36,730 nucleotides of DNA, taken from positions 1 to 36,730 of IMG/VR virus record IMGVR_UViG_3300020186_000004. One strand, given 5' to 3'. This document shows positions 1 through 36,730 of the stretch, one piece after another. The translations under genes were made by a program, and so were the position numbers. Source of the DNA: a virus. A model generated the notes under the pieces. That model was not told the DNA's origin and searched no databases. It was given only the letters and a program-made list of their open reading frames with translations. Position 1 is the first letter of the stretch, and every line of letters begins with the position of its first letter.

Positions 1-127
1 AGGCATGCGATTCTTGCCTAATTGAGCATATGTTCTTGTTTCATTTAATGCATAATGTTCTCTCAAAGCCTTATCCATGAGAGCAACACCATCAGGATCC
101 AATCTATCTTCATAAATCTTCTTTGCA
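1..127. repeat. Terminal direct repeat (copy 1), circular-assembly overlap
   Basis: Bases 1-127 are identical to the last 127 bases of the window (36604-36730). The copy lies inside a coding sequence that reads in frame from base 1 back into base 36603. The two copies are thus best explained as the same DNA seen twice in a circular molecule of 36,603 bp. 127 is also a common assembler k-mer length. A true short terminal repeat is less likely because it would cut a structural gene. Confidence 0.85.
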
Positions 128-1005
128 GCCCCAAAGGCAAGCGTTTCCCACCATTCTATCTGCTCTGGGACTCCTGCCATGTCAATCACCGTTCCTGAGC
201 CTAGTAAAGCCTGGGAAGGTAATCTATAAGCTGTCAGGGTAATCGTATAACCCTTATCAGGTACAGGACGCATGGTGAATTGGTTTTGATAGAACATCAC
301 ACCCTGAGGAATAGCCAGAACTTGAGAATTGTATTCGATTGTGATTGTCTCACCAGAAGGAACTGTATTGCTGAACACTAAATTGGAAACAGCTCCTGTG
401 CTATAGTTAATCGTACCTGAAATGCAGTTTCCAATAAGATTGCCGGCACCATCATCCGTCACATTAAGCGTATCTCCGTTTGCTCTATTCACCGTAATAA
501 GAATGTTCTGTACTCTTCCAATGTTAGCGTCTTGAGTGAATTGGGATTGATAATTGATAGGGAATACGGAAGTTGATTGGGTTTTTGTTTGCGTAATGGG
601 ATTATTGCTTGTGCTTCTTAGAATGGGTGTGGATTGGCATGTTCCTGAGTATGGGCCAGCTGTTCCATCTCCTGAAGTAAGATTTTGCTGCTGGAACCAA
701 TTGAAATTGACTCCGAAGAAACTCCACGGATCATTAAAAAGTTTGATTTCCCTTCCGGCACAATAACATGGCATCTGAACTGTAGAAAAATGCTCAGAAT
801 CAAAAGCGTAAGTATCAATCCCCTTAATAGTGTTAAAGGTAACCTTATCTTGAAGCTTAAGAGCACGATATTGAGCTGGGAAATCATAAAGGTAGAAACT
901 ATTGATATAATTAATAATCTGTTGATTGGTCAGTTGACTTGTTGTGCCACTGTTGCTTAGCTGACGAGTCTTTGTGATGATAGCTGCTAGTGTACCTATG
1001 CTCAA
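1..1005 (-). CDS. Head-tail connector / adaptor-like structural protein (5' part, continues at 36603)
   Basis: Translation starts at a TTG (1005-1003) that overlaps the TGA stop of the upstream gene (ATTGA), with AGGAGA a few bases before it, so the two are translationally coupled. No ATG is suitably placed. The frame is open to base 1 and continues at 36603 to a TAA at 36535, giving 357 residues. The N-terminus looks helical, the middle is beta-rich, and the last 90 residues are helical again (EWWETLAFGAAKKIYEDR). The position after the capsid genes and before the tail hub fits a head-completion or tail-adaptor role like P22 gp4/gp10. That is inferred from gene order and not from a diagnostic motif. 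Confidence 0.6.
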   Translation of the reverse strand, partial: MSIGTLAAIITKTRQLSNSGTTSQLTNQQIINYINSFYLYDFPAQYRALKLQDKVTFNTIKGIDTYAFDSEHFSTVQMPCYCAGREIKLFNDPWSFFGVNFNWFQQQNLTSGDGTAGPYSGTCQSTPILRSTSNNPITQTKTQSTSVFPINYQSQFTQDANIGRVQNILITVNRANGDTLNVTDDGAGNLIGNCISGTINYSTGAVSNLVFSNTVPSGETITIEYNSQVLAIPQGVMFYQNQFTMRPVPDKGYTITLTAYRLPSQALLGSGTVIDMAGVPEQIEWWETLAFGAAKKIYEDRLDPDGVALMDKALREHYALNETRTYAQLGKNRMP

Positions 1006-1361
1006 TTTACTCTCCTATTATCAAATGAATCCGCAAGATTCATTGCAGGTGTATAAAATCCCGGCACAACACTTGATGCTGATGGAACAATTTCTGGCGG
1101 GGTGTTATCACCAGAAACTGGGTATATGAATGCAGAATACGAAGTCGTATCCAAGTCAATCGTTAGTGTATTTGAAGTTGTTGAAATTACTTTAACTTCC
1201 TTATTATTTATCTCTACCATTCCATAAGGAACACTCACTCTAAATGACACGATCTCACCGGGAGTAAAATCATGATCATCTAAAGTGGTGACTACAGAAG
1301 GGTTTGCTCTGGTTATTCCTGTCACAAACTGATATGTAGGATAAATTACATGCGATGACAT
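1002..1361 (-). CDS. Small virion protein with a FCCH-like beta domain
   Basis: 119 residues. Almost the whole protein matches the C-terminal third of the 365-aa protein encoded at 1799-2896. Shared elements are an ANPSVVTT-type opening, F-x-x-G-E-x-x-S-F-R-V, G-M-x-E-I-N-N-K, a T-x-x-I-D-L-D-T-x-x-Y segment and a D-S-F-D-N-R ending. This layout resembles the small FCCH-type beta domain often found in phage structural proteins. It starts one base after the stop of its upstream neighbour and its stop overlaps the next gene's TTG. It probably decorates the capsid or links head and tail. It looks like a duplicated domain that became a separate gene. Confidence 0.7.
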   Translation of the reverse strand: MSSHVIYPTYQFVTGITRANPSVVTTLDDHDFTPGEIVSFRVSVPYGMVEINNKEVKVISTTSNTLTIDLDTTSYSAFIYPVSGDNTPPEIVPSASSVVPGFYTPAMNLADSFDNRRVN

Positions 1362-1730
1362 TTACATTACATCCACAGGGGTAAATCGAACTCTTGATTG
1401 AACACTATAAGTAGCTGGAATTCCTCGTATTGTTCCTGATTCAGCGATATTAGGCGCCATGGTTCGTACTTTCTTCTTTGTGTTATTTAGATGCTTTACA
1501 ATACCCATAGGTAGCTCGCAAATCTCTCCATGAATTAACTTAATGATTGTTAAGGGTTCACCTTTAAAGAAGCGTACACCGAACTCTAACCATCCTCCCT
1601 GAGCATCTAAGAATTCAAACATCCCTTTTACTAGCTTGTCATGTTCTTTGCGTATCTTTTTAATCATTTCAGCTGATTGCTCAGATGTAACTCTTTTACT
1701 TTCTTTCTTATTAAATTCTCTAATTTCCAT
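1362..1730 (-). CDS. Conserved-looking structural-block protein, unknown function
   Basis: 122 residues. A charged, helical N-terminal third (roughly residues 1-40, rich in Lys and Glu) is followed by a compact domain containing G-x-x-L-T-I-I-K-L-I-H-G-E-I and a basic C-terminus. It is the first gene after the leftward terminator at 1748-1779 and abuts the next gene at 1361/1362. RBS-like AGGAAAAAA precedes the ATG. The place between capsid and connector genes suggests a small head-tail joining or assembly factor. No family was recognised. Confidence 0.65.
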   Translation of the reverse strand: MEIREFNKKESKRVTSEQSAEMIKKIRKEHDKLVKGMFEFLDAQGGWLEFGVRFFKGEPLTIIKLIHGEICELPMGIVKHLNNTKKKVRTMAPNIAESGTIRGIPATYSVQSRVRFTPVDVM

Positions 1731-1747
1731 TTTTTTTCCTTAGGGTT

Positions 1748-1779
1748 TAAAAAGGGTGGGGACAAATTGTCACCACCCT
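1748..1779 (-). terminator. Intrinsic terminator after the capsid-adjacent gene
   Basis: An inverted repeat at 1753-1779 (AGGGTGG...CCACCCT arms, 12 pairs with one G/A mismatch) is followed on the minus strand by a run of five T. It lies between the stop at 1799 and the start at 1730. It would partially end leftward transcripts that carry scaffold and capsid, lowering expression of the connector genes. Confidence 0.7.
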
Positions 1780-1798
1780 AAAAAAGGAGATTGCTTTT

Positions 1799-2896
1799 TT
1801 AAGTGCTAGGCAAATTACTTTGCTGATAATCGGAATATTTGAATGCTTGCCACATCCAGATGTCTTCAGCATCAGATGTAAAACTTGCAATATTAAATAA
1901 TCCGGGTCCAAAGTGTATTAGCCGTACGTTTCTATTATCAAACGAATCTAATAGGTTTGTTCCAGGAGGTTCCTGAGCGATAGTTGCACTACCGTTGAAA
2001 GGAATTACACCTGACGAAGCAGGAATCGCTACAGCAGGTCCAGCAGCGCCGGCCACTGTTTGAGCACTCGTTGGGAATGTAAACGTTGTATAGCCGCTTG
2101 TATCTAGATCTAAAGTGATCGAAGATACTGTTGCGCTATTGGTAACGCTGAGCACTCTTGCAGTCTTGTTATTGATCTCTGTCATACCCCACATAGAAGA
2201 AGGAACTCTAAAAGAGATATTTTCACCCACTGTAAAATTGTTAGGCTGCGCAAAGGAAACCACTGCTTGAGTTGCTTTTGTGATATTAACAATCCGGCGC
2301 TCTTTAGGATAAAAGCGGTTAGGAATGTACTTAGTCACAGTAACAGCCGAAGCGTCTGCTGCAAATGTCATACCACTTGAAGCCATATAGCCTAAAGTGA
2401 TGTTTGTATTTGCAGTTACTGCAGTAACACCAAATGGATACCCAGCAATTTGCTGTTCACCAGTAACGTTTGTGAGTCTAACAGTATCTCCCACAGAAAT
2501 TGTACCGGTGTTGGCCATAGTTACAACAAATGTACCTGCAATCCCTGAGATAACCGTACCGGCTAAACCAGCGAATGTAGGAGGATTTGCTGTGTCGTAA
2601 GTAAAAATACCATTTGTAGCAACAAAAGCAGACGTAATAGCAGGAGCATTTGCAGCAGCAGAGCTTTGCAAAAGACCTTTTGCTGTTCCCTGATTCATTG
2701 ATTTTTCCCACCAAAACTGAATAGCTTGAGCATCATTAGCCTCACCCCATCCAGCTGTAGCAGCGGCATTGCCTACTGATTGCATAAGAATATAATCAGG
2801 AGGATTCTGGCTATTAACTTTAACGTCAACACCAGAAGCAATTAAAGCTGTTGTAAGAGAGAATCTTCCACCAGCGATCATTTCATATGGTAACAT
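1799..2896 (-). CDS. Capsid-adjacent virion protein, probable decoration or minor head protein
   Basis: 365 residues, starting at an ATG with a strong AAGGAGG. Residues 1-100 contain W-G-E-A-N-D-A-Q-A-I-Q-F-W-W and an Ala-rich stretch. Residues about 115-190 form a V-x-V-G-D-T-V-R-L-T-N type beta domain. Residues about 200-345 hold the domain that recurs as the separate gene at 1002-1361. So it is a string of small beta domains behind a distinct N-terminal head. It directly follows the capsid gene (13-base gap) and is followed by a terminator, so it is likely made in quantity. A decoration or minor capsid role is inferred from place and domain content. Confidence 0.65.
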   Translation of the reverse strand: MLPYEMIAGGRFSLTTALIASGVDVKVNSQNPPDYILMQSVGNAAATAGWGEANDAQAIQFWWEKSMNQGTAKGLLQSSAAANAPAITSAFVATNGIFTYDTANPPTFAGLAGTVISGIAGTFVVTMANTGTISVGDTVRLTNVTGEQQIAGYPFGVTAVTANTNITLGYMASSGMTFAADASAVTVTKYIPNRFYPKERRIVNITKATQAVVSFAQPNNFTVGENISFRVPSSMWGMTEINNKTARVLSVTNSATVSSITLDLDTSGYTTFTFPTSAQTVAGAAGPAVAIPASSGVIPFNGSATIAQEPPGTNLLDSFDNRNVRLIHFGPGLFNIASFTSDAEDIWMWQAFKYSDYQQSNLPST

Positions 2897-2909
2897 AAAT
2901 TAGTCCTCC

Positions 2910-3857
2910 TTAAATACCGGTTGAGCGTAGGTTTACAGCCCATGCATCATTAGTGATACACTGACCTTGATAGAAGCTGCAACCTGCTGTATGTCTTAAC
3001 ATACATGGATCGTTGTTGTATCCTGGAGGTAGATAGATAAATCTCATCTTCCCACCTGCTTGCCATACCACTTTGTAAGCTTCTTTAGCTACAACAAAGC
3101 AGTTAGCAACATCAGCTGTCAACATTGACGCATTTGCTGTTACAGAACCTTGTTCTGAGATAAAAAATCGAACGTTGTTGACTCCACCGATCTCTGTGGA
3201 TAGGGTTTTGTCAATGTGTGGATATTGATATTTTCGTGTAAAGCCAGTCATGTTGTAAAGAACAGGAATCATACGAGTTGTAAGCATACAACCGTAAGAA
3301 TCACCAACAGGGCTTGTGCCGAATTTGTTATCAGCTTCAACGATATTTGTAATGAAGTCACCAGATGCGTTTTGCAGAAGTGTAAACACGTCTGTCACGT
3401 CATCAGAAGCCATTTCAGTTGGCAAGTCACCGTTAGAACCGTTAACAGAGTTAACGATCGCAGCTGTGCTTTCCAAACTATCACGTTGAAGAATATCTTG
3501 AGTTTCGCGAGCAGCTTGTCCAAGACGAGCAGCAGCTGAATTCAATACAGGATCTTCGTTTGTGATTGTAACTTGGCGTGTCAAAACGATATAGGTTGCG
3601 TATACACGTACACGGCAATCAACATCAACACGATTAAGAGCTTGGGAAGGTGGATTAGTTTGCGCATCGTCCATTGGGACTGGGAATAGATCTAGTCTAT
3701 CATAGCGGCTTTGTCTGTCGATGAAGCCTTGGTTGTCTGGCAACTCTACAGGTGTTGCAAAAAGATTGTGAATCAAGTTGCGTTCTGGAGTTGACAAGAG
3801 CTTTGCGTTATACCTCTGCTGAATTTGCGGAGGCATAGTGGAGATGGATACGGTCAT
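2910..3857 (-). CDS. Major capsid protein, N4-gp56-like
   Basis: 315 residues. The start ATG follows GAGGTAATAA, three bases after the scaffold gene's stop. The sequence has the usual layout of N4-gp56-type HK97-fold coat proteins: an N-terminal arm, a long helical A-R-L-G-Q-A-A-R-E-T-Q-D-I-L segment near residues 108-125, an S-L-E-S-T-A-A-I-V-N element, and a core with V-x-N-V-R-F-F-I-S-E-Q-G-S near 225-240. It follows a typical acidic, coiled-coil scaffold gene in the same operon. The family assignment rests on pattern recognition and gene order. Confidence 0.8.
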   Translation of the reverse strand: MTVSISTMPPQIQQRYNAKLLSTPERNLIHNLFATPVELPDNQGFIDRQSRYDRLDLFPVPMDDAQTNPPSQALNRVDVDCRVRVYATYIVLTRQVTITNEDPVLNSAAARLGQAARETQDILQRDSLESTAAIVNSVNGSNGDLPTEMASDDVTDVFTLLQNASGDFITNIVEADNKFGTSPVGDSYGCMLTTRMIPVLYNMTGFTRKYQYPHIDKTLSTEIGGVNNVRFFISEQGSVTANASMLTADVANCFVVAKEAYKVVWQAGGKMRFIYLPPGYNNDPCMLRHTAGCSFYQGQCITNDAWAVNLRSTGI

Positions 3858-3860
3858 TTA

Positions 3861-4628
3861 TTACCTCATTTCTGGGACCCCGCTAGCCATGTTTGCGTAA
3901 CTATTCATCTCTTGATAAAGCTTTTTCTTTTCGGTATCGGTTAATACAAAAGCTTGAGCCATTGGTCGTTTATCATAAGCTTGAGGCGTTTGAACGGTTT
4001 TCGCGTTTTGCTCAATCTTTTTGTCCACTTCCTTAGACCTTCGCGCTTCTGGCACCTTTTCCGCAATATTCATTGCTTTAATGTATTTGTAACTCTGCAT
4101 CCCTATTTTATAAGGGTCTTTTGATGATACGATCAACTCAGCTAGTTCAGGGTCTTGTTCTTCTAGTAAACTTAATGTTTGAGAGTTAACGATCTCGTCG
4201 AAATCTGAATATTGGCTTTTTAGCCTATGAAGATATTGTGAGGCTTCCCTTTCCTTGCTGATCCTGTCATATTCCTTTTGGGAGATTTCCTTGGCAATCT
4301 TCTCGGCTTCTTTACGCACGAGACTCTTCACCTTTCCCTTAGGAATAAATTCACTATCATCAATTGAGTCAAGTTCATCTACCTCAACGGCTTTAGGGGG
4401 ATTCATGCGATCCAATTGTGCTTGCACAAGCTTCTCATTCATGTCCCTAGACAATCTCAGTTCTCTTTCGAGTTCTTTTTTTGCTCGATTGATCTCTTTC
4501 CAGTTTCTGTCTTGACGGCTTTCTTCAGCTGTTTCGACAGGAGCTGCTTGAGCTTCAACTTGAGACTCATGGTTCTCAGTCATTGGAGGTGCGACCTCTT
4601 GCCCTTCGCTTTGATTGACTTCGTCCAT
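3861..4628 (-). CDS. Capsid scaffolding protein
   Basis: 255 residues from the ATG at 4628, which has AAGGAT upstream. A longer in-frame TTG start at 4655 is less likely. The protein is highly charged and helical. It has an acidic, Gln/Glu/Pro-rich N-terminus (to about residue 45), a long coiled coil over roughly 45-145, a short folded middle and a C-terminus ending near Y-Q-E-M-N-S-Y-A-N-M. It lies immediately upstream of the capsid gene, the usual place for a scaffold. It would direct procapsid assembly and be lost before DNA fills the head. No protease domain was seen. Confidence 0.75.
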   Translation of the reverse strand: MDEVNQSEGQEVAPPMTENHESQVEAQAAPVETAEESRQDRNWKEINRAKKELERELRLSRDMNEKLVQAQLDRMNPPKAVEVDELDSIDDSEFIPKGKVKSLVRKEAEKIAKEISQKEYDRISKEREASQYLHRLKSQYSDFDEIVNSQTLSLLEEQDPELAELIVSSKDPYKIGMQSYKYIKAMNIAEKVPEARRSKEVDKKIEQNAKTVQTPQAYDKRPMAQAFVLTDTEKKKLYQEMNSYANMASGVPEMR

Positions 4629-4753
4629 TAAATAATCCTTTTTTGCGCTGGTCAATACGCTTATAAGACCTTTAAAGCATTTTAAGGCTGCTTATACCTT
4701 TGCTTGCACCTTAATGTATAAAAGTTTAAATATCTAGGGAAAAGTGAGGTATT

Positions 4754-5044
4754 ATGAAGTGCCCATCATGTAATGTCGATAGGAAATCCGAGGATTTTTA
4801 TGGAAAAGATAGATGCTACAAATGTATTTATGATGAAAAAGTCCTAAATATTCCTCCAAAGCCTTATGAATGTAAGAAATGTAGGATTTGTGATGAGCAA
4901 TTAATGACAAGCAGGCCAATTTATTGTTCCGATGAATGCTTGATTCAAGGAAGAGCCAATCTAAGAAGCAATTATTGGCATAAAAAATTACCGATAACTG
5001 GGCTGAGCTTCAAAGAATCAACCGGTTATAGCACAGAATATTAA
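4754..5044 (+). CDS. Zinc-binding small protein on the opposite strand of the head operon
   Basis: 96 residues with a dense set of metal ligands: C-P-S-C at the N-terminus, then C-Y-K-C, C-K-K-C-R-I-C and Y-C-S-D-E-C, enough for two zinc knuckles. The opening (CPSCNVDRKSEDFYGKDRC) resembles the zinc ribbon found before some phage HNH domains, but no HNH motif follows. It has GTGAGG ahead of the ATG and a possible promoter just upstream (TTGCAC with an AT-rich -10). It is convergent with the next gene and overlaps it by four bases. It reads as an inserted accessory gene (moron) or a remnant of a mobile nuclease. Confidence 0.6.
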   Translation: MKCPSCNVDRKSEDFYGKDRCYKCIYDEKVLNIPPKPYECKKCRICDEQLMTSRPIYCSDECLIQGRANLRSNYWHKKLPITGLSFKESTGYSTEY

Positions 5045-5625
5045 AGAACTGCTGGTAAAATAAGCTCCACAGATCCTTTTGGAGGAGTAGCCTTTAATTC
5101 TTTATCTCCTTTCCAATCAAGATTCTCATGCCAATTTCCCATCTGATCTTTAATAAAACCAAAAGCAAAAAGATCAAAATTAATCCAAGCTTTTATCAAC
5201 CTAAGTTCTTCTGCTCTATCCTGAAACAATTCCCAGTTATCAAGCATATTGTCCATAAAGTGCTTCTCAGGTAATTGCCAGCACATTCTAATTTCATTAC
5301 GATCGGCAGATCTCCAAAAAACCAAAGAATCTGGCTCTGGATAAGGACGATAAAGTGTTCTGTAGATATCTCTACGAAACACATCTTTCATTATATAGTC
5401 TCGCTTTTCTAACACCCTCACATAATAAGGCCTATTTTCAAATGACTCAGCTTTGGGATCTTGTTTGATAGTAAAGAGCTCTTCATTGATGTCAGTAACT
5501 AAACTACTCATCAATTCATTGCGCATGTCTCCTACTTCAACCATCTCTTTAGGACGATTCCTGAGCATCTTTTGATATTCAACGCCCAAAGTTTCTCTTG
5601 AGGGGTCATATTTACTTTGCGTCAT
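5041..5625 (-). CDS. Head-block protein of unknown function
   Basis: 194 residues, aromatic-rich and acidic: Y-Y-V-R-V-L, Y-R-T-L-Y-R-P-Y-P, F-W-R-S-A-D-R-N-E, M-C-W-Q-L-P-E-K-H-F and W-I-N-F-D-L-F. No signal peptide, membrane segment or known motif is seen. It starts inside the end of the upstream gene (14-base overlap), so the two are probably coupled. It sits in the portal-to-scaffold interval, where podoviruses often carry lineage-specific assembly genes. Confidence 0.65.
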   Translation of the reverse strand: MTQSKYDPSRETLGVEYQKMLRNRPKEMVEVGDMRNELMSSLVTDINEELFTIKQDPKAESFENRPYYVRVLEKRDYIMKDVFRRDIYRTLYRPYPEPDSLVFWRSADRNEIRMCWQLPEKHFMDNMLDNWELFQDRAEELRLIKAWINFDLFAFGFIKDQMGNWHENLDWKGDKELKATPPKGSVELILPAVL

Positions 5626-5812
5626 TTTTATCTCCCATTTCTAAAGGGGCAACGAATAAATCATAAGATTCTATAAAATCATGGCCATCAGCTACGTACT
5701 TTAAAAGCAACATTGCATGATATGGATGGATCTGAAAAAGATCTGAAATGGTTTGTATCAATCTTAGATCTTCAGAAATCTTAAATCTTTGATCATGAGT
5801 GAATTCGAACAT
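5612..5812 (-). CDS. Small helical protein, paralogue of the 11244-11465 product
   Basis: 66 residues, with AAAGGAAA before the ATG. Residues 15-52 align with residues 17-54 of the protein at 11244-11465: L-x-L-I-Q, then a hydrophobic F, A-x-L-x-L-x-Y-V, a G-H pair and a Y-x-L end. It is a small helical fold seen twice at the two ends of the packaging/head block. Function unknown; an adaptor or regulatory role is possible. It overlaps the next gene by 14 bases. Confidence 0.65.
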   Translation of the reverse strand: MFEFTHDQRFKISEDLRLIQTISDLFQIHPYHAMLLLKYVADGHDFIESYDLFVAPLEMGDKNDAK

Positions 5813-5830
5813 ATATTTCCTTTAAATGAA

Positions 5831-5857
5831 GATGGCTGCAAGAGTTTTGCAGCCATC
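5831..5857 (-). terminator. Strong hairpin between two head-block genes
   Basis: GATGGCTGCAA (5831-5841) and TTGCAGCCATC (5847-5857) pair perfectly over 11 bp with a five-base loop. The minus-strand tail (TTCATTTAAA) is only moderately T-rich. It could be a weak leftward terminator or a processing/stability hairpin. It lies in the 68-base gap before the gene at 5812. Confidence 0.5.
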
Positions 5858-5880
5858 ATAAAGAAATAGATTTTATCCGT

Positions 5881-6039
5881 CTATTGTTTAGGCATATGCA
5901 ACTTAGGAGTCATGTTGTCAAATTTCATAGCCCTGTGAGCGGCATCTTCTTTGTCAACTTGAGATCTTAATTGATGTTGCATAGTGCTTTGAGATGCCTC
6001 GATAGGCCCTTTTTGCACTTCACATCTTGATTTCTTCAT
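5881..6039 (-). CDS. Small basic head-block protein, unknown
   Basis: 52 residues from the ATG at 6039, one base after the TAA of the upstream gene (TAAAATG), so it is probably coupled to it. The frame is open further upstream to 6180, but that part runs through the neighbour and has no ribosome site. The sequence is polar with His, Gln and Met residues (A-H-R-A-M-K-F-D-N-M-T-P-K). No motif recognised. Confidence 0.5.
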   Translation of the reverse strand: MKKSRCEVQKGPIEASQSTMQHQLRSQVDKEDAAHRAMKFDNMTPKLHMPKQ

Positions 6040-6040
6040 T

Positions 6041-6229
6041 TTAATATTTACCGTTAAAACTTTGCTTTCTAACGTCAGCTGCCATTTTATCTTGGCGCGC
6101 TGTGTTACGCTCGATATATTGCGTTGTTGAGTTGAAATCTTTACCAGAAAATGCCCCCATCGGCAATTGATAATCTTCAACTACTGGTTTCATGTCACCT
6201 TGATTGTGACCTAGGTTACCCTTGCTCAT
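6041..6229 (-). CDS. Small polar protein downstream of portal, unknown
   Basis: 62 residues from the ATG at 6229. AAAGGAG lies six bases before it and decides the start over the ATG at 6280, which would overlap the portal gene by 65 bases. It begins MSKGNLGHNQGD, a Gly/Asn-rich head, and continues with T-Q-Y-I-E-R-N-T-A-R-Q-D. It overlaps the portal stop by 14 bases. No family recognised; probably a small virion or assembly factor. Confidence 0.6.
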   Translation of the reverse strand: MSKGNLGHNQGDMKPVVEDYQLPMGAFSGKDFNSTTQYIERNTARQDKMAADVRKQSFNGKY

Positions 6230-8258
6230 TTTGCTCTCCTTTAAGAGTTGTTTGATTGCTTGTTGCCAAAACTGGCTCATTGAAATTCAGGTTATTGATG
6301 CTATGGAGCATCTCTAATTTAGACATTAAATTAGTCATATCTAGTCCCTGAATCTCTTTTATTGCTTTGACAATGTTAAGCATGCCGGCGGTATCTTCCT
6401 GATGGGCTTTCTTAAGTTTGTCCTCCGCAACAGCTTTATCCGTCTGAATTTTAGCTATTCTTTCTGCTGCTAGCCCTTCTTGGCTATGTGCATAGCTGAT
6501 TTTAGCTTGGTTGTCAATTTGCATCTGTTGCATTTGAAGCTCAGCCATCTTGTTTGCTTGATCGGCAGCACCTTTAGCTTCTTCTTCCATGGATTTAATG
6601 AGTTCATCTTTGTTTTGAATCGTCATCGCATTGATGATATTCTTTATGGGTACTTTACCCTGAGTGATCTCATTTAAATGTAGAAGCTGACCTAACTCAA
6701 GTTGTGCTTGAGCTTCAGTTAGAACGGATTGAATGACCTTGCAGCCATATTTAAAGAATGCTTTATTATCAAATTCGGCTGTAGGCTCTTCTCCGATGAC
6801 TTGTTTGACTTTACCGTAAGTCCAGTTGCGTTGAATCATTTGAAGAATTATGTCTCCACAAAGACGTTGAGATTCATCGAATTGATCAAAAAGTCTTGTT
6901 AAAGTAGTAATCCCGGCACTATTTCGCATCATGGAGAGAATACCTGCTTTAGAATCGATGTCGGCTCCGAGCATGGTTTCATTAACTCCTGAAATGCGAT
7001 TCATTACATCTTGAAGCATCTCTTCCATCTGGATCATAGTAGGTGCTGGAGGAATAATAGGCATTGGTTCGATATCACCAGGGTCTCCATCTTTTCTGTA
7101 AAAGAGAGCGCGTCCATTTCCTTGATTGAAGGCATCATCTGGTGAAACAAGCGAGCCCTCACGGATTTTTAAGCCTTGTTGTTGGCTTTCTAAGATATCT
7201 AGATCGGCGACTTTTCTTCGATTAAAGAGGTATTGTGCATCCCTCATATCTCTAACTACACCACGGAATTTGTAAGCATAGTATGGAGTATCAGGAGTAA
7301 AATAACCTAAGAATGGAATGTAAGGGTATCTGTCAATCTTATTTGGGTCTTCTTCATCTACCAAAACCCTATCATTAAGAATCATTGTACGACGTACTGT
7401 CGGCTTCTTTTTCTCAACGACAGCCAACTTGTCTTTGAATTCGTACATGATTACACGGAGATCTTCTTCATCTCCAACGAACTCTTGACATTCTTCTGTT
7501 TGCTTGTCGACGAGATATTTGCACTTTCTATTGGAAAGATACCAGTATTCATCCATGGCTACGAGGTTAGGAAATTGAATCTGGTAAACTTCTGGCATAT
7601 AATAGAATTTATCATCTCTATATGAACCGTTTGGAATACGCATTATCTCATCGTAGAATTCGCTGTAGATGGATGCAGCCTCTTCTTTATCGAAGAACTG
7701 TCGTGTTTCGATAAATCTGCAATCAGAAAGATCATGGCGCCTAAAGTAGGGGTCGATAAGCATCGATTTAAAGTCTATATATCGAATCTTAATGTCGCCT
7801 GAAATAGGGTCTGAGGTCATATCTTTAAATATTGAAACAAGACCTATTCCTTGAGTAAGCGCGCCTTGCTCAAACGCATCAGAATAAATTTGATAGGCTC
7901 CAGATTGATTGTGAACGTGGTATAAGCATTTAGTTAGCTGATCAGCCGTCTTTTGCATAGGAGTTTGAACGGGTATGCATACGGTAGATTTGCGGTTTCT
8001 TCGCTGATAACCAGAAATCATTTGTAGATGGGCGTTTATGAGGTTGAAATTGAAGATCTTTCTTCGGTATGTTGCAACACCTGGGAAAAGAAGCCCCCAG
8101 ATATCCTGATCACCCATTGCAAAACGCTGATCAACATCAGCTTGATACTGTTGAGTTTGTAAGATGTTGATGCAGTCGGTATAGTTTCTATCTCTTTGCT
8201 GCTTTATGCGAAGGTCAACTTCATTGCCTGGCCAGAAGACAGGATCTGAGTTTTTCAA
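6216..8258 (-). CDS. Portal protein, P22-like
   Basis: 680 residues. The start is TTG at 8258 with AGGAG eight bases upstream. Early residues show the usual portal elements: R-R-K-I-F-N-F-N-L-I-N-A-H and I-S-G-Y-Q-R-R-N-R (about 68-90), which resemble P22-type portals. A wing/stem region carries R-D-M-R-D-A-Q-Y-L-F-N-R-R-K (about 335-350), and M-N-R-I-S-G-V-N-E-T-M-L-G lies near 430-445. Residues about 540-640 are a long Gln/Ala/Lys coiled coil resembling the P22 barrel. It would form the dodecameric DNA gate at one capsid vertex. It lies downstream of TerL, separated only by the inserted HNH gene. Confidence 0.85.
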   Translation of the reverse strand: MKNSDPVFWPGNEVDLRIKQQRDRNYTDCINILQTQQYQADVDQRFAMGDQDIWGLLFPGVATYRRKIFNFNLINAHLQMISGYQRRNRKSTVCIPVQTPMQKTADQLTKCLYHVHNQSGAYQIYSDAFEQGALTQGIGLVSIFKDMTSDPISGDIKIRYIDFKSMLIDPYFRRHDLSDCRFIETRQFFDKEEAASIYSEFYDEIMRIPNGSYRDDKFYYMPEVYQIQFPNLVAMDEYWYLSNRKCKYLVDKQTEECQEFVGDEEDLRVIMYEFKDKLAVVEKKKPTVRRTMILNDRVLVDEEDPNKIDRYPYIPFLGYFTPDTPYYAYKFRGVVRDMRDAQYLFNRRKVADLDILESQQQGLKIREGSLVSPDDAFNQGNGRALFYRKDGDPGDIEPMPIIPPAPTMIQMEEMLQDVMNRISGVNETMLGADIDSKAGILSMMRNSAGITTLTRLFDQFDESQRLCGDIILQMIQRNWTYGKVKQVIGEEPTAEFDNKAFFKYGCKVIQSVLTEAQAQLELGQLLHLNEITQGKVPIKNIINAMTIQNKDELIKSMEEEAKGAADQANKMAELQMQQMQIDNQAKISYAHSQEGLAAERIAKIQTDKAVAEDKLKKAHQEDTAGMLNIVKAIKEIQGLDMTNLMSKLEMLHSINNLNFNEPVLATSNQTTLKGEQNEQG

Positions 8259-8276
8259 GAGTATTTCTCCTGGGTG

Positions 8277-8306
8277 TTGATGATAAATACTGACCCATGA
8301 TATAAA
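8277..8306 (+). promoter_or_regulatory. Putative sigma70 promoter for the HNH gene
   Basis: TTGATG (8277-8282), an 18-base spacer and TATAAA (8301-8306) point rightwards 45 bases before the ATG at 8351. It would let the inserted endonuclease gene be expressed independently of the leftward late transcript. Confidence 0.35.
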
Positions 8307-8350
8307 TACTGCATGTTTAATTTATCCCCTTTAGATATTGCGAATTCTGG

Positions 8351-8893
8351 ATGCAAGTTGCTGAAGATCCAAATTCAAAAGCGTTAAGAAGCTCCAAGAA
8401 ATGGTTTGGTAAATGCTGGATTTGGCAAGGTTCTTTCTTTCAGAGTGGGTATGGACGTTATTTTTCACACCAAAAAACATATCGTGCTCACCGGGTATCA
8501 TTTTACCTATACAACGGTACATTAACAAACAATTTATTTATTTGCCACAAATGTGATAATCCTGCTTGCGTAAATCCTCAACATCTATTCGAAGGCAGCC
8601 CTCTAGATAATACAAGGGATATGATTAAGAAGAAAAGATTAGTTCCAGAACGTGGTAAATGGAAGAATAAATCTTCACAATACTACGGAGTGACCTATAG
8701 AAAAGACGGTGATATTTGGCGTATAAATTGTATGATCAACTATAAGAAACTACTTAAAGGTAACTTTAACACAGAGTTAGAAGCAGCAGAGGCATATGAC
8801 CAAGGGTTGATAAGGCTCTTTAGCGAAGGCGTTTTAAACTATCAAAAGCCACTTAACTTCCCAGAGAAGAATAAGTATTCTTATAGGCCATAG
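8351..8893 (+). CDS. HNH endonuclease with C-terminal AP2 DNA-binding domain
   Basis: 180 residues. The N-terminal half has the pattern of phage HNH nucleases: W-x-G (22-27), A-H-R (46-48), then C65-H66, C68, C73-x-N75 and H78 with L-x-G-S-x-x-D-N (79-87). Residues 108-165 form an AP2-type domain (Y-Y-G-V-T-Y-R-K-D-G...W-R-I...A-A-E-A-Y-D). This pairing is common in free-standing homing endonucleases. It lies between TerL and portal on the opposite strand to both and shares 13 bases with the TerL 3' end. No strong ribosome site is visible. It is probably a selfish insertion. Confidence 0.8.
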   Translation: MQVAEDPNSKALRSSKKWFGKCWIWQGSFFQSGYGRYFSHQKTYRAHRVSFYLYNGTLTNNLFICHKCDNPACVNPQHLFEGSPLDNTRDMIKKKRLVPERGKWKNKSSQYYGVTYRKDGDIWRINCMINYKKLLKGNFNTELEAAEAYDQGLIRLFSEGVLNYQKPLNFPEKNKYSYRP

Positions 8894-10401
8894 TAAGATC
8901 TAATTGCTTTCATGTCTTTTTCTACATTATGCTTTCCATCATCCACTCTAGAAATGCCCGCACAGGCATACCTAAAGGCATCCGATCCATGAGAATATTC
9001 ATCATGCTCAACTTCTCCTGTAAAACCGCCGATAGATGATGACCATTTCTTTTTATAGTTTTGCAAACAAACAACGCCTTTATGACATTTCTTCGCATCA
9101 AACCAACACTTGCTTAAAGTAGAACGAACGAGGTTTATACCATCGCGAAGGTTATGTTGCTCTAAAATAATCCCCGTTAAGCCAAATTCCATAGCCTGTT
9201 GGGCAAAGGTAATTCCCGCTCTATCACGGGCGTTAGCATCATGTGGCCAGATATGTGATCCATAAGAGTAGTTCTTGGATTTTAGAATGGCTGCAATTTG
9301 GTCAATTGGAGTGTCTCGATGTTCAAAGTAGTCAATAAAGTTAATTTCGCCAGATCTTGTGACCTGGAAAAACCAGATTGCCATGAAGTCAGCTTGTCCT
9401 AAGTCCCACGCAGTATGTACAGGAAGAGCTTTATCGTAGCTAACATGTGTGATATGGCCCTCATCTGCCAAGTCTTTCATCTGACGGGCGTACCAATACC
9501 CTTCTTGACTTGCCTGGAAGGCTTCTTCTGGTGTTGACGGAAACTCTCGTAGCATGTCCTCTTTTAAAAGCGCGTACTTTTTACTGTACCAAAGCTTTTG
9601 CCCTTCAGATAGCTTGATCCCTTTGTTGGTGCTGGCCGCAAAATAATCGTTGAGGTAATCATCATATTTGACTGTTGGATCAGGTACGAGGCAGTACGAC
9701 GAGTCACGAAACCATGGGAAGAAATGAAAGTAAAAGTCCAAGGGCCCAAGCGGTTTGGCAGATTTCTTCTGCTCCATTGCTTGTTGACAAAGGTCAAAGA
9801 AATAGCCTTCTTGACCCTCCGCTGTAGACTCAATGTATACGCTTTGGCCAACGTGTACTGTTTGCAATGACCCTGTAACGACCTCACGCGCTTTCTCTGG
9901 GTTCTTTGCGCAGATCTTACCGAATTCGGAAATATGTAGATAGTTTAGTGTTGAACCGCGCATTGAAGTTCCAACGCGAATAACGCTTCCGTGCTTGAAT
10001 GCTAGTTCTTTAGCTGAGTCTCCAACAACTTTAAAAAGAGGCCTTAAGGCAGGGTGAAGATGGTCGAACGCGTACTTTAGCTTGTCTTGGAAAATATTAG
10101 CCGAATCGTCCAAGGTATGAGCGATAATAGCAGCAGCAACGTTATCGTTCCAAAGCACATTATCAAGGAGAAGAATAACAAAGAAAGTCGTAATCCCGAT
10201 CTGGCGGCATTTGAGAACCACTTCGAAATTATGAAGGGATTCATAAAGCTCCTTCTGTGCCCAGTTCATTTTGAACTGTACTTGTTTCCCCTGGGGGTTC
10301 TTGATGAAATATAGATTGTTCAATCTCCAGCTTTGACTTGCTAGATTGGCTAACTGAGGATATTTTAGCAATGTATTCGCCAAGTTTTCTGAGTGGATCA
10401 T
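8881..10401 (-). CDS. terL: Terminase large subunit
   Basis: 506 residues from the ATG at 10401, preceded by AGGAG. A GTG at 10422 in frame lacks a better site. The ATPase half shows an N-terminal adenine-side element (NNLYF...NWAQKELY, residues 28-53), a Walker A-like C-R-Q-I-G-I-T-T-F (65-73) and a Walker B-like Y-L-H-I-S-E-F-G (154-161). The nuclease half has candidate acidic residues D333 (T-A-W-D-L-G), D388 (W-P-H-D-A-N) and D473 (H-G-S-D-A-F-R-Y). It pumps DNA into the procapsid and cuts it. The gene overlaps terS by 161 bases in another frame. Confidence 0.88.
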   Translation of the reverse strand: MIHSENLANTLLKYPQLANLASQSWRLNNLYFIKNPQGKQVQFKMNWAQKELYESLHNFEVVLKCRQIGITTFFVILLLDNVLWNDNVAAAIIAHTLDDSANIFQDKLKYAFDHLHPALRPLFKVVGDSAKELAFKHGSVIRVGTSMRGSTLNYLHISEFGKICAKNPEKAREVVTGSLQTVHVGQSVYIESTAEGQEGYFFDLCQQAMEQKKSAKPLGPLDFYFHFFPWFRDSSYCLVPDPTVKYDDYLNDYFAASTNKGIKLSEGQKLWYSKKYALLKEDMLREFPSTPEEAFQASQEGYWYARQMKDLADEGHITHVSYDKALPVHTAWDLGQADFMAIWFFQVTRSGEINFIDYFEHRDTPIDQIAAILKSKNYSYGSHIWPHDANARDRAGITFAQQAMEFGLTGIILEQHNLRDGINLVRSTLSKCWFDAKKCHKGVVCLQNYKKKWSSSIGGFTGEVEHDEYSHGSDAFRYACAGISRVDDGKHNVEKDMKAIRSYYGL

Positions 10402-10789
10402 CCAGCTCCTCGCTAAGCTCACGTTCCCGTTGTTTCAATCTGTTTTTACCAAGCCATATTAAAAGAGTATTATCTCCTTTTAAAGCCTTCTCATATTGTT
10501 TAGCTCTTAATAAACTTTCGCCCTTAGATTTCTTTTGTGATGAATAAACGGTGAAAGATACTCCATAGCGTTTTTCTACTTTTCTATAAAAAGTATCATG
10601 ATGCATGTCGAAGTGTGGAGCTATTTCCGTACCTAAACAACCGGCAATTAAAAGTTGATCAACTTTTGCCCAGTCTATTTCTTTTGCGCCCCTTCCGGAT
10701 CCACTTCCTATTTTAGATTCACCGCCTCCGTGTTGTTTAAATCGGCGGTCTATTTTGACTGGCTCGCTCAAGAGATTTCCTCGCCGCAT
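10241..10789 (-). CDS. terS: Terminase small subunit
   Basis: 182 residues from the ATG at 10789. An alternative TTG at 10771 (TTGA overlap with the upstream stop, GAGG before it) would shorten it by six. A Gly/Ser-rich lead is followed by an HTH-like domain (about 38-75: I-D-W-A-K-V-D-Q-L-L-I-A-G...Y-R-K-V-E-K-R-Y) and G-D-N-T-L-L-I-W-L-G-K-N-R-L, typical of phage small terminases of this kind. The C-terminal 55 residues are encoded over the start of terL. It would recognise the packaging site and recruit TerL. Confidence 0.75.
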   Translation of the reverse strand: MRRGNLLSEPVKIDRRFKQHGGGESKIGSGSGRGAKEIDWAKVDQLLIAGCLGTEIAPHFDMHHDTFYRKVEKRYGVSFTVYSSQKKSKGESLLRAKQYEKALKGDNTLLIWLGKNRLKQRERELSEELDDPLRKLGEYIAKISSVSQSSKSKLEIEQSIFHQEPPGETSTVQNELGTEGAL

Positions 10790-11226
10790 TTAGGACAAAC
10801 CTTTTGTTTCTTTTTGGAAGGCTTTTCTTCTTCCTCAGAATCGGGAATGTCGATTTCTAAACTTTCTAAGTCAAAACCCCAATCTAGTAGATTAGGTACG
10901 TCAAATTCGTTTGCAAGGATTTCGTAGTCAAAAGACCCGTGATTCTTATTCAATCGAATATTTAATTCTTCAACGTCGAGATCACTTAATAGCACATCGG
11001 GGACCCAAACTTCAATATATTTTGCTTTATTTTTTTTTAAAATGGAGATTCTTTGATGTCCGCCTATGATGGTCATGTCTAGATTGACGATGGGTTTATC
11101 TATGAGGCCGAACTTGATTAAAGATTTGGTGAGATGATCCCCTTGCTCTCTGGAAAGGGTGCGGGGATTTTTTGGATGAGGCTTAAGATCTTTGACTGCA
11201 ACGGATTTAAGGGACCATTGAAACAT
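10768..11226 (-). CDS. ParB-like nuclease-domain protein with C-terminal zinc knuckle
   Basis: 152 residues. The first 95 residues match the ParB/Srx-like fold: L-K-P-H-P-K-N-P-R near 14-22, L-I-K-F-G-L-I-D-K-P-I-V near 36-47, then the signature G-G-H-Q-R near 55-59 (G-H-x-R phosphate-binding loop). An acidic linker follows, then C-P-K-C-G-E, half of a zinc ribbon. Such proteins commonly sit just upstream of terminase genes. It overlaps terS by up to 22 bases. A role in packaging-site marking or partition is possible; a DNA methylase partner often found beside them is absent. Confidence 0.75.
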   Translation of the reverse strand: MFQWSLKSVAVKDLKPHPKNPRTLSREQGDHLTKSLIKFGLIDKPIVNLDMTIIGGHQRISILKKNKAKYIEVWVPDVLLSDLDVEELNIRLNKNHGSFDYEILANEFDVPNLLDWGFDLESLEIDIPDSEEEEKPSKKKQKVCPKCGEEIS

Positions 11227-11243
11227 CGAAAGGATCCTTTAAT

Positions 11244-11465
11244 TTAGCATTGATGCTCTAGGTCTGCTAAGTCTTCATCACATTCCTCGTCTGAAAACAT
11301 GACGAGGTTGTAAGCGTCGCGCAGGTTGTGCCCGTTTTGGACATATTCTAGCATAAGGTCAGCTTCTTCTGCTGATACGGTGAAGATTTCGGCAACGGCC
11401 TGGATTAGCGTAAGGCGAGTGGTTAAAGAGTCTACTAAGCTTTCGTCTATTTTAATTGATTCCAC
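11244..11465 (-). CDS. Small acidic helical protein, paralogue of the 5612-5812 product
   Basis: 73 residues, acidic, predicted helical. Its core (L-I-Q-A-V-A-E-I-F, then E-A-D-L-M-L-E-Y-V-Q-N-G-H and A-Y-N-L) repeats the pattern of the protein at 5612-5812. It heads the packaging block, 17 bases before the ParB-like gene. Its start lies inside the end of the preceding ORF (19-base overlap). Function unknown. Confidence 0.6.
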   Translation of the reverse strand: MESIKIDESLVDSLTTRLTLIQAVAEIFTVSAEEADLMLEYVQNGHNLRDAYNLVMFSDEECDEDLADLEHQC

Positions 11466-11695
11466 TTCGGCTTTACCTCTTTAAGATTACCTTTTTCATC
11501 GTATATGTCAGTAAGATTCCCTTGCGGGTTATCAAAGTAAAGCATGGGGCCTATTTTGCTATAGCTCCAGCCTTTCGAGAGATATTGATGGATCAAACTG
11601 AATTGATTGCTTGCGGTCGATATCATGGCCGAAAGGATATTGAAGGAGGATAAATTTGTAAAGGAATAAGAAACTCTTTTGCATGATCGTGGCAC
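11447..11695 (-). CDS. Possible first gene of the late block, unknown, start uncertain
   Basis: The open frame gives 82 residues from a GTG at 11695. An internal ATG at 11626 would leave 59. Neither has a clear ribosome site. The last 55 residues look like a real protein (Y-L-S-K-G-W-S-Y-S-K-I-G, then Y-D-E-K-G-N-L-K-E-V). It overlaps the next gene by 19 bases, in keeping with the packing of this operon. It may be partly non-coding at its 5' end. Confidence 0.35.
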   Translation of the reverse strand: MPRSCKRVSYSFTNLSSFNILSAMISTASNQFSLIHQYLSKGWSYSKIGPMLYFDNPQGNLTDIYDEKGNLKEVKPKWNQLK

Positions 11696-11705
11696 TTTCG
11701 TAACA

Positions 11706-11735
11706 TTATTGTGTACATGAATTCTCTCATATGAT
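11706..11735 (+). promoter_or_regulatory. Putative promoter of the 11.8-14.0 kb rightward operon
   Basis: TTATTG (11706-11711), 18 bases and TATGAT (11730-11735) precede the first gene of the rightward cluster by about 40 bases. The following ATATGATGAT gives overlapping -10 choices. The -35 is weak. Confidence 0.3.
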
Positions 11736-11776
11736 ATGATGATACTATCGGTTTAAGAAACAACGTGAGGGATGAA

Positions 11777-12157
11777 ATGTACGCGATTAAAGAATACATG
11801 GAAGGCAAGTTCAACGGAGCTACGTTTATAGATAGCTTAAAAATTGCCAATTGTCTTGGAAATTTGGTAGATGATCCTTTTAAGGCGGATGTTGTGCGGC
11901 TTGAATACTCACCCGATGGTCAACTTATAGAAGTTCACCTAGAATCGTTCCCTAAAAAAGAGGAGGTATGGATGTTTAGTGTTAAAGAATATCGCTACGA
12001 CAGGTTTGTAGGCGCAACTAATTTTGAAGATGCAAAGTCGTCGGTTGAATTTGCAAAGAAGGTGCCGATTTACCCCGGCGCTGTAGTTTATGCGGTTCAG
12101 ATCGACTTCAACAACAACGGAGATCTTTTTGAGAACGTTATTTGGAGGTCAGTATGA
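11777..12157 (+). CDS. Unknown protein, first gene of a rightward operon
   Basis: 126 residues from the ATG at 11777, which has GAGGG upstream. A GTG at 11765 in frame overlaps that site and is unlikely. The sequence is mixed alpha/beta, with Y-S-P-D-G-Q-L-I-E-V-H-L, F-S-V-K-E-Y-R-Y-D-R-F-V-G and Y-P-G-A-V-V-Y-A-V-Q-I-D-F-N-N-N-G. No membrane segment, no known domain. Its stop overlaps the next ATG (ATGA), so the operon is coupled. Confidence 0.6.
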   Translation: MYAIKEYMEGKFNGATFIDSLKIANCLGNLVDDPFKADVVRLEYSPDGQLIEVHLESFPKKEEVWMFSVKEYRYDRFVGATNFEDAKSSVEFAKKVPIYPGAVVYAVQIDFNNNGDLFENVIWRSV

Positions 12158-12345
12158 GCAAGCTCCTCGATGATTACGAGTCAAAGCTTCAGGTTAAACT
12201 CGACGCTGCCATAGCGCAGCTTGAGGAAACCTTGAAGTTAATACAGGAAGAAGATAAGTTCTTTGGCCTTGCTTGGCCAACAGAGGGCCGGCTTTGGAAA
12301 TTGAATAAAACGTGTGAGAGAATTTTATCGGAGTTTAGACCATGA
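12154..12345 (+). CDS. Small coiled-coil protein, unknown
   Basis: 63 residues from the ATG at 12154, which has a strong GGAGG. An upstream in-frame TTG at 12142 lies before that site. It is helical and charged (L-D-A-A-I-A-Q-L-E-E-T-L-K-L-I-Q-E-E-D). It overlaps both neighbours by ATGA junctions. No motif recognised. Confidence 0.6.
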   Translation: MSKLLDDYESKLQVKLDAAIAQLEETLKLIQEEDKFFGLAWPTEGRLWKLNKTCERILSEFRP

Positions 12346-12578
12346 GAAAGCCGCATTGCATTTTTGGATATTCCTCTTTTGAAGCTCCGGCTGATGAAGA
12401 AGGGCAAGAAGACATCTTGCGAGGTCAGATCCAATGGACACTTAGCGAGATGCATAAGATTGAGGATCGCTATAATCATGATGAGCCGGTCTTTGATAAA
12501 GACTATGCTCAATTAAACAGAGATCTACATGAATTTGAAGCGCAACTAGAAAGTCTTATGGATTGTGATGAAGATTAA
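12342..12578 (+). CDS. Small acidic protein, unknown
   Basis: 78 residues. GGAG precedes the ATG, which overlaps the upstream stop. Acidic and mostly helical, ending in M-D-C-D-E-D. The middle (L-R-G-Q-I-Q-W-T-L-S-E-M-H-K-I-E-D-R-Y-N-H-D-E-P-V split over two helices) has no recognised family. Confidence 0.55.
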   Translation: MRKPHCIFGYSSFEAPADEEGQEDILRGQIQWTLSEMHKIEDRYNHDEPVFDKDYAQLNRDLHEFEAQLESLMDCDED

Positions 12579-12665
12579 GATTGGGGCCGTTTGAATATAC
12601 TTGCATTGAAATTAAGTGTAATGTTTGATAAACTCACAGTCTATAAAAGTTTACCGTGGAGGAAT

Positions 12666-12896
12666 ATGAACGCTTTACAATTAGATTTCACAGTGGACAA
12701 GTCTCCTGTTAACCCAGAGGAGGCTTATCTGATGCGCCTTGAGATGAAGAAGACTCAGGAGATGTCGCATAACGTAAGACGCGGAATCTTTGCTAGGCTT
12801 AGCGAACAAGAGAAGCTTGTCTTAAGTTTGCGCGAGGAAATTGAGCAGATGAGAGCGATCATCAATGAGTTTAAGGAGGCGGTATGTCTCAAGTGA
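12666..12896 (+). CDS. Small coiled-coil protein, unknown
   Basis: 76 residues from the ATG at 12666, which is preceded by GGAGG. A longer frame from a TTG at 12591 would include the untranslated leader. The C-terminal two thirds are a heptad-like helix (A-R-L-S-E-Q-E-K-L-V-L-S-L-R-E-E-I-E-Q-M). The 88-base gap before it contains GTTTGATAAACTCACAG and no obvious terminator. Confidence 0.6.
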   Translation: MNALQLDFTVDKSPVNPEEAYLMRLEMKKTQEMSHNVRRGIFARLSEQEKLVLSLREEIEQMRAIINEFKEAVCLK

Positions 12897-13078
12897 TCAC
12901 TAGCCTTTATCCGGGTGTTTGTGTTTTTAAGGCTTATACAGGGGCGCAAGATGCACTCTTGATTAACACAGGGGTTACCCTTCCCCTATCGACTATTTAT
13001 AAGCTATACGAAAAATACGTTAAGGAGAAACATGACTACACCAATAAGACCTCCCTCACCGAGAGCATTGGAGAATAG
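12884..13078 (+). CDS. Small unknown protein
   Basis: 64 residues with a strong AAGGAGG before the ATG, overlapping the upstream gene by 13 bases. The first 45 residues look folded (G-V-C-V-F-K-A-Y-T-G-A-Q-D-A-L-L-I-N-T-G). The tail (H-D-Y-T-N-K-T-S-L-T-E-S) is encoded over the start of the next gene, a 47-base overlap. Confidence 0.5.
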   Translation: MSQVITSLYPGVCVFKAYTGAQDALLINTGVTLPLSTIYKLYEKYVKEKHDYTNKTSLTESIGE

Positions 13079-13319
13079 CGCTGGTATTCATCGCAGTCCA
13101 AGTTTTAGGGTTCCAGTTGCTTTTTCTCCCTTAGATGAAGATTTTTCAGATGCAGCGCTAGATCTTATCATTGAACAAGCTAAAGAAGACTTAGGTACTA
13201 CGCGGAAGTGGACGCTTTATTATGAGGCTATGCGACGTGATGAGTATCTTCAGAGAGTTCGAGAGAAGCAGTTTGGTCATGTATTTAGAAATGAAGTAAG
13301 GATGCCCAAGAAACCATGA
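13032..13319 (+). CDS. Small unknown protein
   Basis: 95 residues with AAGGAG before the ATG. A Pro/Ser-rich N-terminus (about 30 residues) is followed by a helical, charged domain (A-L-D-L-I-I-E-Q-A-K-E-D-L, then Y-Y-E-A-M-R-R-D-E-Y-L-Q-R-V-R). Overlaps the next gene by ATGA. Not recognised. Confidence 0.55.
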   Translation: MTTPIRPPSPRALENSAGIHRSPSFRVPVAFSPLDEDFSDAALDLIIEQAKEDLGTTRKWTLYYEAMRRDEYLQRVREKQFGHVFRNEVRMPKKP

Positions 13320-13531
13320 AAAGAATAGTTGCTAGGATTCCTTTTGAGCAAGATGGATGCGCTTTTACCGATGAAGATCTTAAAGCTTTAATTATCAGAG
13401 GTCACGCGATAGGCTTGCTAGGGATTCCTATTGACAAGATCGCTGTAAAATATGATTCTAAAGAAAATGAGTATGTTGTCAGTTGGTTTGAAAAGTGGCC
13501 AAAATCTTTAAAAGATAAGTTAGGGATATGA
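13316..13531 (+). CDS. Small unknown protein
   Basis: 71 residues, compact alpha/beta: R-I-V-A-R-I-P-F-E, an L-K-A-L-I-I-R-G-H-A-I-G helix, V-K-Y-D-S-K-E-N-E-Y-V-V-S-W. Start by ATGA overlap with the gene before. Its last codons lie in the 18-base tandem duplication that also carries the next gene's start. Confidence 0.6.
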   Translation: MKRIVARIPFEQDGCAFTDEDLKALIIRGHAIGLLGIPIDKIAVKYDSKENEYVVSWFEKWPKSLKDKLGI

Positions 13532-13557
13532 TGATCTTAAGGGATATGATGATCTTA
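13522..13557 (+). repeat. 18-bp tandem duplication carrying a ribosome site and start codons
   Basis: AGGGATATGATGATCTTA occurs twice with no gap (13522-13539, 13540-13557). Each copy holds AGGG and the tandem ATGATG. The duplication adds six codons, so the frame is kept and the downstream gene begins MMILRDMMILL. Confidence 0.9.
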
Positions 13558-14013
13558 TTGCAACACAAGCCTCTTTGGTTTATGGGGCTTTGTGCGCTTT
13601 CAGTAGCTGAGAGCTATGCCTTCCATCTGAAACCAAGATCTTTAATCTATATGACTCCATCGCAGCTTACCGGGAAAGAGACAACGCTTCCCTTAAGAAC
13701 AAAGCTTTGGGTAAATCTTCCGATTGCCCTTTCTTTAGCCCCTATTGCTTATTGTTTGTTTACCACGATTCCTAAGTACACGCTTCTTGAGAAGATTGCT
13801 ATGACCGTTTTCATCGTAGCGCTTCGGACAATGGTTAGTGGTTCCATCAAGATTCCTTTCACCAATCGTACAATTGAGTTCGTTAACCCTTATGATCCGG
13901 GTCCTTTTAAAGCTAAGTCATGGGCTCCTGCTAAAACCCCGCCGCTTCCTATATCGCAGATAGCCTTAAGCTTAAATCGCCATGGTATCCAAAGTCCGGA
14001 TCAAGCGTCTTAG
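13528..14013 (+). CDS. Two-segment membrane protein, unknown
   Basis: 161 residues from the first ATG (13528). ATGs at 13531, 13546 and 13549 are equally usable because of the 18-bp duplication. Hydrophobic segments lie at about 62-82 (N-L-P-I-A-L-S-L-A-P-I-A-Y-C-L-F) and 87-105 (K-I-A-M-T-V-F-I-V-A-L), with a possible shorter one at 14-27. The C-terminal 55 residues are polar and Pro-rich, with F-V-N-P-Y-D-P-G-P-F. Holin function is possible but not shown. Last gene of the rightward cluster before the promoter at 14020. Confidence 0.6.
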   Translation: MMILRDMMILLQHKPLWFMGLCALSVAESYAFHLKPRSLIYMTPSQLTGKETTLPLRTKLWVNLPIALSLAPIAYCLFTTIPKYTLLEKIAMTVFIVALRTMVSGSIKIPFTNRTIEFVNPYDPGPFKAKSWAPAKTPPLPISQIALSLNRHGIQSPDQAS

Positions 14014-14019
14014 AAGTTA

Positions 14020-14048
14020 TTGACAACTTCCACATAGTGGCATATCTT
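14020..14048 (+). promoter_or_regulatory. Putative sigma70 promoter for the 14084 gene
   Basis: TTGACA (14020-14025), exactly 17 bases and TATCTT (14043-14048), 35 bases before the ATG at 14084 and seven after the preceding stop. The -35 is a perfect consensus; the -10 matches four of six. Confidence 0.45.
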
Positions 14049-14083
14049 GATAATTAAAAATGATAAAACAGCGGATTAAGTAG

Positions 14084-14281
14084 ATGGCGAGGCCTAGAAA
14101 GTTCAAAGAGTCAGTGGTTATTTCTGTGGTTGTTTCCAAAGAACACCATGACCATATTTTATTCATGACTAGAAGTATGATTCGCCAGACAAGTAAGATG
14201 CTAACCATATCCGATGCTGTACGTATGGCGCTTGAAGCTCTCTATCCCCTTCCTAAAGATAAGCAAATAAAGCTATTTTAG
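14084..14281 (+). CDS. Small DNA-binding-like protein (ribbon-helix-helix type), tentative
   Basis: 65 residues. A basic start (MARPRKFK) is followed by a beta-like stretch V-V-I-S-V-V-V-S and two helices, the second reading I-S-D-A-V-R-M-A-L-E-A-L. This is the order strand-helix-helix of MetJ/Arc-type repressors, though no family is certain. It has its own promoter and ends nine bases inside the convergent spanin gene. A regulator of the neighbouring operons is a reasonable guess. Confidence 0.55.
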   Translation: MARPRKFKESVVISVVVSKEHHDHILFMTRSMIRQTSKMLTISDAVRMALEALYPLPKDKQIKLF

Positions 14282-14467
14282 TCTGTAAGGCGGATAAACT
14301 TCACCAAGCGGGCTAGGCATAGGCCGATGAGTTGGCGGGCACTCAATGTCAACAGCTTCTTCGACTACTTCTTCAATATCTCCAATGACAACAGGGTCGC
14401 AAAGAAAGCGTGCGAATTGGCATGACGTAAAAAATAGGCTAATCAGAACTAATGGGAGCTTGCGCAT
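14273..14467 (-). CDS. Outer-membrane spanin-like lipoprotein (Rz1-like)
   Basis: 64 residues. A basic N-terminus and hydrophobic run lead to F-T-S-C16, a lipobox-like lipidation site, followed by a short acidic segment and a Pro-rich tail (P-P-T-H-R-P-M-P-S-P, V-Y-P-P-Y). Size, signal and Pro content match Rz1-type outer-membrane spanins. Its start is nested in the end of the gene for an anchored coiled-coil protein, the arrangement of many spanin pairs. It would bridge to the inner-membrane partner and disrupt the outer membrane at lysis. The Phe at lipobox -3 is not ideal. Confidence 0.6.
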   Translation of the reverse strand: MRKLPLVLISLFFTSCQFARFLCDPVVIGDIEEVVEEAVDIECPPTHRPMPSPLGEVYPPYRLK

Positions 14468-14729
14468 TGTTATCGCCTGGTAATAAGTTAGAGTCGACGG
14501 TGTCTTTTTTTTCTTTCAAAGCTTCATAAGCTTGTTTCATGAGAGATTCATGGTAGACGTTGAACTTATACGTTTCTTCGTAAAGCTCATCTACAGCACA
14601 GAAAACCTCTACCATTCCGTAAACCATAATCAGAGTAGCAATCAGTTGAGTAACTAGAATGCTGATAAACCACCATGTGGATGTTTTTCGTTGTGTTTTG
14701 TTTTTTAGTCCAGCGGGTATTACTTCCAT
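14439..14729 (-). CDS. Inner-membrane spanin-like protein (Rz-like)
   Basis: 96 residues: a short basic cytoplasmic end (K-N-K-T-Q-R-K), one transmembrane segment at about 19-43, then a charged helical periplasmic part (D-E-L-Y-E-E-T-Y-K-F, Q-A-Y-E-A-L-K-E-K-K) and a flexible tail. This is the Rz topology. The gene overlaps the lipoprotein gene by 29 bases. It is separated from the gene upstream by nine bases, so it belongs to the leftward initiator-RusA operon. Confidence 0.6.
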   Translation of the reverse strand: MEVIPAGLKNKTQRKTSTWWFISILVTQLIATLIMVYGMVEVFCAVDELYEETYKFNVYHESLMKQAYEALKEKKDTVDSNLLPGDNNAQAPISSD

Positions 14730-14738
14730 GATTTTTCC

Positions 14739-14972
14739 TTAGTAGGGTAATGGTAAAACTTGTAAAGCGGGTTTGGGGGTGTTGTTTTTGGGCAGCGCAA
14801 AAATAATGTCGCTGATCTTTTCAAACTCGAAGTTGCAGATATCTTCATTTTCGTAGTGCAAAGAAAAAACTTCCTTTGTAGATAGGGTAAATGTTACAGA
14901 GTCTCCACACTTACAAATTCTTAGGCATTTTTCCAGATTGATTATTAGATCGTTGTAAGCATACCACTTCAT
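14739..14972 (-). CDS. Small unknown protein between rusA and the spanins
   Basis: 77 residues. Beta-rich middle (D-S-V-T-F-T-L-S-T-K-E-V-F-S-L-H-Y), C-x-C near residue 20, no signal or membrane segment. Its ATG overlaps the RusA stop (ATGA). Not recognised. Confidence 0.6.
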   Translation of the reverse strand: MKWYAYNDLIINLEKCLRICKCGDSVTFTLSTKEVFSLHYENEDICNFEFEKISDIIFALPKNNTPKPALQVLPLPY

Positions 14973-15406
14973 TTTGCCTCTCTTGTCATTTCTTCAATAA
15001 AAGCCTGGTTCTCAAGAATTGCTTTTCTGGCCTGTTCGATCAGATATTGCTTAGAGAGGTGAATAAATTCAAGCTCTATCCCATACTCACGCACACCGCC
15101 TTTTCTTTGACAGTATTCCCAAGAGATTCGGGGGTCTCCATCAGCCCTTCCTGGTGCTAGGCCTGGAATCAACCAATCTGCGACCCCATCAATGATTTCT
15201 TTCATAGAGGCCACTAGATTATCGAAATCAGCCATTGTGGGAGCAACCCTTGTCATAACCACTTTCGTGGGCAATTCGGGCCTTTCCTGTTTGTTTAAAT
15301 GGCATTTGATGATCCAGATCTTCTTTTTGTTTTGGGTATAGCTCTTAGTCCAATGTTTTTTGATGTTAGGTGATTCAAGTTCAATGTGAGGAATGAATAT
15401 TTTCAT
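14969..15406 (-). CDS. rusA: RusA-like Holliday junction resolvase
   Basis: 145 residues. The central part has the RusA pattern: D-F-D-N-L-V-A-S-M-K-E-I-I-D-G (about 76-90) and, in the usual third acidic position, G-R-A-D-G-D-P-R-I-S-W (about 100-111). The N-terminus has the P-S/N-x-K-K-x-W-T-K-S-Y type lead of this family. It would cut four-way junctions left by replication and recombination before packaging. The start codon overlaps the initiator stop (TAATG). Confidence 0.8.
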   Translation of the reverse strand: MKIFIPHIELESPNIKKHWTKSYTQNKKKIWIIKCHLNKQERPELPTKVVMTRVAPTMADFDNLVASMKEIIDGVADWLIPGLAPGRADGDPRISWEYCQRKGGVREYGIELEFIHLSKQYLIEQARKAILENQAFIEEMTREAK

Positions 15407-16419
15407 TAAAAGTTAGCGTAGTCCATTTCGGGTTCTGGTTGAGTAGTTTCCATCTCTTCTGATGGTAGTAAATTTCTATGTCTAATAAGAAATTTGACAA
15501 TATATGGGGGAATTTTTCCGAGATATTTTTCAAGAGACATTTTTAGTAAGTCTTTAAAACTTGGATTGTCGTATTGCACGAAAGTTGGAATTGTATGACC
15601 CGTACTATGTCGTATTTCGATACCTTTATTCAATATATCATAAACAACGGTTGTGGGGAATTTCAATTGATGCTCTATTTGTTTAGCTGTATGAATATGA
15701 TCGTCAATCATTTCATCAATGCTATATGGTAACTCAACTTTATCTCTACACACCCATTTCAAAATCGCTATTAATGGTTTATCTTTGTAAGGACCTTTTT
15801 TTCTACGATGATATTCAACTGCATGTTGGACCGTTGCTTCATCGTACTTCTCAGTTAGCCAGATCGCATCTTTTTCAGTAATACCGTTACCTGCGATGTC
15901 TTGTATTCCTAAAAGGCAAGGGTAAAAAAAATTATTAATAGGTTCTGTATTATTAATGGGTTCTTCTTCAAAGGGTTCTTCTTTGGCTACCGTTTTTGGT
16001 AGTACCCCCCTACCGTTTTTGGTAGTACCCCCCCTACCGTTTTTGGTAGTACCCCCTACCGTTTTTGGTAGTACCCCCAGGAAAAATTTTAAATTAAAAT
16101 CCCAAAGATCAACGCATGTGATAACATCAGCCTCTTGATCCCCCTCTTCCGAAAATTTTTCACTTATTCTTATTAATGGCATGCCAATTACAGGCTGGGG
16201 CATGGCTAACAATCTTTTAACTCGTCGGCAAGTCTTAACGTCCACCCCGGCCGCTTCGGCAAGGTTCTTCATGCTTTTAAAGCACTTGCTTTTATCGCCG
16301 GCAATTCTTCGGATAGCCATAAAGACAGCCAGTTCGACAGGTTTAAGCCCAATATCAAAAACAATATTAGGAACCATTGTAAAGTATTTTGCTAATGATG
16401 ATTCTTCTTCGATGCGCAT
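15406..16419 (-). CDS. Replication initiator, lambda O-like, containing the putative origin
   Basis: 337 residues, AAGGAG before the ATG. Residues 1-110 form a winged-helix-type domain with a helix-turn-helix around 53-71 (L-A-E-A-A-G-V-D-V-K-T-C-R-R-V), like the N-terminal domain of phage O-type initiators. Residues 115-145 are encoded by four DNA iterons. An acidic linker with E-E-P-F-E-E-E-P-I-N-N repeats follows. Residues 165-235 and 255-337 look helical and may contact host helicase proteins. No ATPase motif is present, so it is not a helicase loader. RusA follows directly. Function is inferred from the domain, gene order and internal iterons. Confidence 0.65.
   Translation of the reverse strand: MRIEEESSLAKYFTMVPNIVFDIGLKPVELAVFMAIRRIAGDKSKCFKSMKNLAEAAGVDVKTCRRVKRLLAMPQPVIGMPLIRISEKFSEEGDQEADVITCVDLWDFNLKFFLGVLPKTVGGTTKNGRGGTTKNGRGVLPKTVAKEEPFEEEPINNTEPINNFFYPCLLGIQDIAGNGITEKDAIWLTEKYDEATVQHAVEYHRRKKGPYKDKPLIAILKWVCRDKVELPYSIDEMIDDHIHTAKQIEHQLKFPTTVVYDILNKGIEIRHSTGHTIPTFVQYDNPSFKDLLKMSLEKYLGKIPPYIVKFLIRHRNLLPSEEMETTQPEPEMDYANF
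15987..16078. repeat. Four iterons, putative replication origin
   Basis: Four tandem copies of CTACC-GTTTTT-GGTAG-TACCCCC begin at 15987, 16010, 16034 and 16056 (spacings 23, 24 and 22; mean 23). Each is an inverted repeat with 5-bp arms. Copies differ only in C-tract length. AT-rich DNA flanks both sides (16081-16100 is nearly all A/T; 15925-15960 is A/T-rich). Four palindromic iterons beside AT-rich DNA inside the initiator gene is the layout of the lambda origin. Function is inferred. Confidence 0.65.
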
Positions 16420-16453
16420 CTTAAAATTCTCCTTGGTAACAAAAGTTTATTTT

Positions 16454-16478
16454 GTTCAAGAATTCTAAGAAAACCGCT
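16454..16478 (+). repeat. 25-bp motif, forward copy
   Basis: GTTCAAGAATTCTAAGAAAA followed by CCGCT. It matches the reverse complement of the motif at 16589-16613 in 22 of 25 bases. Its core AGAATTCT is palindromic. It lies 35 bases before the initiator ATG, where a bound protein could control the gene. Confidence 0.7.
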
Positions 16479-16495
16479 TGCGACTAAACTAGTAA

Positions 16496-16535
16496 ATGAG
16501 CTAACATGTTGGAGAATGTGATGTTGTTAGCTCAT
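16496..16535. promoter_or_regulatory. 11-bp inverted repeat, hairpin or operator
   Basis: ATGAGCTAACA (16496-16506) and TGTTAGCTCAT (16525-16535) are perfect inverted repeats around an 18-base loop. It has no T-run, so it is not a terminator. It could be a bivalent operator or an RNA hairpin in the initiator leader. Confidence 0.55.
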
Positions 16536-16552
16536 CTAAGAAGTTCATTGGT

Positions 16553-16624
16553 AGTGGTTTTCTTAGGATTTTTGAACAGTCTGTTTTTAGTGATTTTCTT
16601 AGGATTCTTGAACAGTCTGTTTTT
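16553..16624 (-). repeat. Two 36-bp tandem repeats containing the 25-bp motif in reverse
   Basis: Units 16553-16588 and 16589-16624 differ at two positions. Each begins with the reverse complement of the 25-bp motif at 16454 and ends with AGTCTGTTTTT. Together with the forward copy they make a head-to-head set, as expected for operators or looping sites. Confidence 0.8.
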
Positions 16625-16649
16625 AAAGTTAAAGTGTTAAAGGTCAAGA

Positions 16650-16678
16650 CCCCTAGTTCTTCGGAACTAGGGGTTTTT
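16650..16678 (+). terminator. Strong rightward intrinsic terminator
   Basis: CCCCTAGTTC, loop TTCG, GAACTAGGGG and TTTTT form a perfect 10-bp stem with a stable tetraloop and U-run. No gene precedes it on the plus strand, so it should end a short RNA that starts in 16420-16620, or antisense RNA from the initiator region. The minus strand lacks a T-run. Confidence 0.85.
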
Positions 16679-16823
16679 GCTTTTACATAAGCAATAAATT
16701 CAACCCAAATGCAAGAGAGATCACCCCAAACAAATAAAACTGGACTAGAAGTTAACATGAGAGGTGATTTCCCTTGACATTTAAGAGCGAAATTTCCAAT
16801 ATACTTTCCCTAAATCTTTAAAA

Positions 16824-17141
16824 TCAATCTAAATTTTCGCTTTTAATATCCAACGAGTTAAGGCATACGGATATAAGGTTCGGGATCTTGTTAAATCCCT
16901 TTAACATGACGACAAAATAATCCTCAGCAGCAAACTCAGTGGAGAGGAGCACCTGGAAGTTCTCAAGCCTCCTAAGAAGATAAATGTACTCCTTAGGGAA
17001 GTGAAAGAAGCTAACTCCATTGTCATCATCAGTTACTAATATTATATCGACCCAGAGGCTGCAAGCCTTCCTGCCACAATTCTTAAACACCTCGTCCAAA
17101 CATGCTCTACAGATCAGAACTTTGCAATTATTTGTAGACAT
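16824..17141 (-). CDS. Cys-rich unknown protein near the switch region
   Basis: 105 residues: C-K-V-L-I-C-R-A-C-L-D-E-V and C-G-R-K-A-C in the first 30, then an alpha/beta body (W-V-D-I-I-L-V-T-D-D-D-N-G-V, Y-I-Y-L-L-R-R-L-E-N-F). The four to five early Cys could bind a metal. The ribosome site is weak. It lies downstream of the HTH regulator in the same direction (46-base gap) and may be co-transcribed, a common place for repressor-associated genes. Confidence 0.5.
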   Translation of the reverse strand: MSTNNCKVLICRACLDEVFKNCGRKACSLWVDIILVTDDDNGVSFFHFPKEYIYLLRRLENFQVLLSTEFAAEDYFVVMLKGFNKIPNLISVCLNSLDIKSENLD

Positions 17142-17187
17142 GAATGCTCATTTTTTATACATAAGGGGTTTACGCAAGAATTCCCGA

Positions 17188-17415
17188 TTATTTATAAAAA
17201 ACGGATTTGTAGGAAGGACTCTTCTTATCTATCTGAAGAATATCATTTGCCGATACAATATGGCCGGTGTATTCAACGATAGCAGCTAAGTATTTGCCAC
17301 GAACATCGCAGGGATTATCCATAATCTTAAGAACAGTTCTTCTGTCAATACCTAGCCTCTGAGCTAAGTCTGAGGGCGATATTCCTCGTTTATCTAAATA
17401 ATCTCTTAGCTTCAT
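17188..17415 (-). CDS. HTH (Cro/CI-family) regulator
   Basis: 75 residues, AGGAGAAAAATT before the ATG. Residues 1-40 show a classic Xre-type helix-turn-helix: L-R-D-Y-L-D-K-R-G-I-S-P-S-D-L-A-Q-R-L-G, then I-D-R-R-T-V-L-K-I-M. The rest (Y-L-A-A-I-V-E-Y-T-G) completes a small five-helix fold. No protease or dimer domain is present, so it is Cro-sized. It faces the rightward recombination operon across a shared promoter region and is the likeliest immediate repressor of it. Confidence 0.75.
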   Translation of the reverse strand: MKLRDYLDKRGISPSDLAQRLGIDRRTVLKIMDNPCDVRGKYLAAIVEYTGHIVSANDILQIDKKSPSYKSVFYK

Positions 17416-17426
17416 AATTTTTCTCC

Positions 17427-17493
17427 TTGCGTAAAATACATGATGTTGTTATATTTATGACATAATCATGACATACACACCAAAAGATGTCAA
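17427..17493. promoter_or_regulatory. Switch region: overlapping face-to-face promoters with repeated operator sites
   Basis: Rightward: TTGCGT (17427-17432), 17 bases, TATATT (17450-17455). Leftward: TTGACA (17493-17488), 17 bases, CATGAT (17470-17465). ATGACATA occurs twice (17457-17464, 17468-17475) eleven bases apart, one helical turn, between the two -10 boxes. TGTCAA overlaps the leftward -35. Each promoter transcribes through the other, so firing should be exclusive, and a protein on the repeats would block both. Confidence 0.5.
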
Positions 17494-17502
17494 GAGGATA
17501 AA

Positions 17503-17694
17503 ATGGAAGATAAATGTGTTGAGAGGTTCTTTAAGAGAATGTGTGCAGGCATACCTATTTATTTCTACGAGTCAGATCTAAAGCATATGTCGCATAAGTT
17601 TAAGTGGTGCAAAGATAAGCATGATGAGATGAAAACAAGGCTCAGGAACCATTATGAAAGCAATGATAGGGCTTGCAGAAACCCTATAAAATAA
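17503..17694 (+). CDS. Small basic protein, first gene of the rightward early operon
   Basis: 63 residues with AGAGGA before the ATG. Basic, with C and H residues spread through (C-V-E-R-F-F-K-R-M-C, K-H-M-S-H-K-F-K-W-C-K-D-K-H). No recognised domain. The position (first after the switch) suits an antirepressor or host takeover factor, but nothing in the sequence shows it. Confidence 0.55.
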   Translation: MEDKCVERFFKRMCAGIPIYFYESDLKHMSHKFKWCKDKHDEMKTRLRNHYESNDRACRNPIK

Positions 17695-17696
17695 GA

Positions 17697-17720
17697 AAGA
17701 ACGTCCCACAAGACGTTCTT
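17697..17720 (+). terminator. Hairpin between the first early gene and recT
   Basis: AAGAACGTC, six-base loop, GACGTTCTT: a perfect 9-bp stem three bases after the stop at 17694, followed by only a short T/A run. Probably a weak terminator or attenuator setting recT expression. Confidence 0.45.
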
Positions 17721-17761
17721 AATAGAATTGGACCAAATAACCAAAACCAAGGTACACAAAA

Positions 17762-18556
17762 ATGAACGACGATAGCAAGAAAAATCAGATAGCAATAAGA
17801 GAAGAAGTCAACCTCGACATGGTAATGAAAGATATTGATGCCATGCAAAGAATGAGCGCGCAGCTCATGAAGACTAAGCATTACCAGGCGATGGGCGAGG
17901 CTGGAATCTTTGCTATTGTGCAGAAAGCTAAAAGCTTGGGAGTAAGTCCCCTTGAGGCTCTTAATGGCGGTCTCTATTACTTACAAGGTAAAACAGGGAT
18001 GAGCTCTGAGATGATGAATAGCCTTATCCGGCAAGCTGGTCACTCTATTACTAAAGACGCTAAGTCTAACAACGAGATCTGCATTTTGCACGGCAAGCGT
18101 AGCGATAACGGCGACACCTGGACAACAACCTTTAGTATGGATGATGCCAAGCGAGCAGGTCTTGCTAAGAATATGTATGACAAGTATCCAGGAGTTATGA
18201 TTTTCAATAGATGTCTTTCCATGTTAGCTCGTCAGCTATTTCCCGATGTCATTAAGGGTTGTAGTTATGACATGAGTGAACTGAAGGAAATTGCTGCTAA
18301 CAAAGCATCTTCTCAACCTGAAATGGAAGTGGTTGAAGTTGAGAAAGTGATAATCACTAAAGAACAGGTTAATAAATTGTTGGATTGTTTAAAAAGATGC
18401 CCTGAAGACTTTGTAGAACGAGTCCTTAACCACATCAATAAGCTAGCTGGAAGTATTCATGACCTAGAAGTCAAAGATTATGGACCTATTATGGAACGCG
18501 TTGAGGAGAAACTTTCAGAGGTAGTTGTGGAGGTAAAAAATGAGCTCAGCTCTTAA
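17762..18556 (+). CDS. recT: RecT-family single-strand annealing protein
   Basis: 264 residues. The core has the RecT pattern: G-V-S-P-L-E-A-L-N-G-G-L-Y-Y-L-Q-G-K-T-G near 60-80, M-M-N-S-L-I-R-Q-A-G-H, W-T-T-T-F-S-M-D-D-A-K-R-A-G-L and, near 150-170, M-I-F-N-R-C-L-S-M-L-A-R-Q-L-F-P-D-V. The last 65 residues are acidic and helical. It would coat and anneal single strands made by the adjacent exonuclease. The next gene starts 17 bases before this stop, the usual tight annealase-nuclease pairing. Confidence 0.85.
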   Translation: MNDDSKKNQIAIREEVNLDMVMKDIDAMQRMSAQLMKTKHYQAMGEAGIFAIVQKAKSLGVSPLEALNGGLYYLQGKTGMSSEMMNSLIRQAGHSITKDAKSNNEICILHGKRSDNGDTWTTTFSMDDAKRAGLAKNMYDKYPGVMIFNRCLSMLARQLFPDVIKGCSYDMSELKEIAANKASSQPEMEVVEVEKVIITKEQVNKLLDCLKRCPEDFVERVLNHINKLAGSIHDLEVKDYGPIMERVEEKLSEVVVEVKNELSS

Positions 18557-19403
18557 AGTTCATCTTGATCAAGGATCTCAAGAGTGGCTTAACTGGAGAA
18601 ATGGACGTGTCTGCGCAAGCGACGTCCCTATAATCATGCTAGAGAGTCCCTTTTCTACACCTTACGCACTCTGGGAACAGAAGATGGGGCTCGCTAAGCC
18701 TAAGAAGACATCCTATAGGATGCAGCGTGGGAAGGACTTAGAGCCTCGTATGTTAGAGTTGGCTGAGCAAAGACTAGGCGTTAAACTAGCCCCGGCTGTT
18801 GTGCAAAGCAGGAGCATTAAGTACATGGGGGCAAGTCTTGACGCAATATCTGATGATGGCGCTTATCTCTGTGAGTTTAAAGCTCCCGGTAAGATCGACC
18901 ATGAATCAGCTAAGCAAGGGCAGATACCAAAGAAGTACATCGGCCAGCTAAACCACATGATGGAAGTATGTCAGGTGGAAAAGCTACTATACCTCTCATA
19001 CTATGATGAAAGCGACATTGTGTACTTAACCTATGAGCGCGATGACTGTTATATCGGTCACATGCTGGAGAAGGAAGCTGAGTTTTGGCTGTGTATGCAA
19101 GAGTTCTGCGCTCCCCCTCTACTAGAATGCGACTTTAGAACGCGTGACGATGAGGTTTGGGACAATTTAGCTCACAGGTATCAGCACATCACTAATAGTA
19201 TTAAAGATCTTGAAAAAGAGCAGCTTTTGATTCGAGAAGCCTTAATAAAGGAATCGTCTGACTACCCGACGATGGGCGCCGGAATACGCGTTTGCAAGCA
19301 TGTGAGAAGGGGTTCGATTGACTATAAGAACATTCCGCAGATACAAGAGATTGACCTAGAGTTATATAGGTCTAAGCCGACTTCTTATTGGAGGATTGGA
19401 TGA
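18540..19403 (+). CDS. YqaJ / lambda-exonuclease-type DNA nuclease
   Basis: 287 residues. Q-E-W-L-N-W-R (14-20) and A-S-D opening as in YqaJ proteins. Catalytic candidates are E68 (R-G-K-D-L-E-P), D101 (G-A-S-L-D), E112 and K114 (C-E-F-K-A-P) and Q136 (I-G-Q-L-N-H). This is the PD-(D/E)XK set. It would chew 5' ends of double-stranded DNA and hand single strands to RecT. GGAGG lies before the ATG, inside recT. The stop overlaps the next ATG. Confidence 0.85.
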   Translation: MSSALKVHLDQGSQEWLNWRNGRVCASDVPIIMLESPFSTPYALWEQKMGLAKPKKTSYRMQRGKDLEPRMLELAEQRLGVKLAPAVVQSRSIKYMGASLDAISDDGAYLCEFKAPGKIDHESAKQGQIPKKYIGQLNHMMEVCQVEKLLYLSYYDESDIVYLTYERDDCYIGHMLEKEAEFWLCMQEFCAPPLLECDFRTRDDEVWDNLAHRYQHITNSIKDLEKEQLLIREALIKESSDYPTMGAGIRVCKHVRRGSIDYKNIPQIQEIDLELYRSKPTSYWRIG

Positions 19404-19492
19404 AGGACGTTGAAACTGTAACCAGAAACGTTCTTCGAAAAGCTATGAATGGTGAAGAGGTTTCATCAAAAGAAGTTAGAGAAAAAAAATAA
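19400..19492 (+). CDS. 30-residue ORF ending at an A8 tract
   Basis: ATG overlaps the exonuclease stop (ATGA) and GGAGG precedes it at 19390. It codes for 30 charged residues and stops at TAA right after eight A (19482-19489). The +1 frame is open from before this point to 19619. Either this is a tiny gene followed by an overlapping one, or a single ~72-residue gene split by a slip or an indel in the A tract. Confidence 0.45.
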   Translation: MKDVETVTRNVLRKAMNGEEVSSKEVREKK

Positions 19493-19619
19493 GTTTCTAA
19501 AAGATGTAGATCCGGATCTTATACTTGAATGGCATCTAGAAGAAATAATTAACCATTTTATTTTAGAGTCCGATAGGCTTAGGATAACGGTAGGAAAAAG
19601 ATGCAAAAATCAGAATTAA
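19449..19619 (+). CDS. 56-residue helical ORF overlapping the integrase start
   Basis: ATG at 19449 in the +1 frame relative to the ORF at 19400. The product is a basic lead followed by an acidic helix (D-P-D-L-I-L-E-W-H-L-E-E-I-I-N-H-F-I-L-E). The ATG itself has no good ribosome site, which makes expression through the upstream ORF more likely. Ends 19 bases inside the integrase gene. Confidence 0.4.
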   Translation: MVKRFHQKKLEKKNKFLKDVDPDLILEWHLEEIINHFILESDRLRITVGKRCKNQN

Positions 19620-20614
19620 TTCCTTTACAAAATAATCAGCTTCTGATTGCAAAAGCGATCAATGACGCCACAAAAGTCATCGAAACTTCCATTTCTCCAA
19701 ATTCCAAAAGAGCGTTAGAAGGCGATCTTCGTTATTGGGCTGGTTGGCAAAAAGCAAATGGGTTATCTAATGACATGATCACAAAAGATCACATCATTCT
19801 ATTCATTATGCAGCATGCTAATGAGATGCCTACCTCGGTTGAACAAGCGCTTATTGAGATGAAAGTAAAAGCTAAAGCTGGTCTTCATAAAATAAGCACT
19901 ATCGAACGCAGAATTACATCGCTTTCTACCTTTTTAAATCTCAGAAAGCTTCCTAATCCCTGCCAAGATAAAGATGTGCTAATGTTGTTAAGAAAGCTAA
20001 CAGAGAAGTTTGGGTGCAGTAAATCCTGGGGTAAGGCAATGACCCTTGACATCTTAAATCAATTACTTAGCACATGTGAAAACACACTCTTAGGTGTAAG
20101 GGATCGCGCTTTATTACTTTTTGGCTTTGCAACCGGAGGCAGAAGAAGGTCTGAAATATCTTCTTCTGTGTTCGAAAACCTAACAAGAAACCCTGAAGGG
20201 AATTTCGTTTACAATCTAGGTAAGAGTAAGACTAATCAAACAGGCGCTCCTGATCCTAAGCCTTTAGCTGGTAGGGCCGCTCTTGCTTTAATGCACTGGA
20301 TGGAAGTGTCCAATCTTAAGGAAGGTCCCATATTTAGAGGTGTACGCAAAGACGGAAAAACAATTTACAATACCCCATTGACCGATAGGCAGATATCTCG
20401 CATCATTAAGCAACGATGTGTGCTTGCGGGCTTAGATCCTACCGAATATACAGCCCATTCATTACGCTCTGGCTTTGTCACGGAATGCGGTAAGCGAGGA
20501 AAGCCTATAGGAGACGTAATGGCTATGACAGGACATCGATCATTTGCCCAAGTGACTCAATATTATAAACCTGGGGATATCATGAATAACTCAGCTGCTT
20601 ATTTATCAGGATAA
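19601..20614 (+). CDS. int: Tyrosine-recombinase integrase
   Basis: 337 residues, AGGAAA before the ATG. The N-terminal part (about 30-140) is a SAM-like core-binding domain (S-K-R-A-L-E-G-D-L-R-Y-W-A-G-W). The catalytic domain shows R182 (G-G-R-R-R-S-E), K208/K210, H286-x-x-R289 (A-H-S-L-R-S-G-F), H312 (T-G-H-R-S) and nucleophile Y322 (V-T-Q-Y-Y). All residues of the active set are present. It would recombine attP with a host site, so the phage is probably temperate. It sits within an operon with no adjoining non-coding space for attP. Confidence 0.88.
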   Translation: MQKSELIPLQNNQLLIAKAINDATKVIETSISPNSKRALEGDLRYWAGWQKANGLSNDMITKDHIILFIMQHANEMPTSVEQALIEMKVKAKAGLHKISTIERRITSLSTFLNLRKLPNPCQDKDVLMLLRKLTEKFGCSKSWGKAMTLDILNQLLSTCENTLLGVRDRALLLFGFATGGRRRSEISSSVFENLTRNPEGNFVYNLGKSKTNQTGAPDPKPLAGRAALALMHWMEVSNLKEGPIFRGVRKDGKTIYNTPLTDRQISRIIKQRCVLAGLDPTEYTAHSLRSGFVTECGKRGKPIGDVMAMTGHRSFAQVTQYYKPGDIMNNSAAYLSG

Positions 20615-20618
20615 TGAA

Positions 20619-20816
20619 ATGACCTATACTGAACCACCACATCAACATGATAGATTTCGTATGGATGTTTCCTATTGGGAGAGACTGTTCCGCATCAATG
20701 AAGATGAGCTACTTGGCATGTTTAGGATTAAAAAAGAGGAGAACCCTTCTGAGAAACATGAAACTGAATGGGCTGAATTTGCTGAATTTGTGGCTAAAAG
20801 AAGGAGTAGAAAATGA
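20619..20816 (+). CDS. Small acidic protein, unknown
   Basis: 65 residues, His-rich start (P-P-H-Q-H-D-R-F-R-M-D-V), then a charged helix (E-W-A-E-F-A-E-F-V-A-K-R-R-S-R-K). Four bases after the integrase stop. Overlaps the next gene by ATGA. Could be an excisionase-like factor only by position; no motif supports it. Confidence 0.5.
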   Translation: MTYTEPPHQHDRFRMDVSYWERLFRINEDELLGMFRIKKEENPSEKHETEWAEFAEFVAKRRSRK

Positions 20817-21223
20817 AAATAGAAAAAGACATCACCAAAGAAGAATTCTTAAACGCCATACGTGAAGGTACTAAGGATGCAATTATTGCAATGACTCAAG
20901 TTAGTAAGTTTGATGATCAATTAATATTATATAAATGCGATGAAACTTTAAGAAATATAGCTGACGAAGCTCATAAACAAAATCAAGAGCTTTACAATGC
21001 TCAAAGAGCATATAACAATATTGGATTTATTCCAACAAAAAGCTTCATAAGGCCTTTTGAGTATGTAACTTACGTAAGATCTTTAAGTATGGACCCGATT
21101 CACCTAGCAACGTTAACTCCCCAGCAGCGAGGGATGATTTTGACTAGAAATGCAGTTCATTGGGCTCGCCGTAATAATGATGTTGAGTTTCAATTCAAAG
21201 GATTCAGGGTGAATAATGGATAG
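20813..21223 (+). CDS. Unknown protein with R-P-F-E-Y domain, paralogue of the 21834 product
   Basis: 136 residues, AAGGAG before the ATG. Residues 1-70 are helical. Residues 78-118 (R-P-F-E-Y-V-T-Y-V-R-S-L-S-M, then L-T-P-Q-Q-R-G-M-I-L) match residues 37-72 of the 76-aa protein at 21834. The shared part is probably a small fold with a helical end. Not a recognised family. The stop overlaps the next start by eight bases. Confidence 0.6.
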   Translation: MKIEKDITKEEFLNAIREGTKDAIIAMTQVSKFDDQLILYKCDETLRNIADEAHKQNQELYNAQRAYNNIGFIPTKSFIRPFEYVTYVRSLSMDPIHLATLTPQQRGMILTRNAVHWARRNNDVEFQFKGFRVNNG

Positions 21224-21737
21224 TGAAAAAGAAAAGACTCCAGCAACTGTGATTGCAGGTGAAGGAATTTCGTTAAGCTGCAGTTATACCTTTGCTGATT
21301 ATTTAAAAGAACAAATCGGAAACTTATATAATGAATTTATTATGTTTAGAGAAGTTGTTTGTAAGGAAGATAATCTAATCGGAATTCCTTGCTATGGAAG
21401 TGATAAATATCGTTGGCTGACTTGGGGGGAAGAAGAGACTTATGAGGATGTTCTAATTAGACATTCTCAGGATAATGATATCAACATTTACAGCAGATTT
21501 AAAGTATGGCCGGTTGGTGATGATTCCGGAGATTATTCCGAGACGGAAATTAATATTTATGAAATGACTTGCTGCAAATCTAATATAGTCTACTTTTTAG
21601 TTGTTTATGGATGTCTTAATGAATTTGATGATATTTTGCATAGTGTAGCTTTGCCGTATAACAAGCTTAATCTTATTTCATTTTTTAACAAATACATGAT
21701 AAATTTAGCAGGAAAACCCTATGTTAATGGGGATTAA
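21216..21737 (+). CDS. Unknown acidic protein
   Basis: 173 residues, acidic, mixed alpha/beta: Y-T-F-A-D-Y-L-K-E-Q-I-G-N-L-Y-N-E-F, Y-R-W-L-T-W-G-E-E-E-T-Y-E-D-V, I-V-Y-F-L-V-V-Y-G-C. A+T-rich and with few rare features. No domain recognised. Overlaps both neighbours. Confidence 0.6.
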   Translation: MDSEKEKTPATVIAGEGISLSCSYTFADYLKEQIGNLYNEFIMFREVVCKEDNLIGIPCYGSDKYRWLTWGEEETYEDVLIRHSQDNDINIYSRFKVWPVGDDSGDYSETEINIYEMTCCKSNIVYFLVVYGCLNEFDDILHSVALPYNKLNLISFFNKYMINLAGKPYVNGD

Positions 21738-21811
21738 TGGAATACTATATATACCTAGCCTTTTTCCTCGGCGGTTACGCTTTAGGACACTGGGAATACG
21801 ACAAGATGTAA
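21737..21811 (+). CDS. 24-residue single-pass membrane peptide
   Basis: ATG overlaps the upstream stop (TAATG). M-E-Y-Y then a hydrophobic stretch (I-Y-L-A-F-F-L-G-G-Y-A-L-G) and a polar end (H-W-E-Y-D-K-M). Tiny, but its start is coupled and the layout recurs in this operon. Confidence 0.4.
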   Translation: MEYYIYLAFFLGGYALGHWEYDKM

Positions 21812-21833
21812 AACCGCTTTAAAAGGATAAAGA

Positions 21834-22064
21834 ATGATCCCGCAAATTAATGTCCCACATGGCATATCAAACCTAGAACTATGGAGATCACATAGAACCT
21901 TTCATACTCATGGGGGCCTTCCTGTAGAGAGAGTCGTTAGGCCTTTTGAGTACTTGAGCTATGTCAGGTCTTTAAGCGTAAGCGCTAAGCATAGGAACGC
22001 TCTAACTCAGCAGCAAACAGTTATTGTTCTGCATACAATAGCTGCACAAGGGAACTTTAAGTGA
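21834..22064 (+). CDS. Unknown protein with R-P-F-E-Y domain
   Basis: 76 residues, AAAGGATAAAG before the ATG. A His-rich lead (S-H-R-T-F-H-T-H-G-G-L) precedes the segment shared with the 20813 product (V-R-P-F-E-Y-L-S-Y-V-R-S-L-S-V, then L-T-Q-Q-Q). Stop and next start overlap as TGATG. Confidence 0.6.
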   Translation: MIPQINVPHGISNLELWRSHRTFHTHGGLPVERVVRPFEYLSYVRSLSVSAKHRNALTQQQTVIVLHTIAAQGNFK

Positions 22065-22315
22065 TGGAAGAAGATAAGTCACTAGATTCTTTGGAAGAAC
22101 GGTTGATTAATGAGGCTATTTCAGACTGTTTAAAGGTTATGAGTGATTGGGATACAAGATCGAAGTTAACTATAAGCTATAATCTTGTTAATAGAGTTTT
22201 GCGTCTTTTTTGCGTCTTAGGCGTAAAAGAGGATGTTAAAAACATGGTAAATGAAATGCACGAAGGATTGCAGGCCGAGATAGACAAGAGATATCCAAAA
22301 GACTGGCCAAAATGA
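22064..22315 (+). CDS. Small helical protein, unknown
   Basis: 83 residues from the ATG at 22064, coupled to the stop just before it. An earlier GTG at 22061 is possible. Acidic, helical: L-E-E-R-L-I-N-E-A-I-S-D-C-L-K-V, L-V-N-R-V-L-R-L-F-C-V-L-G-V-K. No family recognised. Confidence 0.55.
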   Translation: MEEDKSLDSLEERLINEAISDCLKVMSDWDTRSKLTISYNLVNRVLRLFCVLGVKEDVKNMVNEMHEGLQAEIDKRYPKDWPK

Positions 22316-22431
22316 ACGAACAGGAAGACGAAAAACATTCTTTTCAATGGATTATTTGGGTAGGCTGCCTATTTTTGTCCCTATCCTTATGGATTGGATT
22401 TATCGAGATAATAATCAAGGTGTTTAAATGA
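22312..22431 (+). CDS. 39-residue single-pass membrane protein
   Basis: ATGA overlap with the gene before and after. Acidic N-terminus (M-N-E-Q-E-D-E-K-H), then a long hydrophobic segment from W13 to about I35 (W-V-G-C-L-F-L-S-L-S-L-W-I-G-F-I) ending K-V-F-K. Inner-membrane location is expected, with the positive end in the cytoplasm. Function unknown. Confidence 0.5.
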   Translation: MNEQEDEKHSFQWIIWVGCLFLSLSLWIGFIEIIIKVFK

Positions 22432-22700
22432 AAGAACCGGATTTTGCGTTTGAGAAAATTATTGCAGTTAGTGAAAGAGCGTGTGGAGATAGTAATATAT
22501 TGCTAAAAGCAACTGCGATGTTAATTCAAGGCATGAAAGAAACAAATGCTTTGCATGGACTCAATTGTGAATTTTTTCGTTTAGATTTTCGTTTTCCTTA
22601 TTATGATGAGATTTCTCTATTTCCTTTTGGATCCTTAGTCCTGGATCTAAAATGGGGATCTAAACAAGAATTAAAAGATCAAAGGACACCTGGAAAATGA
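22428..22700 (+). CDS. Small unknown protein
   Basis: 90 residues. Helical first half (A-F-E-K-I-I-A-V-S-E-R-A, L-L-K-A-T-A-M-L-I-Q-G-M-K), beta-like second half rich in Phe (F-F-R-L-D-F-R-F-P-Y-Y-D-E). Overlaps both neighbours by ATGA. Not recognised. Confidence 0.55.
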   Translation: MKEPDFAFEKIIAVSERACGDSNILLKATAMLIQGMKETNALHGLNCEFFRLDFRFPYYDEISLFPFGSLVLDLKWGSKQELKDQRTPGK

Positions 22701-22945
22701 GCATCCCCCTCACAACAAGCTTTCAATGGATAGACCCTAAAGAAGAGCTTCCCTTGCATAAAGAGCTTGTAGAAGCCCTCGTAGACCATGAAATAACCAA
22801 GGTATGGTATTCCGCAAGAGAATGCGGGTGGTTTAATCAAGAATGCCAAAGAATAAAAGTTTCTGCTTGGATGAAATGGCTCTTGCCGCCAGGACAAGAG
22901 CACTTAAGGCGCACTGAATTTTTTAAGAAAAAGCTTAAAACTTAG
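22697..22945 (+). CDS. DUF551-like small protein, last gene of the rightward operon
   Basis: 82 residues. The spacing F-Q-W-I-D-P-K-E-E-L-P (9-19), a V-E-A-L-V-D strand, W-Y-S-A-R-E-C-G-W-F and W-M-K-W-L-L-P-P resembles DUF551 proteins that are frequent as small phage genes. Function of that family is not known. It ends two bases before the convergent tailspike stop, with no terminator between. Confidence 0.55.
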   Translation: MSIPLTTSFQWIDPKEELPLHKELVEALVDHEITKVWYSARECGWFNQECQRIKVSAWMKWLLPPGQEHLRRTEFFKKKLKT

Positions 22946-22947
22946 AA

Positions 22948-24657
22948 TCAAGCGACCATAAATCCGCTGACCCAAGTTGATCCATTGGCACCAACTACAG
23001 TCCCAACTTTTGTGCCGTTACTGAACTGAATAGTAAATGTGCAAGTATCAGCCGCTGTCATAGCAATTGTTGCAGTGCCATTATAACCCATCACGTTAGC
23101 GTTATCTGCGTATTTACCTGGTTGACCATCGAAGATTGTGTAAGTTGTTCCTGTAGCTACAATCTTAATTAAACCTGTTGTCATAGCTGCTGTGATACCA
23201 CTCACAGTAACGTTAACTACGAAACTATAGATACCTGTATAAGGGGCTGTAAAGGTTCCACTTGTGACAAAGTTATTGTTCTGGTCATAAACTTCCGTTA
23301 AAGCCGTTCCTGAGCCTAAAGTAACTATTGTCCCATCTCCAGTGGCATTGGTTAAGTTAGAGCCAAGGTATGCATAAAAAGCGGGTTGGAGTGTATTTCT
23401 TACAATACCTGGACGCGCGATTATACCTGTTTGGGTTGTGGCATTTATTGTACTTGAAGTATTGGTAAATGTTAAATCCGCTGCGCTTAAAGTTCCTGCG
23501 CCTGTAATGGCATTTGTGTTTGAGGAAGATATTTTGCAAGATGTAAGGGTAGCTGTTGTTCCTGCACCTATCGAAATAGCACTTGCAGTTCCCCCTAAAA
23601 ACTGGCATTTATCGCAAACCATGTTGCCTGTACCCGCCAGGGTTAAAGCCGCGGTGTTAAAAGGTTCCATATTGAATTGAGAATAATCAGCTCTTAGCAA
23701 TCCAGTTGATGATGTGCTAATTGCAAAAGTTCCATGAGTATATGTATAAGAAACTGCACCTGCAGAGTTGGTACTAGCAGTTAAGCTTGAACCAGTATTG
23801 TCAACAATACAATATTGAAATTGGATGTTTCCTGATCCAGTTAAAGAATAAAGACCAATACCTATTGTCCCTAAATTCAAGAAACATCCTCTAAAGGTCA
23901 CTAGTGAGCTTCCTGAAGAAGATGAGTGTGTAAGACCAGTATTGTTTGAGCAATTAACGAAGCAGTTAAGCACTCTAACTATGGTTGCGGAGTTTCCTGA
24001 TACCGTCATAAGAGCAGCTGAGTTAGTTTGAAGTCGGATATTCGAAATACTACATGTTCCTGCGAAAGTTGCAGTACAGTTGCCAATGATCGTTACTTGT
24101 GGAGTTTCTCCATCACCCATGAAACCAATGAGATTGACACCGGCTTTGAGTGTAAGGTTTTCGGTATAGGTTCCAGGTCTAATAAAAATGTCTTGTCCTG
24201 AAACTGCCGCCGTTAAAGCTGTTGCAATTGTTGCAAATGTACCTCTTAAACCAACTGTTGCTGAAGGATCTACTACAAGTTGAGTTAACCAACTTCTATT
24301 CTCAATGCTTAATGTAGACCCCGATCCTGTAGTAATCATAACAGGGACAGTTCCAGCTTGCTGACCAAGGATGTTCCAGTTGCCGGATGTAGGGTTTAAA
24401 GCACCTCCAGAGTCTCCGGTAATGGTCTGCCCCACCTGAGCGTTGTTTACGGCAATTGTGATGGTCCCAGGGCCATTTGTGATGGTTGTACCAGCACCTG
24501 CTGTTATAGTGTTCAATCGAACATGTCGACCTGTAGTAGATCCAATCCACAGCTGACCATCAGTAGTCATCTTCCCGCCGCGTTCTGTCCCATCAAAGCT
24601 AAAATTATCGGCGTAACCTACTGTCTCATCACCGCGTATTGAATTGAAGCCACCCAT
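22948..24657 (-). CDS. Tailspike with beta-helix and C1q-like tip
   Basis: 569 residues, ATG overlapping the upstream stop (TAATG). Residues 1-120 are a Gly/Thr-rich fibre shaft (G-A-G-T-T-I-T-N-G-P-G-T-I). Residues about 130-420 look like a right-handed parallel beta-helix: A-T-I-A-T-A-L-T-A-A...I-F-I-R-P-G-T-Y-T-E-N (145-167), then repeated short strands with small residues. The last 140 residues (Q-P-A-F-Y-A-Y..., G-I-Y-S-F, W-V-S-G-F) have the look of a C1q/TNF-type jelly roll. It would bind host surface sugars. No catalytic residues can be assigned. Confidence 0.75.
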   Translation of the reverse strand: MGGFNSIRGDETVGYADNFSFDGTERGGKMTTDGQLWIGSTTGRHVRLNTITAGAGTTITNGPGTITIAVNNAQVGQTITGDSGGALNPTSGNWNILGQQAGTVPVMITTGSGSTLSIENRSWLTQLVVDPSATVGLRGTFATIATALTAAVSGQDIFIRPGTYTENLTLKAGVNLIGFMGDGETPQVTIIGNCTATFAGTCSISNIRLQTNSAALMTVSGNSATIVRVLNCFVNCSNNTGLTHSSSSGSSLVTFRGCFLNLGTIGIGLYSLTGSGNIQFQYCIVDNTGSSLTASTNSAGAVSYTYTHGTFAISTSSTGLLRADYSQFNMEPFNTAALTLAGTGNMVCDKCQFLGGTASAISIGAGTTATLTSCKISSSNTNAITGAGTLSAADLTFTNTSSTINATTQTGIIARPGIVRNTLQPAFYAYLGSNLTNATGDGTIVTLGSGTALTEVYDQNNNFVTSGTFTAPYTGIYSFVVNVTVSGITAAMTTGLIKIVATGTTYTIFDGQPGKYADNANVMGYNGTATIAMTAADTCTFTIQFSNGTKVGTVVGANGSTWVSGFMVA

Positions 24658-25196
24658 TAGTTTACCTGTCTATAGTTTAATTCAGCATTCCAGTTAATAT
24701 TAAGACCTACAACTCCTTGGACTTGTACGATAGCATTGTTTCCACTCACACCTGTAAAGATATCAGAAGTTGCTAAGGCAGCATCTTCAAAAGTATCATG
24801 AGATTCAGATCCTAATTCAATAGCAGTCACTCCATCTGTTCTATATCCGGAACTAAATGTATAAGCTCCAGATGCAAATGTAGAAGCGTTGAAAGATTGG
24901 ATATTACCTGAAATGTAAAACGTTCCTGGCGCCCCCCCTAGAGGAAGAGAGATAATAGTCGTTAAAGTTGCATCAGTAGTTGCCGATGTGCCCGTTGCAT
25001 GATTTGAAAGACTATAGGTGATCGTAGATCCAGCTGCTGAAGCAAATATACCGTTATCGTTATTGGTAGTTGAATCATCAGCTGTAAAGTTAATGACATT
25101 TACTGCTGGAGTTGCGCTTCCATTTGGCGTCTGATAAGTTGTTGCGACTGTAGGCGGTGGTGGGCTTGAAGTTGAAGCTTTATAAATTTGGCTCAA
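24657..25196 (-). CDS. Fibre-associated beta protein
   Basis: 179 residues from a TTG with AGGGGG before it. A short head with P-P-P-P, then Thr/Ser/Asn/Gly-rich beta strands (N-V-I-N-F-T-A-D-D-S-T, G-T-F-Y-I-S-G-N-I-Q-S-F, A-Y-T-F-S-S-G-Y-R). No Cys, few charges, typical of trimeric tail fibre or chaperone-like parts. Between two fibre-type genes in the same direction. Exact role unknown. Confidence 0.6.
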   Translation of the reverse strand: MSQIYKASTSSPPPPTVATTYQTPNGSATPAVNVINFTADDSTTNNDNGIFASAAGSTITYSLSNHATGTSATTDATLTTIISLPLGGAPGTFYISGNIQSFNASTFASGAYTFSSGYRTDGVTAIELGSESHDTFEDAALATSDIFTGVSGNNAIVQVQGVVGLNINWNAELNYRQVN

Positions 25197-25207
25197 AGAA
25201 GCCCCCT

Positions 25208-25531
25208 TTAAGTTGATTTAGCGTAAAGATATGAAATAGAAAAGTTGCCTGATGCTCCAGTTCCTGTAAAAACAGTGCCTATATCAAAAGTGTAGTTTGA
25301 AGCTAATCCATGAGCTGCACGCATATCCAAAGTCAAAGCCTCTCCCGCAGGAAAAGTTCTCCAAGTAGTTGCTCCACCATCAGTTGAAATAGCAGTTGAA
25401 ACAGTACCTTGATTATCAAATATGATGATTGTAGGATTTGCTATTAATGTCCCGATGGTCACAGCGACCCCGGTCATAGTAGCTAAAAGCTCAGGAGCAG
25501 TAACAGCTCTTTGGCTATTGTTAACAGACAT
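25208..25531 (-). CDS. Small beta-rich virion protein
   Basis: 107 residues, AGAGG before the ATG. Beta pattern with T-I-I-I-F-D-N-Q-G-T-V-S-T-A-I-S and P-A-G-E-A-L-T-L-D, ending S-I-S-Y-L-Y-A-K-S-T. Similar in composition to phage head or fibre accessory proteins. In the fibre cluster. Not recognised. Confidence 0.55.
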   Translation of the reverse strand: MSVNNSQRAVTAPELLATMTGVAVTIGTLIANPTIIIFDNQGTVSTAISTDGGATTWRTFPAGEALTLDMRAAHGLASNYTFDIGTVFTGTGASGNFSISYLYAKST

Positions 25532-25542
25532 TTACAACCTCT

Positions 25543-25701
25543 TTAGTATGGAGATTTAGCTTTCTTTTTGGGAATTTTTGCTCCGGCTTCTCTTGCCACA
25601 TTTAAGGCTATAGCCACAGCTTGCTTTTTAGGTTTGGTTTTCATTTCCATTGCAATGTTTTTACCAATAGCTTTCTTGGATTTTGATTTTTCTAAAGGCA
25701 T
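25543..25701 (-). CDS. Small Lys-rich protein, DUF6496-like
   Basis: 52 residues from the ATG at 25701, chosen over 25737 because AAGGAG lies just before it. M-P-L-E-K-S-K-S-K-K, then K-K-Q-A-V-A-I-A-L-N-V-A-R-E-A-G-A-K-I-P-K-K, the pattern of a small basic protein common in phages and bacteria. Very high Lys content suggests contact with DNA. Overlaps the upstream gene by ten bases. Confidence 0.6.
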   Translation of the reverse strand: MPLEKSKSKKAIGKNIAMEMKTKPKKQAVAIALNVAREAGAKIPKKKAKSPY

Positions 25702-25904
25702 ACTTCTTCTCCTTGACAACAGACATGTTTTTTGCATTCTGTTTGTTCTTCTTCCGCAATCCGTTCATTCATTTTATCTAAAGCATATTGACGAACTAGA
25801 CAGGCGTAATCAAAGACTTCACCCCATGTAGAATCTTGCACACAGAATGTCATGAATGTTTTGCCGTTGATTTGTTTTTCAATTACTGCTTGCGTTTTAA
25901 TCAT
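25692..25904 (-). CDS. Small Cys-containing protein, unknown
   Basis: 70 residues. A beta start (A-V-I-E-K-Q-I-N-G-K-T-F-M-T-F), a helix (L-V-R-Q-Y-A-L-D-K-M-N-E-R-I-A-E-E-E) and a Cys-rich end (C-K-K-H-V-C-C-Q-G-E-E-V-C). First gene after the hairpin at 25940-25968. No family recognised. Confidence 0.5.
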   Translation of the reverse strand: MIKTQAVIEKQINGKTFMTFCVQDSTWGEVFDYACLVRQYALDKMNERIAEEEQTECKKHVCCQGEEVCL

Positions 25905-25934
25905 TTTTGAACTCCGGGTTTAAATTTAATTTAT

Positions 25935-25970
25935 CTTAAAAGGTGGTCGACATTACGTCAACCACCTTCT
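25935..25970 (-). terminator. Intrinsic terminator after the long fibre gene
   Basis: AAGGTGGT (25940-25947) pairs with ACCACCTT (25961-25968), with GAC/GTC extending the stem past one mismatch. TTTTAAG follows on the minus strand. It lies eight bases after the stop of the 813-aa fibre gene, and may also act weakly on the plus strand. Confidence 0.65.
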
Positions 25971-25977
25971 TTAAACC

Positions 25978-28419
25978 TTAAGTTTGACGGAAAATTATGT
26001 AGTCAAATGTCGAGACATCGGTTGTTGCAGCAACACCTAGCGCGCTATATGCAGCGATTGTAAATGAAGCACCTGCACTGATTGTTGTGATTGGAAATCC
26101 AAGAGCTGGAGATCCATTCAAAGCAGATCTTGTGACAAGGATTCTATCCGCAGCTGCGATGTTGGTATTCGCAACAGTTACTGTCCCTGCAATAAGTGTA
26201 GCTCTTCCAATAAAGTCAGTAACAGCTCCACCATTTAATGAAATCTTTGTCGCAACGCTAGTCAAATTAACATCACCAGTTAGGTTGATAGCTCCAGAAC
26301 CTGCTTGAATTGTCGTAGTCGACGTTGAATTTGTCGAACCAATTGTTAACGTGTTTGCGCCAGCTCCAGAACCTAAAGTTATAGTCTTACCACCAGTGCT
26401 ATTAGCAATGTTGATTGTCTGGGCACCAATACCACCAAAAATCGTTGCTGTACCTGTATTTGCTCCTGTACCACCAATATTGAATGTACCGCTTGTCGTG
26501 GTAGGTCCAAAGGTGTAAGTTGAGGTAGCCGCACCATCTAACGAGAAGTTGCCTGTACCTACTAAGAGCGAAAGGGAAGCAACGCCAGTAACAGTTCCAA
26601 TGATAACAACGTTAGCAACAGCTCCTGTCGCAATATTTACAGCCTTAGCGCTTGTAGCACCTGTTGCGATATTGACAGTTGTTGCGCCTGTACCAGCACC
26701 AATTGAAACAAGGTTAGTTCCTGAAGAACTTCCAAGAGTAATTGTACCTGTTTGAGCTGTACCACCTAAGGTGTAAGTACCTGTAGTAGTAGAAGCACCT
26801 GTTGTGTAAGTTGTTCCTGTAGATCCATCTAAAGAGTAGTTACCAGAACCGGTTCTAAACGTCAAGCTTGATGCGCCTGTCGCCGAACCAATTGAAACAA
26901 GGTTTGCGCCAGCACCTGCAGCGATCGCAACAGTCTTACCACCAGTTGAGTTGGCTATATTGATTGTTTGAGCGCCTGTTCCGCCAAATACAGTTGCAGT
27001 TCCTGTATTTGCTCCTGTACCGCCGAAGTTAATCGTTCCGGAAGTAGTTGAAGGGGCAAATGTATAGGTTGAAGTTGCAGCGCCGTCTAATGAGAAGTTA
27101 CCAGTACCGACTAGTTGAGAAATACTCGATGCAGCGGTTACAGATCCGATTATAATGACGTTACCGATAGCGCCTGTACCAATATTCACAGCTTTAGCAT
27201 TGGTGATACCAGTAGCAATGTTAACAGTGGTAGCTCCTGTACCAGTGCCTACGTTAACGATATTTGTACCGCTAGAGCTACCTAAGGTCATGGTACCAGT
27301 TTGTGCAGTACCACCGATTGTCATAGTTCCTGTTGTTGTGCTAGCTCCGACTGTATAAGTAGAATTTGTTACACCATCTAAAGCAAAGTTACCAGTACCT
27401 ACGTTAATAGCTACAGCTGTTGCTCCCGTTATGTTACCAATTGTAACCGTATGAGCCACAGCATTTGTTCCAATATTTACAGGACCAGAACCAGCGTCAA
27501 GAACAACCGATGTTGCACCTGATGAGTTACCCAGCGTGATCGTGCGAGCAGCGGCTCCAGTACCTACGTTGATAGCTTGAGCAACGGCGTCGTTACCGAT
27601 ACCAATAACACCAGCAGAGGAATTAAGCTCAAGAACACCAGCAGAATCGATAAGAACGGTATCAGCTGAGTTAAGAACGATATCTCCAGCGCCTGTTGAG
27701 GTTACTCTAAATGATCCTGTACCTGTGTTAACAGCAACGGCTGTTGCGCCTGTAATATTCCCAACAGTGATTGTTCTTGCGCCAGCTCCTGTACCAATAT
27801 TCACGGCACCTGTAGATGCATCAGAGGCTAAGTTTAATGCTGTTGCGCCTGTCGTTACAGTTGCAGAACCACTAAGTGTTGCAAGTCCTGTTGCGCTTAA
27901 AGTTGTAAATGCGCCAGCTGCTGGAGTTGTGCCACCAGTAGCAGGGGGAGCTGCAAATACTGCTGCAAGGTTAGATGGTTGAACTGCAAGAGCTGTAACA
28001 CCTGGAACTGTAGCAGTACCTGCAACGGCTTGGGCATCAGTTGCTAAATTAGTACGACCTGTAACAGAAGTTTGAGCTACAGGGACAGCACCTACAACAA
28101 TGCTTTGAGCTAGGTTGAATACGTCGACAGCTAAAGCTGCGTTGTTTGTGCCCGTTCCTGCGTTTACTTCAGCGGCAGTAGCATAGCGAGTAATACCCGC
28201 TAGAGTTGTAGTGGATTGTTGGTTACCACCTGAATCCCATGTACCTCCGCCTGCATATTGATATAAACCATAAGGAGTTACAGACTGATCAATCCATTCT
28301 TGCCCAGCTAGATAGTTTGTATCGCTCACAGCGGGAGGTCTTTGAGCCATGATTGGTGGTGGCATAACTTCTGTAACGCCGTTCGTGATACCATATACCT
28401 GCAAGAATCTGTTAGCCAT
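25978..28419 (-). CDS. Long repetitive tail fibre
   Basis: 813 residues, AGGGG before the ATG. Residues 1-110 are an anchor-type head (Y-L-A-G-Q-E-W-I-D, Y-A-T-A-A-E-V-N-A-G-T-G-T-N-N). From about 190 to 710 the protein is short Gly/Thr/Ala/Ile strands such as V-N-I-G-T-G-A-G-A-R-T-I-T-V-G, expected to form a beta-stacked shaft. Residues 344-526 and 527-709 are two copies of a 183-residue unit. The last 75 residues (A-G-T-V-T-V-A-N-T-N-I-A-A-A-D-R-I to the F-D-Y-I-I-F end) resemble a C-terminal domain frequent in phage fibres. Virtually no Cys or aromatics in the shaft. Confidence 0.8.
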   Translation of the reverse strand: MANRFLQVYGITNGVTEVMPPPIMAQRPPAVSDTNYLAGQEWIDQSVTPYGLYQYAGGGTWDSGGNQQSTTTLAGITRYATAAEVNAGTGTNNAALAVDVFNLAQSIVVGAVPVAQTSVTGRTNLATDAQAVAGTATVPGVTALAVQPSNLAAVFAAPPATGGTTPAAGAFTTLSATGLATLSGSATVTTGATALNLASDASTGAVNIGTGAGARTITVGNITGATAVAVNTGTGSFRVTSTGAGDIVLNSADTVLIDSAGVLELNSSAGVIGIGNDAVAQAINVGTGAAARTITLGNSSGATSVVLDAGSGPVNIGTNAVAHTVTIGNITGATAVAINVGTGNFALDGVTNSTYTVGASTTTGTMTIGGTAQTGTMTLGSSSGTNIVNVGTGTGATTVNIATGITNAKAVNIGTGAIGNVIIIGSVTAASSISQLVGTGNFSLDGAATSTYTFAPSTTSGTINFGGTGANTGTATVFGGTGAQTINIANSTGGKTVAIAAGAGANLVSIGSATGASSLTFRTGSGNYSLDGSTGTTYTTGASTTTGTYTLGGTAQTGTITLGSSSGTNLVSIGAGTGATTVNIATGATSAKAVNIATGAVANVVIIGTVTGVASLSLLVGTGNFSLDGAATSTYTFGPTTTSGTFNIGGTGANTGTATIFGGIGAQTINIANSTGGKTITLGSGAGANTLTIGSTNSTSTTTIQAGSGAINLTGDVNLTSVATKISLNGGAVTDFIGRATLIAGTVTVANTNIAAADRILVTRSALNGSPALGFPITTISAGASFTIAAYSALGVAATTDVSTFDYIIFRQT
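26293..27390 (-). repeat. Two 549-bp tandem units inside the fibre gene
   Basis: Units at 27390-26842 and 26841-26293 encode 183 residues each with nearly the same sequence, for example N-F-S-L-D-G-A-A-T-S-T-Y-T-F at residues 441 and 624. Smaller repeats of 10 to 40 residues lie within each. Such repeats allow length change by recombination. Confidence 0.8.
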
Positions 28420-28480
28420 AAAAAACCCCTTATTGTTTTCCTAATACATAAATGATAAATTTAAGTATAGCAAGGTAAAT

Positions 28481-28529
28481 ATTATATAAATAACTTATGT
28501 TTTACAAGAATGATCATTTATGATATAAT
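28481..28529. promoter_or_regulatory. Divergent promoter region with a strong rightward promoter
   Basis: Rightward: TTTACA (28501-28506), 17 bases, TATAAT (28524-28529), near consensus. The palindrome ATGATCAT lies in the spacer and may be an operator. Leftward: TATAAT on the minus strand at 28486-28481 with a poor -35; a second leftward pair (TTGCTA, 17 bases, TATGTA) lies nearer the fibre gene. Rightward is confident, leftward is not. Confidence 0.65.
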
Positions 28530-28557
28530 TTGGTTAACGTTGAACAACGGATATGAC

Positions 28558-28779
28558 ATGGAAGAAGAGTTTTTTACGGTAGAAGAGTTGGCTAATATTC
28601 TTAAAGTTCATGCAAATACAATACGAAGATCGATTAAAAAGGGCCGTATAAATGCTTTCAGAGCCGGAAGTGGATCTACTTCGCCTTTCAGAATATCCAA
28701 GAGCGAGCTTAATAGAATAAGAGTCATGGATTTTGAGGTGACCTTAAAGAACATGATTTCATATAAATTGGAAAAATAA
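28558..28779 (+). CDS. Excisionase/MerR-type HTH protein
   Basis: 73 residues. The ATG at 28558 is chosen because the promoter's -10 (28524-28529) lies after the ATG at 28510, which therefore cannot be in the transcript. F-T-V-E-E-L-A-N-I-L-K-V-H-A-N-T-I-R-R-S-I, then K-G-R-I-N-A-F-R and a P-F-R-I-S-K-S-E-L wing is the standard winged-helix of excisionase-type DNA-binding proteins. It may be the excisionase or a local repressor acting on its own promoter. Confidence 0.7.
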   Translation: MEEEFFTVEELANILKVHANTIRRSIKKGRINAFRAGSGSTSPFRISKSELNRIRVMDFEVTLKNMISYKLEK

Positions 28780-28799
28780 ACTAAAAAAAAGGAATGAAA

Positions 28800-29012
28800 A
28801 TGAAAAACGTAATATTTACTGCTTTAATGTGTTTAGCAACCGTTAGTTGCTATGGAGTTCAGGTGATCCATACTTCGCGTTAGGGCGCTACTACTGAAGA
28901 ACGCTACCATACTCATCAATTGAATATGCAAGAAGAGCAACAAGAAATGATGCGTAAAAATTTAAGAAATCAACAACAAATGCTACAATTGATGCAACAA
29001 AGATTAAGATAA
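28800..29012 (+). pseudogene. Small lipoprotein gene interrupted by an in-frame TAG
   Basis: From the ATG at 28800 (AAGGA upstream; another ATG at 28794) the frame gives a signal-like M-K-N-V-I-F-T-A-L-M-C-L-A-T-V-S-C, a lipobox-type end, then stops at TAG (28881-28883) after 27 codons. The same frame continues for 42 codons to TAA at 29010, encoding a Gln/Met/Leu-rich helix (Q-E-E-Q-Q-E-M-M-R-K-N-L-R-N-Q-Q-Q-M). Together they look like one lipoprotein with a coiled-coil tail. It is either broken or read through. Confidence 0.55.
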
Positions 29013-29022
29013 GGGGGTTTTT

Positions 29023-29232
29023 ATGAGCAATGAATTGATAGCCATCATAGGATTTGGTATTACTATTATAGGATTGCAATATAGCTTTATGACCAGATTC
29101 GAAAATCGATTAGATAAGTTCGAAGAAAAGCTTTTGGATATCGATAGAAGGCTTTGCCGTATTGAAGGAGCAATGAGCAACAAAGATTGCTACATGCTAA
29201 AGAGCGATCATTCACAACGAAAAGCTGAGTAA
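29023..29232 (+). CDS. Small membrane-anchored coiled-coil protein
   Basis: 69 residues, AAGGGGG before the ATG. One hydrophobic segment (L-I-A-I-I-G-F-G-I-T-I-I-G-L-Q) at 5-20, then a charged helix with heptads (R-F-E-N-R-L-D-K-F-E-E-K-L-L-D-I-D-R-R-L). The topology resembles small holin-associated proteins of the hemolysin XhlA kind, but size and order are not exact. Ten bases after the interrupted lipoprotein. Confidence 0.6.
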   Translation: MSNELIAIIGFGITIIGLQYSFMTRFENRLDKFEEKLLDIDRRLCRIEGAMSNKDCYMLKSDHSQRKAE

Positions 29233-29233
29233 A

Positions 29234-29395
29234 ATGGTAAAATACATAATTGCTTTTTGGGCGGTTATGCCTTTGCTTACTATATTAAATGATAATTGTC
29301 TTAAGGTTATACTTGTTATATCTGTATGCCTCCCATTTTTATTGAAATGGGGGGCTATTCTTCTTTTTTGTCATTTCGCAGAAGATTGGGATTAG
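29234..29395 (+). CDS. Small hydrophobic protein, holin candidate
   Basis: 53 residues, ATG one base after the stop before it. Two hydrophobic stretches (Y-I-I-A-F-W-A-V-M-P-L-L-T-I-L and V-I-L-V-I-S-V-C-L-P-F-L-L) joined by a short polar turn (N-D-N-C-L-K), then a weakly hydrophobic end W-G-A-I-L-L-F-C-H-F-A-E-D-W-D. Two-segment small hydrophobic proteins can be holins. No proof; no endolysin lies beside it. Confidence 0.45.
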   Translation: MVKYIIAFWAVMPLLTILNDNCLKVILVISVCLPFLLKWGAILLFCHFAEDWD

Positions 29396-29421
29396 AAGAT
29401 TAATAAAAACATGGAGAATTT

Positions 29422-29502
29422 ATGTTAGAATTATTTATTGCGATTCCAATTATTTTACTTTCCTTTTATTGGCTAGAAAAATCTCTTGAGCATGATTATT
29501 GA
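29422..29502 (+). CDS. 26-residue membrane peptide
   Basis: GGAGAA before the ATG at 29422. M-L-E-L-F-I-A-I-P-I-I-L-L-S-F-Y-W-L, then E-K-S-L-E-H-D-Y. One membrane span with an acidic end. It overlaps the convergent 425-aa gene by seven bases. Confidence 0.4.
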   Translation: MLELFIAIPIILLSFYWLEKSLEHDY

Positions 29503-30773
29503 GAATTATTCATTTCTTGCTGTATTTTTTTCTCGTAAAGTCTTAGCGTGGGCGCATCTTTTAAAAGAGCTGCTCCTATAGCTTTTGCATAAAATTTCTG
29601 CAATTCTTTACTCTTTGACATTCTTGTTATAAAATCAACTCCTTTAGCGCCAGCGACAGCTCCAGCAGCGAGCCCAGCAGTAGGAAGCACTAATTCAGTA
29701 TGACCTAAAACCGCTTCACCTAAAACCGCACCAATAAATGATTTTTGCCCAAGCGTATGAAGAACGAAATTTGAAGCTTTATTTCCTTCTGCAATAGCTC
29801 CGTAAATTTCATTGGCAGGGCGATATGCTTTCGCAAAATCTGGATTGATTTTCTCATAAGGAACAATTGCTTGATCGACCTCTTTCGCAATACCCTTAAG
29901 AAGTTTTTTTTCTCTAGTAAGCATTTCAGGGTTTTTCATCAAAGTATTTAGATCGCGTTTTGCAGAGGTCAAATCTTGCACTGCTATCTTACCATTATTT
30001 ACTTTTAAAAGAACTTCTTCAGCAGCTTTAATTACTGTTGTTTTTGGTGGTGTAGAAATGCCTTTTGCGAGATCTTTCGTTAACACATTCAAATTATTTT
30101 CTAAACTTTTAGCTGCAACTGAAGCGCCTTTTGCTAAGGAATTAGCTTTTTCATATTGACTAGAAGCATATTTCATTGCTCCTCCAGGATTGAACATGGT
30201 TGCCATAAAAATGCTTCCTAGCTTTAAAGCCTCCTGAGATCCTTCACCAACCCCTAAAATTTTACCACTTTCCTTACCTGCTTGACCTGCTAACGCTACA
30301 CCAATAGCACTTCTAAATTTCATTGGGCCTAAAAGAGAGCCAACTATTTTGGTGTATTCATCTCCAGTTTTTTCATAATCATTTTGAGGAGTTGTGAAGC
30401 CCTTAGATTCTTTCTCAGAGAACTCCTGAAGTTCCGAAGAAGTAGGAAATCCATGTTGCTTAACCAATTTTAAGACTTCAGGAGGCGGTGGTGGCATTCC
30501 TGTCAGTTTTTCTAAACCTTTAAACACACCGCTTTGAATTAAACTTGCCACATCTCCCGGGAGTCCACCGATCGTTTCTGCTAATCTAGAGGCCGTACGT
30601 GTTACATGACGACTGCCTTCATAAAGCCAAGGAAAACTCTCATCTTTCTTTAACCGTACAGCTGCAAAAGGATCTTCTTTGGTCGATTCTTGGGCTTGCT
30701 GTGGTGCTTTCTGTTGAATTGGCTGATTACTCTTCAATCTAACATCAGCAAAGGGATCTTGCTCAGTCATCAT
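29496..30773 (-). CDS. Probable DNA ejection / internal virion protein
   Basis: 425 residues; two ATGs in tandem at the overlap with the gene before. The first 35 residues repeat D-P-F-A-D/A-V-R-L-K twice. The middle has Ala/Gly-rich hydrophobic helices (G-A-V-L-G-E-A-V-L-G, L-P-T-A-G-L-A-A-G-A-V-A-G-A) that could enter a membrane, and long amphipathic helices (K-T-T-V-I-K-A-A-E-E-V-L). Last of three genes after the tail hub, which is where P22-type phages encode ejection proteins. Function inferred from place and composition. Confidence 0.5.
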   Translation of the reverse strand: MMTEQDPFADVRLKSNQPIQQKAPQQAQESTKEDPFAAVRLKKDESFPWLYEGSRHVTRTASRLAETIGGLPGDVASLIQSGVFKGLEKLTGMPPPPPEVLKLVKQHGFPTSSELQEFSEKESKGFTTPQNDYEKTGDEYTKIVGSLLGPMKFRSAIGVALAGQAGKESGKILGVGEGSQEALKLGSIFMATMFNPGGAMKYASSQYEKANSLAKGASVAAKSLENNLNVLTKDLAKGISTPPKTTVIKAAEEVLLKVNNGKIAVQDLTSAKRDLNTLMKNPEMLTREKKLLKGIAKEVDQAIVPYEKINPDFAKAYRPANEIYGAIAEGNKASNFVLHTLGQKSFIGAVLGEAVLGHTELVLPTAGLAAGAVAGAKGVDFITRMSKSKELQKFYAKAIGAALLKDAPTLRLYEKKIQQEMNNSQ

Positions 30774-32173
30774 GGTATTTGGGCTCCAAGTGCTTTATAT
30801 CTTTCTACATCGCCAGGTTTGACACTTAATGGCTCTCCATTAGGGTCTAACATCAAAACCATATCGTCAGTAATTCCATATTGATCATGCATGATTTTGC
30901 TGGTGTTTTCTTTGATACTAGCCATTTTAGACTGAGCGTATTGTCTAACACCTTCATTAACCTTTGATTGAAAATCATAAGGTATTTCACCACCATTTTC
31001 TTTTTTAAGACGTTCAGCTATTTTCACCTCTTGCGTCTTGATGTCCTGAAAATCCTTTAGATTATTAATAATCGCATTGTTTGCTTCTTTACTAAAATCC
31101 GCACTTGGATACGCGTTCAAAATTGTCGAAAACTCAAAATTAGAAAACTGTCCACCTAGTATTGATCTAATATCCGTTATTAAATGTTTAACATCCGCGG
31201 CGAATTCTCTTCTTCCCTCTGAAGTAAGATTAACAAGCCCCATCTTCTCAAGTAACTTTTCATACGGCTTACCAGTAACTCCTTGTCTATTAAGCTTCTC
31301 AAGGTTACTAAGGGATTTTTCTTTAAGCTCATGTTGTTTGGAAGTTTCCGCTAGAGTTTGATTATACTTGACATCTGCTGATGATTGAGCTTTAGCTATT
31401 TGCTTATCTCTAATTACTTCAGGGCTATTTTGTTGCTGCCTTTGCTCAAAATCTATACTTCTCTGGATTTGAGCTGCCAAAGGTGGACTCTTCACAGCAA
31501 GCGCTGCCAACACTTGAGGTGGGAACCTTTCAGCATAAGACTGTTGTTTCTTAGGGGTTATTTGAGTAGGCATAGGCGGAGCTTGTTGCAACGCTTCTTG
31601 AGGGTTTTGCATAGGCTGCATGATTCCACGTGGCTGAAATCCTTGCTGAGGGTTTAAGTTTGAAGGAGGACCCATAGGAACAGGTCTTTGCATTTGTTGA
31701 TCATCCATCCCGCCTTCTTGTTCTTGGGATTGGGAAGACTCCCCAAATAACGACTTCATCAGACTCTCTTGCTCTCTTTGTTTAAGAGCCTGTCCAACGA
31801 GTGTCTTTCTTAGCTGAGGATCAGAAACGCCATTTAGATTGATTCCATGAGCTTGAAACGCTTGATTTTCAGCTTGTTGTTGCTGAATTGCCATTTTTCG
31901 CTTCTTTTCTTGATCGGCTAGTAGCTCAATCTGCAAATGTTTCTTGAAGACACCTTCCCCTAATTCACCATGTGGCCTTAAAGCTGATTCCAATCTGCTC
32001 ATTCTTTCTGAAGAGGAAGCATTTTTTAATGAAGGGTCATTCATCACTCCTTCCAAGGCTTTATTGGCAAAATACGCATTGCCAAATTCACCCAGTCCCT
32101 TACCCAAGGATTCACCAAGAACTTCAGCTAAAACACCACGGCGTTTAGCTGGTAAATTATGAATTTGTACCAT
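30770..32173 (-). CDS. Probable DNA ejection / internal virion protein, coiled-coil
   Basis: 467 residues from the ATG at 32173, which has GGAGG before it; the TTG at 32185 is upstream of that site. Gly/Lys-rich start (A-K-R-R-G-V-L-A-E-V-L-G-E-S-L-G-K-G-L-G), a Gln/Pro/Met-rich low-complexity segment (about 150-225), then long charged helices (I-K-E-N-T-S-K-I). The layout resembles podovirus internal proteins released with DNA. No enzymatic motif was seen; a transglycosylase domain is not evident. Confidence 0.5.
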   Translation of the reverse strand: MVQIHNLPAKRRGVLAEVLGESLGKGLGEFGNAYFANKALEGVMNDPSLKNASSSERMSRLESALRPHGELGEGVFKKHLQIELLADQEKKRKMAIQQQQAENQAFQAHGINLNGVSDPQLRKTLVGQALKQREQESLMKSLFGESSQSQEQEGGMDDQQMQRPVPMGPPSNLNPQQGFQPRGIMQPMQNPQEALQQAPPMPTQITPKKQQSYAERFPPQVLAALAVKSPPLAAQIQRSIDFEQRQQQNSPEVIRDKQIAKAQSSADVKYNQTLAETSKQHELKEKSLSNLEKLNRQGVTGKPYEKLLEKMGLVNLTSEGRREFAADVKHLITDIRSILGGQFSNFEFSTILNAYPSADFSKEANNAIINNLKDFQDIKTQEVKIAERLKKENGGEIPYDFQSKVNEGVRQYAQSKMASIKENTSKIMHDQYGITDDMVLMLDPNGEPLSVKPGDVERYKALGAQIP

Positions 32174-32175
32174 TG

Positions 32176-32802
32176 TTACCTCCAATATCCTGGTGCGCCG
32201 CTTCTAAAACCCATATCCATCTGTTGGCTTTGAGGACTAGCTGTAAATCCACTTCCTCTTCCACCATATTGGTTCATTGCCCCTTGAATAATTCCAGGAA
32301 GGTTCCCTGTAACACCTTGAGCAATACCACCAAGAAGCCCTTGCGAGCCTTGTTGATTGATGTAGTCGAAAGGTTTAGCGCCAAGTCCTGTTTGATTCTG
32401 CTGATTATATTGCCCGAGGAAGTCCATGATTGCTTGTCTTTGCATCGTAGATTTCATGGATCCTAGGTTTTCTTGAAGACCGGCTCCGGCAGCTCCCAAT
32501 GATTGACCAAAAGCACTTGATGAAAGCGCTCCACCAGTAGCTCCAGCGCCTGCAAATTGCTCAGCTAGTCTGGGAACAGTCTGCTCATTGAAATTGCGCA
32601 TATAGGGGGCTTCAAAGTTTTGATAAACATCTGATTCAGGATTCAGGTAATCTTGTAAAAGTCCAGTAGCTTGCTTAGCGCCGCCTTGAAGACCTTTAGT
32701 TTGATTCAAGAAGTTGTTAAATAATCCTGTTTGCTCAGGGGAGAAGTTAGAGACTTTCTTTAACTTGTCTTTACTTCCTGTCAAAAAATCTAACCAGCCC
32801 AT
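32176..32802 (-). CDS. Probable ejection or tail accessory protein, Gly/Gln-rich
   Basis: 208 residues. Starts M-G-W-L-D-F-L-T-G-S, then helical S-P-E-Q-T-G-L-F-N-N-F-L and N-F-E-A-P-Y-M-R-N-F-N-E-Q-T-V-P, a Gly/Ala-rich A-G-A-G-A-T-G-G-A-L-S-S-S-A-F-G, and a Gln/Gly tail. Small Gly/Ala-rich proteins like this are common beside ejection genes. Two bases separate its stop from the next ATG. Confidence 0.55.
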   Translation of the reverse strand: MGWLDFLTGSKDKLKKVSNFSPEQTGLFNNFLNQTKGLQGGAKQATGLLQDYLNPESDVYQNFEAPYMRNFNEQTVPRLAEQFAGAGATGGALSSSAFGQSLGAAGAGLQENLGSMKSTMQRQAIMDFLGQYNQQNQTGLGAKPFDYINQQGSQGLLGGIAQGVTGNLPGIIQGAMNQYGGRGSGFTASPQSQQMDMGFRSGAPGYWR

Positions 32803-32811
32803 ACACCCTCT

Positions 32812-33324
32812 TTAAGTTGTTTTCAAATATTCCATGACGATGGAAGCTTCTGTTATAGTACCCTGCGACCCGCCATTTATCAATGTAATAGTTGTCGTTG
32901 TTGCTTTTATTTCTATCTGCTTTGCAAGCGTTAAACTGACATAGGGCAATGGCAGAAATTCCCCAGCATTTGTCAAACATCCGCCATACATATCCGTTAA
33001 CTTAGCAAGACCTGTGACGCCATGAGCAAATGTTAAAGTAGCTCCAGGAGCAATAGGCACTGTCAGATTGAATGTTTTGCGATAGCCAGATCTGAAAGGA
33101 AAGGAATTGCTGGTGTTTGAGCTTGTCGTTGTAGGAAAATAACGATCAAAGCTTGCATTCTCTTCTAAATTGAAGATAGAACCTTTCTTCGTATTGACTG
33201 CATCAGCTGTTCTCTTATAGGAAAGTGAAAGCGTTTCTTGGAAATTCTCGTCGTTGCCTTTAGGGAAATCAATAGAGATTGGAAGTTGGTTAGACTGAAG
33301 TGGAGTATCACTATTAAATGCCAT
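32812..33324 (-). CDS. Small beta-rich tail protein
   Basis: 170 residues. N-terminus with I-S-I-D-F-P-K-G-N-D-E-N-F-Q-E-T-L, echoing the N-terminus of the 206-aa fibre-like protein (I-P-K-G-S-Q-S-L-N-Q-T-F), so the two may attach at the same kind of site. The rest is beta-like (F-N-L-T-V-P-I-A-P-G-A-T-L-T-F). Between the tail hub and ejection genes. Not recognised. Confidence 0.55.
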   Translation of the reverse strand: MAFNSDTPLQSNQLPISIDFPKGNDENFQETLSLSYKRTADAVNTKKGSIFNLEENASFDRYFPTTTSSNTSNSFPFRSGYRKTFNLTVPIAPGATLTFAHGVTGLAKLTDMYGGCLTNAGEFLPLPYVSLTLAKQIEIKATTTTITLINGGSQGTITEASIVMEYLKTT

Positions 33325-33346
33325 GTAAACCCCGCTTTACATCGAT

Positions 33347-35902
33347 TTACTTTAAGAACGTTTTCGAGCCAGGACGCACCCATAAAGAAAAGGCATTCAT
33401 CACCCAATCATCTTGATGAGTCACAGGATTATTCATCAAGACTTCATCATAAGTCATTTTTATTCTAATGTATTGTCCTGTAGCTCCAGCAAAAAAACGA
33501 TGCCAACTATAATCAGCACCGGGAATGTAGGGAACAGTATTCGCATCAGAATTTCCTTGGCTTTGTACCCAATTACCACCTCTTGTATATGTACCAAAGC
33601 CAGTTGCATCAGCACCAATTGAGAATGTGTTTTCTGTAAGATAAGTCACGTTGAAGTTTGCATTGTAGCCGGTGGCACCTTGCACATTTGTGATGTTGAT
33701 GTTGAAACCAGTCTTTAAACCATGATTTTTACTAGTGACAACCCCAGGATTAGCGTTATTAGCTCCTGTAATGGTACCAACAAGCGTTAATGTTGTTTCT
33801 GTTTCTATATTTCCGATGAGCATATTAGCTTGTGCTGCAGGATCTTGCGAAGAATTTACAAAGATCTCAACCGTCATTTGAGCAGCAGGTGTAGCATCCA
33901 TCAAAAAATCGACATAAGATAATTTAGTCTGCATCCCTTGTGTCTGAAATGGATTGAAATCTTTTGTATCAACGATCAATCTTGGATAGAATGTAAGCTG
34001 TCCCCCTCCTGCATAAGAAGATGTTGCAAGTGATGGGGTATAAGTGAATTGTGTATATTGCGTTCCATCCCATTTAAAAAGAGCTACTTGAGTAGATGAA
34101 ACAAACTGTACTTGGTATATTTCATCATTCAGATTCGTGGTTGTTGCAACGCCTGTTGCTGTCGTCACAAACTGCAATCCGCTAAGTTTAATAATATCAT
34201 CTGAAAACATGGTGTGGTTGGGTACAGTGATCAACAAGTTCCCTGTCACACCATCTACAGCAATTGCCGTGATAGAGTAAGAAACATCATCAGGATTGCT
34301 TGCGGCAAAATAATGGACATAACCTTGAGAATTCCCTGCTACGGTAAATGGGAACTCGCTTTGGTTGTCAAAGTCTCCCCAAAGGACATTATCATCATTC
34401 CAAAAGATATCTGATCTATTCCAAGTGATTCCACTAGTAGGCTGGAATGTACCGAAACAAGTTACACGATCATCAAACTGAGCCCAGGTATTATTGCGGT
34501 AATTGTAGACTAATACTTTATTAGGAAAGACTTGCTCTTCACCTAAGAAATTCGGATCGACATAATTCCAGTAGACTAATTCTTTTCTGAATTCTCTATG
34601 TCCAGTGACACGGTCAATACCATGCTCAAGATTTCTAAAGGTAAACACAAGATCTGGTATTGGTATATCTATCCGTTGTACATTAACAGCACTACATGTT
34701 GTTATAGCCCTATCACCGACGGTGAGAACCCCAGCGTCAAAGATAACATCAGAAAATGTAGAATCAGAACCGAAGTCTGATGAAATTCTTTCCCAAAGGA
34801 AGGGTAGTCCATATTCTCCTACGTAACGCAGTTGCCAGGTGGAACGTTCAAAGTTAACGATGAGAGTATTTTTAAAGAATGAGCAAGAAACGATTGCTTC
34901 GTTTGTAGGAGCGTCAATGAAGCCGCCTTTCCCAAAGATATCACTTCTCCAAGCATCGACTGCTGTAAGGTCTCCAATTGCTGAGAAACGACATCTATTG
35001 AAGATGTTAGCGGCACTAGCAACACCAGCTGCTGTTACTCCTTCCCGCACGTTCAAGAAAAGTAATCTTCCGTAATAAGCAATGATTAATCTCGTCTGAA
35101 ATAGACTGTGAGTGGCATCTACTAAAGGAATAAAGCTCGTCCATGCTCCACCACTAGTATAGCGAATCGGATTTGTAACATCAGCAACATTGTTGGTGAC
35201 AAAAAGCAGTCTTGCATCAGGGGTTGAACCTCGGTAATTATCTCCCCAGAATAGATTCCAATTATCTCCTGTCCATGTGGTTGTAGCATCAAAATCCTGA
35301 AAGCCAGTACCTACAAAAACATAAGAATATTTAGTATCAAAATAAATTGTTTCTTCAGCATTAATAGTGCCTATTTCTCGATCAATAATACCCATGACAG
35401 GAAGACCGGGATAGTAAGCTAGTGAAATGGTTACACCAGCTGGAGCATTAATGGCATTGGCAGTTATTGTCACGATACCAGTAGAATAATTTATCCAAGC
35501 TGAGGTGATATTTCCAGCTCCTCCAACGATTAAAGTTGAAGTTCCATCTGTATTTGTTAAAGTCTGACCTGTGGCTGCTATAACAATGGTTATTGTGGTT
35601 GTATTACCAAGTTCTACCATCGCATTAGGTTCAGTTACATTAACTCCAAGAGCTGTAAAAATATTGAATGTATTTGTCCCATTAATGGTTCCATAAGTGA
35701 TTATAGAAGCGAATGCTTCAATAATTCTCCGAAGTCTTCCCAGAAGCTGAAGACCTTCTCTTTTTCTTAATCTGTTTCTCCAAGAATAAGCATTTCTTAA
35801 TTTAGAAAATGCTTGATCTTGAAGCATAAATGGCTTTACATCGTCTTGTAGACCTTGAAGATCACCTGCAATGAATATAGGAGTTAGTGGATTTATCTGC
35901 AT
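33347..35902 (-). CDS. Tail hub / stabilisation-like protein
   Basis: 851 residues from the ATG at 35902 (GGGGA before it, TAATG overlap with the gene before); a TTG at 35923 is less likely. Near the start, L-R-N-A-Y-S-W-R-N-R-L-R-K-R-E-G is the kind of basic motif seen at the start of podovirus tail tube and hub proteins such as P22 gp10 or T7 gp12 types. The rest is beta-rich with W-N-L-F-W-G-D-N and similar W-D-x-N blades, plus two small G-D/G-F-x-I-x-I-x-N domains near 570-640 and 720-790. Probably the central short-tail protein. Confidence 0.6.
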   Translation of the reverse strand: MQINPLTPIFIAGDLQGLQDDVKPFMLQDQAFSKLRNAYSWRNRLRKREGLQLLGRLRRIIEAFASIITYGTINGTNTFNIFTALGVNVTEPNAMVELGNTTTITIVIAATGQTLTNTDGTSTLIVGGAGNITSAWINYSTGIVTITANAINAPAGVTISLAYYPGLPVMGIIDREIGTINAEETIYFDTKYSYVFVGTGFQDFDATTTWTGDNWNLFWGDNYRGSTPDARLLFVTNNVADVTNPIRYTSGGAWTSFIPLVDATHSLFQTRLIIAYYGRLLFLNVREGVTAAGVASAANIFNRCRFSAIGDLTAVDAWRSDIFGKGGFIDAPTNEAIVSCSFFKNTLIVNFERSTWQLRYVGEYGLPFLWERISSDFGSDSTFSDVIFDAGVLTVGDRAITTCSAVNVQRIDIPIPDLVFTFRNLEHGIDRVTGHREFRKELVYWNYVDPNFLGEEQVFPNKVLVYNYRNNTWAQFDDRVTCFGTFQPTSGITWNRSDIFWNDDNVLWGDFDNQSEFPFTVAGNSQGYVHYFAASNPDDVSYSITAIAVDGVTGNLLITVPNHTMFSDDIIKLSGLQFVTTATGVATTTNLNDEIYQVQFVSSTQVALFKWDGTQYTQFTYTPSLATSSYAGGGQLTFYPRLIVDTKDFNPFQTQGMQTKLSYVDFLMDATPAAQMTVEIFVNSSQDPAAQANMLIGNIETETTLTLVGTITGANNANPGVVTSKNHGLKTGFNINITNVQGATGYNANFNVTYLTENTFSIGADATGFGTYTRGGNWVQSQGNSDANTVPYIPGADYSWHRFFAGATGQYIRIKMTYDEVLMNNPVTHQDDWVMNAFSLWVRPGSKTFLK

Positions 35903-36522
35903 TATTCCCCTATTGCTGACCAATAAATACCATCGGAACCACTTGAAGAAGTAAGGAACTTAAATTTTGATGGGGTTGGGGTAAATCCAGAATCTATAGT
36001 TAAAGACTGATCACCTGACCCTCGATATAATGATAACTGTATAGAGTAGGGAAAGGAACTAAAGTTTACAGGGAATTCAATACTACCAGAACTTCCCGTG
36101 GCCCCAGATTTCCCATAAAATCCATATTGCATTAATAGGCCTCCTGGGAGAAATGTCCACCCTCCACTTTGAGTAAAACCTGCTGGAGGTGCTCCATAAG
36201 GAGTATAAGCTGCAAAGGTTGAAAAATTCGCATCGTCACATCTTGTCAATTGATAGCGCACCGCTCCAGCATCCGGTGTATACCAAACTTGACTATAACC
36301 ATTTCTAGTTCTACTAAAGATACTTCCTTCGCCTGCAAATGTGGTCGGTGTGCCAGAAAAATTAGGCATCTCTACGAAAGTATGCTTACCTTGATTTGCA
36401 GTATTAGGAGCAAAGTGGTTAATTCCAACAACAGTTTTATAGTTAGTAAAGTTGTCCTGGATAGACTGAAAGGTCTGATTTAAACTTTGAGAACCTTTTG
36501 GAATGCCTAGAGTGAAAGTCAT
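35902..36522 (-). CDS. Fibre-like protein with gp53-type C-terminal fold
   Basis: 206 residues, AAGGAAAATT before the ATG. N-terminal attachment part with I-P-K-G-S-Q-S-L-N-Q-T-F. The C-terminal 90 residues (L-P-G-G-L-L-M-Q-Y-G, I-E-F-P-V-N-F-S-S-F-P-Y-S-I, D-G-I-Y-W-S-A-I-G-E) follow the pattern of the tail-fibre tip domain of the gp53-like kind, where G-G-L-x-x-Q-W/Y-G opens the fold. Probably binds the host surface or caps the tail. Lies between two tail structural genes. Confidence 0.65.
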   Translation of the reverse strand: MTFTLGIPKGSQSLNQTFQSIQDNFTNYKTVVGINHFAPNTANQGKHTFVEMPNFSGTPTTFAGEGSIFSRTRNGYSQVWYTPDAGAVRYQLTRCDDANFSTFAAYTPYGAPPAGFTQSGGWTFLPGGLLMQYGFYGKSGATGSSGSIEFPVNFSSFPYSIQLSLYRGSGDQSLTIDSGFTPTPSKFKFLTSSSGSDGIYWSAIGE

Positions 36523-36534
36523 AATTTTCCTTAT

Positions 36535-36730
36535 TTATCCGTTTGAACCAAAGCCAAAACCACCTGAACCGTAATTATAAGAAAGCTGATCTGCAAACAG
36601 TGTAGGCATGCGATTCTTGCCTAATTGAGCATATGTTCTTGTTTCATTTAATGCATAATGTTCTCTCAAAGCCTTATCCATGAGAGCAACACCATCAGGA
36701 TCCAATCTATCTTCATAAATCTTCTTTGCA
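36535..36730 (-). CDS. Head-tail connector / adaptor-like structural protein (3' part of the gene starting at 1005)
   Basis: Bases 36535-36603 encode the last 22 residues (T-L-F-A-D-Q-L-S-Y-N-Y-G-S-G-G-F-G-F-G-S-N-G) and a TAA. Bases 36604-36730 are the second copy of the window's first 127 bases. Joined to 1-1005 the gene is 1074 bases. Twelve bases separate its stop from the next ATG. Confidence 0.75.
   Translation of the reverse strand, partial: AKKIYEDRLDPDGVALMDKALREHYALNETRTYAQLGKNRMPTLFADQLSYNYGSGGFGFGSNG
36604..36730. repeat. Terminal direct repeat (copy 2)
   Basis: Exact copy of bases 1-127. Remove one copy to obtain the circle. See the first copy for the reasoning. Confidence 0.85.

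Follow-up and report, generated by a model that had tools for sequence, protein, structure and literature searches.

The genome of an uncultivated phage, represented by a whole IMG/VR virus record of 36,730 bases (hereafter the window), contains four exact 16-bp interrupted palindromes, CTACC-GTTTTT-GGTAG, inside the gene of an initiator-like protein. Sequence comparison makes it highly probable that the phage has a theta-type replication origin lying within the gene of its own initiator, and that the array is where the initiator binds. A probable origin has in this way been obtained for such a phage from sequence alone.

Gene neighbourhood

The window encodes the phage head proteins (major head protein, portal and terminase), a RecE-like exonuclease, a RecT-like annealing protein and an integrase. 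An HNH endonuclease gene on the opposite strand (8351-8893, plus strand), possibly a homing element, separates the portal gene from the terminase gene. Rfam and tRNA searches found nothing. The initiator-like gene and the sites upstream of it are positioned as follows.

15406-16419, minus strand: initiator-like gene, an ORF of 337 amino acids with the array inside
16453-16473, minus strand: 21-bp operator-like site, TTTTCTTAGGATTCTTGAACA
16558-16578, plus strand: 21-bp operator-like site, TTTTCTTAGGATTCTTGAACA
16594-16614, plus strand: 21-bp operator-like site, TTTTCTTAGGATTCTTGAACA

The three 21-bp sites are near-identical, are found in both orientations 5' of the initiator gene and resemble repressor operators; a gene for a Cro/C1-type regulator is present at 17188-17415. 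The gene following the initiator (14969-15406) corresponds in position and in sequence to RusA-like ORFs in related phages, and neither Pfam nor PHROG gave a helicase or loader match for it. In the neighbourhood of the initiator gene the scan, which covered a subset of the window ORFs, revealed no helicase and no loader.

The repeat array and its reading frames

The four palindromic units, to which no strand is assigned, are listed with their start in the gene, their frame and the peptide they encode.

15987-16002: palindromic unit, gene nt 418, frame 0, read LPKTVA
16010-16025: palindromic unit, gene nt 395, frame 1, read TTKNGR
16034-16049: palindromic unit, gene nt 371, frame 1, read TTKNGR
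16056-16071: palindromic unit, gene nt 349, frame 0, read LPKTVG

On the coding (minus) strand the unit takes the form CTACC-AAAAAC-GGTAG. A sequence-only reading of this DNA had reported four copies of one inverted repeat at spacings of 23, 24 and 22 bp, and both points are confirmed: the copies are all exact over the 16-bp core unit, each has CTACC and GGTAG arms around a 6-bp core, and the start-to-start distances by window position are those given. When up to three mismatches were allowed, the window held five matches to the unit, the four exact ones being the array, and none of 100 dinucleotide shuffles reached five. A search with the exact 16-mer returned single matches apart from the viral contig L076.

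The same reading had stated that the units are translated into two different peptides and that the G tracts vary from five to seven. In gene order the units indeed read LPKTVG, TTKNGR, TTKNGR and LPKTVA, in frames 0, 1, 1 and 0, and the coding-strand G tracts of the array measure 5, 5, 7 and 6. The array can be read in two of the three frames only, because the third frame of the unit contains a TAG (CGG-TAG).

The initiator-like protein

Pfam HTH_36 (PF13730) matches residues 24-71 (E 4.6e-5) with 23.6 bits, just short of the curated cut-off of 25; matches to PHROG replication initiation families in this N-terminal part are weak. The AlphaFold model, for which the window protein and 15 homologous N-termini served as input, predicts a winged helix with helices at residues 27-40, 50-57 and 61-72 and strands at 83-89 and 95-102; pLDDT by block is mostly 80-96 across residues 21-90. 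The array sits directly after this predicted domain, and the residues it encodes (116-160) form a low-confidence stretch of the model, a linker predicted to be disordered. A helical part of moderate confidence occupies residues 165-223.

16114-16368, minus strand: winged helix coding region, residues about 18-102, from the AlphaFold model and the profile match
15481-15927, minus strand: C-terminal helical part, residues about 165-313, modelled with moderate to low confidence

Fold matches are weak; many are to MarR-type regulators, others to the DnaD N-terminus and to RepA_N initiators and, among viral models, to replisome organizers and an O-like protein. Searching the sequences of solved structures gave chance matches only. 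Two family assignments were considered and rejected. The window protein has no match to TIGR01610 (phage_O_Nterm), a model which the lambda, P22 and phi80 proteins match strongly, and it is not placed in the lambda O family. Membership of RepA_N was discarded for lack of a sequence match: the domain PF06970 gave no Pfam hit in the window protein, and the fold similarity is weak (E about 0.1).

A/T-rich DNA, RNA structure and G tracts

15896-15980, no strand assigned: A/T-rich stretch adjoining the array, candidate unwinding element by stability

The presence of A/T-rich DNA beside the array, noted earlier, is borne out: in stability the 60 bp from 15896 rank within the lowest 0.85% of the record. 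Inside the A/T-rich stretch a 16-bp sequence is directly repeated, imperfectly, at 15931 and 15949. GC skew has no clear turning point at the array.

The array could alternatively be mainly an operator, by which the winged helix throttles its own expression or the copy number, with the origin elsewhere. Winged-helix proteins often regulate their own genes and the sites lie inside the gene, but the position after the winged helix and the adjoining A/T-rich DNA match known in-gene origins, and separate operator-like repeats are available upstream of the gene (16453-16614). We consider such a main role unlikely.

Another possibility is that the array functions as RNA or through slippage, message hairpins or slips in the G tracts setting the amount or the length of the protein. 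Three of the units coincide in part with terminator-like matches on the plus strand, and the gain or loss of one base in any of the G tracts would cut the protein short at 120-150 residues, inside or just past the array. The folding of the array as RNA is, however, no better than that of shuffles (z -0.89), and the G tracts are short and identical in two assemblies, so that this explanation appears extremely improbable. The proposal of the sequence-only reading that slippage in the G tracts switches the protein off found no support, the tracts being the same in the other assembly and runs of 5-7 G being short. A related idea is that the array, in addition to its role in the origin, is a truncation switch: a one-base slip in a G tract would lead to the TAG in the third frame and leave the DNA-binding domain alone, as a dominant-negative inhibitor of replication. 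On this idea, to which we give very little credence, the truncated protein would sit on the units, and the origin itself would be the source of its inhibitor.

Close relatives and phages related by terminase

The only close relative of the window initiator is found in the viral contigs L076 and L001, which are of the same species; a search of genome contigs with the initiator protein gave no close relatives. Apart from a single deletion towards the 3' end of the initiator gene, the DNA of L076/L001 is more than 99% identical to the window, and its array and G tracts are the same. Near position 1306 these contigs lack about 35 bases corresponding to window 15462-15493, in the 3' end of the gene, and the frame of the last residues of the initiator is altered.

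Since they share both species and array with the window, L076/L001 cannot separate conservation of DNA from recent duplication. The four copies might then be a recent tandem duplication of no function as DNA, after which selection to keep the gene open restored the frame. The identity of all four copies is in keeping with this, as is the fact that the sole close relative has the same array and that no moderately diverged relative shares the unit. Placement, arms and spacing nevertheless recur in distant homologues with other cores, where DNA is kept across frames (see below), and the same plan is found in lambda, which makes a functionless duplication very unlikely.

Two further phages, L152 and L153, are related to the window phage by their terminase, portal and RusA-like genes. 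No relative of the window initiator was detectable in these terminase-related phages, and comparison of the array is therefore impossible there. L152 carries a different winged-helix protein in the place of the initiator, followed by a gene resembling an ATPase loader; the terminase relatives carry another replication module. In L153 four collinear pieces spread over 11103-13882 together make up the homologue of the window's major head protein; several hundred bases lie between one piece and the next, an arrangement such as introns or inteins would produce, and there was no Rfam match for the split gene.

Homologues in plasmids and other viruses

Viral contigs were searched with only the arms of the palindrome specified, the 6-bp core being left free. 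This led to L169/L170 (the same as L235/L236 of a later search), which carry a winged-helix gene with units CTACC-AAATCA-GGTAG, and their N-terminus led in turn to plasmid genes of Nostoc, Gloeocapsa, Gloeocapsopsis and Deinococcus. When a profile of the N-terminus of this plasmid family was run against all window ORFs, the initiator gene was the only one above the inclusion threshold (E 4.6e-9), and hhalign gave a probability of 95% for the window winged helix against the family. The family of plasmid and viral initiator-like loci comprises L174-L184, L189-L214, L224 and L233-L237; a wider homologue search returned 46 genome and 8 viral loci with a narrower alignment, two of its matches being spurious and 23 residues long (L231 and L232).

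Most full-length homologues have repeats right after the winged helix, at a spacing of about 24 bp and often in two frames; arrays are missing from the short winged-helix relatives that lack a long C-terminus. The family thus shares with the window a homologous winged helix, an array after it, the spacing of about 24 bp, units in two frames and, in several members, arms of the CTACC..GGTAG kind. It differs in the core of its units, which is AAATCA or AAATCT and not AAAAAC, and in that several of its genes precede dnaB (annotated as the next gene in L174-L177 and L182), which does not directly follow the window gene. A second short repeat, of the AAGGTANTCCC type, occurs after the array in most plasmid homologues and is absent from the window; it is carried by L174-L177, L198, L204, L212, L214 and L235, the copies often 14-15 bp apart.

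A limited search of the literature found no origin described for these cyanobacterial and Deinococcus plasmids. The common plan makes their origins directly testable, and this family-wide pattern is a more useful result than the single phage array.

DNA is kept across frames, the peptide is not

Out-of-frame copies occur in 13 of the 19 non-redundant genes having array repeats. Among repeat pairs 38 of 80 are out of frame in the arrays, against 2 of 19 downstream in the same genes; the Fisher p of 0.004 is a guide only, because pairs within one gene are not independent. The 57 out-of-frame pairs of units in a 16-gene panel that took in lambda and phi80 have a mean DNA identity of 86% and a mean peptide identity of 6%. 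The unit consensus sequences for this count were picked by eye from the printed arrays and matches were taken within four mismatches, so that the 86% partly reflects this choice. In some genes all strong units stand in a single frame (L212 and, by the panel count, phi80).

The earlier claim that DNA is kept while the peptide is not is thus upheld in the distant homologues. In the comparison of related phages, which had been proposed as a check, the close relative, being of the same species, was uninformative, and the distant homologues keep the DNA and vary the peptide. As a general test, repeats which keep their DNA across frames inside an initiator gene would mark an in-gene origin.

A search for pairs of GGTACTACC found mostly unrelated coding repeats, and also O-like phage genes with multi-frame arrays. 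Four such genes (L074, L056, L118 and L040; phrog_678, shown for L118) have 6 to 11 units of the CCCCC-AAAAATT-GGGGG type in two or three frames, the number of copies varying between contigs with the gene staying open.

Proposed mode of action

If the array is the origin, the winged helix (residues about 18-102) would bind the four CTACC-N6-GGTAG palindromes, whose spacing of about two helical turns may allow the complexes to stack and to strain the adjacent A/T-rich DNA open. This DNA would melt from 15896 and the helicase would then enter, brought in by the C-terminal helical part of the initiator or by a host loader. The peptide encoded by the array may serve as a flexible linker only, which would leave the units free to stand in any open frame.

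Comparison with known in-gene origins

The identification of the array as origin and iterons in the sequence-only reading is supported by its place after the winged helix, by the arrays of the homologues and by the iterons of lambda O. Origins inside a gene, the kind that the array fits, have precedents in phage lambda and in some plasmids. In the plasmid pSK41, the N-terminus of Rep binds four boxes in the central part of rep, and the part of the protein encoded by the boxes is a dispensable linker (PMC5703833). The layout of pSK41 Rep, a RepA_N protein, is that of the window gene: N-terminal DNA-binding domain, four central boxes, linker and C-terminal domain. Similarity of the window gene to RepA_N is limited to weak fold matches, with no sequence match and a C-terminal part not recognisably related. 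The N-terminus of the chimeric, pSK41-related Rep of pPR9 belongs to pfam13730 and is similar to a phage protein (PMC5703833); this is the same Pfam family as the HTH_36 match below cut-off in the window gene.

A 2020 study (PMC7466680) locates lambdoid origins centrally in gene O, the iterons adjoining A/T-rich DNA, and shows that the O protein binds each iteron. We compared the window gene with lambda O, phi80 gene 15 and P22 gene 18. In both lambda O and the window gene, four interrupted palindromes follow the part of the initiator gene that encodes the DNA-binding domain, stand in more than one frame, have an A-rich core (A4-5) between inverted arms and are flanked by A/T-rich DNA on the same side. 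The arms themselves differ (CTACC/GGTAG in the window, TCCC/GGGA in the lambda type), as does the next gene, which is RusA-like in the window and not a P-type loader or a DnaB-type helicase. The four annotated lambda iterons start at gene nt 349, 369, 393 and 416, nearly coinciding with the window units at 349, 371, 395 and 418; they stand in frames 0, 2, 2 and 1 and read IPQNEG, SPKTRD, SLKLGD and YPSKQGD. The lambda unit, having no stop, is used in three frames and the window unit in two. The textbook case itself therefore has iterons in more than one frame, although our literature searches found no paper stating that the lambda iterons are so placed.
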